Shown here in pieces: positions 1 to 64,000 of a stretch of DNA of 64,000 nt. The notes under the pieces were generated by a model. It was not told the origin of the DNA. It worked only from the letters and a program-made list of their open reading frames with translations, and ran no database searches. Source of the stretch: Firmicutes bacterium HGW-Firmicutes-2 (GTDB lineage Bacteria > Bacillota > Clostridia > Lachnospirales > Vallitaleaceae); the NCBI GenBank assembly GCA_002841495.1, contig PGZV01000015.1, positions 62,001 to 126,000 of the forward strand. Direction: 5' to 3'. Position numbers and translations under genes: made by a program. Each line of letters opens with the position of its first letter. The stretch's first letter is position 1.

Positions 1-306
1 ATTTAATTCCAATCTACCCTCTTCAACTAATTTTAAGACGGAAAGTGTCGTGAACACCTTAGAGATAGATCCAATCCTAAATAGGGTGTCTGCATCCACT
101 GCCTTCTTGGTCCCTTTGTCTGCAATTCCCAATCCTATTGCATGCCGACTTCCATTTGATTCTATCATTGAAATGCTCACAGCCGTTGTATTGTTTTCTT
201 CTAAGATTTCACTTATTTGTTGTTCTAATTCATTGGTCATGGCATAGCTGGGGCATGATATACCCAGCATGACGAACACCAACAAAAAAACTAAATACCT
301 TTTCAT
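1..306 (-). CDS. Beta-lactamase-fold serine hydrolase, N-terminal part only (runs off the left edge)
   Basis: The reading frame starts at an ATG at 306 behind a good AGGAG site and stays open to base 1, so only the first 102 codons are visible. A hydrophobic signal peptide (MKRYLVFLLVFVMLGIS) is followed by a mature domain with the SISK tetrad near residue 80. SxxK is the catalytic Ser-Lys motif of class C beta-lactamases, DD-peptidases and related esterases. The protein is probably secreted or membrane-anchored: a Cys follows the hydrophobic run, so a lipoprotein is possible. The substrate cannot be told from this part. The family assignment is fairly sure. A resistance function is not implied, because most members in Clostridia are peptidoglycan or ester hydrolases. 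Confidence 0.75.
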   Translation of the reverse strand, partial: MKRYLVFLLVFVMLGISCPSYAMTNELEQQISEILEENNTTAVSISMIESNGSRHAIGLGIADKGTKKAVDADTLFRIGSISKVFTTLSVLKLVEEGRLELN

Positions 307-330
307 ATTTATACTCTCCTCTATTCTATA

Positions 331-1131
331 TCACAAAGTCTTCTTACCATTCAGACTATAGTCATCATCAAAGTTCCAGTACTGTCTTTTTCCTATTGTT
401 GTTAAATTCCCATTATTATATTGTATGGCATTATTTGGACAACAGTGATAACAACCTAGACAAAGCTGACAATTGTTATGCATCCACAGTATTTTTTTAT
501 CAAGTTTAATATTCTCTACCGGACAAGAACGAACACACTTATTGCATTTGGTGCATAGCTTATCGTTTACATAAAAACTATTATCACTGTTATAAATATT
601 ATTTAAGTATGTATTGTACCCATATCTTGGGAATTTTTTTGTGATGAACCACAGAAAATCTACTAGCATATAACGCTTTTTTTCTAGTCTACAATTTATT
701 GACATTGCTATTTTGGGGATTGCTGCATCACACTGACTGTTTCTCAATTCTTTGGTTTTGATTGATGAGCTATCCCAAAAATCTATGTTAAAATTATCAC
801 CCATCGTTATATATTGAAAATATGATATCTTATTACCTAGAATCTCTACTAACTGTTTTCTCACGCCACCTGCAATTGGTATCCCTCGTGTAGCAATAAC
901 AAATAAATAACTACCACTTTTAAAATCAAAGTTGAACAAGAAATTCTCTACAACTTCCGGTAGTCCAAAATAATACACCGGAAATATAATGCCAATAACA
1001 TCATCTTCATGGATTATATTTCTAGTTTTATATGTTATTTTTATTAGTTCACAATCGTCTATTCTCATACCTATTTTTTTTGCAACCTGATATGAGTTTC
1101 CTGTTCCAGAAAAATAAAATATCTTTGCCAA
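331..1131 (-). CDS. EFR1-family flavodoxin-ferredoxin fusion
   Basis: An N-terminal flavodoxin-like domain opens with the FMN phosphate-binding signature IFYFSGTGNS. A C-terminal double [4Fe-4S] ferredoxin domain carries CTKCNKCVRSCP and CQLCLGCYHCCP. This arrangement (about 265 residues) is that of EFR1 ferrodoxins, cytoplasmic one-electron carriers common in Clostridia. An ATG at 1137 lies only 2 bases from the AGGAGG, so the TTG at 1131 (8-base spacing) is the more likely start. It is the last of four co-directional genes after a methyltransferase, a radical SAM enzyme and a GNAT. A radical SAM enzyme needs a low-potential electron donor, and this protein could supply it (inference). Confidence 0.85.
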   Translation of the reverse strand: MAKIFYFSGTGNSYQVAKKIGMRIDDCELIKITYKTRNIIHEDDVIGIIFPVYYFGLPEVVENFLFNFDFKSGSYLFVIATRGIPIAGGVRKQLVEILGNKISYFQYITMGDNFNIDFWDSSSIKTKELRNSQCDAAIPKIAMSINCRLEKKRYMLVDFLWFITKKFPRYGYNTYLNNIYNSDNSFYVNDKLCTKCNKCVRSCPVENIKLDKKILWMHNNCQLCLGCYHCCPNNAIQYNNGNLTTIGKRQYWNFDDDYSLNGKKTL

Positions 1132-1199
1132 TAACATCTCCTCCTAACTCAGAATCAACTTCGACTTGATACTCAAAAGCTTCTCATTTGTTCAACCCT

Positions 1200-1751
1200 C
1201 TATTGGATCATGTCATTGTCCTTTTTCCATATTTGGGGTATAACTGTAAATCCACTATAGAACATAAAAAATAGCAAGAAATGTAATTTGTTAAACATTC
1301 CATTCCTGATTAGAATTTCCTGTTTTTTACCGCCCAGTTTAATAAAATAGCCCGCTTCAAAATAACCATTTTTTAGATAAAAATCTTTACGTTTTACTCT
1401 TTGTACATAATCTTCTACACGATCCTCGCAAGGTTCAATCGACACAATTATTTTATTACTTGGATACAATGATTGAACCATTTCCAACATATGACTTCCA
1501 TATCCTTGTGAATGTAGATGATCCTTTACTGCGATAAACATAATAAAAGATTGTTTTCCTATTGTCGCCATATAAACCAAGCCACATAGGATATCATCAT
1601 AAAATGCCAAAAACTCAGTATTCCATAAATAGGACATCAAAAGCATCAGAGAAAAAGGCATTCTGTCTTCTTTTGAAAAAGAAGTCATATATATTTCCTT
1701 TATCTCTCGTTTTCTCTTGCTTTTATTAACTTTTTCAACTCTTAATCTCAT
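1200..1751 (-). CDS. GNAT-family N-acetyltransferase
   Basis: The central segment has the GNAT acetyl-CoA-binding motif A (HSQGYGSHML, with the Q-x-x-G-x-G pattern), preceded by a beta strand (SFIMFIAVKDH) as expected. The later YLKNGYFEAGYFIKL matches the usual motif-B end of the fold. The C-terminus is hydrophobic (a HFLLFFMFYSGF-like stretch), suggesting membrane contact. The frame is open upstream to a GTG at 1808, but the ATG at 1751 has GGAG 8 bases before it and fits the family better. It lies 15 bases after the radical SAM gene and is probably in the same operon. The acyl acceptor is unknown. Confidence 0.75.
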   Translation of the reverse strand: MRLRVEKVNKSKRKREIKEIYMTSFSKEDRMPFSLMLLMSYLWNTEFLAFYDDILCGLVYMATIGKQSFIMFIAVKDHLHSQGYGSHMLEMVQSLYPSNKIIVSIEPCEDRVEDYVQRVKRKDFYLKNGYFEAGYFIKLGGKKQEILIRNGMFNKLHFLLFFMFYSGFTVIPQIWKKDNDMIQ

Positions 1752-1823
1752 ATTGGATAGCTCCATTTTCCTGAATATGCAGTCTTTGATAGATTCATAA
1801 ATGTGCACATCCCATTTTTACAA

Positions 1824-3107
1824 TTAAAACCATCTCTGTAAAGACCGGTAATATTTTGGAAACCGTTTGGATTTATGCTTTGAACAAAGTTCCTTTGCTT
1901 CCTTCATCTGTAGCGGTAACTTTCCTTGTGATTGCTTATATACCTGCTTGTTTATTTTCTGAGCAAAACATCCTATCTTAGGTATCCCTATGGTATCATT
2001 CATTTCTTTCCATGCTTTTTTTATGCCTATGGTTTGAACCTTACCAAAACTCATCGGTACAAAATCACAAGGGTACAGATCTCCTACTGCGCTAATATAT
2101 GAGTGCTGTGTTCCAGCGCCACAACCAAATTTTGATTCACTTTCCGTATAAGCAAAAGATGTTATTTTAGGAAAGTCTTTTCTTCTATTCGCTTTATGCT
2201 GTATCTTGATTAATTTTGCTCTAGATTCTGAATCGTATAATATTTCATCCAGTTTTTTTTCATCTAAAAGACTACCGCTTAGAATAGGCTCCAATACTTT
2301 AACTTCGTGTGCACCATGTTTTTTTGCTACGGTAAACAATTTAAACATCGCATCCTCATTAATATGATCCTTTAGAATGACCGTTTGAGCAAAAGTATAA
2401 AGACCTGCTCTATTTGCGTTTTTTATGGCTTTCAGAGCAAAATCGAATGCATTTTCATCTTTTCTATTTCTATTATGAATCTCTTTATCGTGAGAATCTA
2501 AGCTGATTCCAATACCAAATAGCCCGTTTTCTTTTAATTCTTTAGCTTTTTTATATGTCAAGTTATAGCCACTGGTAAATAATATTGCTGTACTTCTGTG
2601 ATCAATTGCCTGAACGATCTCCAATATATCTTCTCTAATCAAGGGTTCTCCCCCTGTCAAACCAATAATACAGGTTTTCATCTCTTGCAAATCTTTTATG
2701 ATTGTCTTCCACTCCTTAACCGTTAATTCTTCTTCCTCGTCTCTATTTTTCGCACTGCAGTACACACAATTATTAGGGCATTTATGTGTTAATGATAGAT
2801 AACAAGAAATAGGGCCTGAGCGTTTTGCATAAGCTTGTTGGGTAAAAATATTCTTCTTATCTTCTACTGCCATTAAGTTCGTGTAAAATGCATCTGATGG
2901 GAAAGGGGGCAAAAATGTACTGATGATGTATTGATGATTAAACTTAATGATCTTTTCCCCTTTTTGCATGTTGTAGAGTAATTTTATGTACTTAACGATG
3001 TTGAATTTTTTGTCTTCTTTGAGAATTTTATTTATTTTCAATAGATGCTTAATGACTTCTTTATCCAGACTCATTTCTAAAAGTATTTTTATTTTAGTTA
3101 TATTCAT
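1824..3107 (-). CDS. Radical SAM protein with SPASM-like C-terminal cysteines
   Basis: After about 100 residues of a charged N-terminal domain containing FLPPFPSDAF, the protein has the radical SAM motif CPNNCVYC (CxxxCxxC). The SAM-binding GGE segment (GLTGGEPL) and ISLDSHD follow. Near residue 330 a second cysteine region (CGAGTQHSYISAVGDLYPC) resembles the start of a SPASM auxiliary-cluster domain, with further Cys toward the end. SPASM enzymes often modify peptides, but enzymes maturing small molecules also have it. The ATG overlaps the stop of the upstream methyltransferase by 4 bases, so the two are translationally coupled. I found no short precursor peptide next to it. Substrate unknown. 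Confidence 0.85.
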   Translation of the reverse strand: MNITKIKILLEMSLDKEVIKHLLKINKILKEDKKFNIVKYIKLLYNMQKGEKIIKFNHQYIISTFLPPFPSDAFYTNLMAVEDKKNIFTQQAYAKRSGPISCYLSLTHKCPNNCVYCSAKNRDEEEELTVKEWKTIIKDLQEMKTCIIGLTGGEPLIREDILEIVQAIDHRSTAILFTSGYNLTYKKAKELKENGLFGIGISLDSHDKEIHNRNRKDENAFDFALKAIKNANRAGLYTFAQTVILKDHINEDAMFKLFTVAKKHGAHEVKVLEPILSGSLLDEKKLDEILYDSESRAKLIKIQHKANRRKDFPKITSFAYTESESKFGCGAGTQHSYISAVGDLYPCDFVPMSFGKVQTIGIKKAWKEMNDTIGIPKIGCFAQKINKQVYKQSQGKLPLQMKEAKELCSKHKSKRFPKYYRSLQRWF

Positions 3108-3991
3108 GTTGTCCCCCTTGAGTTAAATATCCCATATACAAATTTATGATTAATGCTATACTTTCCATCGTCATATTTTAGCTTTTCAATTTCTTCGATG
3201 AGCTGTTCTTTTATTTGATCATAATCCTTAAAAATCATCTTCGACCCAGCCATAACACCGGTTTGATTGAGCCAATCCAGTAACGCTTCCCCTGTATCAA
3301 AGGAAAAAACACGCTCACCTTCATGTAATTCTAAGGGATAGAATCCTTGTTTCTCAAACCATTGTTTTAAGCCTTTTTCTCCATTGGGTAAATTAAAAGC
3401 AATATTCATTGGCTTGCTTACCTCATGAGGGTTTTTTTCCATTACCTTTAAAAATATTTTTTCCATTTTATCCAGTGTCCCTCTACTATTAGCTATAACA
3501 CCGATGACCCCGTCTTTTTTTAACACCCTCCCAAAATTTTTAAATAGTTTTTCATGTGAGAAATAAGGCAAAGCCCATCCACATAAAATCAAATCATATT
3601 GCTCTGTGGTATTTTCTAGAAATGTCATCCCATCCATATGAATAAGATTTACCCCTTGAAGGGATAAATCGTTACATACTTCTAACATCTTTTCGGATAG
3701 ATCCACGGCTGTAATCTCACAGGGAATAGAGGATAATAATAATTTTCTACTGATATAGCCTGTACCACACGCAAAATCTAAGACTTTAATGGGTTCATTA
3801 CCATTGTCTATTTTTTCACATATAAGTTGAGGTTTTATAATATGATCTGTAAATCTTCCCATCTCTTCTACCCAATACTCATAAGTACCCGCAACGTCAT
3901 TGTAGGATGCTTTATAATCAGCAAGATCCACAACCTCTTTTTTTACTATTTTACAAATCATGTTCATATAAAACTTACATTTTTTAATCAT
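3104..3991 (-). CDS. Class I SAM-dependent methyltransferase
   Basis: The SAM-binding motif I (VLDFACGTGYISRKLL) lies near residue 70. The acidic motif II (ITAVDLSEKMLEVC) and motif IV/post-I (YDLILCGWALPYF) follow in the expected order and spacing. The length (295 residues) is normal for a stand-alone small-molecule or peptide methyltransferase. The ATG at 3991 has an AGGAG site. It is the first gene of the four-gene run with radical SAM, GNAT and EFR1, which suggests a shared biosynthetic task. The substrate cannot be deduced. Confidence 0.85.
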   Translation of the reverse strand: MIKKCKFYMNMICKIVKKEVVDLADYKASYNDVAGTYEYWVEEMGRFTDHIIKPQLICEKIDNGNEPIKVLDFACGTGYISRKLLLSSIPCEITAVDLSEKMLEVCNDLSLQGVNLIHMDGMTFLENTTEQYDLILCGWALPYFSHEKLFKNFGRVLKKDGVIGVIANSRGTLDKMEKIFLKVMEKNPHEVSKPMNIAFNLPNGEKGLKQWFEKQGFYPLELHEGERVFSFDTGEALLDWLNQTGVMAGSKMIFKDYDQIKEQLIEEIEKLKYDDGKYSINHKFVYGIFNSRGTT

Positions 3992-4222
3992 TTTTTCTCC
4001 TGCTAATAATGCAAATAAAAGAACAAGTATCCAAATTTTATGCTTAAGATGCTTAAATCATACTATTCTAGTTAATTTGTTAAATTACAACTATCTACTA
4101 TACTACACGGATGGTATTTGAAATTTCTTATTAATACATTAGAATATAATTATAATACGCCAATGCTATACCCTTATGTTATCGTTTATTTGCATAATGT
4201 TTCCCAAGCGTTCTAAAAAAAG

Positions 4223-4560
4223 CTATGGTCGTAATGTGCTACCTAAACCACAAAAAGAAACCTTATGATTTGCCGAATCCAGTATCCAGTAAGCATCATT
4301 CTCAGCACCCATAGGCTTCCAAATCTTTTCTTCAAAATACGCACTTACACTTTTTCCACTTACTTAACACCACCAAACCCTTTGTTTCTGTTCTTTCAAA
4401 AAAATCCATCGCATTATGACGCTTATTATTGAATTCATAGGTATGAGGAAGATCCATTAGATTCTCATCAAAAATCAAAGAAAATATGAATAGAGGCATA
4501 TTCAAAAACATCATGCATTACTGTATGATTTGGAATTGGAAAGAACATTCATAGATGTTA
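4223..4560 (-). pseudogene. Degenerate serine hydrolase (beta-lactamase / 6-aminohexanoate-dimer hydrolase-like) remnant
   Basis: On the minus strand, one frame ending at a TAG at 4223 reads VSAYFEEKIWKPMG, then DAYWILDS, then GLGSTLRP. These are recognisable parts of the NylB-like serine hydrolase family, which usually has YFEEKIWxPLGMExDAxW and GGLxATLRD. Upstream sequence to about 4560 is in another frame (with RHNAMDFF), so there is at least one frameshift, and the catalytic SxxK part is absent. The whole 3992-4644 stretch contains no intact gene apart from this relic. The left-edge gene at 1-306 belongs to the same broad superfamily, but I see no direct link. Confidence 0.55.
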
Positions 4561-4644
4561 AAATATATAGGAAACATATATTTTATGTAATACAAAACTA
4601 TATAGTTTTGACACCTAAACCAACTATATCAAAAGGAGGAATTT

Positions 4645-5688
4645 ATGAATATTATTATACGTGCTATGAAAGATGAGGAATCCTTGGATGTCAGACGTTT
4701 AGGACGTAAAACTTTCATGGGATTTGAAAGTTTATTCATGCCTACACCTAAAAAGGCTTTGGTAGCCCTACAGGGTGACAAGATTGTTGGTGCCGTCTTG
4801 TATAAGTTTTTTAATTTGGGTAAAAAGAAGGTTGGATATATTGATTTTGCTTTTGTTGATGCTTCTATGCATGGATTTGGTGTCGGCAATCGTTTATATC
4901 ATGAAACCACTCAGTTATTATGGGGTGAAGGATGCGATTATATTAGTGCGCTTGTTAAAGATGATAACGTTGGCTCTTGGGGCCTATTTTTTAAAAATGG
5001 ATATAATCGTTTAAGCTTTTATCAAATGATAAAAGAACTAGGTCTTGGTGGCGCTCTGAATCACTATTTTGGCACATCCCTTTTTGTGGCAGTAGGCATG
5101 GAATACTATCTTGCCAAACGTGATGAAAGTATACCGATGACAAAAGACAATTCACTGACTCAAATGTTAGCTTATTTAAGCATCAGCAGTTTATTGTTTG
5201 CATTTATAGGCATTATGTATGGGTATGATTTTGTCTTATCGTTAGTCGGCATGTTCGCTATTTTGGTTGGTATTATCGTTTTCGGCTTTGTAGGAACCAT
5301 ATTTTCCAAGGAAGACTGGCATTTTAGAACCATGGATGGAGGTTTTTTAATCCATGTGATGGTTCCGATTATTGGTGGTATCTTACCATTTGTAGGAAAT
5401 TGGTATCCTAAGACGTATAGAAAAGGTTCGGATTTCAAAAAATCCCTAGGTATTACAGCAATATTTCAGTGGTTTTTCTTGATTCTCGTTGGTGGGATTG
5501 GTGCTTTTGAGCTGGGTCCACTACCTGTAATAGGTAGGATGTATGCTATTGCAACCTATCTATTGGTGATGTTTTCGATACCATTATATCCTTTTGAATC
5601 CTTCGCTGCAGGTAGGGTATTTCGATGGAATAAAGCTATCTATTGTATGATGTTAACCTTATCCATGGTTGTAATCTTTGTACTATAA
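4645..5688 (+). CDS. GNAT acetyltransferase fused to a polytopic membrane domain
   Basis: Residues 1-150 form a GNAT domain with an acetyl-CoA loop (MHGFGVGNRLYHE) and a typical end strand (LFFKNGYNRLSFYQMIKE). Residues about 175-347 contain five to six hydrophobic segments with little else, so the C-terminus is a membrane domain. Between the segments lie conserved-looking polar patches (HVMVPIIGGILPFVGNWYPK and YPFESFAAGRVFRWNK) that could form a site. The start has a strong AAAAGGAGG 7 bases upstream. It is the only plus-strand gene in this part and is convergent with the cardiolipin synthase gene. The membrane half is not a family I recognise. The substrate may be a lipid or envelope component (inference). 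Confidence 0.7.
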   Translation: MNIIIRAMKDEESLDVRRLGRKTFMGFESLFMPTPKKALVALQGDKIVGAVLYKFFNLGKKKVGYIDFAFVDASMHGFGVGNRLYHETTQLLWGEGCDYISALVKDDNVGSWGLFFKNGYNRLSFYQMIKELGLGGALNHYFGTSLFVAVGMEYYLAKRDESIPMTKDNSLTQMLAYLSISSLLFAFIGIMYGYDFVLSLVGMFAILVGIIVFGFVGTIFSKEDWHFRTMDGGFLIHVMVPIIGGILPFVGNWYPKTYRKGSDFKKSLGITAIFQWFFLILVGGIGAFELGPLPVIGRMYAIATYLLVMFSIPLYPFESFAAGRVFRWNKAIYCMMLTLSMVVIFVL

Positions 5689-5757
5689 TTGTATTGGTGC
5701 TTTTAAGCCTTTTAAAAAGGTTAGGTTGTAACAATGTGATTAGGATATACGAATGCT

Positions 5758-7293
5758 TTACATAAGTGGTGAGAAGATTCTTAAAAAAGCTCTTATAGCC
5801 GTTTTAAAAAAGGAGATATCTTTACAACGCTCCACAGTAACTTCTTGACATTGGACGATGATCGTTAAAAAATCTTTTTTCATCTCAATAATAGAAGGCG
5901 TTCTCCATAACCAAACGCCACATTCAAAATGCAGAAACAAACTACGATAGTCTAGATTCACGGTGCCGATAACTGCATAAATATCATCCACAACTATAGA
6001 TTTTTCATGCATAAAACCGGGGGTATACTCATAGATCTGGATGCCCTCTTGAATAAGCATTTTGTAATAGGATCGCGTGGTTTCATGTACATACCACTTA
6101 TCGCCCTGACCGGGGGTAATGATGATGACCTCGACGCCAGACTTGGCTGCCAAAGATAAGGCAGTATATAAGCCATGATCAATAATGAGATAAGGTGTCT
6201 TGATGTAGATGTATTTTTCAGCTCTATTGATGAGATTTAAATAGATATGGTTGCCAACGGGCTCTAAATCCAGTGGATTATCAGAGAAAGGTTGAACAAG
6301 CCCTATTTCAGGAAGGATTTGGTTCGTTATAGTTGGTGGATACAAAAAATCATAGTCGGAGGATGTATGTTGTATATAATCCCACATCGTTAAGAACATA
6401 ACGGTTAGACTCCAGACAGCATCACCTTGTAACCTTATAGCCGCATCTTTCCAATGACCACGTTTTTCTATCATATTAATATATTCGTCTGCGATATTGC
6501 AACCGCCGGTATACCCGATAATACCATCAATGATTGCAATCTTTCTATGGTTTCTGTTATTGTATTTGGAACTCATTTTAAGCTTTAAAGGATTGAAAAC
6601 TACTGTCTTTATACCTATTGAATTCAAATATGAATCATACTTCATCGGCAATGTTAGTATACATCCGACATCATCATAACAAACGCGTACATCCACACCC
6701 TCATCAACCTTTTCTATAAGAATATCAAGAATACCCTGCCACATAGTGCCCGTAGCAATAATAAAGAATTCCAAAAAAATATATTTCTTTGCTGAATTTA
6801 GATCCATAAGCAATTTTTCATACATGTCTTCGCCTGAAGGGAAATATTGGGAATGTGTCTGAGAATAAGGTGGTGCAAATGCGTAACCTTTAATGTAGTG
6901 TGCTTGGCTATAACCTTTTGAATCATTCACTTTTAGGTTGCTCATTATTTCTGCATTCGAAGGCATATTGGCTTGTATCGTATCTGCAATGATCGTGAGT
7001 TTACTACGATCTTTTTTGCTAAGGCCTTTATTACCAAACAACCCATAAAAAACTGTTCCAAAAACAGGTAGAGCGATTATTGGAATGATCCAAGCCATTT
7101 TATATGCCGGATTACTCTTTGAATTAATGAGCCACAAAACGATTATAAAGCTAAAAAGCAACATCACACCATAAAAGATGGATGAATAATTGTTAAATCG
7201 AGAGATGACAATAACGAGGACGATTAGTTGTAGTACCATCGCTACAACAAAGGTTATAATACGATGTGTTAATAATTCAATAAATTTTTTCAT
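5758..7293 (-). CDS. cls: Cardiolipin synthase (phospholipase D superfamily)
   Basis: Two N-terminal transmembrane segments (residues about 5-60, PLDc_N type) are followed by two phospholipase D catalytic motifs: HRKIAIIDGIIGYTGGCNIAD near residue 230 and HEKSIVVDDIYAVIGTVNLD near residue 430. Each has the H-x-K-x4-D pattern. Bacterial cardiolipin synthases of this layout (about 500 residues) condense two phosphatidylglycerols to cardiolipin and glycerol in the membrane. The ATG at 7293 has AAGGAG 7 bases upstream. The frame is open further to 7323, but without a matching ribosome site. The nearby GDPD gene also fits glycerophospholipid metabolism. Confidence 0.9.
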   Translation of the reverse strand: MKKFIELLTHRIITFVVAMVLQLIVLVIVISRFNNYSSIFYGVMLLFSFIIVLWLINSKSNPAYKMAWIIPIIALPVFGTVFYGLFGNKGLSKKDRSKLTIIADTIQANMPSNAEIMSNLKVNDSKGYSQAHYIKGYAFAPPYSQTHSQYFPSGEDMYEKLLMDLNSAKKYIFLEFFIIATGTMWQGILDILIEKVDEGVDVRVCYDDVGCILTLPMKYDSYLNSIGIKTVVFNPLKLKMSSKYNNRNHRKIAIIDGIIGYTGGCNIADEYINMIEKRGHWKDAAIRLQGDAVWSLTVMFLTMWDYIQHTSSDYDFLYPPTITNQILPEIGLVQPFSDNPLDLEPVGNHIYLNLINRAEKYIYIKTPYLIIDHGLYTALSLAAKSGVEVIIITPGQGDKWYVHETTRSYYKMLIQEGIQIYEYTPGFMHEKSIVVDDIYAVIGTVNLDYRSLFLHFECGVWLWRTPSIIEMKKDFLTIIVQCQEVTVERCKDISFFKTAIRAFLRIFSPLM

Positions 7294-7367
7294 ATGAGAC
7301 TCCTTCATGGCTAAACGCCTCAATTTTTACCTATTTCCTATTATAACCTTCCTGTGTAAAATAAGAA

Positions 7368-7418
7368 AGTACCTATAAAATAGGCACTCTTTTATTGAGT
7401 ATCTTCATTATAGGTACT
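7368..7418 (-). terminator. Terminator-like stem-loop after the histidine kinase gene
   Basis: AGTACCTATAA at one end pairs perfectly over 11 bp with TTATAGGTACT at the other. A T-rich tail (TTTCTTATTTT) follows on the minus strand. The position just downstream of the kinase stop fits an intrinsic terminator, although the loop is long. Confidence 0.55.
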
Positions 7419-7429
7419 ATTAGAATATA

Positions 7430-9460
7430 TTATTGTTCAAGCACTACATTCGATTTTACATAAGGAAATGTCAATGTTGCTTTGAATAAATCACCATCAA
7501 TTCCAATATCAAGACTTGCACCCATAGCTTCTGACAAGCTTTTTGCAATAGATAAGCCAAGACCGTTACCTTCTGTATGTCTGGATCTGTCGCCTCTAAT
7601 AAACCGCTCTGTTAATAATTCAGGTGCCATATTAAGGGCTTCTTTTGAAATATTCTTAATTTCAATGGCCATATGAGATCCGTTTTTTTCTTCTTCTATG
7701 AAGCTAATATAGACTCGGGTATGTTCAAGGGCGTATTTGGCCACATTAGCCATGAGATTATCCATAACACGATGTAACAAGCGACCGTCACCTTCTATCA
7801 TAAACGGCGGTATCGGCTCATCCATCATCATAATTAAGTTTTTATCCGCAAATGCCTCTTCATACTCTCCAATCACCTGTTGTAGCAAAACATAGGCATC
7901 CAAGGATTCAAGATCTATCTCAACATTACCACTTGAAGCTTTCGAAGCCTCCACCAATTGCTCAATCAAACTCTTTAAACGAAGGGATTTTTCTTCTAAA
8001 ATTTGAAGATAATTTTTCGCATGTTCGCTATCAATATCTTCATTTTTTAATAAATCTACATAATTAATAATCGATGTTAAAGGATTTTTCAAATCATGGG
8101 TCACATTAGTAATCAATTCTGTTTTCATTCTTTCCCCCTTCATTGCTTCTTCAAGGGCTTTTTCCATACCTATCTGCTGTTGATTCAGTTCCTCTCCCCA
8201 TTGTCGAAATTCCTTAGTCAAAGACTTCGTTTCAAGAGGATAGTTGATCTGTCCATTCACCCGTTCCTTGGTCGCATGCATCATTTTATTGAGTGTGCGG
8301 ATTCTCTCATTCACAAATAATAGTACAATCACGTTAGATACAATAAACATAGGTAGAGCTAATAAAAAGGTTATACCTATATTAAATCCTAGCAAAAAAA
8401 CAAGAATGAAAAACATGTTCATGCCGCCATAAGCTACTAAAAGTAGCAACAGCCACGGCTTTAACCTTCCCTGCTTCTTGTCATAAGCTATGACTCCAAT
8501 AAACTTTGTCAATAATTGAATCATCAACAACTCTTTAAAAAAAGCGCCTCTTTTAATTCTTCGTACGGTTGATAAGTAGCAGAAAAACCAAAATAGCAAG
8601 CTTATTACAAGTGCAACAAGTATAGGCATCAGATCCATAAATTGATTTACAGTATGCATCCTTTCGCCAATGGCAATCACCGGTACCGTCGAAATGAATG
8701 CAAGAATCACCTGTATCTCAAAAGGAATATAATCGTAAAATTGCTTACGCCCACTTTTATCTCCTGTAAACACCGTTAAATACACCGTACCAAATAGAAT
8801 AAGAAACAAACCTATGATAATCCCAAAAAAATATTCATTTTGGTGGCTCTTAAAATTGGTAAAGGCTTCACTCGGCTTACCGAAATATGGAGATGATGAA
8901 TCAAGTTCCGGTTTTAATGCTACGACTAGCTCATGTTGACTTAAACCTAATAGCCTTTGAATATCTTCATTGATGCCATTTGAATAATAGTTTTGGCCAA
9001 ATGCCGGATTGAAGCTTGTGTCAATTGATGCATAATCCCATCTCACATATATAGAGCGATCATAGATTGAAGCCTGTTGTGTCTTTGACAAGTTACTGAT
9101 GACCCGTTTTGTAGTCTTTGACACCAGCATATAGTCTAAATCCTTGGCTTGTTTGAGGTTATGTTCAATTATGCGTAAGCGTCTTACCTTATCACTCTTT
9201 TCTTCCTCAGATATATCAAGTGCAAGAATGCTTGCTTCATCTGTTAAAACCAATTCTTTTTCAACGATATTATGTGCCAAACGCACCAAATCTTCTTCAA
9301 ACTGCTGCGTTTCATAATAACTTCCACTTTGATAAGCATCCTCCATGATAGCAATATTATAAAGACCCCAAGTCCCTAAGAAGACACCACCAACCATCAT
9401 CAATAAGACTAATGCCTTTGTTACAACATGCTTAAATAATTTTTTCAACTTTATAGCCAA
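7430..9460 (-). CDS. Membrane sensor histidine kinase
   Basis: A transmembrane segment near residue 20 is followed by an extracytoplasmic region of about 190 residues. A block of further membrane helices (residues about 210-390) precedes the cytoplasmic kinase core. The H box is NVTHDLKNPLTSIINY, with His as phospho-acceptor. The ATPase has N-box NLMANVAKYAL, then GNGLGLSIAKSL. The gene overlaps the response regulator by 29 bases in another frame, so they form one two-component unit. The start is the TTG at 9460, and a second TTG at 9448 is possible. The several internal helices suggest a membrane or lipid stress signal (inference). The signal is unknown. Confidence 0.85.
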   Translation of the reverse strand: MAIKLKKLFKHVVTKALVLLMMVGGVFLGTWGLYNIAIMEDAYQSGSYYETQQFEEDLVRLAHNIVEKELVLTDEASILALDISEEEKSDKVRRLRIIEHNLKQAKDLDYMLVSKTTKRVISNLSKTQQASIYDRSIYVRWDYASIDTSFNPAFGQNYYSNGINEDIQRLLGLSQHELVVALKPELDSSSPYFGKPSEAFTNFKSHQNEYFFGIIIGLFLILFGTVYLTVFTGDKSGRKQFYDYIPFEIQVILAFISTVPVIAIGERMHTVNQFMDLMPILVALVISLLFWFFCYLSTVRRIKRGAFFKELLMIQLLTKFIGVIAYDKKQGRLKPWLLLLLVAYGGMNMFFILVFLLGFNIGITFLLALPMFIVSNVIVLLFVNERIRTLNKMMHATKERVNGQINYPLETKSLTKEFRQWGEELNQQQIGMEKALEEAMKGERMKTELITNVTHDLKNPLTSIINYVDLLKNEDIDSEHAKNYLQILEEKSLRLKSLIEQLVEASKASSGNVEIDLESLDAYVLLQQVIGEYEEAFADKNLIMMMDEPIPPFMIEGDGRLLHRVMDNLMANVAKYALEHTRVYISFIEEEKNGSHMAIEIKNISKEALNMAPELLTERFIRGDRSRHTEGNGLGLSIAKSLSEAMGASLDIGIDGDLFKATLTFPYVKSNVVLEQ

Positions 9461-10130
9461 TGCCCCATACCACCTTTACGTATTTTGGATTTTTGGGATC
9501 AATTTCTATTTTTTCACGGATACGTCGAATATGAACAGCTACAGTATTTTCAGCTGCGATTGCTGTTTCTTCCCATACATGCTCATAAATCTCCGTTATA
9601 GAATAGACACGACCCATGTGACGCATCAACAGTTGTAGAATTCCAAGCTCTGTGGGTGTTAAATTGACTTGTTCACCATCAACATAGAGCACTTTGTACT
9701 CTGTATCAAGCTCAAGTCCACCTGTTTTTAGAATATTTTGATGGTGAGGAACACTTCCTAGATGGTTGTAACGTCTGAGTTGTGACTTCACCCTAGCAAT
9801 CAATTCTAAAGGGTTAAAGGGCTTTGTCATATAATCATCAGCGCCAAAGTTGAGTCCGATAATCTTATCTGTATCCTCTGACTTTGCCGACAAAAGAATG
9901 ATTGGACAATTCATCGTTTCACGTATTTTGAGTGTTGCTTTAAGACCATCTAACCTGGGCATCATAATATCCATGATGATTAACTGGATTGCCTTTTCCT
10001 TCATAGCTGCTAATGCCTCGTAGCCATCAAAAGCTTTTATAATATCAAAGCCTTCCTGTTCTAAATAAATAGCAATCGCATCCACTATGTCCCGATCATC
10101 ATCACAAACAAGTATCTTTATCTTCTCCAC
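9432..10130 (-). CDS. OmpR-family response regulator
   Basis: A receiver domain (residues 1-120) has the acidic pair CDDDRD, the phospho-acceptor Asp in IIMDIMMPRLDG, and the conserved Lys in YMTKPFNPLEL. A winged-helix DNA-binding domain (LTPTELGILQLLM, then AVHIRRIREKIEIDP and VWGIGYKVE) follows. The spacing is that of PhoB/OmpR/VanR regulators. The start is the GTG at 10130, with GAGG 7 bases upstream. An ATG at 10160 is in frame but has a poorer site. It is cotranscribed with the sensor kinase that follows. Targets are unknown, with neighbouring lipid genes as candidates. Confidence 0.9.
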   Translation of the reverse strand: MEKIKILVCDDDRDIVDAIAIYLEQEGFDIIKAFDGYEALAAMKEKAIQLIIMDIMMPRLDGLKATLKIRETMNCPIILLSAKSEDTDKIIGLNFGADDYMTKPFNPLELIARVKSQLRRYNHLGSVPHHQNILKTGGLELDTEYKVLYVDGEQVNLTPTELGILQLLMRHMGRVYSITEIYEHVWEETAIAAENTVAVHIRRIREKIEIDPKNPKYVKVVWGIGYKVEKII

Positions 10131-10233
10131 ACACTTACCTCTTCTTTCCTGTTGACTCATTCATAGTCTATCCTACAAATCGGTCAAAGTACTTGCTAAC
10201 TTTCTTACAATATTCTTAATCTTTCATCAATAT

Positions 10234-12033
10234 TTATGGTGCATTATTTAGAGATTCTTCTTCAATAGGCACATTCAATCCAAGTACCTCCCTAACAAGT
10301 TCTGCATTCGCCGTAATAATACCATCTATGTCAAATTGAAGTGCTTCTTTAATCTCAGACTCACGGTTAACCGTCCACACCCATACGCCTCGCTCCATCT
10401 GGCGCGCTTTTTTAACAAATTCTTGAGTGAGCATGCCTCTTTGAACCGTGTAAAAATCCACATCCAACAAGTCCAGATTGCCTATTGCATAATACATAAT
10501 CTGACCGATTCTAATATTCGGATTCAACGTCCTAATCTCACTTAAAACTTTGTAATTAAAAGATTGTACATAGCTTATCTCAACAGCATCTGCTTCTTCT
10601 AAAGTTTCAACGATAATTTTTGCCATTTCAACCTCATATCCATAGGCTTTAACATCGATTAACATCGATGCACGACCGTCAATAAAGGCTATAACATCAT
10701 CAAATCTTGGTATGGTTTCATTCATATATTCAGATGAGATACTACTACCGATATCAAGCGTTTGTAACTCATTATAGGTCATTTCAGAAACACGTTTTGC
10801 TATCCCTGCCGTTCTCTTAAGATTTAAGTCATGATGTAAAACAACAACATGATCTTTTGTCAATTGTACGTCTATTTCTATTACATCTACACCTAAGTCT
10901 AATGCCAAAGCAATCGCTGACAAGGAATTCTCCGGCGTATTGCCTACTTTTCCTCTGTGAGCCGCAACCGCTATGCCTCTCCCTTTATATAGAAGATCTT
11001 GATTTAATGTGTGACTCATATAAAAAGTTAACAGAAGACTTAAAAGTACAATAAAGCCCGACAAGAATCGACGTGGCTTCAAAAGATCTCTCAGATAACA
11101 CTCAATTCTAGATATAAGAGGCCATCTTGTTGTTCTAAGAAAATCTTTATATATGGCACCGTCCTTACTTTTCACTTCGTAATAAAGCCTAGTTAAGAAT
11201 AGGATATTAATCGTCATAATTAAAAGTGTATATGTCCATAGTAAAAAGCCTGATAAGGTTGTTAAAATTTGGTTTAATTCATAGTTCGTTTCCAGATTAA
11301 TGCCTGAAAAGAGAAAAGACAAGAGGGTTAAGACACCCGTTAACGCTCCAAACAGCATAACGTTCATCATCACCATCTTAAATAATATAGATGAATGCAA
11401 ATCACGTGTCAGAGTAAAACTAGACCGAATTGCCTGCCATGTACTTTTTCCTGTTAATACTATCTCGTGAAATACAAAAATAGATCTAAATAAAAAATAG
11501 GTTAGAAGGATGACAATACTCCAATAAATAACTTTTATAGTGCCGTACACCATAATGTTATCTATGAGATATGTTGGAATATTGATTTGATAAAATATAA
11601 TGGGTTTAACCGGAAGATCAACTAAGGGTATGACCACAAGAAATTGAAGTGTCAGCAAAAGAAAGCCAAAACTTAAAATACGATGCAACACGTGAATAGT
11701 TGTTGCCATTGCTTCTGTTATTAATATCGGTTTATTATAATACTTTTTATGTGCAATAACCGTCAATGTACCAAGTTCAATTAAGATAAATATGACCGCT
11801 AAAACCATTAATAAAAATATTCCAAGTGCACTTTTATAGTTTAAGAGTATATTAAAGATATCTCTATTAAGGAGTACGCCGGTTTTTGATACGAGCAATA
11901 TACGGTTAAACAAGTACGCCAATCCCGGTATAAAAAAATAGCTTGTAATCAATAGGTAACCGAGTCCAAGAGCAACGTATTTTCTCCATGAACGTCGAAA
12001 ATCCATTAAGCTGTTAAGGATCATCAAGAACAT
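10234..12033 (-). CDS. Membrane-anchored glycerophosphodiester phosphodiesterase
   Basis: The N-terminal 340 residues contain about seven hydrophobic helices of the GDPD membrane-domain type. Residues about 350-590 form the catalytic GDPD barrel: AAHRGKVGNTPENSLSA with the HRG and E-N motifs, EIDVQLTKD with E-x-D metal ligands, then HHD and later ISYVQSFNY and WTVN. Such enzymes hydrolyse glycerophosphodiesters to sn-glycerol-3-phosphate plus an alcohol, and some membrane versions act on teichoic-acid polymers. The active site probably lies outside, close to the membrane. The gene lies 73 bases upstream of the two-component pair on the same strand. Confidence 0.9.
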   Translation of the reverse strand: MFLMILNSLMDFRRSWRKYVALGLGYLLITSYFFIPGLAYLFNRILLVSKTGVLLNRDIFNILLNYKSALGIFLLMVLAVIFILIELGTLTVIAHKKYYNKPILITEAMATTIHVLHRILSFGFLLLTLQFLVVIPLVDLPVKPIIFYQINIPTYLIDNIMVYGTIKVIYWSIVILLTYFLFRSIFVFHEIVLTGKSTWQAIRSSFTLTRDLHSSILFKMVMMNVMLFGALTGVLTLLSFLFSGINLETNYELNQILTTLSGFLLWTYTLLIMTINILFLTRLYYEVKSKDGAIYKDFLRTTRWPLISRIECYLRDLLKPRRFLSGFIVLLSLLLTFYMSHTLNQDLLYKGRGIAVAAHRGKVGNTPENSLSAIALALDLGVDVIEIDVQLTKDHVVVLHHDLNLKRTAGIAKRVSEMTYNELQTLDIGSSISSEYMNETIPRFDDVIAFIDGRASMLIDVKAYGYEVEMAKIIVETLEEADAVEISYVQSFNYKVLSEIRTLNPNIRIGQIMYYAIGNLDLLDVDFYTVQRGMLTQEFVKKARQMERGVWVWTVNRESEIKEALQFDIDGIITANAELVREVLGLNVPIEEESLNNAP

Positions 12034-12094
12034 TTATGTCACCTTCCAATGTATTCATTTTATGCTAATATTGATACTTGGTTTCAAATAAGTA

Positions 12095-13288
12095 TTAGCC
12101 GATTAGGAAACCTGCAACGATAACCGCTAATACCATGATTGGTGCTGGGATTTTTTTCGTCATAAGCATTAAAACCGTCACTACCGTCACCACAATATTT
12201 TCAAATTCCAAACCACTTTGTTGCATTAAAATGATTGCAGCCACACCAATCATCCCACCTGCTACGGCATTGATCCCTCTTAAGGATACTTTTATGCCCT
12301 TAATTTTCTTTAGATTTTCCCACACAGGGTACACAAAGTATATCAATAGGAGCCCCGGTAAGAATATACCGACACCTCCAGCCACAGCCCCTAGAATCTG
12401 AATAATGGGGCCACCTGATCTGGCAGCCATACCACCTGCGTAAGCACTAAAACTAAACATCGGTCCCGGTAAGCCTTGGACCAATCCATACCCTGTTAAA
12501 AATTCCTGATTGGTCATGTACTGATTGACTTGCACTAATTCACTATGCATAACAGGAACAACCACTTGTCCCCCGCCAAAAACCAAATAGCCATAACGAT
12601 AAAAGCTTTCAAAAAGATGGATGAGAATATTGTCCCAAGTCAATGTTAATACGATGCCCGTCACGGCTAAACCTAAAAATACAAATATGTACACCCAAGG
12701 TGGGTTTAATTTTACACGTTGCCATAGATCCTTTTCTTTGGTGCCCATAACACTAACGATACCACCTACTATAAGAACCAGGGGAAATACCCAAGGTGCT
12801 CTGATTATATAAGTAACGATGGCGCCAAATAGAAATATGGCCAAGGTCATTTTGTCTGTTACGACTTTTTTATTAATGCGGTAGGCCGCCACAACAATAA
12901 AACCAACCGCCATGGGGCCAATATACCGTAGACTGTTTCTGTCCAAATTCATATGTTCAAAAAACTGGTACAAGAACGAAAGTAGGGTCATAAGCATGAG
13001 TACAGGAAGTGCCCACACTAACATCGTTAGTAACGCTAATATGGGACCACCTGTTTTATAGCCTATTGAAACAATGGTCTGCGTGCTGGTTGGTCCCGGT
13101 AAAATACTACATAAGGCAATAAGTTCAACCAATTCTTCTTCACTTAAATAATCCTTCTTAATTACCATCTGGTCTATAAACACGCCCATATGGGCTTCTG
13201 GTCCTCCATATGCACCTAAAGAACATATAAGCACATCTTGTAAAAAGTTTTTATGACTGACCGGTTGTTTTTCTAAATGTTGAGTCAT
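12095..13288 (-). CDS. chrA: Chromate transporter, fused two-domain type
   Basis: Two homologous halves of about 190 residues are fused, as in long-chain CHR proteins. The first half has SLGAYGGPEAHMGVF and ALCSILPGPTSTQ, and the second has GYLVFGGGQVVVPVM and YGLVQGLPGPMFSFSAYAGG. About 10-12 membrane helices are visible. The family exports chromate with proton exchange, but many members in anaerobes stand alone and have unknown anion substrates. It lies 62 bases upstream of the GDPD gene on the same strand. No chromate-specific regulator is nearby. Confidence 0.85.
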   Translation of the reverse strand: MTQHLEKQPVSHKNFLQDVLICSLGAYGGPEAHMGVFIDQMVIKKDYLSEEELVELIALCSILPGPTSTQTIVSIGYKTGGPILALLTMLVWALPVLMLMTLLSFLYQFFEHMNLDRNSLRYIGPMAVGFIVVAAYRINKKVVTDKMTLAIFLFGAIVTYIIRAPWVFPLVLIVGGIVSVMGTKEKDLWQRVKLNPPWVYIFVFLGLAVTGIVLTLTWDNILIHLFESFYRYGYLVFGGGQVVVPVMHSELVQVNQYMTNQEFLTGYGLVQGLPGPMFSFSAYAGGMAARSGGPIIQILGAVAGGVGIFLPGLLLIYFVYPVWENLKKIKGIKVSLRGINAVAGGMIGVAAIILMQQSGLEFENIVVTVVTVLMLMTKKIPAPIMVLAVIVAGFLIG

Positions 13289-13337
13289 ATGCTTGTCCTT
13301 CCTTATTATTGCTGACGATATCCCATCCGAATACTGT

Positions 13338-15044
13338 TCAAATACTGTTACTGTTATTGAGGATCAACCTTAACATAGTGTGAAAATCGATAGGTTTACT
13401 AATATAATCATCCATACCTGCTTCTAAACATTTCTGTTGATCACTTTCCATGGTATTGGCTGTCATTGCAATGATTCTTGTTCGTCGCTTCCCTTCTTCC
13501 ATCTGTCGAATTTTTTGAGTAGCTTCATAGCCATCCATAATCGGCATTTGACAATCCATAAAAATGATATCGTAGGATTTATGGATGATGGCTTCCACCG
13601 CTTCTTTACCATGGGAAACCAAATCACATACGAGGTTTTTTGACGCCAACATCTTCACGATTAACTTCTGGTTAATTCTATTGTCTTCAACTACTAGAAT
13701 CCTAGGTTGCTTCATTGTTGTTTTATTTTTTCTGCTCATTTCTACTGTATCATCTAGATCTTCACTGTTTTCTTGCCCTACCAGTTCATTTATCGCTTGA
13801 AGTGTTAGCTTGAACGTAAATATTGTGCCTTTTCCATATTGACTGTCTACCTGAATATCCCCACCCATCATGGTAATCAATTCTCTGGAAATCGCAAGAC
13901 CCAGTCCTGTACCACCATACTTTCTTGTTGTCGATACATCGCTTTGACTAAACGCGTCAAATAATTGATCTAAGTTGTCCGGCGTAATGCCAATACCTGT
14001 ATCCTCAACTTCAAACGTTAAATGCACGCAATTATCCTCATCTTTAATGCCTTTTAATCGAAGTTCAACCTTACCATTATGGGTGAATTTAATGGCATTG
14101 CTTAATAAGTTATAAATAATCTGCCTTAGCCGCATAGGGTCACCTATAACTAGTTGAGGTAGTCCATCATAGATTTGTGTTGTGAGGCTTATTCCTTTTT
14201 CAATTGCATTTGGCATGAAAATAGATATAGATTCCTCTACTATTTCTCTAAGATCAAAGGGTATTTGCTCGAATTGTAATTTACCGGCTTCAATTTTTGA
14301 AAAATCAAGTATATCGTTAACAACATGCAGAAGCATCTTTGAAGATACTCTTGCACCATCTATCAGCTCTACTTGTTCATCACTCATAGGGTATGCTTGT
14401 AGCAACTGTAAAAAACCTAACATACCATTAATCGGCGTTCTAATCTCATGGGACATATTGGCTAGAAACTTACTTTTTGCCAAATTCGCTTCATCTGCTC
14501 TTTTTTTGGCTTTATCAAGCTTATAGATAAGTATGGAAAGAATAATCACAAAGATACAAAACATAGCGATGGCTATATTATAATAGAGTTGTTTTGCTTC
14601 TTCATTATGAATTTCTTCAGTCACATCTCTTATTCTTGAAACCAGAACATCCTCTCCATCTAACATCATTGCATAAGAGTTCACATGTACCTCTCTAATC
14701 TCTCCATTTGCTAATCTATGGCGGAAATGGAAGAAATTTCGTTTCTCCAAATAAGCATGTTCCATTTCCTCATCCACCTCTGCCTCCGATAAGATGTTAA
14801 TATTTTTTATATTCATACTATCGATATGATCATAGCCATAATATGTACGAGCACCTTGGCTGCTGGCAATAATATCACCGCTATCCGGATTAATGATTAA
14901 CATAATGGTCTTATATTCATTTAATGAATCTACTGTAAAATAAATAGCTTCACCATAGGTGACTTGATTGCTAAAAAAAAGACCACACAACACTAGAAAT
15001 AAGCCAGCCCCTATTTTTAACTCTTGTTTTGCACACATTTTCAC
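13338..15044 (-). CDS. Hybrid histidine kinase with C-terminal receiver
   Basis: An N-terminal hydrophobic segment is followed by a PAS-like sensor (residues about 40-145, with DSGDII and FHFRHRLANGE). A transmembrane helix lies near 155-175. The HisKA domain (NMSHEIRTPINGMLGFLQLL) and HATPase domain (NLLSNAIKFTHNGKVEL, GTGLGLAISRELI) follow. A receiver (RILVVEDNRINQKL, IIFMDCQMPIMDGYEAT, DYISKP) ends the protein near residue 565. There is no Hpt domain, so phosphate would pass to a partner elsewhere. The start is a GTG at 15044 or ATG at 15038, and both have weak ribosome sites. Confidence 0.88.
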   Translation of the reverse strand: MKMCAKQELKIGAGLFLVLCGLFFSNQVTYGEAIYFTVDSLNEYKTIMLIINPDSGDIIASSQGARTYYGYDHIDSMNIKNINILSEAEVDEEMEHAYLEKRNFFHFRHRLANGEIREVHVNSYAMMLDGEDVLVSRIRDVTEEIHNEEAKQLYYNIAIAMFCIFVIILSILIYKLDKAKKRADEANLAKSKFLANMSHEIRTPINGMLGFLQLLQAYPMSDEQVELIDGARVSSKMLLHVVNDILDFSKIEAGKLQFEQIPFDLREIVEESISIFMPNAIEKGISLTTQIYDGLPQLVIGDPMRLRQIIYNLLSNAIKFTHNGKVELRLKGIKDEDNCVHLTFEVEDTGIGITPDNLDQLFDAFSQSDVSTTRKYGGTGLGLAISRELITMMGGDIQVDSQYGKGTIFTFKLTLQAINELVGQENSEDLDDTVEMSRKNKTTMKQPRILVVEDNRINQKLIVKMLASKNLVCDLVSHGKEAVEAIIHKSYDIIFMDCQMPIMDGYEATQKIRQMEEGKRRTRIIAMTANTMESDQQKCLEAGMDDYISKPIDFHTMLRLILNNSNSI

Positions 15045-15254
15045 TCATACACCCCATCTCAATGATTCAACAGCTCTCGTTCTTGATACCCTTTTCATCT
15101 TATTTACATTAAGATTAGCGAATCAAGGCAATAGCTTTAAACCTCAAATCATATACTTATAGAAATTATACACTATAACAAGTCTATGCTCAACAACCAA
15201 CATTATAATATATTTCACACCATAGATTGAATAAATCTCTTATTCTATAGCGTT

Positions 15255-15298
15255 CGACGCGACGTCGGCTTTCATATACCTTATCCGACTATATGTCG
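15255..15298. promoter_or_regulatory. Paired inverted repeats CGAC-N5-GTCG, candidate operator
   Basis: The 315-base gap between the hybrid kinase and marR holds two copies of CGAC-N5-GTCG, at 15255-15267 and 15286-15298. They are exactly 31 bp apart, about three helical turns. The spacers differ (GCGAC and TATAT), so the matching arms are not a simple duplication. Nothing else is recognisable between 15045 and 15330. This could be a site for a dimeric regulator acting on either divergent gene (inference). Confidence 0.35.
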
Positions 15299-15330
15299 AT
15301 TGAAATATGTTTAGTATAAAAATAAAAAGC

Positions 15331-15360
15331 TTGACAACTGTCACTAATTAGTGATATATT
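15331..15360 (+). promoter_or_regulatory. marR promoter with palindromic operator in the spacer
   Basis: TTGACA at 15331 and TATATT at 15355 form a near-consensus promoter with an 18-bp spacer. The perfect 14-bp palindrome TCACTAATTAGTGA (15341-15354) fills most of that spacer, so a bound repressor would block RNA polymerase. The same palindrome recurs before the next gene at 15835. Predicted transcription starts at about 15367, the first base of the marR ATG. Confidence 0.75.
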
Positions 15361-15366
15361 GTGTAT

Positions 15367-15810
15367 ATGAAAAATACATACTCCTATGGCGAAGAAAATG
15401 ACACTCACTTAAAATCAGTCGTTGCATTATCCAGGACTTACCTGAGCTTTACAAGAACATTACAAGTTTTTTTAAACAATTATGGTTTAACCGTTCCTCA
15501 ATTTGCAGTTTTAGAGTCCCTGTACCACCTTGGCCCTCTAAAAATATGTGAACTGATACAGAAAAATCTATCCACTAGCGGCAACATGACTGTTGTTATA
15601 CGAAACTTAGAGAAGGAAGGTTGGATAAAAAAAAGTCCGGATGATGAGGACAAGCGTTCATACAAAGTCTCCCTGACCGATCAAGGTTCTAATATCATTA
15701 AAGATGCCTTTTTAACACACCTACAGTATCTGAATGATTTTTTCCATCGCCTGAGCATGGATGAGAAACAACAATTACTTCAATTACTCAAGAAACTTAA
15801 TGGCCTATAA
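15367..15810 (+). CDS. MarR-family transcriptional regulator
   Basis: This is a 147-residue winged-helix protein with MarR layout. A helical N-terminus is followed by the DNA-binding part (LTVPQFAVLESLYHLGPLKI, then LSTSGNMTVVIRNLEKEGWI). The wing DDEDKRSYKVSLTDQG carries the conserved D-x-R. A long dimerisation helix ends it. The ATG at 15367 coincides with the expected transcription start and has no ribosome site upstream, so the message may be leaderless. An in-frame GTG at 15361 is less likely. It probably represses itself and the flavin reductase through TCACTAATTAGTGA. Inducer unknown. Confidence 0.88.
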   Translation: MKNTYSYGEENDTHLKSVVALSRTYLSFTRTLQVFLNNYGLTVPQFAVLESLYHLGPLKICELIQKNLSTSGNMTVVIRNLEKEGWIKKSPDDEDKRSYKVSLTDQGSNIIKDAFLTHLQYLNDFFHRLSMDEKQQLLQLLKKLNGL

Positions 15811-15819
15811 TAGGCCATT
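15799..15819 (+). terminator. Short hairpin at the marR stop codon
   Basis: AATGGCCTA and TAGGCCATT pair perfectly over 9 bp around a 3-base loop that contains the stop codon. No T-run follows, so it may be a weak terminator or a transcript-end stabiliser rather than a full terminator. Confidence 0.35.
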
Positions 15820-15834
15820 ATCATACAACACATA

Positions 15835-15848
15835 TCACTAATTAGTGA
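15835..15848 (+). promoter_or_regulatory. Second copy of the MarR operator
   Basis: The 14-bp palindrome TCACTAATTAGTGA, identical to the one in the marR promoter, lies 34 bases before the flavin reductase start. A TATACT -10-like element follows at about 15857, so the site would overlap the -35 region. This predicts separate MarR control of the second gene. Confidence 0.7.
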
Positions 15849-15881
15849 TTTATGTGGTTATACTTTACAAGGAGGAAAAAA

Positions 15882-16436
15882 ATGTTAAAAATAGGAATTA
15901 TTATTGGAAGTACTAGACCAGGTAGAAACGCAAGTGCCGTTGCCGAGTGGGTCAATGACATTGCACAAACTAGAGAAGATGTAGCCTTTGAATTGGTCGA
16001 TATAGCTGATTATGATCTACCTCTACTCGACGAGCCCTATCCACCTTCTATGGCCCAATATACTAAGGACCATACTAAGAAATGGGCCGAAAAAATCAAT
16101 ACTTTTGACGGTTTTGTTTTTGTGACACCTGAATACAATCATTCTGTATCCGCTGCTTTAAAAAATGCAATTGACTTTATCTATGCTGAGTGGAACAATA
16201 AAGCTGCAGGATTTGTGAGCTACGGGTCAGCCAGTGGAACCAGAGCCGTTGAGCACTTAAGACAGATTATGGCCGAGCTTCAGGTTGCCGATGTTCGTAC
16301 TCAAGTTATGTTGTCTCTATTCACTGATTTTGAGAATTTCTCTGATTTCAAACCGGATGCACGTCATGAGGAAAGTGTTAACGCTATGCTTGACCAAGTC
16401 ATTGCATGGAGTGGTGCGTTAAAGACATTACGATAA
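15882..16436 (+). CDS. NADPH-dependent FMN reductase family protein
   Basis: A 184-residue flavodoxin-like protein opens with IGIIIGSTRPGRNA, the FMN phosphate-binding loop of the NADPH-dependent FMN reductases. VFVTPEYNHSVSAALKNAID, the other family signature, lies near residue 80. The ATG at 15882 has AAGGAGG 8 bases upstream, and the longer in-frame start has none. Members reduce free flavin, quinones, azo dyes or chromate. Under a MarR regulator it probably answers an electrophile or quinone-type compound (inference). Confidence 0.88.
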   Translation: MLKIGIIIGSTRPGRNASAVAEWVNDIAQTREDVAFELVDIADYDLPLLDEPYPPSMAQYTKDHTKKWAEKINTFDGFVFVTPEYNHSVSAALKNAIDFIYAEWNNKAAGFVSYGSASGTRAVEHLRQIMAELQVADVRTQVMLSLFTDFENFSDFKPDARHEESVNAMLDQVIAWSGALKTLR

Positions 16437-16483
16437 TATAGTACGGAAAAGATTTGCGATAGTGAGAATTTCATAGAAAAGAA

Positions 16484-16521
16484 CAATAAGAGGCTCCCAA
16501 TGACAAGTGAGCCTCTTATTG
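16484..16521. terminator. Bidirectional stem-loop between convergent genes
   Basis: CAATAAGAGGCTC pairs over 13 bp with GAGCCTCTTATTG around a 12-base loop. It lies between the flavin reductase and the convergent RCC1 gene, where a shared terminator is expected, although only short T-runs follow. Confidence 0.6.
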
Positions 16522-16560
16522 TTAGTAAGATAGGATATCATGCTACTATTTGTAAATCTA

Positions 16561-18117
16561 TTATTCTATAGGATCCGTGAAAATATCTCCCGGTTCAATG
16601 TTAGTGATATCTACAGTTCTGGTTATTCCATCCCATTTTACTTCTCTACCGGTACTTTCCCCAATAAATCTAACCGGTACAAGTGTTCTACTTTCTATTA
16701 TAGTGGCAGGTACATCCAGCTCAACGCGTTCATTGTTTACTAAAGTTTGATTACTGTCCACCGTAAGCTGTATTTTATCAGTAGCCGTTGTTCCAATTAT
16801 CGTCCTTGTCTCTGCTATCCATTCAACTTCCATATCCAAAGCTTCAAAAATAGCTCTGAGTGGAACCATGGTTCGGCCATTTATAATAATGGGTGGAACT
16901 TCAGTATATAACGGTATACCGTTTATATTTATGGTTATAGGCGGGGTACCTAAAAGTGCTAAAGAGTGAGAATATCCAGCCGCAATACCAAATACATTTT
17001 TCCCACTCAAGGCTTCGATATGGGTTGGCGTAGATCTAGTTGATATATCGCCATGTCCCAACCGACCTCCAAAGCCTAAACCGAATGAATAAGCATTTCC
17101 GTTATCCAGTACCACTAGAGAATGCCTAGTCCCAGCTGCAATTAATTTTACACCGCTTAGCGCTTCAACTTTTGAGGGATAAGCCATATGTTCTGTGTTA
17201 CCATGTCCCAACTGACCCGAATCTCCCTGGCCAAAAGAATAGAGATCTCCATTTTCCAATAGAACCAATGAATGTCCTGTTCCTGCTGCTATTGCTTTAG
17301 CTGGCCCAAGATTTCCTAACTTAGCAGGGGTTGCACTATAGTTGTTACTTGTTTCATATCCTAATTGACCATAACGGTTTGAGCCAAATGTATAAACATC
17401 TCCATTTTTCATGAGGACCATTGAATTATTGCCTTCAGCTGCAATTGCTTTCGCATTTTCTAGGATTTTCAGTGGCGTCATATGATTTATTCCGCCTCCA
17501 TCTCCCTGTCCTAACTGACCGGACCCACTGTAGCCAAAAGCATATACATGACCGTTTTTCAATAAGACAAGGGAGTGACTCTGCCCACCTGCTATATCTA
17601 TGGCATTGCTTAGTCCTTGGATTTTTGTTGGTGTAAGTCTATCGTTTTTGTCTCCATGTCCGAGTTGTCCAAAAGCGTTGTTACCAAAAGAGTAGACATC
17701 ACCGTTCTGAAGTATGATTAGAGAATGACTATTACCCGCCGCTATGGCTTTTGCACCAGAGATCGTCTGTATTTTGGTGGGAACAGATCTGTTTTCAGCA
17801 TCGCCCAGTCCCAATCTGCCAGAGCTGTTATCACCGAAAGAATAAACGTCTCCATTTTGTAATAAAACCAAAGAATGCTGATAACATGCTTCAACTGTTT
17901 TTATATGAGTAAGATTCTGTATAATTGTAGGTGTTGTGGCACTTTTTGTGTCGCCCAGTCCTAACTCACCTGTTCTTCCGTCGCCAAAAGAGTAAACACC
18001 GTCAGGCACTGCAACTTGGGCAAATGATGTTGAACACAGCAGCGTGATTATCAAGGTCAGGGTCACTAAAAACAAAAAATGATTTGCAAAACTCCTTCGG
18101 TCTTTTTTCTTAAACAT
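16561..18117 (-). CDS. Secreted RCC1-repeat protein with C-terminal copper amine oxidase N-like stalk domain
   Basis: A signal peptide (residues about 10-33) is followed by seven RCC1-type repeats of about 50 residues (residues 38-395). Each has the pattern YSFG-x-G-x-LG-GD and IAAG-x-SHSLVLL-NGD, and together they would form a seven-bladed propeller. The last 120 residues (IIINGRTMVPLRAIFEALDM and IIESRTLVPVRFIGESTG) are the paired CAO_N1 domain common on clostridial surface proteins, used for wall attachment or dimerisation. An extracellular binding scaffold is likely. No catalytic residues are seen. The gene follows an unusual structured leader at 18140-18283. Confidence 0.88.
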   Translation of the reverse strand: MFKKKDRRSFANHFLFLVTLTLIITLLCSTSFAQVAVPDGVYSFGDGRTGELGLGDTKSATTPTIIQNLTHIKTVEACYQHSLVLLQNGDVYSFGDNSSGRLGLGDAENRSVPTKIQTISGAKAIAAGNSHSLIILQNGDVYSFGNNAFGQLGHGDKNDRLTPTKIQGLSNAIDIAGGQSHSLVLLKNGHVYAFGYSGSGQLGQGDGGGINHMTPLKILENAKAIAAEGNNSMVLMKNGDVYTFGSNRYGQLGYETSNNYSATPAKLGNLGPAKAIAAGTGHSLVLLENGDLYSFGQGDSGQLGHGNTEHMAYPSKVEALSGVKLIAAGTRHSLVVLDNGNAYSFGLGFGGRLGHGDISTRSTPTHIEALSGKNVFGIAAGYSHSLALLGTPPITININGIPLYTEVPPIIINGRTMVPLRAIFEALDMEVEWIAETRTIIGTTATDKIQLTVDSNQTLVNNERVELDVPATIIESRTLVPVRFIGESTGREVKWDGITRTVDITNIEPGDIFTDPIE

Positions 18118-18139
18118 AAGTATAAAACCTCCTTAATGT

Positions 18140-18283
18140 AGCAGTGGTTTAATTACCTATTTAAATTAAATTATTAGGCAATTTTTATACCTACCTCGGA
18201 ATAAGTCTAAGGGTGTGCTATGTCATTTACATTTTATTCCTTACCGCAAGATGCAACTTCAAAATAGGCTTTTTACCACTGCT
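18140..18283 (-). promoter_or_regulatory. Structured 5' leader closed by a long-range stem (riboswitch-like), unassigned
   Basis: Upstream of the RCC1 gene the leader is bracketed by AGCAGTGGT and ACCACTGCT, a perfect 9-bp long-range stem. Inside are two hairpins: GGAATAA/TTATTCC (18198-18240) and TTGCCTA/TAGGTAA (18153-18181, one G-U pair). The AAGGAGG ribosome site directly follows the closing stem. This three-way-junction layout resembles a riboswitch or protein-binding leader. It does not match the c-di-GMP-I, c-di-GMP-II, SAM or cobalamin consensus as I know them. The rest of the gap, 18284-18528, shows nothing recognisable. Confidence 0.35.
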
Positions 18284-18528
18284 TGGTTGACATCATCATG
18301 GTAAATTGTCATGCATACTTCAAGGATTAGAGATTATGTAATGATTTTCAAGTGATTTTACGAAGAATTCTAGTAGTGTTGTCTGTCTTTCAACATTTAA
18401 CAAACCTCCTTCCCCATATATATAATATCTTTAAGATATTTTCATGCAATCTAAAGTTCTTTTGATGTTCTTTTCTCAATTATAACAAATTAATACTTGT
18501 AAGTCAGGATTTCTTGAAAAGAAGTAAC

Positions 18529-19080
18529 TTAAATCTTTTTTGTAGTCAATGTCTGAATCGGGCAGATCATACACCACGTTCTTGGAAGGTAGAAGAAGGC
18601 CAACACACTGCCGATTATCGTTGATGTCAACATCATAGAATAGACTCTATATCCAAGATGGATTGCAGGACTCGGTGCAGAATATGTTAATATCTGTGGC
18701 AATACAATCGGTATCTCAAACAACATCAAAAATCGAACATGGTCAATGGGGTCTATTCTTCCAAGGCTAACCATGATGGTTGACATCGTAGCAAAAAGTA
18801 AATTAACACCAAAATAGTATAAGACGATTTCTTTACCTTTTCCATTTTTAATCCAATTTGGTAACTTTTTTCTAAGTCCGATTTTTCCGAAGATCACAGT
18901 AAATATGCCCGCTCTAGGGCAGTAGTATTTACACCATAATTTATCCTTATATCTAAAGTATTGATAAAAAGGCAGAATAAAACATATTAACCCAAATACA
19001 GCCAAGCTAATATGAAAGATGCCTAAGATAAAAAATAAGATTGTAACAAAAAACAATTGATTCTGAACATTTCTTCTCAT
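18529..19080 (-). CDS. NapH/YccM-type membrane Fe-S protein, short form
   Basis: The protein has four to five hydrophobic segments with two cysteine motifs at membrane edges: CKYYCPRAGIF near residue 50 and CMICPIQTL near the C-terminus. The CxxxCP pattern on the inner membrane face is typical of NapH/NosR/YccM-like proteins that pass electrons across the membrane. At 183 residues it lacks the usual C-terminal double ferredoxin, so it may work with a separate ferredoxin. The stop closely follows the second motif (TTKKI). Function beyond electron transfer is unknown. Confidence 0.6.
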   Translation of the reverse strand: MRRNVQNQLFFVTILFFILGIFHISLAVFGLICFILPFYQYFRYKDKLWCKYYCPRAGIFTVIFGKIGLRKKLPNWIKNGKGKEIVLYYFGVNLLFATMSTIMVSLGRIDPIDHVRFLMLFEIPIVLPQILTYSAPSPAIHLGYRVYSMMLTSTIIGSVLAFFYLPRTWCMICPIQTLTTKKI

Positions 19081-19180
19081 CTGTCATATTCCCTTTCTTG
19101 ATGATCCATGACGCATTATATTTTAATATCTGTATTTTGCGTTATAGGAATATTACATGAATATCGTTTTTTTGTCAACC

Positions 19181-20434
19181 TCATTCAGTTTGGTTATTCA
19201 CCTCAACCATGATCTCAAGCACACGCTTATTGTCCGTCTTAATTACTGTTACTTTAAGATGTTCAAAATCGAATTCATCCCCTACATCAGGAATTCTTCC
19301 AAATTCCTGTACGACCCAGCCACCTATGGTCACCGCATCATAATCATAACTCTTACTTTTGAGTTCGAATCGATTAAACAGATCTTCTAGGTTTGCATTA
19401 CAATGGATTTGGTATTTGTGATGTTCTATTTTATTAAAAAATTCAATAACCTCATCATGTTCATCCCAAATCTCACCAACTAACTCCTCAAGAATATCTT
19501 CTAAAGTGACAATACCCATTGTCCCACCATACTCATCCACAACTACGGATATATGTGACTTGGAATGCTGTAAGAGTCTTAAGAGCGTAGATATTTTAGT
19601 TTGAGGTGCAACACATACGATACTTTTGGTAATGGATTGTATGTTCTCTTTTTCATAGTATAAAATATTATAAAAATCTTTTTCGTGTATGACCCCAATG
19701 ATATTATCCACTGTTTTGTTATAGACCGGTAGTCTTGAAAAGCCATGGGTCATAAAGGTGTTTTTGATTTCATCAATAGAGGCTTTTTCACTCACCGCTA
19801 CCACCTTTACCCTTGGGGTTAATATTTCTTCAACATCAAGATCATTAAACTCAATTGCCGAACGTATAAGTTCTCCTTCATGAGAATCTAATCCACCCTC
19901 ATTTTCAGCTTCTTCTACAAGTGTAATTAACTCCTCTTGGGTAATCGTCTGCTTGTCTTTAAACTTGAAGACTTTTGATAAGAATTTTTTCCATAATGAA
20001 AACAGATAATTAACCGGTTGTAGTAAAAACGTTAATATTCTAAGTATTGGCGTAGAAAACATGGCAAAAGACTCCGGCGATTCTTTAGCAAGACTTTTTG
20101 GCGTGATTTCACCAAAAATCAAGACCAAAATGGTCGTCACTGCCGTTGAAATCGTCACCCCTGCATTACCGTAATGTCTGGTAAAGAGCACGGTTGCTAT
20201 AGCCGCTGAAGCAATATTGACAATGTTATTGCCAATGAGTATGGTCGATAGAACCTTATCAAAATCTTCTGAAAGCTCTAAAGTATGTAAAGCTTTTTTG
20301 TTACCATTATTTGCAAGATGCTTCATTCTTATTCTATTGATACTTGAAAAAGCTGTTTCTGTAGCCGAAAAAAATCCTGACAGAACCAGCAAAATACCAA
20401 GAATAATAATTTGTGTACCCGTTTGACTATCCAT
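19181..20434 (-). CDS. CNNM/CorC (HlyC/CorC) family membrane protein
   Basis: The layout is a DUF21 membrane domain with three to four helices (residues 1-180, SGFFSATETAFSSINRIRM and IFGEITPKSLAKE), then a CBS pair (ILTPRVKVVAVSEKA, GFSRLPVYNKTVDNIIGVIHEKD, VVDEYGGTMGIVTLEDILEE). A CorC_HlyC domain (about 340-417, VTIGGWVVQEFGRIPDVGD) follows. The family affects magnesium or cobalt efflux and heat or antibiotic tolerance. The old name hemolysin is misleading. It stands alone on the minus strand. The 293-base gap before it (20435-20727) holds only a terminator. Confidence 0.92.
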   Translation of the reverse strand: MDSQTGTQIIILGILLVLSGFFSATETAFSSINRIRMKHLANNGNKKALHTLELSEDFDKVLSTILIGNNIVNIASAAIATVLFTRHYGNAGVTISTAVTTILVLIFGEITPKSLAKESPESFAMFSTPILRILTFLLQPVNYLFSLWKKFLSKVFKFKDKQTITQEELITLVEEAENEGGLDSHEGELIRSAIEFNDLDVEEILTPRVKVVAVSEKASIDEIKNTFMTHGFSRLPVYNKTVDNIIGVIHEKDFYNILYYEKENIQSITKSIVCVAPQTKISTLLRLLQHSKSHISVVVDEYGGTMGIVTLEDILEELVGEIWDEHDEVIEFFNKIEHHKYQIHCNANLEDLFNRFELKSKSYDYDAVTIGGWVVQEFGRIPDVGDEFDFEHLKVTVIKTDNKRVLEIMVEVNNQTE

Positions 20435-20677
20435 ATGAATCCTTCACTCCCGTTTAATTTTTATTTCAGGTTTGCTAATTGTAACCATAAAAAAACATAC
20501 AACCAACTGACAGATGATAATACACCTATCTCTAAGTCGTACGTCAAATAAACATCTGTTATTCTAATGGTTTACTGTTTGCCATTCTTTTTATCATTAT
20601 ATCACTGCCATTGTATATGGTCAACAGGCGACTCTGTAGCGTTTTCCTTGCACATCTTCTCAGCAGATATAAGAAAA

Positions 20678-20709
20678 TGGCAACCCTGGAATTTCATCCA
20701 CGGTTGCCA
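20678..20709 (-). terminator. Terminator after the DUF1801 gene
   Basis: TGGCAACC and GGTTGCCA pair over 8 bp, extended by neighbouring bases. A TTTTC tail follows on the minus strand and ATTTTT on the plus strand, so it can act in both directions. It lies 18 bases past the stop of the DUF1801 gene. Confidence 0.7.
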
Positions 20710-20727
20710 CTATTTTTAGGTTCTAAC

Positions 20728-21150
20728 TTAATTATTCGGGTATGTGTCTTTAAGAAATATTATGGATTGTTTAATTAAAGTCTTAAGTACATCCACATTT
20801 ACATCTTCCAACTTATTAATATAAACACATGCTTTCCCTGTCGTATGTTTACCTAGCTCTTGTAGTAATTGTTCTCTTTCAGTATCACCGGTTGCAAAAT
20901 AAAGACTAACCTTGGCTTTTCGAGGAGAGAATCCTACAAGCATAGCATCACCTTCATGTCCGGATGTATATTTATAATGATAGGAACCAAATCCAATCAT
21001 ACTCGGTCCCCACATCTTAGCTTTTAAGCCGGTTGTCTCCGTGAAAATATCCAGAAGCTTATAAGCATCTTCCTGACGCTTAGGATTTTCCACGCTATTA
21101 ATAAACGCTACAACATCACCGTCGTTTTCCTTCGTTTTAAGTTCATACAT
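20728..21150 (-). CDS. DUF1801 (YdhG-like) domain protein
   Basis: A 140-residue protein with the DUF1801 layout: helical N-terminus (FINSVENPKRQEDAYKLLDI), then MWGPSMIGFGSYHYKY and KVSLYFATGD. The latter are the conserved strands of this iron-chaperone frataxin-like fold. The ATG overlaps the preceding VOC-family stop by one base (TGATG), so the two are coupled. The biochemical role of DUF1801 proteins is not established. Confidence 0.8.
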   Translation of the reverse strand: MYELKTKENDGDVVAFINSVENPKRQEDAYKLLDIFTETTGLKAKMWGPSMIGFGSYHYKYTSGHEGDAMLVGFSPRKAKVSLYFATGDTEREQLLQELGKHTTGKACVYINKLEDVNVDVLKTLIKQSIIFLKDTYPNN

Positions 21151-21575
21151 CAGAAGCTTTCACCACTGTCCAAATCAAATTGCCAGATAATACCAAATTT
21201 ATCTTCAACACTACCATAACATTTGCTCCAAAAAGTCTCACCAAGCTCCATATCTACACGACCTTCTTCTTTTAATTGATCAAAAGCATCGCGAATCTCA
21301 GCCTCATCATCCGTTATAATCGTCAAACTAATATTATTACCGACAACAAGGGGTGTACCTGGAAAAACATCAGAAAACATAACTGTACTACCACTAATAT
21401 CTAGGCTCGTATGCAGCACCCATTTTTTTATATCTTCTGATACATCAAAATCCGGATCAGGAGGCATTTCATCATAGGTCATAATCTTCGGTTCTTTTGT
21501 CTTGAATACTTTCGCATAATATTCTACCGCTTCCCGGCAATTTCCACTAAAATTAACATACGCTTGTATCGCCAT
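21150..21575 (-). CDS. VOC-family (PhnB/glyoxalase-like) protein
   Basis: The 141-residue sequence has the PhnB pattern: YVNFSGNCREAVEYYAKVF at the N-terminus, VMFSDVFPGTP in the middle and FWSKCYGSVEDKFGIIWQFD at the end. These are the paired beta-alpha-beta units of the vicinal-oxygen-chelate fold. It is coupled by a one-base overlap to the DUF1801 gene. The pair is frequent in Firmicutes, but no reaction is known. Confidence 0.85.
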   Translation of the reverse strand: MAIQAYVNFSGNCREAVEYYAKVFKTKEPKIMTYDEMPPDPDFDVSEDIKKWVLHTSLDISGSTVMFSDVFPGTPLVVGNNISLTIITDDEAEIRDAFDQLKEEGRVDMELGETFWSKCYGSVEDKFGIIWQFDLDSGESF

Positions 21576-21725
21576 ATCTTCATCTCCTATCTTGCCATCA
21601 TCAAAGATGGCTCATCCTTTTTATATTGCAATTGAATATAAGTCTCATTATTAATTATAAATCGATTGCATTACAGTTGCAATATGTTTTTAGAAATAAT
21701 AGAACCTTTTACTGAATCTCTAGGA

Positions 21726-22553
21726 CTATGGTCTAAGAATATAATCGGTCATACTGACTTTCTCCCACTCTGTTCCGACAGGTGCATTGTTTGCAAACAA
21801 AGTCATGCCATCACTTTCATCTATGACAATCTTAAGCTGAAAATTCATTTCTCTCGGTGCTAGATACTCATCGTACATCAATTGATAATTAACATTCCCT
21901 TGCTCTTTAGCTTCTTTGATATAACCCACTGCATCTGGGTCTCTATCAAAATTTTTATGAATAAGCTTATAAAAGAATAATACTTCAATACCATCCTCTA
22001 TACTTTCTTCTTCGTAGCCTGATATTTCATGATTTAATAACTCATAATAAGGTGAAAAGGCTTCCATACTTTCTTCCCACATATACTCACTAATGCGTTC
22101 ATACATCTCTTTGTCAACTTTCGCTATTACCTCTTCAACTATTTCTGATATTTCTTCTCTGTCTATTTCTGCTTTCTCAGTAATTAGAGCTTTTTCAATA
22201 GATTTAAGATAAGCTTTTGTGGTATAAGTAGCGCCTGAAACAGCATCAACATCTATAGATTGTTCCAATAATATCAAATTCCTTAAATCTGATATAAACT
22301 GTTCATTGCTACTTAGAACAGGCTTAATAACTTGGATATCTGTTATTTTTCGATCTTTAATTTCGACGATGAGTTCATTGGAGAATCTTCCATTTTCGTA
22401 CTTCCCATGATAGCTCCCATCATCAAGAAATTCCAACTTAACTACCTCTAGTTCAACGGCTTTAATGTCTGATAGATCTTTCGTGGCCCATATTATTGAC
22501 ACCAGTGCAACCGCACCAATTAATATAAAAGCCCATTTAATTATTTTCTTCAT
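21726..22553 (-). CDS. Membrane-anchored FMN-binding domain protein with extra C-terminal domain
   Basis: An N-terminal transmembrane anchor (residues 5-24) leads to an extracytoplasmic FMN-binding domain. Residues about 85-115 contain DAVSGATYTTKAYLKSIEKAL, where SGAT is the flavinylation motif (flavin joined to Thr). The remaining 150 residues are rich in Glu and Tyr and I do not recognise them. The gene follows an ABC transporter ATPase and an FtsX-type permease on the same strand, separated by 92 bases. A flavinyl-transferase (ApbE) is not in the window. An extracellular electron-transfer or sensing role is an inference. Confidence 0.7.
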   Translation of the reverse strand: MKKIIKWAFILIGAVALVSIIWATKDLSDIKAVELEVVKLEFLDDGSYHGKYENGRFSNELIVEIKDRKITDIQVIKPVLSSNEQFISDLRNLILLEQSIDVDAVSGATYTTKAYLKSIEKALITEKAEIDREEISEIVEEVIAKVDKEMYERISEYMWEESMEAFSPYYELLNHEISGYEEESIEDGIEVLFFYKLIHKNFDRDPDAVGYIKEAKEQGNVNYQLMYDEYLAPREMNFQLKIVIDESDGMTLFANNAPVGTEWEKVSMTDYILRP

Positions 22554-22645
22554 TTTTATCCTCCTACGATTCTTATTTTATAATTTCATTACTTAGTGTA
22601 TATATATGATTTTCTCCAAAAGTAGTTGACTACTTAAGTTCGAAA

Positions 22646-23368
22646 TTAAAATTGCATTTCTTTCAGCCAAGCCGCCAACTCTTTTTCTCGGTCTGCCCCT
22701 GTATCAAATTCTATATGGGCTGCAATCTGTCCATCTATGACATACAACACTTTTTTGGCTCTGGCCGCAACATGTGGCTCATGGGTAACGGTCATAATTG
22801 TCATACCTTCCTCATTCAAATCCTCTAGAATATTCAATACCTGATCCGTTGCCCCGGAGTTTAAAGCACCGGTTGGTTCATCTAGAAACAAGATATCCGG
22901 ATGATTGATCATGGCACGGCAGATAGAAGCCCGTTGAAGCTGACCACCTGAAACTTCTCGAATATCCCGATCTTCAAGCCCTTCTATCTCCATCCTTTTC
23001 ATTAATGCTTTAGCATGTTTCCTAATATTGTTTGCCGATTCCTTTTTTGCAACAAGGGCCGGCAGGATGATGTTGTCATAGATCGATAGATTCTTTAGCA
23101 TCTGTACATTCTGAAAAACAAAACCCATTCTATTGAGTCGTAACCCGGAAAGTACCTCTTCTTGCATTTTAGATATATTAACACCGTCAAAGGATACATT
23201 ACCGGTAGTGATACTATCCATGCCACTCATACTATAGAGAAGTGTGGATTTACCTGATCCGGAAGGTCCCATTATTGCAATAAAATCACCTTTTTTTATT
23301 TCAAAAGATACTTCATTTAAGACTTTTGTATCTTGAAAAGACTTACTGATTGCCTCTACTTTAATCAT
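22646..23368 (-). CDS. ABC transporter ATP-binding protein (LolD/MacB type)
   Basis: The 240-residue ATPase has Walker A GPSGSGKSTLL, signature VSGGQLQRASICRAM, Walker B ILFLDEPTGALNS and switch His in TVTHEP. The DEPTGALNS form is the MacB/LolD/YknY subfamily, which drives lipoproteins or peptides out by mechanotransmission rather than classical transport. It lies 9 bases downstream of its permease gene. Confidence 0.93.
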   Translation of the reverse strand: MIKVEAISKSFQDTKVLNEVSFEIKKGDFIAIMGPSGSGKSTLLYSMSGMDSITTGNVSFDGVNISKMQEEVLSGLRLNRMGFVFQNVQMLKNLSIYDNIILPALVAKKESANNIRKHAKALMKRMEIEGLEDRDIREVSGGQLQRASICRAMINHPDILFLDEPTGALNSGATDQVLNILEDLNEEGMTIMTVTHEPHVAARAKKVLYVIDGQIAAHIEFDTGADREKELAAWLKEMQF

Positions 23369-23377
23369 AATTTTCTC

Positions 23378-25723
23378 CTATTCTATGACTTGATTTCTTA
23401 TGTGGTATTTCTGTACAGCCTTTGTTGCGCCAATGATGGTGACCATTACAAGCGTTATTTGCACTGCCGGCCAAAATACATATGCCGACACCGGTTCAAC
23501 CAACATGGTTATCTTGGATGCACCCATAAAAGACAAGAGCAAACCGAAGATGTCTTCTCCTAAGGATCTTGCTAGAACTGTCCCAATGACAATACCCATA
23601 AGTTGCACCAAAATAATCCGTATTCCAAATTGCAATCGAATATCCTTATTTCTAAAACCTATTGCTTTTTTGATTGCTATAGCACCGTGTTCTCTTGCAA
23701 TCATTAACTGTAAAAACATGACTGTTATGAGCATCATCAGGAGCAATGCAATCACAATGGCTGCGGTTTCCACCAATGCCATATTCTCTGAAATGCCACC
23801 AAGGGTTTGAGCGACAAATGCGTGGATTGGTGTTATTTTACTCTCTTTTAAGATGCTTCTAAGTACATCTGTCTTCTCATCTATGTCAACGCCGTCTCTA
23901 AGATCTAAGAAAATATTATAGGCCTCTACATTATTCTCATTAAAATCAAAGCTTGTCTTAGCTGTTTTTCCACCGTAGGTAATGTCTTGATATATACCAC
24001 TAATTGTAAATGTGAGGACTTCACCTTGATACTTCACTTCTATGTTGTCATTTACTGTCTTCCCTAGCTCAGATGCATTCAAGTAAGACAGCGCAATGGT
24101 TTGGCCATCTTTTGGCGGGTTGCCTTCAAGATATGCCAGTGGGAAAACAGTTGGATCACCCTTTTCTACACGAATGTATTCCCATTGATTTTCATCATTC
24201 TTAACCTGTATAAAATTGGTACGATGCACAGCATATTTCTCAATATCCACGTCTTTATCCAAATAGGATATTATGTGATCTTTTTGTTGTTCCAAACCCT
24301 CACTGTATTGAATGTCAATACGCACATCACATTGTCCAATCCCCATATAAGTAATAAAAGATGGGTTCTCTATGGTATTTTTCATATTCATCGGTAACAA
24401 AATTAAGAAGGCAGTGAAGACAAATACGAAGAAAATGACGATATATGTCTTCCATTTGCACTTCAGTTCACCAAGAGCAATTTGCATATTCGGCCACTTC
24501 AAGCCCATTGAGGGTAATGTATAATGACCTTCATTTTTCTTATTATCGTCTCCTCGCATCAGCTCAATTGTGGTATTTTTCAGATTCTTACGAAGGATAC
24601 GACGGCAACGCCTCATAACCATTAGAATAAGTATCAATGTGCCCACCAGAGGCAATACCCATTTCAACCAAACATCATGACCATAACCACTATAAAGAAC
24701 GACTGAGGATGAAAAAAAGTCGCCAAGGGGTATGGCACCAATATAGCCAATAAAACCGGCCATGATACCAAGTAAGACATATTTTGTCTGATAGAGCTGA
24801 TGTATGGCCTTCCCTGGGAAGCCTATGGCTTTCATTTCTCCTATTGTACTGGTTTCATCCGCTAATGTTGCCCGTATAATATAGGACAAGCATACCATGG
24901 CCATAAGTATAAGCAGCATACTGATGGCTAATATAATGAAAGCCACCAAACCATGAGAAACCCCATTCATCATTGTAAGAAGACTACCTGTAATGGCAAC
25001 ACCGTTAGCCGGCATGCCTTCTTCCATATAGTCCTTACCAAGTAATGCTGTGGATGCACCTTCTTCTATAAGGAATTCAAACATATACTCCCATTCACCC
25101 ATATGTAGCGCAATTGCTTCCATGTCTGAAGGATGGATCAAAAACCGTTTAGAGGATGCCAGAGCCGAGTTCATAGATGCATCACGGATAATCGTGGTTA
25201 CAACAAGTTCTTTGTTATAATCTCCCTTATGTAGTCTTAACACATCCCCTTCTTTTATCCCCAATACTTCACTAAAATAAACCGGTACACCAATCTCTCC
25301 TGGACCTACAACGGCCAATTCATTGTTTAAATTAAGAAGGAAGTCAAACTTCTCATTTTGAATAATGAACCCATTGTCCATCAATGACTTTTCGAAGCTT
25401 TCTTCCTGATAAAAGAAATCTGCATTGTTAACATTCAACATCTTAACCGCTTGTGCCTCTTTGATGTACTTATGGTCTTCTACAAACTTAGATAAAGCGT
25501 CCTCATCGTATGACCCCTTATGCATCTGTAGATACTGAGGTGGCACGGCAATGTCATTTAGACCATTTAGTGAAGATATTAAGGTACCTGTGATACGTAG
25601 TCCACCAGCTAACATAAGTGCAGATAAGGTTAAAAATACAGCTAAAGATAAGGTCATTACTTTGTTTTTCTTAAAGTCCTTGCGGACAAGATTCAATAAA
25701 AATTTCATGCTTGTTTTTCTCAA
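23378..25723 (-). CDS. FtsX-family ABC transporter permease, long form
   Basis: The 781-residue permease has an N-terminal helix, a large extracytoplasmic domain, and two FtsX-type helix clusters (residues about 250-380 and 670-775). A transmembrane segment (about 430) and a second extracytoplasmic domain separate them. ADETSTIGEMKAIGFPGK and REHGAIAIKKAIGFRNKD are the paired cytoplasmic coupling helices. The start is a TTG at 25723 with AAGGA before it, with an ATG 15 bases downstream as an alternative. It pairs with the ATPase and FMN-binding gene. Cargo is unknown, and lantibiotic or lipoprotein-type export is possible. Confidence 0.85.
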   Translation of the reverse strand: MRKTSMKFLLNLVRKDFKKNKVMTLSLAVFLTLSALMLAGGLRITGTLISSLNGLNDIAVPPQYLQMHKGSYDEDALSKFVEDHKYIKEAQAVKMLNVNNADFFYQEESFEKSLMDNGFIIQNEKFDFLLNLNNELAVVGPGEIGVPVYFSEVLGIKEGDVLRLHKGDYNKELVVTTIIRDASMNSALASSKRFLIHPSDMEAIALHMGEWEYMFEFLIEEGASTALLGKDYMEEGMPANGVAITGSLLTMMNGVSHGLVAFIILAISMLLILMAMVCLSYIIRATLADETSTIGEMKAIGFPGKAIHQLYQTKYVLLGIMAGFIGYIGAIPLGDFFSSSVVLYSGYGHDVWLKWVLPLVGTLILILMVMRRCRRILRKNLKNTTIELMRGDDNKKNEGHYTLPSMGLKWPNMQIALGELKCKWKTYIVIFFVFVFTAFLILLPMNMKNTIENPSFITYMGIGQCDVRIDIQYSEGLEQQKDHIISYLDKDVDIEKYAVHRTNFIQVKNDENQWEYIRVEKGDPTVFPLAYLEGNPPKDGQTIALSYLNASELGKTVNDNIEVKYQGEVLTFTISGIYQDITYGGKTAKTSFDFNENNVEAYNIFLDLRDGVDIDEKTDVLRSILKESKITPIHAFVAQTLGGISENMALVETAAIVIALLLMMLITVMFLQLMIAREHGAIAIKKAIGFRNKDIRLQFGIRIILVQLMGIVIGTVLARSLGEDIFGLLLSFMGASKITMLVEPVSAYVFWPAVQITLVMVTIIGATKAVQKYHIRNQVIE

Positions 25724-25881
25724 CTTTCATTCCTTAATAACATCGTTGATATCAGCTTTGATATAATATTAACATGTCATTTTTAAAAGGAACTGTGTGA
25801 ATGCTTAAATAATGATTAACTTTAGATTACTTTAGATGAATAATGTTCTAAGAAATCGCGTCATGTAATTCTGTAAGAAAA

Positions 25882-25924
25882 CTTCAAACGCATACAATAG
25901 CTTCTAGATTGTATGCGCTTGAAG
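25882..25924 (-). terminator. Terminator overlapping the end of the TPR-like gene
   Basis: CTTCAAACGCATACAAT pairs with ATTGTATGCGCTTGAAG over 17 bp with one mismatch. A TTTTC tail follows on the minus strand. The stem includes the last codons of the upstream gene. Confidence 0.8.
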
Positions 25925-26647
25925 TTTCAGTTGTGCATCTTCTGCAACCCATAAGCGATTGCCATATTTTACAACTTCTTCATACTTTTCATGTGCTGCT
26001 TGAAGGTCCCCGAATGCTTCATCTATTTGTGCAAGACTGTAAAAAATGCACAAGCGCTGACGTAGGCTTATTTTTTCTACTAGACATTCATTATATTTTT
26101 CCTTACTTTCAAGTAATTTTCCATGCATATAAAGTCGCTCAGCAATTAATAGTTCTGTATATAAGGTAAGCTTAGAATTAACGGGTGATAGTAATGGAAT
26201 TTTTGTCTCAAAAAGGACTTCAGCCTCCGGAATTTCACCCATTCCATAACAACAAGAAATTAGATTAATGGTATAAATAAGTAAAGTGCCATTTTTTTTG
26301 GAGAGATATTTCTGGTCAATAGAGAGTAACAGATCTTTTGCCTCTTGAAATCTTCCTAGTAAAATCAATCCCGCACAATAATCCACATTAAGGTAAGCGT
26401 TAATTTTGGGGTCTTTTCCGGTTATAGCTCTTTGACGCTCGGTGGCTTCAATAAACGCATATGGATCACATAAATCTTCTAAGAGATGAAGCCTTTTCTT
26501 GTTTCTAGATAAAGCAATAAAAATATATCCGGTACCTACAAGTAGCAAGGTGATGATACCGGCCAATATATAATTATCCAGCAATAAGATAAATGTAAGC
26601 ATAGTAAAAAAGGTGACAAGTATAAAATAAATACGATTAACTAACAT
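25904..26647 (-). CDS. Membrane-anchored TPR-like protein of unknown function
   Basis: Two hydrophobic helices fill residues 1-50 (an N-terminal hairpin). The rest of the 247 residues is helical with TPR-like spacing, ending in AQIDEAFGDLQAAHEKYEEVVKYG, which fits a tetratricopeptide repeat. Such proteins scaffold complexes at the cytoplasmic face. No catalytic motif is visible. The last codons lie within a strong terminator hairpin. Confidence 0.6.
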   Translation of the reverse strand: MLVNRIYFILVTFFTMLTFILLLDNYILAGIITLLLVGTGYIFIALSRNKKRLHLLEDLCDPYAFIEATERQRAITGKDPKINAYLNVDYCAGLILLGRFQEAKDLLLSIDQKYLSKKNGTLLIYTINLISCCYGMGEIPEAEVLFETKIPLLSPVNSKLTLYTELLIAERLYMHGKLLESKEKYNECLVEKISLRQRLCIFYSLAQIDEAFGDLQAAHEKYEEVVKYGNRLWVAEDAQLKLQAHTI

Positions 26648-26733
26648 AAGCCCTCCATATCTTTTTGATATAATATTAACATATCATTTTAAAAAGAAAC
26701 AGTAAGAATACTTAAATATTGATTATAAAAAAT

Positions 26734-26767
26734 GCCGGCTGAAGGAAATCTTCAATCGGCTTTTTTT
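26734..26767. terminator. Bidirectional terminator between the cupin and TPR-like genes
   Basis: GCCGGCTGAAG pairs with CTTCAATCGGC (one G-U, one mismatch), with T-runs on both sides. It ends the cupin gene on the minus strand. Confidence 0.75.
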
Positions 26768-26789
26768 ATAATATGTGCTTTTTTATCTT

Positions 26790-27113
26790 TTAATTCTGAG
26801 GGGCTGGTGCTTTTAACACAATAAGTTCCAGTACTTCTTCATCTAGGTTCTTAACATTCATTTTCGTATTAAAAGGTATTTTCAATATGGAATAAGCTTC
26901 ATATCGATTAACCTCTTGTTCATCCAGACCAATAGATAAAGTACCTCTTAAGACCGTCATGTACAAGGTTGAGTTGGAAAAATGTTCCGGTAATCCCTCA
27001 TCTTTCTTAAATATCATATGGATATAATGTACATTCTCATCTTGAATAACTTTTTCAATCATACGATCGTTTCCTTTTGTCATGTGATATACTTGTTCAA
27101 TCATTTTTGTCAC
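26790..27113 (-). CDS. Small cupin-domain protein
   Basis: The 107 residues form a single cupin: HYIHMIFKKDEGLPEHFSNS (motif 1), then LRGTLSIGLD and ILKIPFNTKMNV (motif 2). The usual metal-ligand histidines are only partly kept. Metal dependence and function cannot be judged. It sits alone downstream of the permease pair on the same strand. Confidence 0.75.
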   Translation of the reverse strand: MTKMIEQVYHMTKGNDRMIEKVIQDENVHYIHMIFKKDEGLPEHFSNSTLYMTVLRGTLSIGLDEQEVNRYEAYSILKIPFNTKMNVKNLDEEVLELIVLKAPAPQN

Positions 27114-27218
27114 CTTCCTTTTCCTTATTACTTTTACTATATCCTAATATTTAAATATATTCTGTACCCTATGTTACCTATCTCTTGGAATCAGATTTTC
27201 GTATATTTATAACTACGT

Positions 27219-27950
27219 TCATGTAGCCTCAGTAGCCCTTACTATGGCTTTTGTCGGACATTCTTCTACAGTTTTGATAATCATCATTTTGTTCTCCGAT
27301 TGGGCAATACCCAGTTTTACTACCGCCTTATTATTAATTAGTTCATACACATCCGGTAACATCTTAGTACATATACCACACCCTATACAATAATCTTGAT
27401 TCACATAAAGGTTAGGTTCTGTTGTGGTACTGATTCCTGACAAAAGTTCTTTACGGCTGAGGATTTTTCCGGTAACCCATGCCATAAGCATGATTGCCAT
27501 GACGGTTAAGATCCAACGTATGCCCATGAAGGAAACACCCAAAAATTTAGCTTCGTTGGCCAACATCGGTACCTTGATAACTGCCCATGAACTTAATATG
27601 ATTACGATATTAGGGACACTTGCGCCTTTTGATAGTAACATCTTACTTATTGGAAAAGCCGCATAAATAGGACCTGCAGAAATACTACCCAGAATAAAAG
27701 AAAGAATATTTCCAAGAAAACCTGATTTTTCTCCAAAGCGCTTCATAATCCATTCTTTAGGTACGAGGACTTCTAAAGCTACTGTCAACAGGAATATGAC
27801 AGGTAGCACCTCAAACATCTCAATTAGATAATAGATACTGTTTCGCATCGCTGAGTCAGCCTTGTCCGGCACCAAAATATATAAGAGTATATAAATAATG
27901 CCTACAAAAACAGGCAACTTGTTTTTTCTCACAATCTGTAAAGCTCTCAT
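27219..27950 (-). CDS. Permease (ArsP/YraQ-like) half fused to a single-cluster ferredoxin
   Basis: Five to six hydrophobic segments (residues 10-170) show the permease pattern SGFLGNILSFILGSISAGPI. A C-terminal ferredoxin (residues about 183-243) follows with CIGCGICTKMLPDVY and a distal CPTKAI. This is the layout of a small [4Fe-4S] or [3Fe-4S] ferredoxin with the third Cys replaced. The gene overlaps the previous permease half by 4 bases. DUF318/ArsP permeases are single longer chains, so two half-size genes may form one channel here. A redox-coupled or arsenical transport role is inferred only. Confidence 0.75.
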   Translation of the reverse strand: MRALQIVRKNKLPVFVGIIYILLYILVPDKADSAMRNSIYYLIEMFEVLPVIFLLTVALEVLVPKEWIMKRFGEKSGFLGNILSFILGSISAGPIYAAFPISKMLLSKGASVPNIVIILSSWAVIKVPMLANEAKFLGVSFMGIRWILTVMAIMLMAWVTGKILSRKELLSGISTTTEPNLYVNQDYCIGCGICTKMLPDVYELINNKAVVKLGIAQSENKMMIIKTVEECPTKAIVRATEAT

Positions 27951-28429
27951 AATAGCACCCCCATAACTGTTGCAATCAGTAAGGCTGCAATAAAACTAAA
28001 TATGTTCCTTAATAATGCAAATTTGAGTCCAAACTCTTTTTTCTCAAGAGGAAACGTCACAACACCGACCATGGTAAGTGTTGTCAAAAAAGCAACTGCC
28101 GGTATAATGCTTGCGCCAACATCTATAAATGAGCCTATAAGGGGAAAAGCTACAAATGCAGGTATCAAGGTAACACTGCCTGCTATGGCTGCAACAATAG
28201 TTGCCATAACAGTGTTTTCTGACCCTAGGACACTTTTTATAGATTCAGGCGGGATAAAAGTCAGAACTAGCCCAATCATAAATATGATTCCAATAATCTC
28301 TCCAATCATATTTCCCATCATTTTTTTTGATTTTTTCATCGCTTCAAATGTTTTTTCCTTACTCTTTACTAATGATGCGCCTGTTAAGACAATCGAAATC
28401 CCCCAAAATGAGAGTGTAAAAATATCCAT
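27947..28429 (-). CDS. Permease (DUF318/ArsP-like) half
   Basis: The 160-residue protein has four to five hydrophobic segments (residues 5-155) with PAFVAFPLIGSFIDVGA, the conserved loop of this permease family that also appears in the partner. It starts at an ATG at 28429 with AAAGGAG 6 bases upstream. A longer frame to 28507 has no ribosome site and enters the palindrome array. It is coupled by a 4-base overlap to the permease-ferredoxin gene and is divergent from the Crp-family gene. Confidence 0.75.
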   Translation of the reverse strand: MDIFTLSFWGISIVLTGASLVKSKEKTFEAMKKSKKMMGNMIGEIIGIIFMIGLVLTFIPPESIKSVLGSENTVMATIVAAIAGSVTLIPAFVAFPLIGSFIDVGASIIPAVAFLTTLTMVGVVTFPLEKKEFGLKFALLRNIFSFIAALLIATVMGVLL

Positions 28430-28486
28430 AAGAATCTCCTTTTCAATGTTTTGAACTAAGTATATAATAAAAGAAAAAAGAATGGT

Positions 28487-28654
28487 GTTACCAAGGTAAC
28501 AGAACAAAGAGGCTATGCCTCGCTTTGCAAAGCAAATTGTTCTGACAGGAAAGATTTCCTATTTAGTTAATGCGACGCTTCAACGCATTAACATAGCACA
28601 GGCTTTCCTAAAGCAGAACAAAAGAAGCTTCGCTTCGTTATGAGCCCTGCTCAT
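28487..28654. repeat. Chain of consecutive short palindromes between divergent genes
   Basis: Successive inverted repeats lie almost end to end: GTTACC-AA-GGTAAC, GAGGC-TAT-GCCTC, GCTTTGCAAAGC, AGGAAA-GA-TTTCCT, GTTAATGCG-N9-CGCATTAAC, GAAGC-TTC-GCTTC, and ATGAGC-CCT-GCTCAT. TTGTTCTG (28537) and CAGAACAA (28614) form an outer pair. GACAGGAAAGATT at 28544 is nearly repeated at 28670 (GACAGGAAAGGATT). No known repeat family is recognised. The array occupies the promoter space between the permease pair and the Crp-family gene. Confidence 0.8.
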
Positions 28655-29272
28655 ATTTCTGAACGGTTCGACAGGAAAGGATTGTTATGCATAACATACT
28701 CAATTATTACGTATAGTAAAGATCAGGTCATTCATTTTGAAGGAGATATCAGCGCAAATGCTGAACTTATACTTAGTGGTCAGGTGGTTGTAGAACGAAT
28801 TGATGAATCCGGCAATCTCATGACCATTACATCGTTGCTGACCGATGATATACTTGGCGGCAATCTGGTTTTCTCGAAGAATCCCTATTATCCCATGACT
28901 ATCACCGCCAAAATAGACACCACTTTGCTGGTTATTCAAAAAGAGCTCTTATTTGACTTGTGTTCCAACAACACGGCTTTTCTTAAACTATATCTGGAAT
29001 ATATCTCCGATCACACACTGATTCTAGGGGATAAGATTAAACACTACGTCAATCGGACATTGCGTGAGAGTATCATTGCTTACCTCAAAAATGAATACAA
29101 GCTTCAGCATTCTGCTACAATCTATTTACACGCATCTAAAAAAGCAATTGCCGAACGCATTGGTGTTCAACGAACCTCCTTGTCACGTGAACTTCAAAAA
29201 ATGAAAAATGAAGGCATTATTAAGTATGATGCAACCAGTATTACCATCCTAGATATCCGTTATTTTAACTAA
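28640..29272 (+). CDS. Crp/Fnr-family regulator with an abnormal N-terminus
   Basis: A cyclic-nucleotide-binding fold is recognisable from YSKDQVIHFEGDISANAELIL onward, with GGNLVFSKNPYYPMT. The C-terminal HTH (KKAIAERIGVQRTSLSRELQKM) follows. The normal first 20-30 residues of the family are missing. The in-frame ATG at 28640 lies inside the last palindrome, has no ribosome site, and yields an unlikely leader peptide. The TTG at 28682 is an alternative. The insertion of the palindrome chain may have cut the original 5' end. There are no Fnr-type N-terminal cysteines. The divergent permease-ferredoxin operon is its probable target. Confidence 0.75.
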   Translation: MSPAHISERFDRKGLLCITYSIITYSKDQVIHFEGDISANAELILSGQVVVERIDESGNLMTITSLLTDDILGGNLVFSKNPYYPMTITAKIDTTLLVIQKELLFDLCSNNTAFLKLYLEYISDHTLILGDKIKHYVNRTLRESIIAYLKNEYKLQHSATIYLHASKKAIAERIGVQRTSLSRELQKMKNEGIIKYDATSITILDIRYFN

Positions 29273-29485
29273 ACAAACTAAAAATAATGATTTATCAGCA
29301 TAACCACCATCTCACAATTATGGTAATTTATCTGTATATTCCAACACATACATGGTAGAATAATATTAGACAAAAATACTCTATAGCACGTAAAAGACTG
29401 TTAAATTTTCAAATATAGAAATTTCTCTTTTGGACTAATAAAACTTATAAAATATGCCAAGCTCAACTACCAAGGAGATCCTTTT

Positions 29486-31978
29486 ATGAAAATAAGATAC
29501 CGATTATCACTTTTTACATTTTTATTCCTCAGCATATCGCTTTTTTTGATGAGTTCATTTTTCTTTGTCTATACCTCTTCTAGCCTCAATCAAAAAAGTG
29601 AACAAGCACTTGAACAGACATTAGAATCGGGGGCATTAATGATTCATAACCTTCTAGATGCAAGTCGTGTTGAAGCGACTTATTTGTCTCGTAATGCGCT
29701 TGTAATCGATGCACTAAAGAATTCTGTAGCTCGCCCCTCTGAGGCTTCTACTAGTGACTATCCAGAATATAAGTCACTTAATGAAATTTTTCTAGATATT
29801 CGGCATTCGGATAGAGGCATTCGTCATGCTTTCGTACTTGATTCAACTGGTAGAATCATTGCAAGTAGTCATCCTGAAAGCATCGGTCTGGATTTAAAGG
29901 ATCGGGATTATTTTAAAGAAGCAATGTCTGGCAATACAGTAACCAGCAATCTCCTTTATGATAGAGTTGACAATTTGGCTTCCTTATTTGTAGCTGCACC
30001 TGTTACCTATCCTAATGAGACAAAAGCACAAGGTGTTATGGCCCTTATCATTGATACACAAATAGCTTCATATAATTTATCTTCTTTAATTGACGACGAT
30101 TTAGGCCGTGCCTACTTAATGAATGAAGATGGACTTATTGTTTTTCATAGTGATTCTAGTTTGATCGGTACTTACCATCGTGACATCTCTACACGTGATT
30201 ATTTTATTAATAATCAAAATCTAATTAGCGGATTCAATGATTATACCCATGAAAATATCAACTATCACATAGCCTTTAAACGTATACCAAGTTCTCCTTG
30301 GTTACTGGTTATAGAGCAAAACATGGATGTATTTAAGTCTTCTATTCGCGAGGCATTGTGGGTCGTTATTGCCTTAAATCTTATTATTCTAACCCTTGCA
30401 TCTCTTTCCTATTTTCACTATGCTAGATTATTCACTCGGCCTATTACAGAGCTGAGCCAGATTATGCATCAAACTACAACCGGTGATCTAACCGTCCGTT
30501 CTCAATACACTTCAAAAGATGAGATTGGCCATCTGTCTCATGACTTGAACGTAATGCTGGATGAACTTGTCGGGGCTTATGAGGAGGTTGAGGCGAAAAA
30601 CGAAGAGCTTACAGCTACAGAAGAAGAACTGCGTTTTCAAAATAATCAACTGATGAAAAATCAACAGGAGTTAGCCCTAAACAAAAAACGTATAGAAGAG
30701 TTAGCCTTTACAAATTCTTTAACCCGTTTACCTAACCGTATGGCTTGTGATCTTGAACTTGAAAGGCTCCTCGCCTCAGATCCGACACCGACTTTTGCCC
30801 TTATTTATTTGGACATTGATGCATTTATGAGAATCAACTATTCTCTCGGCCATACGATTGGTGATCGCGTTTTAATCGAAACCGCACAAGAATTATTAAA
30901 ATTAACCCATTCTAAAGTTAATCTATATCATCTTTCAGCTGATAAGTTTGCTTATCTTCTCTTAGATTGTCCAAATGAATTGCAGATTAATGAATTTGCT
31001 AACGCTGTTCTTGAGTCTTTTACAAGTCCACTCATCATTGATCATCACGAAATCTACCTCAGTATTAGTATTGGCATAAGCACTTGCCCCAATGATAGTA
31101 ATATGATAGAAGCCTTAAAATTACAAGCAGAAACAGCTTTACATCAAGCGAAAATAACCGGTAAATCTCAACAAGTCTTCTACAGGAAGATCATGACCGA
31201 ACATGTTAATCGTCGTTTAGAAATAGAAGACTTATTAAGACGTGCCATAAAAGACAAGCTGATATATATGATGTACCAACCACAATACACTACTCAAACT
31301 CAGCAACTTAAATCATACGAAGCTTTAATCCGACTCAGAACTGAATCCGGTCAAAATATTTCACCTGCTGAATTCATACCTATCGCTGAAGATATGGGTT
31401 TAATCATCCAACTAGGTGAATGGATTATTCATGAGGTCTTTGCACAAGCAGTGTCTTGGTTAGCCAAAGGGGATGTCTTTGATTATATCTGTATCAACAT
31501 ATCCGGCTTGCAACTCAAGGATCCATCGTTTGTTGACTTGATTTTTCAAGAATCAAAGAGCTTTAACCTAGCACCAAATCGAATTGAGCTTGAGATCACT
31601 GAAAGCATTATGCTAGATATTTCTTCAAAGGCTCTTGATGCTTTGCAGCAGCTTAAAGATATGGGCTTTCGCATAGCACTTGATGATTTTGGCACAGGCT
31701 ACTCTTCTTTAAGTTATCTAAAATCATTACCGCTTAACACCTTAAAAATTGATAAGAGTTTCATTGATGATATTCATATTTCAAAAAAAGATCAAGATCT
31801 TGTGCGTCAACTTATCGGACTCTCCCATGAGTTAAACTTACAAGTCGTCGCTGAAGGGGTCGAAATAAAATCACAATTAGAATTCCTACAGGAAAACAAT
31901 TGTGATCTCATTCAAGGTTACTATTTTTCTAAACCACTTACTAAAGAAGATGCTTATCAACTATTGCTTGAGTCTTGA
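29486..31978 (+). CDS. Membrane GGDEF/EAL protein with Cache sensor; GGDEF degenerate
   Basis: The order is a transmembrane helix (8-30), a double-Cache extracytoplasmic sensor (about 35-285, DRDYFKEAMSGNTV), a second helix (about 290-310), a HAMP domain and a coiled coil. The GGDEF domain follows (LTRLPNRMACDLELERLL) and then EAL. The GGDEF motif is SADKF, so cyclase activity is unlikely. The EAL part keeps YEALIRL, ELEITESIML, DDFGTGYSSLSYLKSL and KIDKSFI, so c-di-GMP phosphodiesterase activity is expected. AAGGAG precedes the start. It is convergent with eutQ 47 bases away. I see no riboswitch in the 213-base upstream gap. Confidence 0.9.
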   Translation: MKIRYRLSLFTFLFLSISLFLMSSFFFVYTSSSLNQKSEQALEQTLESGALMIHNLLDASRVEATYLSRNALVIDALKNSVARPSEASTSDYPEYKSLNEIFLDIRHSDRGIRHAFVLDSTGRIIASSHPESIGLDLKDRDYFKEAMSGNTVTSNLLYDRVDNLASLFVAAPVTYPNETKAQGVMALIIDTQIASYNLSSLIDDDLGRAYLMNEDGLIVFHSDSSLIGTYHRDISTRDYFINNQNLISGFNDYTHENINYHIAFKRIPSSPWLLVIEQNMDVFKSSIREALWVVIALNLIILTLASLSYFHYARLFTRPITELSQIMHQTTTGDLTVRSQYTSKDEIGHLSHDLNVMLDELVGAYEEVEAKNEELTATEEELRFQNNQLMKNQQELALNKKRIEELAFTNSLTRLPNRMACDLELERLLASDPTPTFALIYLDIDAFMRINYSLGHTIGDRVLIETAQELLKLTHSKVNLYHLSADKFAYLLLDCPNELQINEFANAVLESFTSPLIIDHHEIYLSISIGISTCPNDSNMIEALKLQAETALHQAKITGKSQQVFYRKIMTEHVNRRLEIEDLLRRAIKDKLIYMMYQPQYTTQTQQLKSYEALIRLRTESGQNISPAEFIPIAEDMGLIIQLGEWIIHEVFAQAVSWLAKGDVFDYICINISGLQLKDPSFVDLIFQESKSFNLAPNRIELEITESIMLDISSKALDALQQLKDMGFRIALDDFGTGYSSLSYLKSLPLNTLKIDKSFIDDIHISKKDQDLVRQLIGLSHELNLQVVAEGVEIKSQLEFLQENNCDLIQGYYFSKPLTKEDAYQLLLES

Positions 31979-32025
31979 GTTAAAGTTGTTGATTATAAAC
32001 GTATGAAGTATATGGAGGTGAGCTT

Positions 32026-32475
32026 TTATAACTCATCCCAATTGGCAGGATATACTACATATAGAAACCTAGTATGACCAGGTGCACTGAACTTTATGGA
32101 AGTATTTTTGGGAATGAAGATGATGTCTCCTTTTTCTCCGACCACTTTTCGATCCCCTATTATTATTTCTAGAGTGCCTTCAATAATATAATCCACTTCA
32201 TCATATTTTAAAGTCCAGTCAAAGGTGGATGTATCCATTTCCATGACGCCGCAACCTAACCTCGGACTCTCTTCTACTGTCAGAACATCCTTCAGATATA
32301 CCTTATCTCCATCTTTGCCAGTGTCAAATTTACCGGGATGAACGGTTTCAGTCTTAATGACGGCTACGCCACTTCTATCGGTTTCTTTTATAAATTCTTC
32401 TTTGGACCCCTTGCCCATTTCTAGCAAAACTTTTCTAACAATTTCTTCTATTATTTTGCTGTCCACATTACCCAT
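32026..32475 (-). CDS. eutQ: EutQ-like cupin (acetate kinase-like) of the eut operon
   Basis: The 149-residue C-terminal part has the EutQ cupin barrel (GVMEMDTSTFDWTLKYDEVD, GDIIFIPKNTSIKFSAPG, YVVYPANWDEL). In Enterobacteria this protein acts as an acetate kinase of the compartment. The N-terminal domain of E. coli EutQ is missing. Instead the protein opens with an amphipathic helix (IIEEIVRKVLLEMGKG) followed by a short linker, typical of BMC encapsulation peptides. The missing N-domain exists as a separate gene at 33954. It is the last gene of the eut run, 3 bases after eutH. Confidence 0.85.
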   Translation of the reverse strand: MGNVDSKIIEEIVRKVLLEMGKGSKEEFIKETDRSGVAVIKTETVHPGKFDTGKDGDKVYLKDVLTVEESPRLGCGVMEMDTSTFDWTLKYDEVDYIIEGTLEIIIGDRKVVGEKGDIIFIPKNTSIKFSAPGHTRFLYVVYPANWDEL

Positions 32476-32478
32476 ATA

Positions 32479-33597
32479 CTATGCCTCCACTTTTTGTGGT
32501 TCTACTTCTGTCCCAGGTTTGCCCAGTATCTTATTCGCAATAATAATCGCTACTACGACGGCAGTAATACCACCAACAAGTTTACCAACAACCATTGGGA
32601 ATATCATTTCTCTGGCTACACCTGCAGTAAATCCAAGATGATCGCCAAATACAAAAGCAGCACTTACAGCAAAAGCAACGTTCAATATTTTTCCTCTGTC
32701 ATCCATGTCTTTCATCAATCCAAACATAGGAATATTGTTAGCAAGGGTGGCCACCAAACCAGCTGCTGCCACGTCATTCATACCTAATAGTTTACCCATT
32801 CTAAGTAATGGTTTTTTAAATACTTTTGTAATAACATATACCATCGGGAACGCTCCGGCAAGCATAATAGCAATAGCACCAATAACTTCAATACCATCTG
32901 AAATAGGTGCCATTCCCGGAATAATGACGATACCGGTGAGTGTCTCAACAATAATCGCAGCTGTACCTATGGTTATGACAATGGTTACACCTTTACCAAA
33001 TATTGTAAAACCTTTAATCATTTTATTTGGAATTTTCCAAAGACCAATGGCAATTAAAAAGGATACAATAATAATTGGAACCAAGTTACTAAGTATCATG
33101 ACTACATCAAATCCTGCTACCAAACCACCAAAGAAAACGCCAATCGGTATCGTAATCATACCTGCAAGGATACCTGTTGCTAGAAATTTATGATCTTCTT
33201 TTCGAATAATTCCAAGTGCCACAGGAATTGAAAATACGATTGTAGGTCCCATCATCGCTCCAAGAATAAGCCCCGCAAGGAGTCCGGCTTCTTCTGTTAA
33301 AGCCATTTCCATAGCCAGTGGGTATCCACCCATGTCATTGGCTAGTAGTGTTGTTGCAAACATTGCCGGGTCTGCACCTAACATCGTATAAACAGGTGTT
33401 ACGACCGGAGAAAGAATTGCTGCCAATACAGGCGCCAAAGATATGACCCCAATCATGGCAATCGCCAATGATCCCATCGCCATGAAGCCTTCATCAAACT
33501 GTTCACCAAGTCCAAACTTGTTTCCAAAAATCTTATCTAACGCACCTAAAACCATAAAAAATACCATGATATAAACAATTATTTCATTAATACTCAT
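32479..33597 (-). CDS. eutH: EutH ethanolamine permease
   Basis: The 372-residue protein has about ten hydrophobic segments and family signatures MGSLAIAMIGVISLAPVLA, ANDMGGYPLAMEMAL, FSIPVALGIIRKEDH and ANNIPMFGLMKDMDDRGK. EutH imports ethanolamine by facilitated diffusion, mostly of the protonated form at low pH. The gene sits between the second eutM and eutQ. A normal ribosome site and an ATG start at 33597 are present. Confidence 0.95.
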   Translation of the reverse strand: MSINEIIVYIMVFFMVLGALDKIFGNKFGLGEQFDEGFMAMGSLAIAMIGVISLAPVLAAILSPVVTPVYTMLGADPAMFATTLLANDMGGYPLAMEMALTEEAGLLAGLILGAMMGPTIVFSIPVALGIIRKEDHKFLATGILAGMITIPIGVFFGGLVAGFDVVMILSNLVPIIIVSFLIAIGLWKIPNKMIKGFTIFGKGVTIVITIGTAAIIVETLTGIVIIPGMAPISDGIEVIGAIAIMLAGAFPMVYVITKVFKKPLLRMGKLLGMNDVAAAGLVATLANNIPMFGLMKDMDDRGKILNVAFAVSAAFVFGDHLGFTAGVAREMIFPMVVGKLVGGITAVVVAIIIANKILGKPGTEVEPQKVEA

Positions 33598-33643
33598 TTT
33601 TTTCCTCCCTATAATAGAAATAAAGTTGAGTTAGTTAAATGTT

Positions 33644-33925
33644 TTAATCTAAGCTTGGTAGTATTAGTTCTACTTCCTCATGAGGTCTTGGTATTACATG
33701 TACAGATACTAATTGACCCACTCTTTCTGCTGCTGCTGCACCGGCATCTGTTGCAGCTTTAACAGCGCCAACATCACCCCTAACCATGACAGCAACCAAT
33801 CCACCTCCCACTTTTTCTTTGCCTACCAATGTCACGTTTGCCGCTTTCACCATCGCATCTGCCGCTTCAATAGCACCAACCAGTCCTTTTGTCTCAATCA
33901 TACCCAATGCATAACTCGCCATCAT
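33644..33925 (-). CDS. eutM: BMC-H shell protein, second EutM paralog
   Basis: The 93-residue single-BMC-domain protein ([20 protein letters not shown] and [19 protein letters not shown]) assembles as hexamers with a central pore in the shell facets. About 85-90 percent of aligned residues match the eutM at 39502, so they are recent paralogs. Differences cluster near KEKVGGG versus KVLVGGG and at the C-terminus. AGGAG precedes the ATG. It lies between the EutQ-N-like gene and eutH. Confidence 0.95.
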
Positions 33926-33953
33926 TCTACACTCCTTTTAGTCATATTGATTT

Positions 33954-34259
33954 TTATTTTTTTTCATTGATTTTTTGTAAAATCAAATTACAAACATTTT
34001 TTATTTGTGCCTCATCGGTTATGCCATGCTGATCGCTTAGTATTTTTACAACCATTTTAATAATCGTACCTGTCTCAGAAAGCGTCATTTCTTCTGGTGC
34101 ATCTTCCCGCGACTTGTCATATATGATAGAAATACCCCTGTTTCTAATGATATCTTGAGCCCCTGAGGTCAGTATCATATTCTTGTCCACGTAGATTTTT
34201 GACTGGTTTTGTGAAATATATGCTTCAATATTATTCTTTGTAAGCAGTACTTTACCCAT
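33954..34259 (-). CDS. Free-standing EutQ N-terminal-like domain protein
   Basis: The 101 residues begin with LLTKNNIEAYISQNQSKIYV, then ILTSGAQDIIRNRGISIIY. This is the approximately 45-residue module that opens E. coli EutQ and recurs here at the start of EutT and the end of the 36479 protein. The rest is a helical segment (IIKMVVKILSD, VCNLILQKINEKK), the last helix resembling an encapsulation peptide. No catalytic residues are visible. Because the local EutQ lacks its N-domain, this may be that domain as a separate subunit (inference). Confidence 0.6.
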   Translation of the reverse strand: MGKVLLTKNNIEAYISQNQSKIYVDKNMILTSGAQDIIRNRGISIIYDKSREDAPEEMTLSETGTIIKMVVKILSDQHGITDEAQIKNVCNLILQKINEKK

Positions 34260-34274
34260 ACCTCTTCCTCCTAA

Positions 34275-34823
34275 TTATAAGAGTTTCTCAAACAGTTCTT
34301 TTCTAGGCGATGGAATGACAACTTTCGTTAACAGCATGCCATTTTTTTTACCTATGATTGAACCTGCTTCAACAGCCTCTGTAACCTCACTCACATCTCC
34401 GCTAAATGTTACAAATGATTTGCCTCCTATTGCAAAGCCAAGTCTAATCTCGATAAGATTAATGGCTGCAGCTTTTGCAGCCGCATCTGCAGCCACAATA
34501 CAAGTAGCTATGCTAAAAAACTCCAACGCGCCGATGGCATTAACTTCACCAACTTGTGTAGAACCATTGATGGCATTGATGATTTGAGCATGTATACTTG
34601 GCAATATTAGGTCATCTACAATATATTGTTTCCCTACCTCTTTTCCCGCTTCAAGAGCGGCTTTTACTGCTCCCACATCGCCTGATATGAGCACAATGTA
34701 CTTTCCTGGACAAATGGAATTGGCAAGAATCAAATCTACTTCAGCCGCTTTAATCATGGCATCTGCTGACTCTATGCCTTTAACAATACTATTTAGTTCT
34801 ATAAGCCCGATCGTCCGTATCAT
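34275..34823 (-). CDS. pduT: PduT-like trimeric BMC shell protein with Cys pore
   Basis: Two BMC domains are in tandem: residues 1-90 with TIGLIELNSIVKGIESADAM and [14 protein letters not shown], and 91-182 with AIGALEFFSIATCIVAADAA and SGDVSEVTEAVEAG. It forms pseudohexameric trimers. NSICPGKY near residue 38 places a Cys where PduT of Pdu shells binds a pore [4Fe-4S] cluster. It is coupled by a 4-base overlap to the PduS-like gene, as in pdu operons. The pair could pass electrons across the shell for cobalamin reduction. That function is inferred from the Pdu system. Confidence 0.85.
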   Translation of the reverse strand: MIRTIGLIELNSIVKGIESADAMIKAAEVDLILANSICPGKYIVLISGDVGAVKAALEAGKEVGKQYIVDDLILPSIHAQIINAINGSTQVGEVNAIGALEFFSIATCIVAADAAAKAAAINLIEIRLGFAIGGKSFVTFSGDVSEVTEAVEAGSIIGKKNGMLLTKVVIPSPRKELFEKLL

Positions 34824-36160
34824 GAAACCACCCCATTACTCTTAATCGTTATTTTCTCAGTTACTTCAATAACAGTACCCTCTATGCTTGCATGCACATT
34901 GGCGCCCAATTCATCTCGCCCTACTTTCCCAATCATCTGCCCTTTTGTTACAACGTCCCCAACCGAAACCATCTCCGTGGCCGGTTTTCCTATATGTTGT
35001 TTAAGATGTATGGTGACTGTCTCCGGCGTCAGATTCTTACATTCATCTATAGGCTGACCATAATACTCCAGCAGATCCAATCTTGAAATAAGCCTATAAC
35101 TTGGAATTTTTCTATATGCCATCATATCTCTGACTTCTAGATCAAGACTGCCTTTTTCAGGGCGAACGCCTTTTTTATACAATTCCTTCTTGACATGCAC
35201 ATTCACCAATCTAGGTGAAAGTCCCATAGGACAAGCGTAGATTTCGCAGATACCACATTCACAACATAGCAATGCCTCTTTCATGATTGCTTCATCGTGA
35301 TCGGACATACCAATATTTCGCATAATCTTATGGGGTCTCAATTGGTGTCCTAAGAGATATCTGTGGCACATATCTGTACAGTAGCGACATTGAATACATG
35401 CTGTTTTGGTTTCATTAATAATTTTATCTATGGGTTTTCTTTTTCGTTCTACCACAAAATGATCTTTAGGTAGGACAATCAAGGATCCATCCATTTTTTT
35501 TATGAAATGGTTTTCAGCTTCATGGTCATCAATAATGGTGCCCATCATAGGACCACCAATTATAATGGCATATTCTGCTAATGCCGAACCTCCTGCAGCC
35601 TCTATACAGGCTTTTACAGAAATACCAACTGGTACGTTGATCATTGTTGGGTTCTTCACATCACCGGTTACCGTCAAGAACCGATCTACAACCGGCTTGT
35701 CCATCATGGCATCATATATGTTCACGATAGAACCAACATTGGATACGACAGCGCCTACATCTAAGGGAATTCCTGCCTCTGGAATAGGTTTACCAGTAAT
35801 CTCATATACCATCATCTGTTCATCACCTGCCGGATAATAATCACCCATGGTAAACAACGTGATCTTAGAACTCAGTGCTTCAATGATTTCTTTTAAGTGC
35901 TTAATTTCTTTGGTATTTTTTTCCTTAATGGCTATGATGCATTGATTTGCGCCTACAAGTTTTCCTATTTCTTCGACCGCCAAAATAATCTCTTTGCCTT
36001 TGTTCATGATGATGTGTTTGTCTGTATGCATGAGTGGTTCACATTCTACTGCATTAATAATAAAATACTCTACTTCACAGTTCAGTTTAATATGGGTTGG
36101 AAAACCGGCGCCTCCGGCACCTACCACACCGGCTTCATATATTTTCTGTAACAAATCCAA
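34820..36160 (-). CDS. pduS: PduS-like (RnfC-type) flavin/Fe-S oxidoreductase
   Basis: The N-terminal nucleotide/FMN-binding region has GVVGAGGAGFPTHIK and INAVECEPLMHTDKH, as in RnfC and PduS. Two [4Fe-4S] motifs follow: CIQCRYCTDMC near residue 265 and CCECGICEIYACP near 310. The C-terminus has a biotin/lipoyl-like hammerhead (VTKGQMIGKVG). In Pdu compartments PduS reduces cob(III)alamin to cob(I)alamin, the form that adenosyltransferase needs. Here the partner would be EutT. The start is a TTG at 36160 with GGGGGTG upstream. PduS/PduT are not part of the textbook enterobacterial eut set. Confidence 0.88.
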   Translation of the reverse strand: MDLLQKIYEAGVVGAGGAGFPTHIKLNCEVEYFIINAVECEPLMHTDKHIIMNKGKEIILAVEEIGKLVGANQCIIAIKEKNTKEIKHLKEIIEALSSKITLFTMGDYYPAGDEQMMVYEITGKPIPEAGIPLDVGAVVSNVGSIVNIYDAMMDKPVVDRFLTVTGDVKNPTMINVPVGISVKACIEAAGGSALAEYAIIIGGPMMGTIIDDHEAENHFIKKMDGSLIVLPKDHFVVERKRKPIDKIINETKTACIQCRYCTDMCHRYLLGHQLRPHKIMRNIGMSDHDEAIMKEALLCCECGICEIYACPMGLSPRLVNVHVKKELYKKGVRPEKGSLDLEVRDMMAYRKIPSYRLISRLDLLEYYGQPIDECKNLTPETVTIHLKQHIGKPATEMVSVGDVVTKGQMIGKVGRDELGANVHASIEGTVIEVTEKITIKSNGVVS

Positions 36161-36191
36161 GGCTTTGCACCCCCTTTCTCATTCTTACTCA

Positions 36192-36455
36192 TTAGACATC
36201 TACTGCATCAATGATACCCACTACGATTGCATCTACAGGTATATCTTTTCTGCCTAGTGCCATCCTAGCTGAGCTACCGTTAACCACCAACACCGTTTCA
36301 CCAATCCCTGCTCCGATGCTATCTGCTGCAACAAATGTAGGCAAGTCTTTGTCCGAAGCATAATCCAAAGGCTTTATCACCAGTAGTTTCAACCCGTTTA
36401 AATTTTCATCTTTTCTTGTTGCCCATACATTTCCGATTACATTACCTACAATCAT
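36192..36455 (-). CDS. eutN: EutN pentameric shell vertex protein
   Basis: The 87-residue EutN/CcmL-family protein (IVGNVIGNVWATRKDENL, LLVIKPLDYA, VAADSIGAGIGETVLVVNGS) forms pentamers that cap the polyhedral vertices. This is the only BMC-P in the locus. An ATG start with GGAGG 8 bases upstream is present. Confidence 0.95.
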   Translation of the reverse strand: MIVGNVIGNVWATRKDENLNGLKLLVIKPLDYASDKDLPTFVAADSIGAGIGETVLVVNGSSARMALGRKDIPVDAIVVGIIDAVDV

Positions 36456-36478
36456 AAATGCCTACCTCCGTTTTGAAT

Positions 36479-37192
36479 TTAAGTGGTGATTATACTTATT
36501 TTCTTGTCTCTTAGATAATCCCGTGCCAAAGGTGTCACTATGGTTTGTTTCTTAACTAAAAGATGCTTACAGCCTTTTATATGATACTGCTTTGCTATGG
36601 ATTCTGTTATGATCTTTACCTGTACAACATGTTCTTCTGTTATTTGGGCTTCTTTAAAGAGTTCTTTAGAGATTTCTGAACGCTTCATCTTTTCAACAAT
36701 TTCATTTGTATAAATCCATTCTATTCCAAAGGTTTTCAGCTGTTCTTCATAGCCTTTTAGCATGTTGTAAAAATTGGTGTTTGAGGTATGTTCATATCTT
36801 AGATAGGTTATCCCTTCTTTAAGAATATAGATTTTTTTACCCGCCAGAATGGCCTCTATGACCAAAGAAGAAACTGGATTGTTTGCAAGTCCCATAGATA
36901 TATGGACAAGTTCCTGGTGACTGATGCTGCCAAGTAGTATAGCATCATAAACGTTTATATTTATATGTTCTTCATATTCATAATGATCCTCATAAAAGTC
37001 GATCCTATAACGATGATGAATCTCACTTAATATCTTATGATCTGATATAGCGATTGCCAGAATCCTTTCTTTCCTCATGGCGTTTTCTAAGTCATTGATA
37101 GTATGCTTTTCTTCCAACCTTTTTATGACTTCTTTTATAATGTTTTCAATCAACTTTTTTTGGTCCATGGATTCTATATTCAATATGCTCAC
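36479..37192 (-). CDS. Ethanolamine-utilisation protein (flavoprotein-like; uncharacterised eut family)
   Basis: The 237-residue protein belongs to an uncharacterised family found only in BMC operons. It opens with an amphipathic segment (KKLIENIIKEVIKRLEE) typical of an encapsulation peptide. Residues about 60-160 resemble a Rossmann/flavoprotein-like fold (AILLGSISHQELVHISMG, AILAGKKIYIL). The end (HLLVKKQTIVTPLARDYL) matches the EutQ N-terminal module shared with EutT and the 33954 gene. The start, a GTG at 37192, has no ideal ribosome site. Cargo enzyme or cofactor partner is possible. The reaction is unknown. Confidence 0.65.
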   Translation of the reverse strand: MSILNIESMDQKKLIENIIKEVIKRLEEKHTINDLENAMRKERILAIAISDHKILSEIHHRYRIDFYEDHYEYEEHININVYDAILLGSISHQELVHISMGLANNPVSSLVIEAILAGKKIYILKEGITYLRYEHTSNTNFYNMLKGYEEQLKTFGIEWIYTNEIVEKMKRSEISKELFKEAQITEEHVVQVKIITESIAKQYHIKGCKHLLVKKQTIVTPLARDYLRDKKISIITT

Positions 37193-37201
37193 ATCCTTTG
37201 C

Positions 37202-38020
37202 CTAGCAATTCATAGCAATGCCCAGAGGTGTTACCAAAAATGGATTCTTAGGCTTAATGGTCTTTATACCTGTGACATTTTCAATGACACTTTCAATTCT
37301 CTCTAAGCAACTTGTGCCCCCAACAAGATATATGGCTTTCACCTCATGGTTCCTAATATGGTCGTTCACGATTGTCGCAATTTTCTCAATAACCGGTGTT
37401 ACCATTGAAAATATTTCATGTTGCTTACTCAGGTCAGTTTTAACACGTTCTGCCTCTTCGAATTTGATCTTGTAATGACCCGCTACAACCAATGTCAAAT
37501 GTGTTCCGCCTGTTGCTTCGTCCGCTACATAGACAACGTGTTGATTTACAATGATGGACAAGCCTGTTGTTCCCCCACCGATATCTACAATGACACCATT
37601 ATCAATGTTCAGCACGGAGTTGGCTGCTGTTGGCTCATCTAGAATATGAGTCACTTCAAGTCCTGCGCCCTCTACAACATACATATGGGTTTTACTGTCA
37701 CGTTCACTTGTCCCCGGTGGTACGGCAATTGCGGCCTTAGTGAGTTTGATTCCGATTTTCTGCTCAATCTTATCTTTTAGTTTCCTAACCACTTGCATGG
37801 CACCTACATAGTCGACCACTAAACCGTCTTTTAACACTTGGGCAAATTCCATCTCACAGGCTACAGGTTTTTTGTCTTGATCTAAAACAACGATAACGAT
37901 ATATGCCGTTCCTAAGTCAACACCTACAAGCAGTGCATCCCCCTCAAGCATTTTTCTGGGATTATGAATGGTTTCTTCTAATTGAGCAATCAAATGCTCA
38001 CAGTTTGTCATATCTAACAT
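37202..38020 (-). CDS. eutJ: EutJ chaperone-like actin/Hsp70-fold protein
   Basis: The 272 residues have ASKHA nucleotide-binding motifs: VGVDLGTAYIVIVVL (phosphate 1), VDIGGGTTGLSIIV (phosphate 2) and IYLVGGTSCLERIE (adenosine). This is the EutJ family, assumed to aid folding or assembly of compartment enzymes. It is adjacent to pduL (2-base gap) and upstream of the flavoprotein-like gene. The ATPase is inferred from motifs. Confidence 0.9.
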   Translation of the reverse strand: MLDMTNCEHLIAQLEETIHNPRKMLEGDALLVGVDLGTAYIVIVVLDQDKKPVACEMEFAQVLKDGLVVDYVGAMQVVRKLKDKIEQKIGIKLTKAAIAVPPGTSERDSKTHMYVVEGAGLEVTHILDEPTAANSVLNIDNGVIVDIGGGTTGLSIIVNQHVVYVADEATGGTHLTLVVAGHYKIKFEEAERVKTDLSKQHEIFSMVTPVIEKIATIVNDHIRNHEVKAIYLVGGTSCLERIESVIENVTGIKTIKPKNPFLVTPLGIAMNC

Positions 38021-38022
38021 GC

Positions 38023-38673
38023 TTAAGCCCCTTCTTCTACAAGTATTTGACCTATAACACCTTCATAAAAACCACAAGCATTGGCTTCGTCAAGATCAAT
38101 GTGCATATGCAAACTAAATTGATCGTTGACCCTTACAACAACATCTTCAAATATAACCGGTCGATCACTTAATACTTTAACAGCAACAATCTGCTTGTCT
38201 TTCAAACCATATGCCAAAGCATTTTCTGATGTCATATGCACATGTCTTTTGGCAATGATTGCCCCTTTATCTGCTCTAATCATCTTCTTACCCACAGATA
38301 AATATATGGGCGCACTTTTTTCAATCTTACCCGATTCCCTAACCGGTGCATCGATTCCTAATCCAAATGCATCCGTTCTAGAGATTTCAGCTTGTGTTTC
38401 GTTTCTCTCCGGTCCTAGTATGGCAACGTTTTTGAACAAACCTTTTGGACCTATAAGGGTTACCCTTTCTTTTGAGAGAAATTGCCCTGGCTGAGACAAA
38501 TCTCTAACCGGCGTAAGTTTATGACCTTCTCCAAAGAGTTGCTCTACATCTGCCTGTGAAAGATGGACATGTCTTGCAGAGGCTTCTATAGGCACTGTTC
38601 GCCAATTTTTCTCTCTTTTACTTATTTCCTCTACGACTCTTTTTACGACTTCTTTAATCCTCACTTCATCCAT
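38023..38673 (-). CDS. pduL: PduL-type phosphotransacylase
   Basis: The protein has 216 residues. An amphipathic N-terminus (IKEVVKRVVEEISKREK) is a typical encapsulation peptide. Two PduL barrels follow with His metal ligands in EASARHVHLSQADVEQ, AKRHVHMTSENALAY and LHMHIDLDEA, which bind two Zn ions. It converts acetyl-CoA plus phosphate to acetyl phosphate and recycles CoA inside the shell. It replaces EutD, of which I see no copy. GGAGGG precedes the ATG. Confidence 0.93.
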   Translation of the reverse strand: MDEVRIKEVVKRVVEEISKREKNWRTVPIEASARHVHLSQADVEQLFGEGHKLTPVRDLSQPGQFLSKERVTLIGPKGLFKNVAILGPERNETQAEISRTDAFGLGIDAPVRESGKIEKSAPIYLSVGKKMIRADKGAIIAKRHVHMTSENALAYGLKDKQIVAVKVLSDRPVIFEDVVVRVNDQFSLHMHIDLDEANACGFYEGVIGQILVEEGA

Positions 38674-38685
38674 AGTGACCCTCCG

Positions 38686-39438
38686 TTACTTATAATACCC
38701 AGACAAATACCGACACATCATCACGTATACAGCACTGCTTAATCTGTTCAGGGACTTGGTGATATCCTTTCGATCTAATGGAATTGAGCTCAGTTCAACT
38801 TCTCTAACGCCACTTCGGATTGCATTAAGACCAATCAGTATTTCTCCCATTCTATAATCCGGCAATATATGTGCGACACCTATATGCTTCTTTGGGTTAT
38901 GTGACATTTGTCTAATTTCATCTTCAAGCAGTCCAAAAAGACAAATTTCTTCTGTTTCTTCTTTTATAACTTCAGCTCTTAATAGATTTCTAACATATTG
39001 AAGGACTTCCTGAAGTTCTTGTATCAGCTTCTCGGACTTATGCCTATCTGCCATGACTTGGATTTCAAGTATTTTAGATTGAAGGCTGTCCACTTTACCC
39101 CTAAATAATATGCTGGGATGATTTTTTAGGACCAGTTCATTCCCATACAATTGGGTCATATCTTCAGGCTTCTTCTCAAAAAAACCACCTGTGTCTTTGG
39201 CCACATACTTGGGTAGAATCTTTCTATCATCTTCTTCTATTTTTTCTATTACTTCTTTGTTTTTATTTCCTAAATGAGTATCTGGCTGTGCATCCTTCTC
39301 AAATACGAGTTTGACTTTATTCTCGTTCAAATACTCCCTAGCAGAAGGGGTAATGATTGTATCCGGATGAATCACCAGTTCTTTTACTTTATCTTTTTTT
39401 AGAATTGCTCTTACTGCTGCTTCTGTCAAAACATGCAT
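38686..39438 (-). CDS. eutT: EutT corrinoid adenosyltransferase with EutQ-N-like N-terminus
   Basis: The core (residues about 80-250) has EutT signatures: FFEKKPEDMTQLYG, LKNHPSILFRGKVDSLQSKI, MSHNPKKHIGVAHILPDYRMGE and REVELSSIPLD. It would transfer adenosyl to cob(I)alamin, making the lyase cofactor. The Cys-rich metal motif (HX11CCX2C) of Salmonella EutT is absent: only two Cys occur, elsewhere. Residues 1-48 (VLTEAAVRAILKK, TIITPSAREYLNENKVKLVF) form the EutQ-N-like module. The ATG at 39438 is preferred over an earlier frame start. Confidence 0.88.
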   Translation of the reverse strand: MHVLTEAAVRAILKKDKVKELVIHPDTIITPSAREYLNENKVKLVFEKDAQPDTHLGNKNKEVIEKIEEDDRKILPKYVAKDTGGFFEKKPEDMTQLYGNELVLKNHPSILFRGKVDSLQSKILEIQVMADRHKSEKLIQELQEVLQYVRNLLRAEVIKEETEEICLFGLLEDEIRQMSHNPKKHIGVAHILPDYRMGEILIGLNAIRSGVREVELSSIPLDRKDITKSLNRLSSAVYVMMCRYLSGYYK

Positions 39439-39461
39439 CCTTATCACATCCTTTGTTATTA

Positions 39462-39487
39462 TTGCCTCGCCTTTAAAGACGAGGCAA
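39462..39487 (-). other. Intercistronic hairpin between eutM and eutT
   Basis: TTGCCTCG pairs perfectly with CGAGGCAA around a 10-base loop. No T-run follows, so a processing or stability element that sets eutM above eutT levels is more likely than a terminator. Confidence 0.5.
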
Positions 39488-39501
39488 ATAAACATTCATT
39501 C

Positions 39502-39786
39502 TTAACCTTCGAACTTAGGTAATATTAATTCTACGTCACTATGTGGTCTTGGAATAACATGTACTGAAACCAATTCTCCAATACGATCTGCTGCTGCTGC
39601 ACCCGCATCTGTAGCCGCCTTAACCGCACCTACATCACCTCGAACCATAACTGTAACAAGACCGCCACCAACGAGTACTTTTCCTATAAGAGTAACATTT
39701 GCTGCTTTCACCATTGCATCTGCTGCTTCTATAGCCCCTACCAAACCTTTTGTTTCAATCATTCCCAATGCATTTGCATTTGCCAT
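39502..39786 (-). CDS. eutM: BMC-H shell protein EutM
   Basis: The 94-residue single-BMC-domain protein ([49 protein letters not shown]) is the main hexameric facet protein type. It is close to the second copy at 33644. A GGAGG site precedes the ATG. The hairpin downstream may let it be produced in excess over eutT. Confidence 0.95.
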
Positions 39787-39850
39787 ATTCTTATCCTCCT
39801 AAATTTTGTTTTATTAGTTTAAAGTTATATGTGTTGGTTTACTTTAAAAA

Positions 39851-41320
39851 CTACTTATAATTCTGTAGCTCTTTTAACACCATTTTTGTGATTGCTTCTA
39901 CATTCAGTTCAAAATGTGAAGATGTACCCAAAATCGAATCATCTTCATATTCATGTTGAAGGTCTTCTACTTCCTTCGTTCCATAAGCCACCCTTCTTAT
40001 GTTGATTAAATTAAGAGGACTTACATTGTCTGAAGTCGAGCTTCCTCCAACTGCGCCACACCCGAGTGTCATCGATGGTGCCATGTTTGTTGTTGCGCCT
40101 ATGGCACCTTGAGCAGAAGGGGTGTTCACGAGGAGTCTTGATACAGGTTTTTTCATTGCAAATTCTCGAATGACTTTTTCATCTTTTGAATGAATCACCA
40201 GTGAATGGCCAAGTCCATAATACTCTAGCAATGCCATACACTTTTCACACGCTTTTTCCCAGTTCTCTTCCGCATAAAAGGCCAAAATTGGTGCTAATTT
40301 TTCTCTGGAAAAAGGATACTGTATACCCACATGGGTTTGCTCTGCAATGAGCACTCTGGTACCACTCGGTACATTAATGCCTGCCATATTCGCAATCTCA
40401 ATTGCCGACTTGCCTACAATCTTAGCGTTGAGCTGACCGCATACATTTTGAATGGTTTTAGCGACTTTGTCTAAGTCTTCTCCCGCCAAAAAATAAGCGC
40501 CGGCTTTTTTCAATTCCGTAATGACTTGGTCCTTAATACACGTCTCTGTGACCACCGCCTGCTCAGAAGCACATATGGTGCCATTATCGAAGGTCTTACT
40601 GTCCATGATTCTTTTTACAGACAAGGCAATGTCTGCACTTCTTTCAATGAAGGCAGGTACATTCCCCGGTCCAACGCCAAGGGCAGGCGTGCCAGAACTG
40701 TAAGCCGCTTTAACCATGGCAGAACCACCTGTTGCTAATATTAGGGACACATCTCTGTGCTTCATTAATGCATCCGTGCCTTCTAGAGTAGGAATGGCCA
40801 TACAACCTATGATGCCTTTAGGTGCACCGGCTTCTACTGCTTTCTCTTCCATAATCTTTACCGTTTCTCTAATGCAGTTTTGCGCATTTGGATGTGGACT
40901 GAATATTATGGCATTGCCTGATTTTATGGCTATGAGAGCTTTGTAGATTGCTGTTGAGGTAGGGTTTGTAGAAGGTACCAATCCTGCAATCACCCCTACC
41001 GGTGTGGCAATCTCCAGCAGTTTGTTATTTTCGTCTTCCTTGATAATCCCTATTGTCTTCATATCTTTGATGTAATCATATACGGATTTACTGGCAAACT
41101 TGTTTTTTATGATTTTGTGTTCATAAACGCCAAAGCCAGTTTCACTTACCGCCATTTTGGCCAATCGTTCCGATTCTTTATAAGCAACTTCATACATAGC
41201 TTTTACAATAGCATCGATTTCTTCTTGACTCTTTAATTTAAGCAAGTGCTGTGCTTCTTTTGCTTTTTGTATGAGATCTCTTACGTCTTGAATCGAGCTT
41301 AAATCTTTGTCCTTAATCAT
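39851..41320 (-). CDS. eutE: EutE CoA-acylating acetaldehyde dehydrogenase
   Basis: The 489-residue aldehyde dehydrogenase has NAD site PVGVIAGLVPSTNPTSTA, catalytic Cys in FDNGTICASEQAV and ALGVGPGNVPAF. It turns acetaldehyde, CoA and NAD into acetyl-CoA and NADH. The C-terminal tail carries an amphipathic helix (VEAITKMVLKELQNYK) that looks like an encapsulation peptide, at the opposite end from PduL and EutC. The start at 41320 lies 3 bases after the BMC-H stop. Confidence 0.95.
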   Translation of the reverse strand: MIKDKDLSSIQDVRDLIQKAKEAQHLLKLKSQEEIDAIVKAMYEVAYKESERLAKMAVSETGFGVYEHKIIKNKFASKSVYDYIKDMKTIGIIKEDENNKLLEIATPVGVIAGLVPSTNPTSTAIYKALIAIKSGNAIIFSPHPNAQNCIRETVKIMEEKAVEAGAPKGIIGCMAIPTLEGTDALMKHRDVSLILATGGSAMVKAAYSSGTPALGVGPGNVPAFIERSADIALSVKRIMDSKTFDNGTICASEQAVVTETCIKDQVITELKKAGAYFLAGEDLDKVAKTIQNVCGQLNAKIVGKSAIEIANMAGINVPSGTRVLIAEQTHVGIQYPFSREKLAPILAFYAEENWEKACEKCMALLEYYGLGHSLVIHSKDEKVIREFAMKKPVSRLLVNTPSAQGAIGATTNMAPSMTLGCGAVGGSSTSDNVSPLNLINIRRVAYGTKEVEDLQHEYEDDSILGTSSHFELNVEAITKMVLKELQNYK

Positions 41321-41323
41321 GTC

Positions 41324-41983
41324 CTATTCCACCCCCTTGTAAAACTTCAAGATGGCTTCAATGAGTTCATCTTTTCTGGAATACTTGATTTGACTTCTTT
41401 CAATAGAGAATGCACCTTCAAATTGATGATCAATTTTTCTGGCAAGGGCTCTTAGATCAACTGTTTTTAGAGCCTTTAATGCTTCACTACTTTTAGGTGA
41501 TAGGTCCAATTCTAAGACGAGATTATCTTTTGCCATTTTTACTTTTGGGGCATCGACTTCTTCTTGTACCTTTTCTTGTACCTTTTCTTGTACCTTTTCT
41601 TGTACCTTTTCTTGTACCTTTTCTTGTTCTTTTTCTTGCTGATCCTTTACCGCTTCTTGATATTTGGCTTCAAGAGGCTGTTGACTGTCTTGCTGTTGAA
41701 CTTCTTGAATCAGCGTTGGTAATATTTTTTCTACATCATCACTGGGTCTTGGAATTACATGGGTGGATAACAGGTGACCTATTTTTTGCACGGCTGCTGC
41801 CGCCGCATCTATGGATGCCTTTACAGCGCCAACATCACCTCTAATATGTATGGTAACCAATCCGCCCTTTACAAACTCACAGCCTAATAAGGTTACATTG
41901 GCTGCCTTCAAACATACATCAGCAGCTTCAATTGCACCTACATATCCATATGTTTCTATCATTCCCAGGGCTATATTTTTCAT
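41324..41983 (-). CDS. BMC-H shell protein with repeat linker and C-terminal helical domain (EutK-like role)
   Basis: Residues 1-90 are a BMC domain ([56 protein letters not shown]). A charged linker follows with five tandem QEKV units, then a C-terminal domain (KYSRKDELIEAILKFYKG) resembling a small SAP/Rho-N-like or EutK helix-turn-helix. EutK of Enterobacteria has a C-terminal winged-helix, so this may do the same job, possibly nucleic-acid or cargo binding. Start ATG at 41983. A GTG at 41995 is in frame but poorer. Confidence 0.8.
   Translation of the reverse strand: MKNIALGMIETYGYVGAIEAADVCLKAANVTLLGCEFVKGGLVTIHIRGDVGAVKASIDAAAAAVQKIGHLLSTHVIPRPSDDVEKILPTLIQEVQQQDSQQPLEAKYQEAVKDQQEKEQEKVQEKVQEKVQEKVQEKVQEEVDAPKVKMAKDNLVLELDLSPKSSEALKALKTVDLRALARKIDHQFEGAFSIERSQIKYSRKDELIEAILKFYKGVE
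41561..41632 (-). repeat. 12-bp tandem repeat coding the QEKV linker
   Basis: Five exact and one imperfect 12-bp units (TTCTTGTACCTT on the plus strand) lie in tandem inside the BMC-H gene. The unit is a multiple of three, so slippage would change linker length without a frameshift. Confidence 0.9.
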
Positions 41984-42004
41984 ATTTTTCACCACATTTT
42001 CTTA

Positions 42005-42658
42005 TTAGTATTTGGTTGGATCATCTGCAACAAAGTTCACAGCCGCTGCAAAAGCATCACAAGCGGATTTACATGCGGATTGACTACCTGTTAACAGGCC
42101 ACCACCAAAGTTTGTCTCAGATGGCGGTCCATAAAACTGTACCATCTTAACATCAGCAGCTTTTAGTGCTGCGTCCAGTGCATATACAGCTTCTATTGGT
42201 GGCGCAATCAAATACGCAAGTGCTTCGCCTTCCTCTAAGCCGCACATCTTGGACAAATAAGTTCCAGTCCTAGAAATACAGTGGGCGTAATAAGGAATGG
42301 AGTCATCATCATTGGCACTATAGAAGCAAGCATCGTTTGCGATAAAGTCAACAACCACATCCAAGCCACTTCTCACTTCTGCCGGATTTGCCCCTGCTAG
42401 AATACCGATAAACTCACCGGCAAGTTTTGTAGAAGCATTGCCTGCGCCTGCGTAAAATGATTTTGCATATACCACTTCAACTTCAGCTTTTTTTGTCGCT
42501 TCATCCAGTGCGGTATAAGAAACATCATCACAATCGGATGTAACCATACCTATACACCTTTGTTCCGGTTTTAATTCTAATGCTTTAGCCAAATCCGGAT
42601 CCACATTGGGAATCAATTTAACACTCAGTACACTTGCACGAATTGCATCATTTTTCAT
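42005..42658 (-). CDS. eutL: EutL trimeric tandem-BMC shell protein
   Basis: The 217 residues form two circularly permuted BMC domains with EutL signatures (VLSVKLIPNVDPDLAKALEL, AKSFYAGAGNASTKLAGEF, YYAHCISRTGTYLSKMCGL, QFYGPPSETNFGGGLLTGSQ). EutL trimers have a gated central pore, open or closed by loop motion, that may admit large cofactors. It lies 20 bases after eutC on the same strand. Confidence 0.95.
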   Translation of the reverse strand: MKNDAIRASVLSVKLIPNVDPDLAKALELKPEQRCIGMVTSDCDDVSYTALDEATKKAEVEVVYAKSFYAGAGNASTKLAGEFIGILAGANPAEVRSGLDVVVDFIANDACFYSANDDDSIPYYAHCISRTGTYLSKMCGLEEGEALAYLIAPPIEAVYALDAALKAADVKMVQFYGPPSETNFGGGLLTGSQSACKSACDAFAAAVNFVADDPTKY

Positions 42659-42678
42659 ATTCTTGTCCCTCCTTATTT

Positions 42679-43566
42679 TTACAATTGTAATTCCAGACCA
42701 CTTTTCTTTTGATCCAGCATTTCTTTTAATATGTGCGCAATATGAGCACCTGCTTCTACTGCTGCAGTTCCGCCTTGATGGATATTAGAAACCACCGTTC
42801 TTCTTGCCTCGGGCATACCTACGGTTCCTTTATAAGCTATATAGGCACTCATACTTTCCCCTGTAGCCAGTCCCGGTCTCTCGCCTACGAGTAGACATGT
42901 AATGTCAGCGCCTGTCACTTCAGATACAACATCCATAGATGGAACGCGACCATATTTGATAAAGAACGGTGTTCCGGCTTTGATGCCATAACCTTCAAGA
43001 CCTTGGAATATAACCGGTAGTATGTCCCTGATATTGGCTTCTACTGCTGTTGAACTTAACCCATCTGCTACAATGACTTGAACCTGTGGGTTCATTTTAC
43101 ATTTTTCTTTCATGATCGCAACTTCTTCATCGTCAAATTTTCTACCTAGGTCCGGTCTGGTTAAATACTCATCTTTGTCCTTACATTTGGTTTTTACTGT
43201 GAAAAGATTCATTTCTGCAATAATCTCTTCGGATACATCTGTAAAAACAGCGTCCATAGCGACAGCGTGATCCGCTCTAAATCTAAGTAAAGTTTCGGTC
43301 TTATACCTTGGGCCTGCTCGCCACACACCAACCCTAGCAGAGGTTTTTGCTTTCATTTGCAAATAGTCTTCTCTGTTTTCAGGATTCGGAACCAACAATT
43401 GTTTTCTCATATCCACCATGGTAATATCTGACAATTCATTGTCATCTATATGGTCGACGTCGCTTTGACTTTTTCCGGTGTCTTTCTTTGATTCTGCAAA
43501 ATCCTTGTTATTCATCTCTGATAAAACTTGCTCTACAATTACTTTTAATTCTTTCTCAGATATCAT
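42679..43566 (-). CDS. eutC: Ethanolamine ammonia-lyase small subunit
   Basis: The 295-residue protein has an amphipathic N-terminal helix ([17 protein letters not shown], the usual EutC encapsulation peptide) and a linker. The EutC body has [53 protein letters not shown] and [17 protein letters not shown]. With EutB it forms the adenosylcobalamin-dependent lyase, and EutC lines the cofactor site. Only one EutC accompanies two EutB genes. AGGTGAGGTG precedes the ATG. Confidence 0.95.
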
Positions 43567-43576
43567 TTAATTCACC

Positions 43577-44947
43577 TCACCTTTTTAAGAATATTGATGG
43601 ATCTCCACCTTTTGCTGTTAACTTGCCACTTTCATCCATGATGCCCATATCCATAAGCCATTTGAAAAACTCTTTGGTCGGTTTCCTATTTAGCAACTCA
43701 CGTAAGGTTGCATCATCGTGAAAACTGGTGTCCTGGTAGCTTAGCATAATGTCGTCTCCCACCGGTACGCCCATATAATAATTGGAACCGGCCATAGCAA
43801 GTAACATGGTCGCTATTTCTTGGTCATTTTGATCCATTTTAGTATGGTTGGTATAACATGGCGCCATGCCCATAGGTAAGCCCATGAGTTTTCCCATAAA
43901 ATGATCTTCAAGATTTGCCCGAATCATTTGTCTACCATCATATAATGTTTCAGGACCAATGAAGCCGGATACATTGTTGACCATAAACGGATTGTATCTT
44001 TTTGCAAATCCATAACTTCTCGCTTCAAGTGTCATCTCGTCTACACCATGATCCGTATCCAGTGACATCTCTGAACCTTGTCCGGTTTCAAAATACATTA
44101 GATTCGGTCCCGGTGCTATGCCTTGCTTCTTAATCAGTTCGAATGCTTCATCAATTAACATGGCATCAATTCCAAAAGCCTTATTTGCATCCTCAGTTCC
44201 GGCGACACTTTGAAAAAAGATCGATACGGGCGCCCCTTGTCTGACGGCTTCCATCTGAGTGGATATATGAGACAGCACACAGGTTTGGGTTGGCACCTCC
44301 CACTTCATCATAAAATCATAGATACAGTTCATGATGTTTTTGGTATTACCTACTGTATCTTCAACCGGATTGACACCAATAACCGCATCTCCTGAACCAT
44401 AAGACAAGCCTTCCATTATAGTTGCAATAATCCCATCAGGATCATCCGTTGGATGATTGGGTTGGAGCCTAAATGAAAGGGTTCCCGGCAATCCGACAGT
44501 GGTATTGGCTTTGCCCCATATGTTGATTTTACTGGCCCCATAGACCAAATCCATATTCGACATAAGCTTTGCAGCACCGGCTACCATTTCGGCTGTAAGG
44601 CCTCTTCCGATGCGTTTGATGTCCTCATTGGTCGTAGAATGCAAAAGTACATATTCTCTTAAATAACCAACTGTCCAGTTTTTGATTTCATTATAAATGC
44701 TTTCATTCACCAGACCATCAATGACCCTCGTCACTTCATCTTCTTCCATGGGGATCACCGGATTGTTCCTTAAGTCTTCTAGTGTTAGTTCACTTAGAAC
44801 TCTTTTTGCAGCCACCCTTTCTTGGTTTGTTTCAGCGGCAATCTTTAAGTATATATCTCCGGATTTTTCTTCATTGGCCTTTGCCAACACTTCTTTTACA
44901 GACGTAAACGCATACGAAACACCAAACAGTTTCGTCTTAAGCTTCAT
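43577..44947 (-). CDS. eutB: Ethanolamine ammonia-lyase large subunit, copy next to eutC
   Basis: The 456-residue TIM-barrel EutB keeps residues that in E. coli bind substrate: Arg and Gln of FRLQPNHPTDD (R160/Q162), Asn of GVNPVEDT (N193), Glu of YFETGQGSEM (E287) and Asp of KMDQND (D362). Substrate is cleaved to acetaldehyde and ammonia by radical chemistry. It is 17 bases downstream of the other eutB and 10 bases before eutC, so the products share one message. AAGGGGG precedes the ATG. The pairing with eutC suggests this is the main catalytic copy, but that is inference. Confidence 0.95.
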   Translation of the reverse strand: MKLKTKLFGVSYAFTSVKEVLAKANEEKSGDIYLKIAAETNQERVAAKRVLSELTLEDLRNNPVIPMEEDEVTRVIDGLVNESIYNEIKNWTVGYLREYVLLHSTTNEDIKRIGRGLTAEMVAGAAKLMSNMDLVYGASKINIWGKANTTVGLPGTLSFRLQPNHPTDDPDGIIATIMEGLSYGSGDAVIGVNPVEDTVGNTKNIMNCIYDFMMKWEVPTQTCVLSHISTQMEAVRQGAPVSIFFQSVAGTEDANKAFGIDAMLIDEAFELIKKQGIAPGPNLMYFETGQGSEMSLDTDHGVDEMTLEARSYGFAKRYNPFMVNNVSGFIGPETLYDGRQMIRANLEDHFMGKLMGLPMGMAPCYTNHTKMDQNDQEIATMLLAMAGSNYYMGVPVGDDIMLSYQDTSFHDDATLRELLNRKPTKEFFKWLMDMGIMDESGKLTAKGGDPSIFLKR

Positions 44948-44964
44948 AAAGATTCCCCCTTGTT

Positions 44965-46329
44965 CTACTTAAGAAAAATGGACGCGTCGCCTGCTCGATC
45001 CGTAAACTTACCGTTCTTCCTTATGCCCATCTTTTCTAACCATAAATCAAATTCCTTAATTGGTTTCAGATTCAATAACTCCCGTAAAGTTTGCGCTTCA
45101 TGATACCCTGTACACTGATAATTCAACATAACGTCATCGCCTACGGGAATCCCCATAAAGTAGTTGCATCCAGCTGTTGTAAGGAGCACAGCTAGATTCT
45201 CTATGTCATTTTGATCCGCTTTCATATGGTTGGTATAACATGCATCTACACCCATTGGTATGCCTGATAACTTGCCCATGAAGTGGTCTTCAAGACCTGC
45301 TCTTATAACCTGATGGTTATCATATAAGAATTCCGGTCCGATAAAGCCGACAACCGTATTGACCAAAAATGGTTGATACCTTTTTGCATACCCATAACAT
45401 CTTGCTTCTAAAGTTAGTTGGTCTGCACCATGATGGGCATCGGAGGACAATTCTGACCCTTGACCTGTTTCAAAATACATCACGTTTGGTCCAGTTGACG
45501 TACCTTCCTTCAGTACCAATGCACGTGCTTCATCTAGCATATCTGTCGTAACACCAAAAGCCTCATTTCCTTTTTGAGAACCAGCTATACTTTGAAAAAT
45601 AAGGTCAGAGGGTGCACCTTCCCTGATGGCTTTCATCTGAGTTGTAACATGGCCAAGCACACAAGCTTGGGTTGGGATCTCCCATTTGTTTTTAAGATCC
45701 GCAAAGATTTTCAATACATTACTAACACTGTTTACAGAGTCATCGACAGGGTTAAGACCGATAACGGCATCCCCAACACCATAAGAAAGACCTTCCATTG
45801 TGGAAATCATGATGCCATCCAGATCATCTGTGGGATGGTTTGGTTGCAACCTAATAGATAAAGTGCCTGGTAGTCCGATCGTCGTATTGCAGTGGGCTGT
45901 TATTCTAATCTTGCTCGCACCATAGATTAGGTCGAGATTAGACATGATTTTGGTAACCGCTGCAACCATTTCACTGGTCAAACCTCTGCTTACCCTTACC
46001 AGATCACTTTCTTTTGTGTTTGAATCCAGAATCCATTCTCTTAATTCACTCACGGTCCAGTTTTGAATCTCTCCATAGATTTTTTCATTGACCGCATCTT
46101 GAATGACCCTAGTGACTTCATCGATTTCATAGGGAATCACCGGGTTGTTTCTCAAATCCTTCAACATTAGATTGCTAAGAACCTCTTTGGCAGCTACACG
46201 TTCTGTAACGGTGTTAGCGGCTATACCGGCCAGCTTGTCTCCGGATTTTTCTTCATTTGCTTTTGCTAAGACTTCTTTGACTGAATTGAATTGATACACG
46301 ACTCCAAATAACTTGGTTTTTAACCTCAT
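44965..46329 (-). CDS. eutB: Ethanolamine ammonia-lyase large subunit, second copy
   Basis: This 454-residue protein is colinear with the other EutB, with roughly 60 percent matching residues by eye. It retains the catalytic pattern (IRLQPNHPTDD, GLNPVDDS, YFETGQGSEL, KADQND), so it may be active. Differences occur in several loops and in the C-terminus (MGIRKNGKFTDRAGDASIFL). It could form mixed (EutB1/EutB2)6-EutC6 complexes or serve a different amino alcohol. The ATG at 46329 has AGAGG 8 bases upstream. A GTG at 46338 is the alternative. Confidence 0.92.
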   Translation of the reverse strand: MRLKTKLFGVVYQFNSVKEVLAKANEEKSGDKLAGIAANTVTERVAAKEVLSNLMLKDLRNNPVIPYEIDEVTRVIQDAVNEKIYGEIQNWTVSELREWILDSNTKESDLVRVSRGLTSEMVAAVTKIMSNLDLIYGASKIRITAHCNTTIGLPGTLSIRLQPNHPTDDLDGIMISTMEGLSYGVGDAVIGLNPVDDSVNSVSNVLKIFADLKNKWEIPTQACVLGHVTTQMKAIREGAPSDLIFQSIAGSQKGNEAFGVTTDMLDEARALVLKEGTSTGPNVMYFETGQGSELSSDAHHGADQLTLEARCYGYAKRYQPFLVNTVVGFIGPEFLYDNHQVIRAGLEDHFMGKLSGIPMGVDACYTNHMKADQNDIENLAVLLTTAGCNYFMGIPVGDDVMLNYQCTGYHEAQTLRELLNLKPIKEFDLWLEKMGIRKNGKFTDRAGDASIFLK

Positions 46330-46399
46330 ACCTATCACCTCTTCGTTTAATATTTAATGGCAAAGACTCAAAGCTTAGTTTCTCTAATAACATACACTA

Positions 46400-47836
46400 C
46401 TAATATCCAAATGCTAATGTTTTGATTACAATTGGTACAACCCTCCCATTTGCCAAAGGTTTTCCTATATCGATAAAATCCCCATTACTTACATTAACAG
46501 CATCGATACAAACAACGTCCTTCTTATACTCTAAATAGGTTTGAATGGTTTGTCCTAGTGCTTTTGCAATGTCATGTTCTACAATGATTACCAGCGGAAC
46601 ATCCATACTTATAATCTCCGCCATTCCACCAACAATTGTTTGTGCAAGTAACTTTAGCTCACCAAAGCTTATACTCTTCACCCCCTTAATGGCCAAAGCC
46701 ACTTGTTGTTTCTCATGGTGCAAGCCAAACCAACTCACTTTTTCTTTGATTGCCTGACGCAGTTCTTCGTAACCCAGTTGTTCATCTTCTACCGTAAGTT
46801 TAAGAATCGGTATGTTTTTAAGTGGAAAAATATCTTTTGAGAACGTGATCGTACTGCCGCTTATATCTGTTGTGTGACTGCCTGCTCCTACTACTGTTGC
46901 TCTGATGGTTTCCGTCGGTTTATGTATGCCAAAATGATTGGATAAATCTAATTTTTGAATGCTCTTGCCTAGAAAGACACCGATGTCACCATAGATTAAT
47001 TTTTCATTGTCAGTGTATATCCCAAAGATGCAATCAGCAACACCGCCTGAAAAAGAGATGTATTTGATCTCATAGTTTCTTTTTAAGTCTTTCGTCGTTA
47101 GCATAAGTTCCAGATCTTCTGTTACTTTTCTAATCCCTAAAACCTCTTCTAGGAGCTCCGCCATCCGGTTCGTAATCCTCTCAACCTGATCTACTGTGAT
47201 CACCTGCCCAACTTCTATCTGGATACCCATGTTTTCGGCTAGCTTCTTTATCTTTTTTGATATGTAAGCCACTTTCATACTGTCCGGATGAATCTTAATA
47301 AGCCGTCCTCCCAGATCTAAGCAAGTGGTATCAATAACCTCTCCTTCTTTGAAAACAGAGATGTTGGTTGTGCCACCTCCAATGTCTAGATTCACCACAA
47401 CGCTTCTATTGGATTTAGAAAAAACATCTGCACCTGCACCTTTTCCGGCAATAATGGCCTCAAGATCCGGTCCTGCTGTGGCTACAACAAAGTCACCTGC
47501 TAAGCCACTTAGTTTTTCCAGTACCAGAGATGCATTCACTTTCCTAGCCGTTTCACCTGTGATAATGACCGCCCCTGTGTCCACATCTCCTGGATGGATA
47601 CCCGCTTTTTCATATTCATTTTCTATGATTTTCCTAATAGCTTCGCCATCGATCTCAGTATCTGATAGTAAAGGCGTAAAATAGATGTTGCTCTTGTAAA
47701 TGACTTCTTTTTCTACTATGCTGATTTTGGGTATGGAAAAAGCCGATGCCGTATTTTCTATGGTCAGTCTACTAAACACCAATTGGGTTGTTGATGTGCC
47801 AATATCAATGCCTACGCTGATAATTTTCTCTTCCAA
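46400..47836 (-). CDS. eutA: EutA reactivase for ethanolamine ammonia-lyase
   Basis: The 478-residue EutA protein has an ASKHA fold: VGIDIGTSTTQLVFS near the N-terminus, VVNLDIGGGTTNISVF in the middle, and YISFSGGVADCIF and VVGAGSHTTDISG later. It exchanges damaged cobalamin for fresh adenosylcobalamin in an ATP-dependent manner. The TTG at 47836 has GGGAGGGG 5 bases upstream. An earlier TTG at 47851 is only within that ribosome site. It follows the hairpin pair and terminator at 47864-47933, so its expression is probably under EutV control. Confidence 0.93.
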   Translation of the reverse strand: MEEKIISVGIDIGTSTTQLVFSRLTIENTASAFSIPKISIVEKEVIYKSNIYFTPLLSDTEIDGEAIRKIIENEYEKAGIHPGDVDTGAVIITGETARKVNASLVLEKLSGLAGDFVVATAGPDLEAIIAGKGAGADVFSKSNRSVVVNLDIGGGTTNISVFKEGEVIDTTCLDLGGRLIKIHPDSMKVAYISKKIKKLAENMGIQIEVGQVITVDQVERITNRMAELLEEVLGIRKVTEDLELMLTTKDLKRNYEIKYISFSGGVADCIFGIYTDNEKLIYGDIGVFLGKSIQKLDLSNHFGIHKPTETIRATVVGAGSHTTDISGSTITFSKDIFPLKNIPILKLTVEDEQLGYEELRQAIKEKVSWFGLHHEKQQVALAIKGVKSISFGELKLLAQTIVGGMAEIISMDVPLVIIVEHDIAKALGQTIQTYLEYKKDVVCIDAVNVSNGDFIDIGKPLANGRVVPIVIKTLAFGY

Positions 47837-47863
47837 AATAACCCCTCCCAAAACGCAAAAATC

Positions 47864-47933
47864 GGCCTAAAGCGTATGCTTGCATACACCTTAGGCCAAC
47901 TTTGCCTTTCATAAAAACACTGCGTTGTGTTTT
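47864..47933 (-). promoter_or_regulatory. EutV-type dual-hairpin antiterminator and terminator between eutW and eutA
   Basis: Right after the eutW stop, P1 is AAAACAC-AACGCA-GTGTTTT (47914-47933): seven base pairs and a six-base loop with A at position 1 and G at position 4. Seven bases on, P2 is AGGC-AAAGTTG-GCCT (47893-47907), again with A1 and G4. The 3' arm of P2 overlaps the 5' arm of a 14-16 bp terminator (47864-47897) that is followed by TTTTTG. ANTAR proteins bind such paired hairpins and prevent the terminator. EutV has an ANTAR domain, so this is its likely site. Confidence 0.8.
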
Positions 47934-49343
47934 CTATTCATTTATAAAATCAAATATTATTTTTGTACCATTTTCACCGGAATACATATCCAGATGACCT
48001 TGTAGCTTGTCTTTAACGATGCTTCTCACTATATTCAGTCCCAAGCTGTCTGCTTTTATGGATTTTACGTCAAATCCTTTGCCATTATCAACAATAGACA
48101 TGCTTGAATACAGGTTTCCTTTTTGAATCCAAATATCTATAGAACCTTCTAACCTTTCATCAAAGGCATGTTCAATAGAGTTTTGCAAAAGTTCATTGAC
48201 CACTAAAGCTATAGAAGTGGCTTTGTCTGAGTTAACGGTTAAGCTGTCTCCCTCTATGGATATGGTAATATGATCGACTGTTGACAAACCATATCTTAGG
48301 GTACTTTCCTTTATTTTTGTCACAATCGTTTTTAGATCAACGTCATCTACCCCGTTTTGTGCCAAAAGCTCATGCGTGACCGCAATGCCAAGTATCCTGT
48401 TGATGCTCACATTAAAGGCTTCATTGACCAAATCGTTATTAATCCTTCTAGACTGAAGACTTAACAGACTTGCGATCGTCTGTAAATTGTTCTTAACTCT
48501 ATGATGAATCTCTCGAATGGCTACGGATTTGAGGATGATTTCTTTTTCTTTTTCTCGTACTTCTGTAATATCTTTGATGAGCATGGTAAGACCAGTAATG
48601 ATATTATGTCGCTTTAAAGTTGCGTATTTTATTTGTAAGGTTAGCCTTCCAACGTTTACTTCTGATATCTTTAAGCTGGGTTCTTCTATAAGCTTGTCAA
48701 AAACACATCCATCTAATACCAGATTCTCAAAATGCATCCCTATGATACTATCTCTATAGCCCAAATCCTCATACAACTTTTTTGCACCCGGATTACCATA
48801 ATTACTAATCCCCTGTTGATCAAAGATAATGATGGCATCATTAATATGATAGGTTACAGTATATTCACTATCCTTAACATTCAGCAACGTTTCCGTAAGT
48901 TGCCCTGTTGTTTCAGCCAAAAATTCCATTTTTTCATTTTGCTTCACTGATTTTGTTACGTCTTGTTCCATAATCAATACGCCAATTACAGCACCGTTGT
49001 CATTTTGAATGGGTACGACGTTTTGTCTTACGTTCTTGTTTTCTTGGGTTAAGGCTTTCAGATCTCTAGTTGCCATACCAATATCCAATGTCCTAAGTGC
49101 TGCCGGTTCATTTTTTCTATAAGCCAATTCTCCAACCACAGAATACTCATACATTGAAGCGTTGGAAGTGGGTTTGGCTTCAGCTACAACAATTGCTGCA
49201 TTGGGATCACTGGTCATGCAGTCAATAAACACATCTGCCTTTACAAGATCCGCTATGATTGGCAGTACTTTCGAGATGCTTTCTAGTTTTATGATGTCTT
49301 CATCATTAAGATCCGTATATTTATTGCACAATTCTCTTAGCAT
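47934..49343 (-). CDS. eutW: EutW sensor histidine kinase
   Basis: The 469-residue soluble kinase has an N-terminal EutW sensor region (residues 1-150, ASMYEYSVVGELAY), a PAS-like domain (about 155-260) and a HisKA_2 domain (AIREIHHRVKNNLQTIASLL, H = phospho-acceptor). The ATPase follows (ALVVNELLQNSIEHAF and GFDVKSIKADSLGLNIV). In Firmicutes EutW phosphorylates EutV when ethanolamine is present. It lies 16 bases after eutV, and the dual-hairpin leader of eutA begins one base after its stop. Confidence 0.93.
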   Translation of the reverse strand: MLRELCNKYTDLNDEDIIKLESISKVLPIIADLVKADVFIDCMTSDPNAAIVVAEAKPTSNASMYEYSVVGELAYRKNEPAALRTLDIGMATRDLKALTQENKNVRQNVVPIQNDNGAVIGVLIMEQDVTKSVKQNEKMEFLAETTGQLTETLLNVKDSEYTVTYHINDAIIIFDQQGISNYGNPGAKKLYEDLGYRDSIIGMHFENLVLDGCVFDKLIEEPSLKISEVNVGRLTLQIKYATLKRHNIITGLTMLIKDITEVREKEKEIILKSVAIREIHHRVKNNLQTIASLLSLQSRRINNDLVNEAFNVSINRILGIAVTHELLAQNGVDDVDLKTIVTKIKESTLRYGLSTVDHITISIEGDSLTVNSDKATSIALVVNELLQNSIEHAFDERLEGSIDIWIQKGNLYSSMSIVDNGKGFDVKSIKADSLGLNIVRSIVKDKLQGHLDMYSGENGTKIIFDFINE

Positions 49344-49359
49344 CTTATCTGCTCCCAGC

Positions 49360-49935
49360 CTATTCTACATGATTCATAATAATTGCATTTGCAATGTTCT
49401 TCATAGAAGCGTGTTTTTCCATACTCAGCTTTCTAATGAGATTATAGGCCTCATTATCTGATATTTTATCTTTATCCATAAGGATGCCTTTTGCACGATC
49501 TATAGATTTTCTGGCTTCTAGCTGATCTTTAAGCTTTTCAGTGTCCTCTTTTATTTTTTTAATGAGCTTTCCTTTTGCTACTGCAATCTCAATGGTCGGG
49601 ATAAGGTTCTGGCTGCTTACAGGTTTGACGATATACCCCATAACACCCACCTCTTTGGCTTGCTCTAAAAACTCAATGCCACTATAGGCTGTTAACAACA
49701 CAACGCTAAGTGCAAGCTCTTCATTGATAATTACTCTTGATGCTTTAATGCCATCGAGTATGGGCATCTTTACATCCATAAGTACCAAATCCGGTCTAAG
49801 TTTTCTACACAATTCAACTGCATCGAATCCATCAGAAGCTTGTCCTACTACATCGTAGCCTTCTTCTTTAAGAATCTCGCTGAGGTCCATCCTAGTAATA
49901 AGTTCATCGTCGGTTACTACTATTCTGCACTTCAT
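49360..49935 (-). CDS. eutV: EutV response regulator with ANTAR RNA-binding domain
   Basis: The receiver (VVTDDELITRMDLSEIL, LVLMDVKMPILDGIKA with phospho-Asp, GYIVKPVSSQNL) joins a short coiled coil and an ANTAR domain (RKSIDRAKGILMDKDKISDN and NLIRKLSMEKHASMKN). It is an antiterminator: the phosphorylated dimer binds twin hairpins and keeps transcription going. The ATG at 49935 has AAGGAGG 8 bases upstream. The frame stays open for 50 more codons through the palindromic repeat, but that extension is not coding in my view. Confidence 0.93.
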   Translation of the reverse strand: MKCRIVVTDDELITRMDLSEILKEEGYDVVGQASDGFDAVELCRKLRPDLVLMDVKMPILDGIKASRVIINEELALSVVLLTAYSGIEFLEQAKEVGVMGYIVKPVSSQNLIPTIEIAVAKGKLIKKIKEDTEKLKDQLEARKSIDRAKGILMDKDKISDNEAYNLIRKLSMEKHASMKNIANAIIMNHVE

Positions 49936-49966
49936 TCTATTGTCCTCCTTAAATATATTGAAACGG

Positions 49967-50172
49967 TTGGTTAAGGCTTCAAAACCATATAGTTGAACTT
50001 TCACAGACAGGATAGTTATGAATGCATCAACATAATCTATTTCTGTTTGTGAATTTAGTGAAACTTGGTTTTGGCCTATAACCAACGGTTGGTTAAAGTG
50101 TCAAATCTATATCGTTGAACGTTCACATACCCTATATGTGAACGTATAGAAACTTGGTTTAACCTTTAACCA
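49967..50172. repeat. Two tandem long palindromic units in the eutP-eutV gap
   Basis: Unit B (50090-50172, 83 bp) is bounded by TGGTTAAAG and CTTTAACCA and contains the 11-bp hairpin ACGTTCACATA/TATGTGAACGT. Unit A (49967-50085, 119 bp) has TTGGTTA-type ends with GGC/GCC extensions and an inner TTCACAAACAG/CTGTCTGTGAA pair. TTAACCAACCGTT is repeated directly at the same end of each unit. The units look like related imperfect copies. No known family is recognised. They lie between the eutP stop and the eutV ribosome site. Confidence 0.75.
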
Positions 50173-50176
50173 CGGT

Positions 50177-50599
50177 CTATTCTAGGAAGTCTTCTAGTTC
50201 TTCTAGACCCAAACCCTTTGTTGCACTTATTTCAAATATTTTTTCTGCGCCCGCCAATGTAAGACAATCTCTTGCATAATCTATATTTTTAATTTCTTCA
50301 TCTATTTTTGTTATAATACCTACTACCGGCTTCGTAAAAACTGACGCAAAATTTGGAGAAAATAGACAGTTTTTGCTACTTGCGTCCTGAAATAATAGTA
50401 CCATATGACAGTCACAAGATGCAACAATTAAGGCATTATTATATCTTCGGCTTTCTAAGTACTCGCCTGGTGTATCAATGATGGTATCATAGTATTCCAT
50501 CGCTTGTGTTTTCTTGTATTTTAGTTTTACTTTCATCATCGCTTGGACGAAAGTGGTTTTACCCGATCCCACTGCTCCAATTAATAGAAATTTTTTCAT
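50177..50599 (-). CDS. eutP: EutP small GTPase-like protein
   Basis: The 140-residue Ras-like P-loop protein has GAVGSGKTTFVQAMMKVK (Walker A), IIDTPGEYLE (switch II, DTPG) and GIITKIDE (NKxD-like, here TKID). EutP/PduV proteins are associated with BMCs. EutP of some species has acetate kinase activity. The ATG at 50599 lies 4 bases after the eutS stop and has no clear ribosome site, so it is probably coupled to eutS. Confidence 0.9.
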   Translation of the reverse strand: MKKFLLIGAVGSGKTTFVQAMMKVKLKYKKTQAMEYYDTIIDTPGEYLESRRYNNALIVASCDCHMVLLFQDASSKNCLFSPNFASVFTKPVVGIITKIDEEIKNIDYARDCLTLAGAEKIFEISATKGLGLEELEDFLE

Positions 50600-50603
50600 A
50601 ATT

Positions 50604-50954
50604 CTAGGATTTTGTAACGGTTGTCGGTGTAAATGACAACACATTGGTTAATATATTTAGGATCTCATTTAAGGCGGATTCAATACTTGAAATATCTCCC
50701 GTTACAACCAAAGAACCACTAAACCGATCAATAAAACCAATTTCTACACTTGCGGCTTTGGTTGCAACATCTGCTGCAATAATAACCGCTTCACTGGGCG
50801 TGATTGTAAGGATGCCGATTGCATCACTATGCTCATCTGCCAGACCTAATTTCATGTAGATGCTCTTTTGTGGTTTTGCGATGATATGGGCAAGGGTTAC
50901 TTGTTTTCCGGGAACATATTCTTGAATAATTCTTTGTTTTTCAAAGTTTTCCAT
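50604..50954 (-). CDS. eutS: EutS BMC-H shell protein
   Basis: This is a 116-residue EutS with the conserved opening [20 protein letters not shown] and the later [20 protein letters not shown], a circularly permuted BMC domain. EutS hexamers are bent and form shell edges. The ATG at 50954 has AAAGGA 9 bases upstream. The ATG at 50963 directly abuts it and is less likely. It is the first gene of the eut run, behind the hairpin at 50993-51047. Confidence 0.95.
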
Positions 50955-50992
50955 AGATTTCATTCCTTTATGGGATTTTCTCCTAAAAATAC

Positions 50993-51047
50993 AAAAAGCC
51001 GCTACAAAGCATAATCCTATGCTTCATTGCAAGCTTCGCCGCTTTTT
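50993..51047 (-). terminator. Terminator-like leader hairpin upstream of eutS
   Basis: AAAAAGC-GGC and GC-GGCTTTTT close a stem (one G-G mismatch) around an inner hairpin AAGCATA/TATGCTT. A T-run follows on the minus strand. It lies 39 bases before eutS, where ANTAR-controlled antitermination is expected in Firmicutes. A TTGCAA/TACTAA pair (51119-51124, 51097-51102, spacer 16) could be the promoter. A twin hairpin with A1/G4 loops is not as clear here as before eutA. Confidence 0.6.
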
Positions 51048-51168
51048 TTATTGCACTTCTCAATGCTACTATTTGCTGTAAATAAACAACGAAAGTTTAG
51101 TAAAAAAGATTCAACACCTTGCAAGTACTCTTAGTTTTTCAAGATAGATGAATCTGATTTTTCTAATC

Positions 51169-52002
51169 TTATTTTAAGTTTGTAAGTTCAACTGCTTTTG
51201 CGTCAGCAAACAATTGATTCTCACCGGACATCGCCCATATAAAAGAGTAGTTTGTTGTACCAACACCACTATGTATCGACCAATAGGGTGAAACAACCGC
51301 TTCTTCATTTCTAACGACAATATGCCTTGTTTGATCTTCGCATCCCATAAAATGAAATACAAGATCTGTTTGTAGAATATTGAAGTATAAGTAGACTTCA
51401 CTTCTTCTTTCATGGATATGAGGTGGCATGCTGTTCCATACACTACCTTCTAGCATGGTTGTAAATCCCATAACTAAATGGCAGCTCTTTACACCGTTTG
51501 GATGTATGTATTTATAAAGAACTCTTTCATTTGCTGCCTTTTTGTTTCCAAGCTCTAATTTTTCTGCATCTCTTTCAAATATCATTGTCGTTGGGTATTC
51601 AATATTAGCCACGGTACTGATATAATAAAACTTTGCCAGATTATTAGGATCATGGCTTGAAAACTCAATCGATTCCTGCCCTTTCCCAATATACAGGCCA
51701 TCCATTAGGTCTAAACGATAGGATATACCATCGACTCTAATCTGACCGGAACCTCCAATATTAATAATACCCATCTCCCTGTTTTCTAAAAAGAAAGCTT
51801 GACTAGAAGGTGTTAGTTCATTAATATCTAAAGGTTTTTCAGGGGTAACACCCCCAATAATCATACGGTCTGCATGCGAGTATACGGATTTTATTTTATT
51901 TGTCTCAAATAATTTCTGAACAAGAAATGCTTCTCTTAATTGATCCGTATCAAAACCCTTAACTTCATTATAATGTGATATGTGTTTTTCTTGCATATCC
52001 AA
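51169..52002 (-). CDS. kduI: KduI, 5-keto-4-deoxyuronate isomerase
   Basis: The 277-residue protein has family length and the cupin metal site MPPHIHERRSEVYLYF (H-x-H, E) plus HSGVGTTNYSFIWAM near the C-terminus. It opens with RHYNEV-type SHYNEVKGFDTDQLREAFL. It isomerises 5-keto-4-deoxyuronate to 2,5-diketo-3-deoxygluconate, which KduD then reduces. It is the last gene of the uronate set, 40 bases after kduD, and 165 bases before eutS. Confidence 0.93.
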   Translation of the reverse strand: MDMQEKHISHYNEVKGFDTDQLREAFLVQKLFETNKIKSVYSHADRMIIGGVTPEKPLDINELTPSSQAFFLENREMGIINIGGSGQIRVDGISYRLDLMDGLYIGKGQESIEFSSHDPNNLAKFYYISTVANIEYPTTMIFERDAEKLELGNKKAANERVLYKYIHPNGVKSCHLVMGFTTMLEGSVWNSMPPHIHERRSEVYLYFNILQTDLVFHFMGCEDQTRHIVVRNEEAVVSPYWSIHSGVGTTNYSFIWAMSGENQLFADAKAVELTNLK

Positions 52003-52042
52003 TCTCCTTGTTTCTCAAAATCTAAACTAGGGTTGATAGACT

Positions 52043-52783
52043 CTATCTAAAGTCTTGGCCACCATTTATTTGAATAACTTCACCTACAAGATAGCTGGAA
52101 TCTTCTGATGCCAAGAAATACATTGCATTAGCAACATCTTCAGGCGTACCAAATCTTTTTGCAGGAATGCCTTGCTTCCAACCTTCCATAAGCTCTTTAT
52201 TGGTAGCACTATGAAACTCAGTGTCAACAACCCCAGGTGAAACCGCGTTGACTCTAATGTTATAGCCGATAAACTCTTTTGCAGTCGCTCTAGTAAAAGC
52301 AAGAATCGCTGCTTTTGCTGCAGCATATGCCGCAATACCAGGTCCTCCGCCATTGTAAGCCGCAATGGAGGTAATATTGAGAATACTACCACCCTCTTTT
52401 TTCATATAGGGAATCACCGCTCTTGTACAAAAGAATGGATTATTCAAGTTAAGATCCAACACCGTATTCCAAAAATCCGTGCTCATTTCTTCAACCGGAC
52501 ATCTACCGCATAAGCCACCTGCGTTGTTAATGAGTACATCAATCTTACCATATTGATCGGCCACAGCTTTCATCATCGTGTTTACTTCTTCTTCTTTTGT
52601 TACATCCGCATAGAAAAAAGTTGCCTCATACCCTTCACTTTTAAGAATTTCTATTGCATCTTTTCCCGCTTCTGAATCGATTCCGTTTAAAGCAATTGTA
52701 TAGCCTTCTTTTGCAAATCTCTTTGCAGTTGTTAGACCAATGCCTCTTGTGCCACCAGTTATTAGAATGACTTTATTTTCCAT
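52043..52783 (-). CDS. kduD: SDR-family dehydrogenase, KduD by context
   Basis: The 246-residue short-chain dehydrogenase has TGGTRGIGLTTAKRFA (NAD-binding), NNAGGLCGRC, catalytic Ser/Tyr/Lys in NITSIAAYNGG and YAAAKAAILAFTRA, and PGVVDTEF. It is also similar to FabG, so the sequence alone does not fix the substrate. It is next to KduI and a KDG kinase, so 2-dehydro-3-deoxygluconate dehydrogenase (KduD) is the natural reading. Confidence 0.8.
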   Translation of the reverse strand: MENKVILITGGTRGIGLTTAKRFAKEGYTIALNGIDSEAGKDAIEILKSEGYEATFFYADVTKEEEVNTMMKAVADQYGKIDVLINNAGGLCGRCPVEEMSTDFWNTVLDLNLNNPFFCTRAVIPYMKKEGGSILNITSIAAYNGGGPGIAAYAAAKAAILAFTRATAKEFIGYNIRVNAVSPGVVDTEFHSATNKELMEGWKQGIPAKRFGTPEDVANAMYFLASEDSSYLVGEVIQINGGQDFR

Positions 52784-52816
52784 TGTAATCTCCTTTTTAT
52801 ATCTACTATTAATAGG

Positions 52817-53830
52817 TTAGTTTTGAACCAATTCCTTGCTATGGGTTGATCTTAGTTTCTCTACCAACATCAATGCACCTGTTGATGCCGCACAATCCGT
52901 AATATCATCCGTAAGTACTGTAATGTCAGCGTCATCTATGCCTCTTGAGTTTAATACTATTTTGAACGTCTCTTTTAGAGGCGAAGCGCCACCAATATAT
53001 ATATGATGGTATTTGCTTTTAATATCTGCAATAATATTGGGGTTGATATCATTAGAAATCAATGCACCGGCTAAGAAATTCGCACGTTCATTGGATGTTG
53101 TTTCCAATTGGATATCCATAAGTCTAACTGCAAAAGCCGATTTGGTGACGCCATTTTCCAATTCAAAGGCTATACCTTGTTTAATAGATGTTTCATCAAT
53201 TTCTGTAATAAGGCTTGGTAATATGGAACTTGATAGAATCGTTGCATTTACAAGCGCATGTAAAAACTCTCCAAGCATCGTCGTTGAACATCTTTCAATT
53301 TCGTTAAACTCATTGATCCATACAAATTTTGTATGGGATCCGGGCAAAATCAAAAGTGCAGGTCCCTTGATATTACAAAGTTCAATAATTCCGAAAGACT
53401 CTACTTCTTCGCCTCTCATAACATCTATGTGATCTAGACTTTCCATTGAAGGTACTTCTACATCGTTTTTCACACCCGGAATAAAGTAAAAGGGTTTATT
53501 ATCGCACCAGGAGAATGATTTCTTTTCAATGCCGTTCACTAAATCATTCATGGATACAGGACAAATTCTATGTGGTAATTCCATAAGCCCTAAGTTGCAT
53601 GTTATCATGCCCGATGCAGCGAAATATTCTACATCTTCAATCCTTCGATTGGCCTTCTTGAGCCCCTCATGAATAATTTCGGCAAGTCCTTTTTCAAGAA
53701 TTTCCTGACTGCCTGTAATCGCTACGTCTTTAATGCCGACACGCGCGCTGGATATTGAAAGGATTTGTCGACCTTCAATAACCTTAATACGACTATTGGT
53801 TGTACCCACATCAACTGTTATGGCTATCAC
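52817..53830 (-). CDS. dgoK: 2-dehydro-3-deoxy sugar acid kinase (DgoK type)
   Basis: The 337-residue protein opens with ITVDVGTTNSRIKVI, the DgoK phosphate-binding motif, and continues with LILPGSHTKFVWINEFNEIE and TMLGEFLHAL, family-specific blocks. It phosphorylates 2-dehydro-3-deoxy-galactonate or -gluconate, giving the 6-phosphate for the aldolase. The GTG start overlaps the tctA stop by 4 bases. The PfkB-type KdgK is absent here. The named substrate is not settled because DgoK and KDG kinases overlap. Confidence 0.85.
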   Translation of the reverse strand: MIAITVDVGTTNSRIKVIEGRQILSISSARVGIKDVAITGSQEILEKGLAEIIHEGLKKANRRIEDVEYFAASGMITCNLGLMELPHRICPVSMNDLVNGIEKKSFSWCDNKPFYFIPGVKNDVEVPSMESLDHIDVMRGEEVESFGIIELCNIKGPALLILPGSHTKFVWINEFNEIERCSTTMLGEFLHALVNATILSSSILPSLITEIDETSIKQGIAFELENGVTKSAFAVRLMDIQLETTSNERANFLAGALISNDINPNIIADIKSKYHHIYIGGASPLKETFKIVLNSRGIDDADITVLTDDITDCAASTGALMLVEKLRSTHSKELVQN

Positions 53831-55326
53831 TTTTGTCCCTCCCTTTGCTGTCTTATGTTTGTAATGGTCTTTTTAATAATTGGCATAAAGAATGTAATCA
53901 CGGCAATGCTTAATAAAACAGCACTTATTGGTCTTGTAAATAGAACACTGATTTCTCCGTCTGACATCATCAATGATTTTCTAAGCTCGCGTTCAGCCAT
54001 GGGGCCAAGAATTAATGCAAGTACAATCGGAGAAGCCGGAAACTCTAATTTCTGCATAACATAACCAATTATGCCACTTACAAACATGACGATGACATCA
54101 AAAAAGTTGTTGTTAATTGCATAAGAGCCTACAATACAAAGTACAAAAATTACAGGTGTAAGTATATATGCCGGTATCGTTATGATTTTTGTAAACCATT
54201 TAATACCTACAAATCCAAGAATAAGCATGAAGAAATTCGCGATTAAAAACCCGACAAAGATGGTATAAACCAAAGGTGCATGATCTCTAAATAAAAGTGG
54301 TCCCGGCTGTAGGCCTTGCATGATAAGAGCACCCAGCATTATGGCCGTGGTCGCATCTCCCGGTATCCCAAGTGTTAGCAAAGGTACCATTGCACCACCT
54401 GTTACACCATTATTTGCTGCTTCTGGTGCTGCTATAGCTTCCGGTATGCCTGTACCGAATTTTTCCGGGTGTTTTGAAAATCTTTTGGCTTCGTTATAGG
54501 CTACAAAAGCGCCAATATCGCCACCCGCACCCGGTATGATTCCTATAAAAGTTCCTATAAGACCGGAACGGAGCGCTGTTGGTATAACTTTTTTCATATC
54601 CTCCCATGTCGGAAGAATGCGATGAAGTGATTGCTTAATGCTGACTTTCTTCATCATATCCTCAAGACTGATAAAGGACTGTGACAATGCAAATAAACCA
54701 ATCATGACCGGAATAAAAGAAAAACCATTAAACAAATTCATGTTCCCAAAAGTAAATCTCTGATATCCTGTAACAATATCTATTCCGACTGTTGAGACTA
54801 AAAGTCCGATTACCCCTGCCATTATACCTTTTAGTACATGTTTGCCTGAAACACTAGAAATAATACTGAGTCCAAACATTGCCAGTGCAAAATATTCAGG
54901 CGCACTAAATTTCAGTCCAATCTTAGCAAGTTGTGGTGATATCAATATGAGCAGAATTACACTCAGTGTGCCACCTATATAAGAAGAAACCGCTGATATA
55001 CCAAGTGCTCTTCCGGCTTCACCTCTTTTAGACATTTCAAATCCGTCAATAGCGGTTGCAGCTGCTGCCGGTGTGCCTGGTGTTTTAAGAAGTATTGCTG
55101 ATATTGACCCTCCGTAGATTGCACCTGCATAAATGCCAAGTAGTAACAATATCCCACTTTCGGCATCCATTCCAAATGTTAGAGGCAAGAGTAAGGCTAC
55201 ACCCATAGTCGCTGTTAAGCCAGGAAGAGCACCTATAGCAATACCGGCTGCTACACCACATGCTATCATAAATAATATCTCAAAGTTCATTACTGCTGCC
55301 AAACCATGTCCAAGTAATTCTAGCAT
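53827..55326 (-). CDS. tctA: TctA-type large permease of a tripartite tricarboxylate transporter
   Basis: The 499-residue protein has about 12 helices and family motifs GALPGLTATMGVALLLPLTF, YGGSISAILLKTPGTPAAAA and GIIPGAGGDIGAFVAYNEA. It is the large membrane subunit working with TctB and the binding protein TctC. In this locus the substrate should be a sugar acid or uronate rather than citrate (inference from neighbours). It lies 11 bases after tctB. Confidence 0.95.
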   Translation of the reverse strand: MLELLGHGLAAVMNFEILFMIACGVAAGIAIGALPGLTATMGVALLLPLTFGMDAESGILLLLGIYAGAIYGGSISAILLKTPGTPAAAATAIDGFEMSKRGEAGRALGISAVSSYIGGTLSVILLILISPQLAKIGLKFSAPEYFALAMFGLSIISSVSGKHVLKGIMAGVIGLLVSTVGIDIVTGYQRFTFGNMNLFNGFSFIPVMIGLFALSQSFISLEDMMKKVSIKQSLHRILPTWEDMKKVIPTALRSGLIGTFIGIIPGAGGDIGAFVAYNEAKRFSKHPEKFGTGIPEAIAAPEAANNGVTGGAMVPLLTLGIPGDATTAIMLGALIMQGLQPGPLLFRDHAPLVYTIFVGFLIANFFMLILGFVGIKWFTKIITIPAYILTPVIFVLCIVGSYAINNNFFDVIVMFVSGIIGYVMQKLEFPASPIVLALILGPMAERELRKSLMMSDGEISVLFTRPISAVLLSIAVITFFMPIIKKTITNIRQQREGQK

Positions 55327-55337
55327 ATTATTTTCTC

Positions 55338-55787
55338 CTAACCTATTATACCTGTCGGAAGCGGAACCGCTAACAACAGCTTAAACACACTATAAATAAT
55401 TCCCGTTATGACAATCGATACTAAAACCAGTTTGGGATAATGTTTCATACCATAAAAACGAACTAATCCAAATAAAAACAGTGGTGTTGCAAAAATAAAA
55501 CCAATAATATTAAGTGCTACCATGTAAGCCAATATACTCACCATCGTAATGTATGCTTTGATTGCATATATATCAAATAAACCTGTTTTACTCTCATCTT
55601 TACTGATAAAAGTTGATATAAAAAGTATTAGACTTAGCCCTATGATTGTTAATGCTAAGATTCTTGGAAAAAAATCAGGACCGGTGATTGTACCGCCTTC
55701 ATAACTTGGAAAACTGCTGATTTCAAAAAGAACAAAAATACCAATTAAGATAAGTATGATGGAAATAATCATATTTCCCTTTTTCAC
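55338..55787 (-). CDS. tctB: TctB-type small permease
   Basis: The 149-residue protein has four helices (residues 5-25, 45-62, 80-100, 118-145) as in TctB. GPDFFPRILALTIIGLSL near residue 40 is the typical conserved loop. The start is a GTG at 55787 with GGAGG 7 bases upstream. It is separated from tctC by 197 bases holding a large stem-loop. Confidence 0.9.
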   Translation of the reverse strand: MKKGNMIISIILILIGIFVLFEISSFPSYEGGTITGPDFFPRILALTIIGLSLILFISTFISKDESKTGLFDIYAIKAYITMVSILAYMVALNIIGFIFATPLFLFGLVRFYGMKHYPKLVLVSIVITGIIYSVFKLLLAVPLPTGIIG

Positions 55788-55870
55788 AATTGCACCTCCG
55801 CGAAGTATTCTAAAACATTCATAACCATATCCTCTACATATTTGTATAGGATGAAAGTATCAACCTATTT

Positions 55871-55952
55871 GCTAAGTTTCTGTCTACAATACATCGTTCC
55901 AATTGCATAAAATGGACTCACTATATTGTAGACAGATTACGTGAAACTTAGC
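55871..55952 (-). other. Large stem-loop between tctC and tctB
   Basis: GCTAAGTTTC pairs with GAAACTTAGC over 10 bp, and inside it TGTCTACAATA pairs with TATTGTAGACA over 11 bp. No T-run follows. Such intercistronic structures often guard the upstream mRNA end, keeping the binding protein above its membrane partners. The site between tctC and tctB fits this. Confidence 0.65.
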
Positions 55953-55984
55953 TTTATGTTATTCAGATATTTAGTCCTAAAGTA

Positions 55985-56950
55985 TTACTTGATATCTGCT
56001 ACAAGATCTTTGAAAAATTTATTTTCAGAGTTCATTTTTTCTCTGTATTGTGCTTCATCAAGGATGGCTATGGTTAATCCACTATTTGCCATAAATGAAG
56101 TAAATGACTCTTCCTTAACAGCTTGACCAAATGCTTCTTTAAGTACATTCATAACATCATCCGGTGTATCTTTTGGTACTGCTAAACCTCTCCATGTACC
56201 TATTGCTACATCATAACCTGATTCCTTAAGAGTCGGTACATCCGGAAATGAGTTTAATCTTTCGTTATCCGCTACACCAAGTATCTTAAGTTGACCTGCC
56301 TCAACTTGTGAAGCAACCTCAGCAGGACTAACCGTTACCGCTTCAATATGTCCGCCTAAAATCGCTGCAACTGCCGGCGCTGCGCCTTCATATGGAATAT
56401 GGTTAAACTTTACATCCGCTGCTTTTTCTATGGCTACTGCTGCCAAATGCCATATCGCACCTACCCCTGAATTACCAATCTGAACTTTACCCGGATTTTC
56501 TTTTGCATATGCAAGAAATTCTTCTACTGTATCCCAAGGTGCATCTGCTGCTACAGTAATCGCTGCAGGCTCTGCATTGATTTGCATAATTGGTCTAAAA
56601 TCATCACTTGTAAAAGGTGCAAGATCTTGTGGTGGTAACGTTGTAAGTTCTACACAAATAGTTGTAACTGTGTAACCATCCGGTTTTGCGTTAGCACCTT
56701 CACCCATACCAACCGCACCACCGGCACCTGTTTTATTTACAACCACTAATGGTTGCTCAAGACTGTTCTTTGCCGCATCTGCAACTGCTCTTGTTACAAT
56801 ATCCGTTCCGCCACCTGCTGAAAAAGGAACGATCATAGTTATTGGTCCGTTTGGAAATTTTGCTTCTTCTTTTGCACAACCTGCTAACATAATCGTTACC
56901 ATTGCTACAATTAGTACTACCGACCCTAATCTCTTTGTTAATCTTTTCAT
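55985..56950 (-). CDS. tctC: TctC-type solute-binding lipoprotein
   Basis: A signal peptide ends in a lipobox (TIMLAGCAKE, with lipid-anchored Cys). The mature Bug/TctC domain has TMIVPFSAGGGTDIVTRAVA, VVVNKTGAGGAVGMGEGANA and KVQIGNSGVGAIWHLAAVA. It binds the substrate and docks to TctA/TctB. The Gly-rich AGGGTDIV loop is the family signature. Its substrate is likely the uronate used by the downstream enzymes. Confidence 0.95.
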   Translation of the reverse strand: MKRLTKRLGSVVLIVAMVTIMLAGCAKEEAKFPNGPITMIVPFSAGGGTDIVTRAVADAAKNSLEQPLVVVNKTGAGGAVGMGEGANAKPDGYTVTTICVELTTLPPQDLAPFTSDDFRPIMQINAEPAAITVAADAPWDTVEEFLAYAKENPGKVQIGNSGVGAIWHLAAVAIEKAADVKFNHIPYEGAAPAVAAILGGHIEAVTVSPAEVASQVEAGQLKILGVADNERLNSFPDVPTLKESGYDVAIGTWRGLAVPKDTPDDVMNVLKEAFGQAVKEESFTSFMANSGLTIAILDEAQYREKMNSENKFFKDLVADIK

Positions 56951-57014
56951 TTTTTACCTCCGCATAGTTTTGTTTTGATACAGCTACTTATTTCAAGACA
57001 TCATGTCCTAAAAA

Positions 57015-57644
57015 CTAATTCATTAGCGTCACATATTTTTGGAAATGGTCTTTTAGCAAATTATATCTACCTTCTACGATCAATTTATTGTCGATTAAGG
57101 CAGACCCAAGTCCAAATGCATCCACGCCCACTTTGATATATGCTTCCATATTGCTCAGATTCATCCCACCAACAGCCATGATCTTAACATCTTCTAGTGG
57201 TCCTCTTAGTTGATTTATATATTCTGTGCCCAGAGCAACTGCAGGGAAAAGTTTTACTATTTCACAACCCAGTTGATGGGCTTTTACGATTTCTGTTGGG
57301 CTAAACACCCCTGGAGCAACTAATATTTTCTTTTGTTGTGCTGTCTCTATACATTCTTCAGATAGATTTGGACAAATTAAAAATTGAGCACCAGCATCAA
57401 TAGCTTGAACTGCATCTGTTTTGTTCATGACTGTACCAGCCCCAATCCAAGCTGCCTTTTCATATCTCTTTGATGCCTCTTCTATAATCTTCAATGCTTT
57501 ATGGGTATTTAATGTTACTTCAAAATTCGTTATACCTACATCTATCAGCGTCTCCATGACTTTGAAGTTATCTTCATACTCTAATCCTCTTAATATCGCT
57601 ACGATCTTTTTGCTTAATATGCTTTCAAGTACTTGCTGTTTCAT
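57015..57644 (-). CDS. eda: KDPG/KDPGal aldolase
   Basis: The 209-residue TIM-barrel class I aldolase has the catalytic Lys in EIVKLFPAVALG, Glu in NFEVTLNT and WIGAGTVMN, DAGAQFLICPNL. It cleaves 2-keto-3-deoxy-6-phospho sugar acids to pyruvate and glyceraldehyde-3-phosphate. It is the first gene of the uronate operon, following an operator-like site, with AGGAGG before the ATG. Eda and DgoA are hard to tell apart. Confidence 0.92.
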   Translation of the reverse strand: MKQQVLESILSKKIVAILRGLEYEDNFKVMETLIDVGITNFEVTLNTHKALKIIEEASKRYEKAAWIGAGTVMNKTDAVQAIDAGAQFLICPNLSEECIETAQQKKILVAPGVFSPTEIVKAHQLGCEIVKLFPAVALGTEYINQLRGPLEDVKIMAVGGMNLSNMEAYIKVGVDAFGLGSALIDNKLIVEGRYNLLKDHFQKYVTLMN

Positions 57645-57747
57645 TCAAATGTCCTCCTATATCTTCATAAAATTCTGTTTACCAAGACCATATATTTAAT
57701 TTTTTCAAATACCCTTCTACTTTTATTATCATTTACTCATCTTTGTT

Positions 57748-57772
57748 GTTCCGTATTATGAAACAGCGTTCC
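57748..57772 (-). promoter_or_regulatory. Candidate IclR-family operator with promoter of the uronate operon
   Basis: Three GGAAC/GAAAC-type half-sites (GTTCC, GAAAC, GTTCC on the plus strand) alternate within 25 bp between the iclR and eda genes. On the minus strand they fall between ATTACA (-35-like) and CATAAT (-10-like), with a 17-bp spacer. IclR/KdgR sites are imperfect GAAAC/GTTTC palindromes, so this is a fitting repressor site. The rest of the gap has no gene. Confidence 0.45.
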
Positions 57773-57805
57773 CGTTATGTAATAAAAAAAAATAATATTC
57801 TGTTA

Positions 57806-58585
57806 CTAATTAAAGTTCCCTAATTGATAAGATATCATCTTTGCTGTATTGGTTATCTTCTCAATTAATTCAGGAAAACGTTCTTTAGTGATATAAAGAG
57901 TTGGTCCAGCTATACTAATTGAAGCAATTACTTTGTCATGCCGATCATACACAGGAGCCGCTATACAACGTATACCTTCTTCATGCTCAATCTCATCAAA
58001 GCCATAACCTTGCTCTTTGATTTTTTTTAACTCAATCTCAAAATCTCTATGGTTTGTAATTGTGTTGGGTGTATAGTAGGTCATGTCTTCTTCTTTGACC
58101 AATTTTTTTACTTTATCAAAATCCATGTCGCATAATAGCACTTTTCCAACACCGGTACAATGAAGTGGTACACGTTTGCCAATCTGTGAATATATTCGAA
58201 TGGTATTTGCACGCTTACTTTCTACCTTATCAATATAAACCGATTCTTCACCCTCAAGAACTGCTAGATGAACGATTTCTTGTGTTTGATTTGCCAGTTC
58301 CTGAATATATGGTCTTGCTATACTTCTTAGATCCATAGATTCTAGGAGCGCACCTGCAAGAAAGAGTATCTTCGTTCCAAGGCAATAGTTGTTTGTCTCA
58401 AGATCTTGTTTCACATAGCCTCTATTGAATAATGACATCAGCAATCTATGGGTTGTACTTTTATGTAAACCTAAGACATTCGCCAATGTGGTTACGCCAC
58501 AGCCATCTTTATGTCTGGCAAGCTCTTCTAAAATAATAAGTGAGCGGTCAACTGATTGTACGGCCCCCTCCTTATACTCCTTCAT
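57806..58585 (-). CDS. IclR-family transcriptional regulator
   Basis: The protein has 259 residues. The winged-helix domain (LIILEELARHKDGCGVTTLA, LGLHKSTTHRLLMSLFNRGY) is followed by the IclR effector domain (VYIDKVESKRANTIRIYSQI, PLHCTGVGKVLLCDM, IRCIAAPVYDRHDKVIASIS). It lies just upstream of the uronate genes and probably represses them, released by a KDG-type intermediate as KdgR is. The 350-base gap behind it (58586-58938) has a terminator at 58823 and nothing else I recognise. Confidence 0.92.
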   Translation of the reverse strand: MKEYKEGAVQSVDRSLIILEELARHKDGCGVTTLANVLGLHKSTTHRLLMSLFNRGYVKQDLETNNYCLGTKILFLAGALLESMDLRSIARPYIQELANQTQEIVHLAVLEGEESVYIDKVESKRANTIRIYSQIGKRVPLHCTGVGKVLLCDMDFDKVKKLVKEEDMTYYTPNTITNHRDFEIELKKIKEQGYGFDEIEHEEGIRCIAAPVYDRHDKVIASISIAGPTLYITKERFPELIEKITNTAKMISYQLGNFN

Positions 58586-58822
58586 CTTTTACCTTCTTTC
58601 AGAATAGTTTTGCACAAGTTTGAGTATGATCACATTGTTTGTCATCCTATGTAGTTTTATCAAATAAATCTTTTGCAAACCATTTTTTTTGGTCATATTG
58701 CTTTTCATTACCCATTATATGACCGTCTTTTTACAAAGTCAAGCAAATTTTCATCAAAGCAAACACATATTTTATTCATTTGTACTAATTCCTTAATAAC
58801 ATTCACTCGATACATAATAAAA

Positions 58823-58867
58823 AATTCTTCTACCTTCAATGCATTAAGCATTGTTAATAAAAGAATT
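58823..58867 (-). terminator. Two-tier terminator downstream of the chemoreceptor
   Basis: AATTCTT/AAGAATT closes an inner CAATGC-ATTAA-GCATTG hairpin, followed by TTTTATT on the minus strand. It lies 72 bases after the chemoreceptor stop. Confidence 0.6.
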
Positions 58868-58938
58868 CTATTATGATTATCGTATCAACATTTTAAGTTT
58901 CTGACTGAAGGAACACCTACTTCAACTTAATTCACAAT

Positions 58939-60957
58939 CTAGTGAATCCCGGTACCAAGTTCGAATTTTGAAACTACTTTTTGCATCGATTCAGCCAATA
59001 TAGCTAGCTCTTCACTGGCTTCAGCTATTTCTTGAATGGCTGCGGTTTGTTCTTCAACTGATGCTGCTGTTTGCTCAGTACTGGCAGCATTTTCTTCAGA
59101 AATTGCTGATAAGCTTTCAATGATACTAACAATATCATCTTTCTTGATTGCCATCTCCTGACTGGCGTTGTTTAATCCCTCCATAACCGTTTTCATGCCT
59201 TCTATGGCAATAGATATTCCTTCGAACTTTTTGTTTGTACTCTCAACACTTTTGGTTTGAGAGGATATTATGCCTTCTACTTCTTTGATTGTAACAACCG
59301 ATTGCTCCGTTTTTCCTGAAAGTTCTTGAATGATAAACACAATTTCATCTGTAAAGCTATTGGATTGTTCTGCAAGCTTTCTGATTTCGTCCGCAACGAC
59401 TGCAAATCCTCTTCCGGCCTCACCGGCTCTAGCAGCCTCTATCGCCGCATTAAGTGCAAGTAGATTGGTTTGACTGGCAATATTTTTGATCATCTGACTA
59501 GCATTCTCAATTTTTGTAGCACTTTGACTTGTCTCAAAAATCACATCATGAATGTCACTTGTTGCTTTTTCACTTGCTTTGGTTTTGTTGACAAGATCCA
59601 ATAATACTTCCATGCCCTCATCTTTGAACTTATTAACTTGATTCGCTGCGCTATTAAGCTCTTTAATAAAGTGCAAATCCTGTGTAATCAAATCACTCAA
59701 TTGATTTACACTTGTTGCTCCATGCTCCGTTTCTTTTGCCTGATCCGTTGCACCAACGGCCATTTCTTCGACAGCTCTAGCCACTTCATCTGCTGCAATA
59801 GCTACTTGTTGACTGGTTGATGTCAATTCCTCCGAAGTCGCTGCCACTTGTCCTGAAGTATCCAATATCTGTTTGACCAGCTCTATGAAATTATCTCGCA
59901 TAGCTATAAGTGATATAGCAATTACGCCAATCTCGTCACTTCTTTTTGAGTGTTTTATAATGCTTTGATCGCCTTCTTTCGTCAAATCATAACGAGCAAG
60001 TCGATCTACATAACCCGATAAATATTTAATGGGTTTTGAGATGTAGCTTCCAATAATCAGCGCACCTAACACCCCAATAATGATAACAACACCAGAAATA
60101 ATTACCATAACATTTCTAAGTTCTACCGTTCCACTTAGAAAGTCCTCCTCATAATTACCGATTCCAAGTGTCCAATTGGTATTAGATATAGGGGTCATTG
60201 CAGTAATCCTATTGACGCCGGATAGTTCATAATTTGCAAGTCCCCGATTCCCAATACCAAGCTCTTTTAATGCAAGTCCAAATGCCTTTAATTCCCCATT
60301 GTCTTCAATATCTTTAAAAGGATTTCGTTGTTCAAGTACATATTCTCTTTTAGGATGTGCGTACATAGTACTGTCAGCGCCTACGATAAAGGCATATCCA
60401 TTTTCACCAAAGCCCAGTTGATCGGTTAATTCACTAAGTGATGTCCCATCTCGTGTACCTATTAAAGCACCTACAACCACACCATTTGAATTAATTGGAA
60501 CCGCATCAATAAATATGGGTTCTCCAGTTACTCTACTGATGACCACATCTGAAACATTATCATCTCCATTAAGCGCCTTTTGAATATAATCTCTGTCATC
60601 TAATTGTACTGTTTCTCCACTTAATACAAATCTCGCCGTTCCATCTGTATGCACCACGGCCATATCTTGATAGCCTAATCTTTCAATATCCTTCATCAAG
60701 GATATTTTTTGTTTTTCCCACTCCATACCGTTCATATTTTCTCTCAAGGATATTTCATTCAGTACAGCCAGACGTATATCCATCAACGCTGTTATTTGAT
60801 CTGCCACTTCATCTGAATACTCTAACATGGCTTCTTCTGCTGTCTTTATAACAATTCTTGAACTGAATGTTACAGCTGTCAGTCCTAAGGTAATTGAAAT
60901 AAAGATGATTAAAAGTCCTACAAACATTGCGATACGTTTTGATAAATTAATTTTCAT
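58939..60957 (-). CDS. Methyl-accepting chemotaxis protein with dCache sensor
   Basis: A transmembrane helix (10-30), a double-Cache sensor (35-280, [20 protein letters not shown]), a second helix (about 285-305), a HAMP domain and a signalling domain follow in order. The hairpin tip is [30 protein letters not shown], the CheA/CheW contact. Methylation-type Gln/Glu helices flank it, ending in [20 protein letters not shown]. The ATG has no good ribosome site. The 297-base upstream gap shows no gene. The ligand is unknown, probably a small acid or amino compound. Confidence 0.92.
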
Positions 60958-61189
60958 ATTATTTTTTTATATATTGGAATCATTGATTACACAATATATC
61001 CTTTCTAAGTATTATTTATATGTGCTTTGTTTAACTTCTTAATATTAAGGATATAGCCCTTTAGTCCTAGTGTAAATAGGTCTACGGTCCTATCTTTTAA
61101 TCATTCTCTGCAGATATATATTATTACTTAATAAATAATACTGCTCAACCTTTGGGTTCTAGAAAGTAAAATACATTGATAAAATAAAA

Positions 61190-61219
61190 AACTCAAATGA
61201 CCAACTTGTCATTTGAGTT
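61190..61219 (-). terminator. Terminator after the RNA helicase gene
   Basis: AACTCAAATGAC pairs with GTCATTTGAGTT over 12 bp around a 6-base loop, followed by TTTTTTATTTT on the minus strand. It lies 36 bases after the helicase stop. Confidence 0.9.
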
Positions 61220-61254
61220 TCATTTTTTATTTGAATAAGATTATAAAAACTTTG

Positions 61255-62697
61255 CTATACTTTCTTAATCTTAACATCCCTGCCTTTGACTTTTACCTTA
61301 CTGAGTCCCTCTTCCACAATCTGACCTTTATGATTAAAAATCTCCACATAGGTACAGGAATCTTGAATGTCGATAATACCGATATCTTCGGATCCAATCC
61401 CAGGCAAATTACTGATGGCACCGAGCACATCACCGGCACGCATCTTCTTTTTCTTCCCGGCATTGATACGCAACCTTGTTATGTCCTTATGAAGCTGATC
61501 TTTCTTCTCTCTTTTTGGTTTTGGTTTGTCCTTTAATCCTGTCGTCTTTGTAATCGCTTTTTGCTGCAATACCTTTCCATCTTCTAGTGGAACTTTATAG
61601 CCTATAAATGCTTGTATTTCATCCCACTTTCTTTGATCATGAGTGGATACAAAAGTTATGGCGCGGCCTTCCTCGCCAACACGTCCCGTCCGACCTATTC
61701 TATGAACATAGTTTTCATTGTCTATGGGCACATTATAGTTAACCACCAAATCAAGGCTATCTACATGAATCCCTCTAGCAGCAAGATCTGTCGCTATCAA
61801 GTACGTAACATCCCCGTCTTTAAAGGTTGATATAGCCCTGAGTCGATCTTTTTGCGCCATGCCACCATGAAGTGCCATACAATCGTATTTTCCTTTGATG
61901 AGCTTCTGGACCAATTGGTCCGCTTTGATTCTTGTGTTGCAAAAAATCAGACAGCTCCTAGGCTTTAGTTCTTCCATCAACTTCGTTAATAGCATGAATT
62001 TCCAATCATCTGCAACCTCGTACCAGACCTGCTTAATTTGATCAATGGGAGCTTGGGTGGATTCAACTTCTATACGCAAAGGGTCAATCATATGCTTTGA
62101 ACAAATAAATTCTATCTCCGGTGGCATCGTAGCAGAAAAAAGAAGGGTTGTGCGTTCCTTCGGTATTTTCTTAATAATCGCCTCAACATCTTCAAGAAAG
62201 CCTCTTTTTAGCATTTCATCCGCTTCATCAATAATCAAATATTTAATTTGTTCCAATACAAGATTCTTTTTCTTAATCAAATCGCCAAGACGCCCCGGCG
62301 TCCCTACTACTACATGAACACGTTGCTTTAACTGTCTAAGTTGAATGTGTATCGGCTGTTTGCCATAAATCGGAAGGCAACGTATTTTCTTATATCTGCC
62401 AATGCTGGCGATCTCTTCACACACTTGAACCGCCAACTCTCTAGTGGGTGTTAGTATCAGCACCTGAGGTAGATTCTCATCCATCTCCAACTTCTCTGCT
62501 ATCGGAATACCAAAAGCCGCCGTCTTACCACTTCCGGTTTGTGATTGTACAATAAGATCCCTTCCCTCAAGTATATGAGGCATAACCCTATCTTGAACGG
62601 CTAAAGGTTGATTATAACCCAGTACGTCTAATGCCTTGCCAATGTCATCGCCAATGCCATACATTTTACTGAACTCATTTTTTATGGTGTTTCTCAT
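61255..62697 (-). CDS. dbpA: DbpA-type DEAD-box RNA helicase
   Basis: The 480-residue helicase has GYNQPLAVQDRVMPHIL (Q motif), SQTGSGKTAAFGI, PTRELAVQV, DEAD in IIDEADEMLKR, SAT in LFSATMPPE, and HRIGRTGRVGEEG. Its last 75 residues (DITRLRINAGKKKKMRAGDV, LGAISNLPGIGSEDIGIIDI) are the DbpA/YxiN RNA-binding domain that recognises 23S rRNA hairpin 92. It acts in large-subunit assembly. Confidence 0.93.
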   Translation of the reverse strand: MRNTIKNEFSKMYGIGDDIGKALDVLGYNQPLAVQDRVMPHILEGRDLIVQSQTGSGKTAAFGIPIAEKLEMDENLPQVLILTPTRELAVQVCEEIASIGRYKKIRCLPIYGKQPIHIQLRQLKQRVHVVVGTPGRLGDLIKKKNLVLEQIKYLIIDEADEMLKRGFLEDVEAIIKKIPKERTTLLFSATMPPEIEFICSKHMIDPLRIEVESTQAPIDQIKQVWYEVADDWKFMLLTKLMEELKPRSCLIFCNTRIKADQLVQKLIKGKYDCMALHGGMAQKDRLRAISTFKDGDVTYLIATDLAARGIHVDSLDLVVNYNVPIDNENYVHRIGRTGRVGEEGRAITFVSTHDQRKWDEIQAFIGYKVPLEDGKVLQQKAITKTTGLKDKPKPKREKKDQLHKDITRLRINAGKKKKMRAGDVLGAISNLPGIGSEDIGIIDIQDSCTYVEIFNHKGQIVEEGLSKVKVKGRDVKIKKV

Positions 62698-62772
62698 AGT
62701 GTTGTCTTACCTTCCTTGCTACGATCCGATGCTTTTTGCTTATTATAACGTATCCACACACAAATTAATATA

Positions 62773-62816
62773 AAAACCGCCAACCGGAGCGTCTTTCGCT
62801 CAAGTTGACGGTTTTT
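62773..62816. terminator. Bidirectional terminator between the TRAP and helicase genes
   Basis: AAACCG-type arms (AAACCGTCAAC with GGTTGGCGGTTT), plus TTGAGCG with CGCTC inside, form a long stem with T-runs on both sides. It ends the TRAP gene on the minus strand. Confidence 0.85.
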
Positions 62817-62847
62817 ATAACCTCATCTATTTTACATATTCTAAATT

Positions 62848-64000
62848 TTAGTATAACAATTCTACTAGGGCTGTCGAGAAAAATGGCACATAAGTAATTA
62901 ACAACAATACAATTATGAGTAATAAGTAGAACGGTAGTGCCGCTTGTATGAAATCCTTAGTCTTACACTTGGTAATACCACATGTAACAAACATTAATGT
63001 CCCCATAGGTGGAGAAATAGCGCCAATAGCATTATTAAAAATATAGATCATAGCAAAATGAATCTCATTGATTCCAAAAGCTTTTGCAATCGGTGCAAGC
63101 AAAGGCACTAAGATAATCATTGATGCATTGCCTTCGATAAACATACCTACCATTAAGAGAAAAATATTTACAATTAATAGAAAAACATACTTATTATCGA
63201 TGTTAGAGACAATCCACTCTGTCAAATGTTGAGGAATTCTTTCTTTGGTTAAGATCCATGAAAAAACAGTCGCTGCTGCAACAATGAGCATTATAGAAGA
63301 AGTTGTGGTCACTGTTTCTTTTATAGAAGTGAAGAAGTCTCGCATTTTCAGCTCACGATAGGATACGCCTAAAAGGATTGCGTATAAAATTGCAACCGAA
63401 CCTGCTTCCGTAGCTGTAAATACACCTAAACGAATACCACCGATAATAATAATCGGCAACATCAGAGGGAAAATCGCTGGTTTGATCGCTTTTGCGACCT
63501 GACTTCTAGCCAATTTTTCTGTTCTAATCGGTGCATAACCACGTTTTTTTGATATTCTCATGACCAGAATCATCAAAGCACCTGTTAATAATGTCCCTAT
63601 ACCAATACCAGAGATGAAGAGTTTTCCTATAGAAACGTTTGCAATGCTTCCATAGATAATCATAGCTATTCCTGGTGGAATTAAGGGTGTAATCATTGAG
63701 GATGTTGCTGTAACAACAGAAGAAAAGGCATTGGAAAAACCTTTTTTTCTCATTTCAGGAACAAGCATCTTAGATTGCATCGCTGCATCTGCAATATTAG
63801 AACCGGACAACCCACCCATTAGTGCAGATAAAAGAATATTTACTTGAGCTAAACCACCACTCATACGGCCGGTAACGACTTCCGCAAAGTTCATAATCCT
63901 TTTGGTTACACCACTGTAGTTCATCAAAACCCCTGCACCTACAAAAAAAGGAATCGCCAGTAAAGATATACTTTCAGCGCCGCCAATGGACTGTTGAGCA
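62848..64000 (-). CDS. dctM: TRAP transporter large permease subunit (DctM), truncated by the right edge
   Basis: The frame is open to the right edge. The translation before the first internal Met (SLLAIPFFVGAGVLMNYSG) is the DctM family pattern, so the gene continues outside. It has many helices with GGLSGSNIADAAMQSKMLVP, PLIPPGIAMIIYGS and NAIGAISPPMGTLMFVTC. DctM forms the sodium-driven transport core with a DctQ and a binding protein, presumably beyond the edge. The substrate is unknown, typically a C4-dicarboxylate or sugar acid. About 380 residues are visible of about 425 usual. Confidence 0.92.
   Translation of the reverse strand, partial: AQQSIGGAESISLLAIPFFVGAGVLMNYSGVTKRIMNFAEVVTGRMSGGLAQVNILLSALMGGLSGSNIADAAMQSKMLVPEMRKKGFSNAFSSVVTATSSMITPLIPPGIAMIIYGSIANVSIGKLFISGIGIGTLLTGALMILVMRISKKRGYAPIRTEKLARSQVAKAIKPAIFPLMLPIIIIGGIRLGVFTATEAGSVAILYAILLGVSYRELKMRDFFTSIKETVTTTSSIMLIVAAATVFSWILTKERIPQHLTEWIVSNIDNKYVFLLIVNIFLLMVGMFIEGNASMIILVPLLAPIAKAFGINEIHFAMIYIFNNAIGAISPPMGTLMFVTCGITKCKTKDFIQAALPFYLLLIIVLLLITYVPFFSTALVELLY

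What the first reader, a model, noticed from the sequence alone, without database searches (positions are those of the whole stretch)
43577..46329. Two complete EutB large subunits share one EutC
Two tandem eutB genes (about 455 residues each, 17 bases apart) both keep the substrate-contact residues, but only one eutC follows. Enterobacterial and the best-known Firmicute eut operons have one eutB. Either the duplicate broadens the substrate range or mixed (EutB1/EutB2)6-EutC6 assemblies form. The conserved active-site blocks argue against decay.
Basis: partly seen in the sequence, partly recalled or inferred. Interest (0 to 1): 0.65.

Follow-up and report, generated by a model that had tools for sequence, protein, structure and literature searches.

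The report
Ethanolamine lyase pair sharing one subunit
An ethanolamine-degrading operon carries two different large enzyme subunits but only one small partner, and the second large subunit belongs to a sister branch with a rebuilt amine pocket, perhaps for methylated relatives of ethanolamine such as choline.

Summary
The tandem eutB pair with a single eutC is real. Four of four genus genomes searched carry both copies; Geosporobacter has the same gene order; both copies are under strong purifying selection. The upstream copy (EutB1) is canonical. The downstream copy (EutB2) has lost Asp362, recalled as a ligand of the substrate's amino group, and carries Asn325, Ser327, Pro363 and Asp406; the recalled hydroxyl-binding and catalytic residues are kept. 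Elsewhere that branch usually has its own EutC. Its loci are enriched for trimethylamine-methyltransferase-family genes (8 of 30 loci against 0 of 99). In the window EutB2 sits between a canonical eutB and a canonical-lineage EutC, so one EutC probably serves two enzymes. Best reading: EutB1 makes acetaldehyde from ethanolamine, and EutB2, with the same EutC, from an N-methylated ethanolamine (choline or dimethylaminoethanol). The altered pocket is shown; sharing of EutC is well supported by gene content; the substrate is inferred.

The parts
44965..46329 (-). eutB1: canonical ethanolamine ammonia-lyase large subunit (D362 type)
   Evidence: PF06751 731.8 bits; all 10 checked pocket residues kept; tree among D362 EutBs
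43577..44947 (-). eutB2: EutB of the A362/D406 subfamily, amine subsite changed (T325N, V327S, D362A, A363P, C406D against EutB1)
   Evidence: PF06751 671.2 bits; AlphaFold2 model mean pLDDT 91.6
42679..43566 (-). eutC: the only small subunit in the genome, of the EutB1-partner lineage
   Evidence: PF05985 286.8 bits; one copy in genome; tree
46400..47851 (-). eutA, reactivating factor
   Evidence: PF06277 661 bits
47934..49343 (-). eutW-like sensor histidine kinase
   Evidence: PdtaS-GAF, HisKA_2, HATPase_c
49360..50085 (-). eutV-like response regulator with ANTAR domain
   Evidence: PF00072, PF03861
50177..50644 (-). eutP
   Evidence: PF10662
50604..50963 (-). eutS-like BMC shell protein
   Evidence: PF00936
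42005..42658 (-). eutL-like BMC shell protein
   Evidence: PF00936, two stretches
41324..41995 (-). BMC shell protein with long charged tail
   Evidence: PF00936
39851..41320 (-). aldehyde dehydrogenase (eutE/pduP-like)
   Evidence: PF00171
39502..39786 (-). eutM-like BMC shell protein
   Evidence: PF00936
38686..39495 (-). cobalamin adenosyltransferase (eutT-like)
   Evidence: PF01923
38023..38673 (-). PduL-type phosphotransacylase
   Evidence: PF06130
37202..38020 (-). eutJ-like actin-fold protein
   Evidence: HSP70/PilM-type hits; name by recall
36479..37192 (-). operon protein of unknown family
   Evidence: no Pfam match; present in the genus genomes and G013
36192..36455 (-). eutN vertex shell protein
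   Evidence: PF03319
34820..36160 (-). PduS-like flavo/FeS protein
   Evidence: PF01512, PF13534, PF13375
34275..34823 (-). PduT-like double-BMC shell protein
   Evidence: PF00936 twice
33647..33937 (-). BMC shell protein
   Evidence: PF00936
32479..33597 (-). eutH, ethanolamine permease family
   Evidence: PF04346 518 bits
32026..32475 (-). eutQ-like cupin
   Evidence: PF06249

Best explanation
The operon makes two B12-dependent lyases that share one small subunit and one microcompartment. EutB1+EutC is ordinary ethanolamine ammonia-lyase. EutB2 keeps the residues recalled as serving radical generation and the substrate hydroxyl (R160, Q162, N193, F258, E287, F329, L402) but has a rebuilt amine subsite: Asp362 is lost, a new Asp406 is gained, and T325N, V327S and A363P lie beside it. 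It docks on the same EutC, whose E. coli counterpart is reported to carry an encapsulation peptide, and most likely splits an N-methylated ethanolamine (choline, dimethylaminoethanol or monomethylaminoethanol) into acetaldehyde and the corresponding methylamine. The acetaldehyde feeds the shared aldehyde dehydrogenase and PduL. Shown here: the changed residues, the separate subfamily, purifying selection, the single EutC and its lineage, and enrichment of MttB-family genes at subfamily loci. Inferred: that EutB2 is catalytic, that it uses this EutC, and what its substrate is.
For: Pocket: all 31 EutBs lacking D362 have D406, and all 109 with D362 (the E. coli chain included) have C, T or S at 406. 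The 31 form one side of a tree branch with SH-aLRT 100, and 96 after 29 discriminating columns were removed. Context: an MttB-family frame lies 1.0-8.2 kb from EutB2 in 8 of 30 loci with a EutB2, against 0 of 99 loci with D362 EutB only (Fisher p 4e-6; kinship not corrected, and some of the 30 loci were fetched with longer flanks than the 99). In L061, L150 and L153 that frame is broken by an in-frame TAG at VAGG*xDSK, and a TAG also precedes a separate MttB 3' piece in L146. L150 and L061 read through TAG exceed the TIGR02369 trimethylamine methyltransferase cut-off; the TAG-free homologues of L050 and L068 (the latter cut by the contig end) stay below it. Choline-kinase-like, EamA and corrinoid-protein genes are nearby, the same kinds of gene as in the E. 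limosum choline-demethylation cluster (PMC12155760, abstract and sections 5, 8, 10, 11 read), where Sporomusa malonica is named; locus L069 is that species. Sharing: one EutC per genome in G000-G003 and in Geosporobacter; it groups with EutCs of EutB1-only operons. At 34 positions where the window and Geosporobacter EutB2 agree with one type or the other, the EutB1-like ones lie mainly in residues 5-158 and the EutB2-like ones in the barrel, p 0.005 with a boundary I chose after seeing the list.
Against: No substrate was tested. The genus genomes and Geosporobacter have no MttB family member at all, so the choline link comes only from other members of the subfamily. One EutB1-only genome, G128, also has a TAG-containing MttB about 10 kb from a D362 EutB, with (by reading and BLAST) choline-kinase-like and EamA genes, and kinase- or EamA-like hits occur in the D362 loci L164 and L166, so such neighbours do not prove a changed substrate. 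One EutB2 genome (G401) has a true CutC about 36 kb away on the same contig, which could explain its TMA methyltransferase. Six of 13 EutB2 genomes of the phylum sample showed no TAG-containing MttB near EutB2 in the listed hits. Two EAL loci that both use ethanolamine are known in Klebsiella pneumoniae (PMC11101070, passages), so two EutBs need not mean two substrates. Pocket roles of single residues are recalled, not measured on coordinates, and the model is weakest exactly there: mean pLDDT 60 for residues 361-370 and 71 for 401-410.
Confidence: 0.45

Rival explanations
1. EutB2 is a lyase for another primary amino alcohol (2-aminopropanol, 1-amino-2-propanol, serinol or the like); the shifted aspartate makes room for a substituent on carbon rather than on nitrogen.
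For: Same pocket data. The swap of D362 for D406 keeps one carboxylate, which fits a primary ammonium group in a shifted place.
Against: Does not explain the MttB/choline-type genes at EutB2 loci.
Confidence: 0.2
2. EutB2 is an ethanolamine isozyme: Asp406 takes over the role of Asp362, and the pair differs in affinity, stability or cobamide preference, not in substrate.
For: The 362/406 swap is complete (31 of 31); the other recalled catalytic residues are kept; it lies in the same gene array as EutH and the same downstream enzymes. Precedent for two ethanolamine loci with different kinetics: Klebsiella pneumoniae (PMC11101070, passages).
Against: Genomes exist with EutB2 as the only EutB found (G105, G116, G242, G401), and the gene neighbours differ.
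Confidence: 0.2
3. EutB2 is a non-catalytic or modulating subunit of mixed EutB1/EutB2 hexamers.
For: One EutC for two EutBs; EutB and EutC are roughly equimolar in E. coli (PMC11334477, passages).
Against: E287, R160, N193 and the other invariant residues are kept; EutB2 occurs directly before a EutC in genomes with no EutB1 found.
Confidence: 0.08
4. Redundant duplicate on its way to loss.
For: Absent from the sister-genus genome G013, whose operon is otherwise the same over the stretch read.
Against: dN/dS 0.02-0.05 over synonymous distances of 0.3-0.8; present in 4 of 4 genus genomes searched and in Geosporobacter.
Confidence: 0.03

Closest known systems
Ethanolamine ammonia-lyase EutBC (E. 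coli 3ABO; Listeria 2QEZ heavy chain, organism recalled)
   Same: Fold family, length, radical/hydroxyl-site residues, EutA/EutT/EutL neighbours; EutB2 hits NCBIfam NF011649 above cut-off
   Different: EutB2 lacks Asp362 and has Asp406; two large subunits per small subunit; the two distinct solved EutB sequences found both have Asp362
Fused eutBC1/eutBC2 of Pelobacter carbinolicus (PMC3543383, passages)
   Same: Two EAL versions in one genome; [quoted passage not shown]
   Different: There each is a EutB-EutC fusion, so no EutC is shared; I could not check its residue 362
Long and short eut loci of Klebsiella pneumoniae (PMC11101070, passages)
   Same: Two EAL versions in one genome
   Different: Each locus has its own eutB and eutC, and both are reported to use ethanolamine
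CutC choline trimethylamine-lyase (glycyl radical)
   Same: Proposed net reaction would be the same if choline is the substrate
   Different: Unrelated protein and cofactor; no hit over the TIGR04394 cut-off in this genome
MthBCAK choline demethylation of Eubacterium limosum (PMC12155760)
   Same: Same kinds of genes neighbour other EutB2 loci; its product dimethylaminoethanol is a candidate EutB2 substrate
   Different: No MttB family member in the window's genome; homology of the neighbouring kinases to MthK was not tested
EUT2-type microcompartment loci (PMC4207490, PMC8217296, passages)
   Same: EutVW-like regulators, PduL-type phosphotransacylase, shell set
   Different: The passages I saw mention no second EutB type within one locus

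Membership tests
EutB (PF06751 / NF011649) | Profile score over curated cut-off, full length | tested here: met
   EutB1 731.8 and EutB2 671.2 bits against 25; EutB2 638.7 against 554 for NF011649
Canonical ethanolamine ammonia-lyase pocket | R160, Q162, N193, E287 and D362 contacting substrate (roles recalled) | tested here: not met
   EutB1 meets all; EutB2 has A362. So EutB2 is in the family by descent, but ethanolamine as its substrate is not established
Ethanolamine ammonia-lyase complex | A EutC partner, holoenzyme (EutB2EutC2)3 | not testable with these tools
   One EutC gene directly downstream; binding of EutB2 not testable
EUT2 microcompartment locus | EAL, EutA, two-component regulators, PduL-like PTAC, shell proteins | tested here: met
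   description from PMC4207490 (passages)
A362/D406 EutB subfamily (proposed here) | A or G at 362 with D at 406, one tree branch | tested here: met
CutC choline TMA-lyase | Glycyl radical enzyme over TIGR04394 cut-off | tested here: not met
   Best score in own genome 555 against 1050 bits

The most novel reading that the evidence does not exclude
The A362/D406 EutB branch is an unrecognised adenosylcobalamin-dependent lyase for choline or its demethylation products, a radical-B12 counterpart of CutC that profile searches label simply EutB. In this genus it has been grafted into a standard eut operon, where it shares EutC and the microcompartment with true ethanolamine ammonia-lyase.
Probability: 0.4. 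Interest if true: 0.85.

Novelty: new variant of a known kind. Interest (0 to 1): 0.62.

Why it matters
EutB2 scores as plain EutB in Pfam and NCBIfam, so genes of this branch are presumably annotated as ethanolamine ammonia-lyase. If the branch attacks choline or dimethylaminoethanol, anaerobic choline/TMA budgets that count only CutC and the MttB-family demethylases miss a route, and ethanolamine use may be over-predicted in the Firmicutes that carry it. The window's operon is also a natural test of whether one B12-enzyme small subunit can serve two catalytic subunits of different specificity.

Tried and rejected
Rejected: a recent tandem duplication (EutB1 and EutB2 fall on opposite sides of a branch with SH-aLRT 100). 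Rejected: pseudogene or relaxed selection. Rejected: a second EutC elsewhere in the genome. Considered and not settled: one or two insertions of eutB2. Geosporobacter and this genus have it; their nearest EutC relatives among the rows, G290 and G013, carry one EutB of the D362 type, so one gain with two losses and two gains both fit.

Led nowhere: open-access papers with residue-level pocket descriptions and fermentation of triethanolamine by acetogens. The eLife co-evolution paper mentions EAL but gives no EutB-EutC contact list in the passages seen, so I had no interface map. Two papers on choline use by 'Candidatus Formimonas' do not mention ethanolamine as a word of its own. A comparative-genomics paper (PMC6620236, passages) has a EutB tree in its supplement, which I could not see. 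Rfam found nothing at gathering thresholds in 30000-53000. Dimethylamine and monomethylamine methyltransferases occur in some EutB2 genomes; none of the hits lies within 20 kb of a EutB2 (the nearest on the same contig is about 40 kb away, in G166), so they did not help choose between choline and dimethylaminoethanol. A wider relatives search around G144 gave no new EutB-bearing genomes. A first Fisher count used 23 EutB1-only genomes; the right number is 21 and it was recomputed.

Full report
WHAT IS THERE. On the minus strand the window holds an ethanolamine-type microcompartment gene array running eutS-P-V-W-A-B1-B2-C-L-shell-aldehyde dehydrogenase-M-T-pduL-J-unknown-N-pduS-pduT-shell-H-Q (domains by Pfam; letter names partly by recall). 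EutB1 (44965-46329) and EutB2 (43577-44947) are complete, 17 bases apart, 64% identical. The genome has these two EutBs and one EutC.

CONSERVATION. The relatives search covered 59 genomes, the window's own included. All four of the genus (G000-G003) have two EutBs; of the other 55, none has more than one. In the window, G001 and G003 the order is eutA-B1-B2-C; in G002 the assembly breaks between B1 and B2, each at a contig end. Geosporobacter subterraneus, of another family, has the same order (L065). G144 has EutB1-EutA-EutB2(G362)-EutC in one locus, with 4 EutBs and 3 EutCs in the genome. The four genus genomes and Geosporobacter each have exactly one EutC. I counted EutBs over the whole genome for G000-G003 but not for Geosporobacter, where I saw two in the locus. 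Nei-Gojobori dN/dS within the genus, for the 4 of 6 pairs printed per gene, is 0.007-0.014 (EutB1), 0.02-0.05 (EutB2) and 0.03-0.05 (EutC).

THE POCKET. On 3ABO numbering EutB1 keeps all ten residues that I listed from memory as lining the substrate site. EutB2 has D362A. From recall of the published E. coli structures, not from a call: R160, N193 and E287 hold the hydroxyl, and Q162, E287 and D362 the amino group. On that recall the change is confined to the amine side. Among 140 EutBs that could be typed (141 rows, one fragment lacking the site), 109 have D362, always with T325 and V327 and never with D406. The other 31 have A or G at 362, always D406, N325 in 29 and S327 in 29. Further strong discriminators are 159, 296, 334, 345, 361, 363, 376, 379, 388 and 412. 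In the AlphaFold2 model of EutB2 (mean pLDDT 91.6, pTM 0.92) positions 159, 322, 325 and 361 lie in barrel strands and 327, 362 and 363 just after strand ends. Position 406 lies in the 395-408 stretch after the eighth strand. Confidence is lowest around these sites: block means 74 (321-330), 60 (361-370), 72 (391-400) and 71 (401-410). The model shows a barrel, not the pocket geometry.

A SEPARATE SUBFAMILY. The 31 sequences are one side of one branch: SH-aLRT 100, and 96 when 29 discriminating columns are left out. They come from Bacillota, Thermodesulfobacteriota (Desulfoluna) and Actinomycetota (a Propionibacteriaceae MAG). EutB2 is followed directly by EutC in 29 of 31 cases, and the other two sequences lie at contig ends; of 108 D362 EutBs, 95 are followed directly by EutC. 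The 13 that are not include the window genus, Geosporobacter and G144 copies (6 rows); I did not follow up the other seven. In the 398-genome phylum sample 13 genomes besides the window's own carry a EutB2, and 6 of them show no D362 EutB (G339, G105, G116, G210, G242, G401; G339 and G210 are under 90% complete), so it can stand alone.

THE SHARED EutC. The window genus EutCs group with that of G013, a sister-genus operon with EutB1 only (SH-aLRT 100); Geosporobacter's groups with that of G290, also with one D362 EutB (99). Eighteen EutCs next to EutB2 form a group of their own (75; 98 with one EutB1-partner row added). Five other EutB2-partner EutCs lie among EutB1-partner ones, two of them (L056, L067) on long, unsure branches. 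So in the window EutB2 lies between a canonical EutB and a canonical-lineage EutC. I then compared 11 EutB2s whose EutC is of the EutB1-partner kind with the other 20 (two of which have no EutC in view). At 47 positions separating EutB1 from those 20, the 11 are EutB1-like at 17, EutB2-like at 20 and other at 10 by consensus. For the window plus Geosporobacter, 17 positions are EutB1-like in both, 12 of them before residue 200, and 17 are EutB2-like in both, 14 of them after it; Fisher p 0.005, with the boundary chosen after seeing the list. I read this as an unchanged docking surface with a changed pocket; it may reflect ancestry alone, and I had no coordinates to place the positions. EutC is reported to carry the encapsulation peptide in E. 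coli (PMC11334477, passages), so sharing it would also bring both EutBs into one compartment.

SUBSTRATE. Of 130 loci with a typed or partial EutB, 30 carry a EutB2, 99 only D362 EutBs and one could not be typed. An MttB-family frame lies in 8 of the 30, 1.0-8.2 kb from EutB2, and in 0 of the 99 (p 4e-6). Kinship is not corrected (L050, L146 and L151 are one genus), flanks were unequal and contig ends cut some. In L061, L150 and L153 the frame is split by TAG at the place where pyrrolysine sits in TMA methyltransferase (place recalled); read through, L061 and L150 pass the TIGR02369 cut-off, and L153 was not scanned. The TAG-free homologues of L050 and L068 score 364 and 277 bits, below the 525 cut-off, so their substrate is open. 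By genome, 7 of the 13 EutB2 genomes (G401, G116, G339, G105, G144, G166, G170) have a TAG-containing MttB within 15 kb of EutB2, against 1 of 21 EutB1-only genomes (G128) (p 0.002). With the four genus genomes and Geosporobacter added it is 7 of 18 against 1 of 21, p 0.015. The hit list was cut, so these are lower bounds, and one genome with only a EutB fragment (G410) was left out. Choline-kinase-like, EamA and corrinoid-protein genes occur in several of these loci, as in the E. limosum choline cluster (PMC12155760). Against this, G128 shows such genes beside a D362 EutB, G401 also has a true CutC on the same contig, and the window's genus has no MttB at all. I therefore favour an N-methylated ethanolamine at moderate confidence and cannot choose between choline and dimethylaminoethanol.

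LITERATURE. In ten searches of the open-access library no listed title or abstract describes this EutB branch or two EutBs on one EutC. Several listings were cut at 20 of 21 to 207 papers, and subscription papers and supplements were not seen. Two EAL versions in one genome are known: the EutBC fusions of Pelobacter carbinolicus, one of which its authors thought might be a choline lyase (PMC3543383, passages), and the two loci of Klebsiella pneumoniae (PMC11101070, passages), each with its own EutC.

Noticed in passing
window 41324-41995: A BMC shell protein carries a long charged tail with repeated QEKV units (EKVQEKVQEKVQEK) after its shell domain.
   Followed up: no
window 51169-56950: Upstream of the eut array, same strand: by reading only, a KduI/KduD/sugar-kinase-like set followed by a TctABC-like tripartite transporter, suggesting uronate or sugar-acid use.
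   Followed up: no
window 36479-37192: Operon protein of 237 aa without any Pfam match; its homologues in the genus are less conserved (54-78%) than their neighbours.
   Followed up: no
L181 10548-14954 (G128): TAG-containing MttB, corrinoid protein, choline-kinase-like and EamA genes (by reading) about 10 kb from a canonical D362 EutB: an exception to the EutB2-choline link.
   Followed up: partly
L049 3619-8152 (G144): Third case of two EutBs for one EutC, with EutA between them; its second EutB has Gly362.
   Followed up: partly
L098 6998-8365 (Oscillospiraceae MAG): A EutB2-type EutB with Gly362 next to its own EutC, with few eut genes recognised around it.
   Followed up: no
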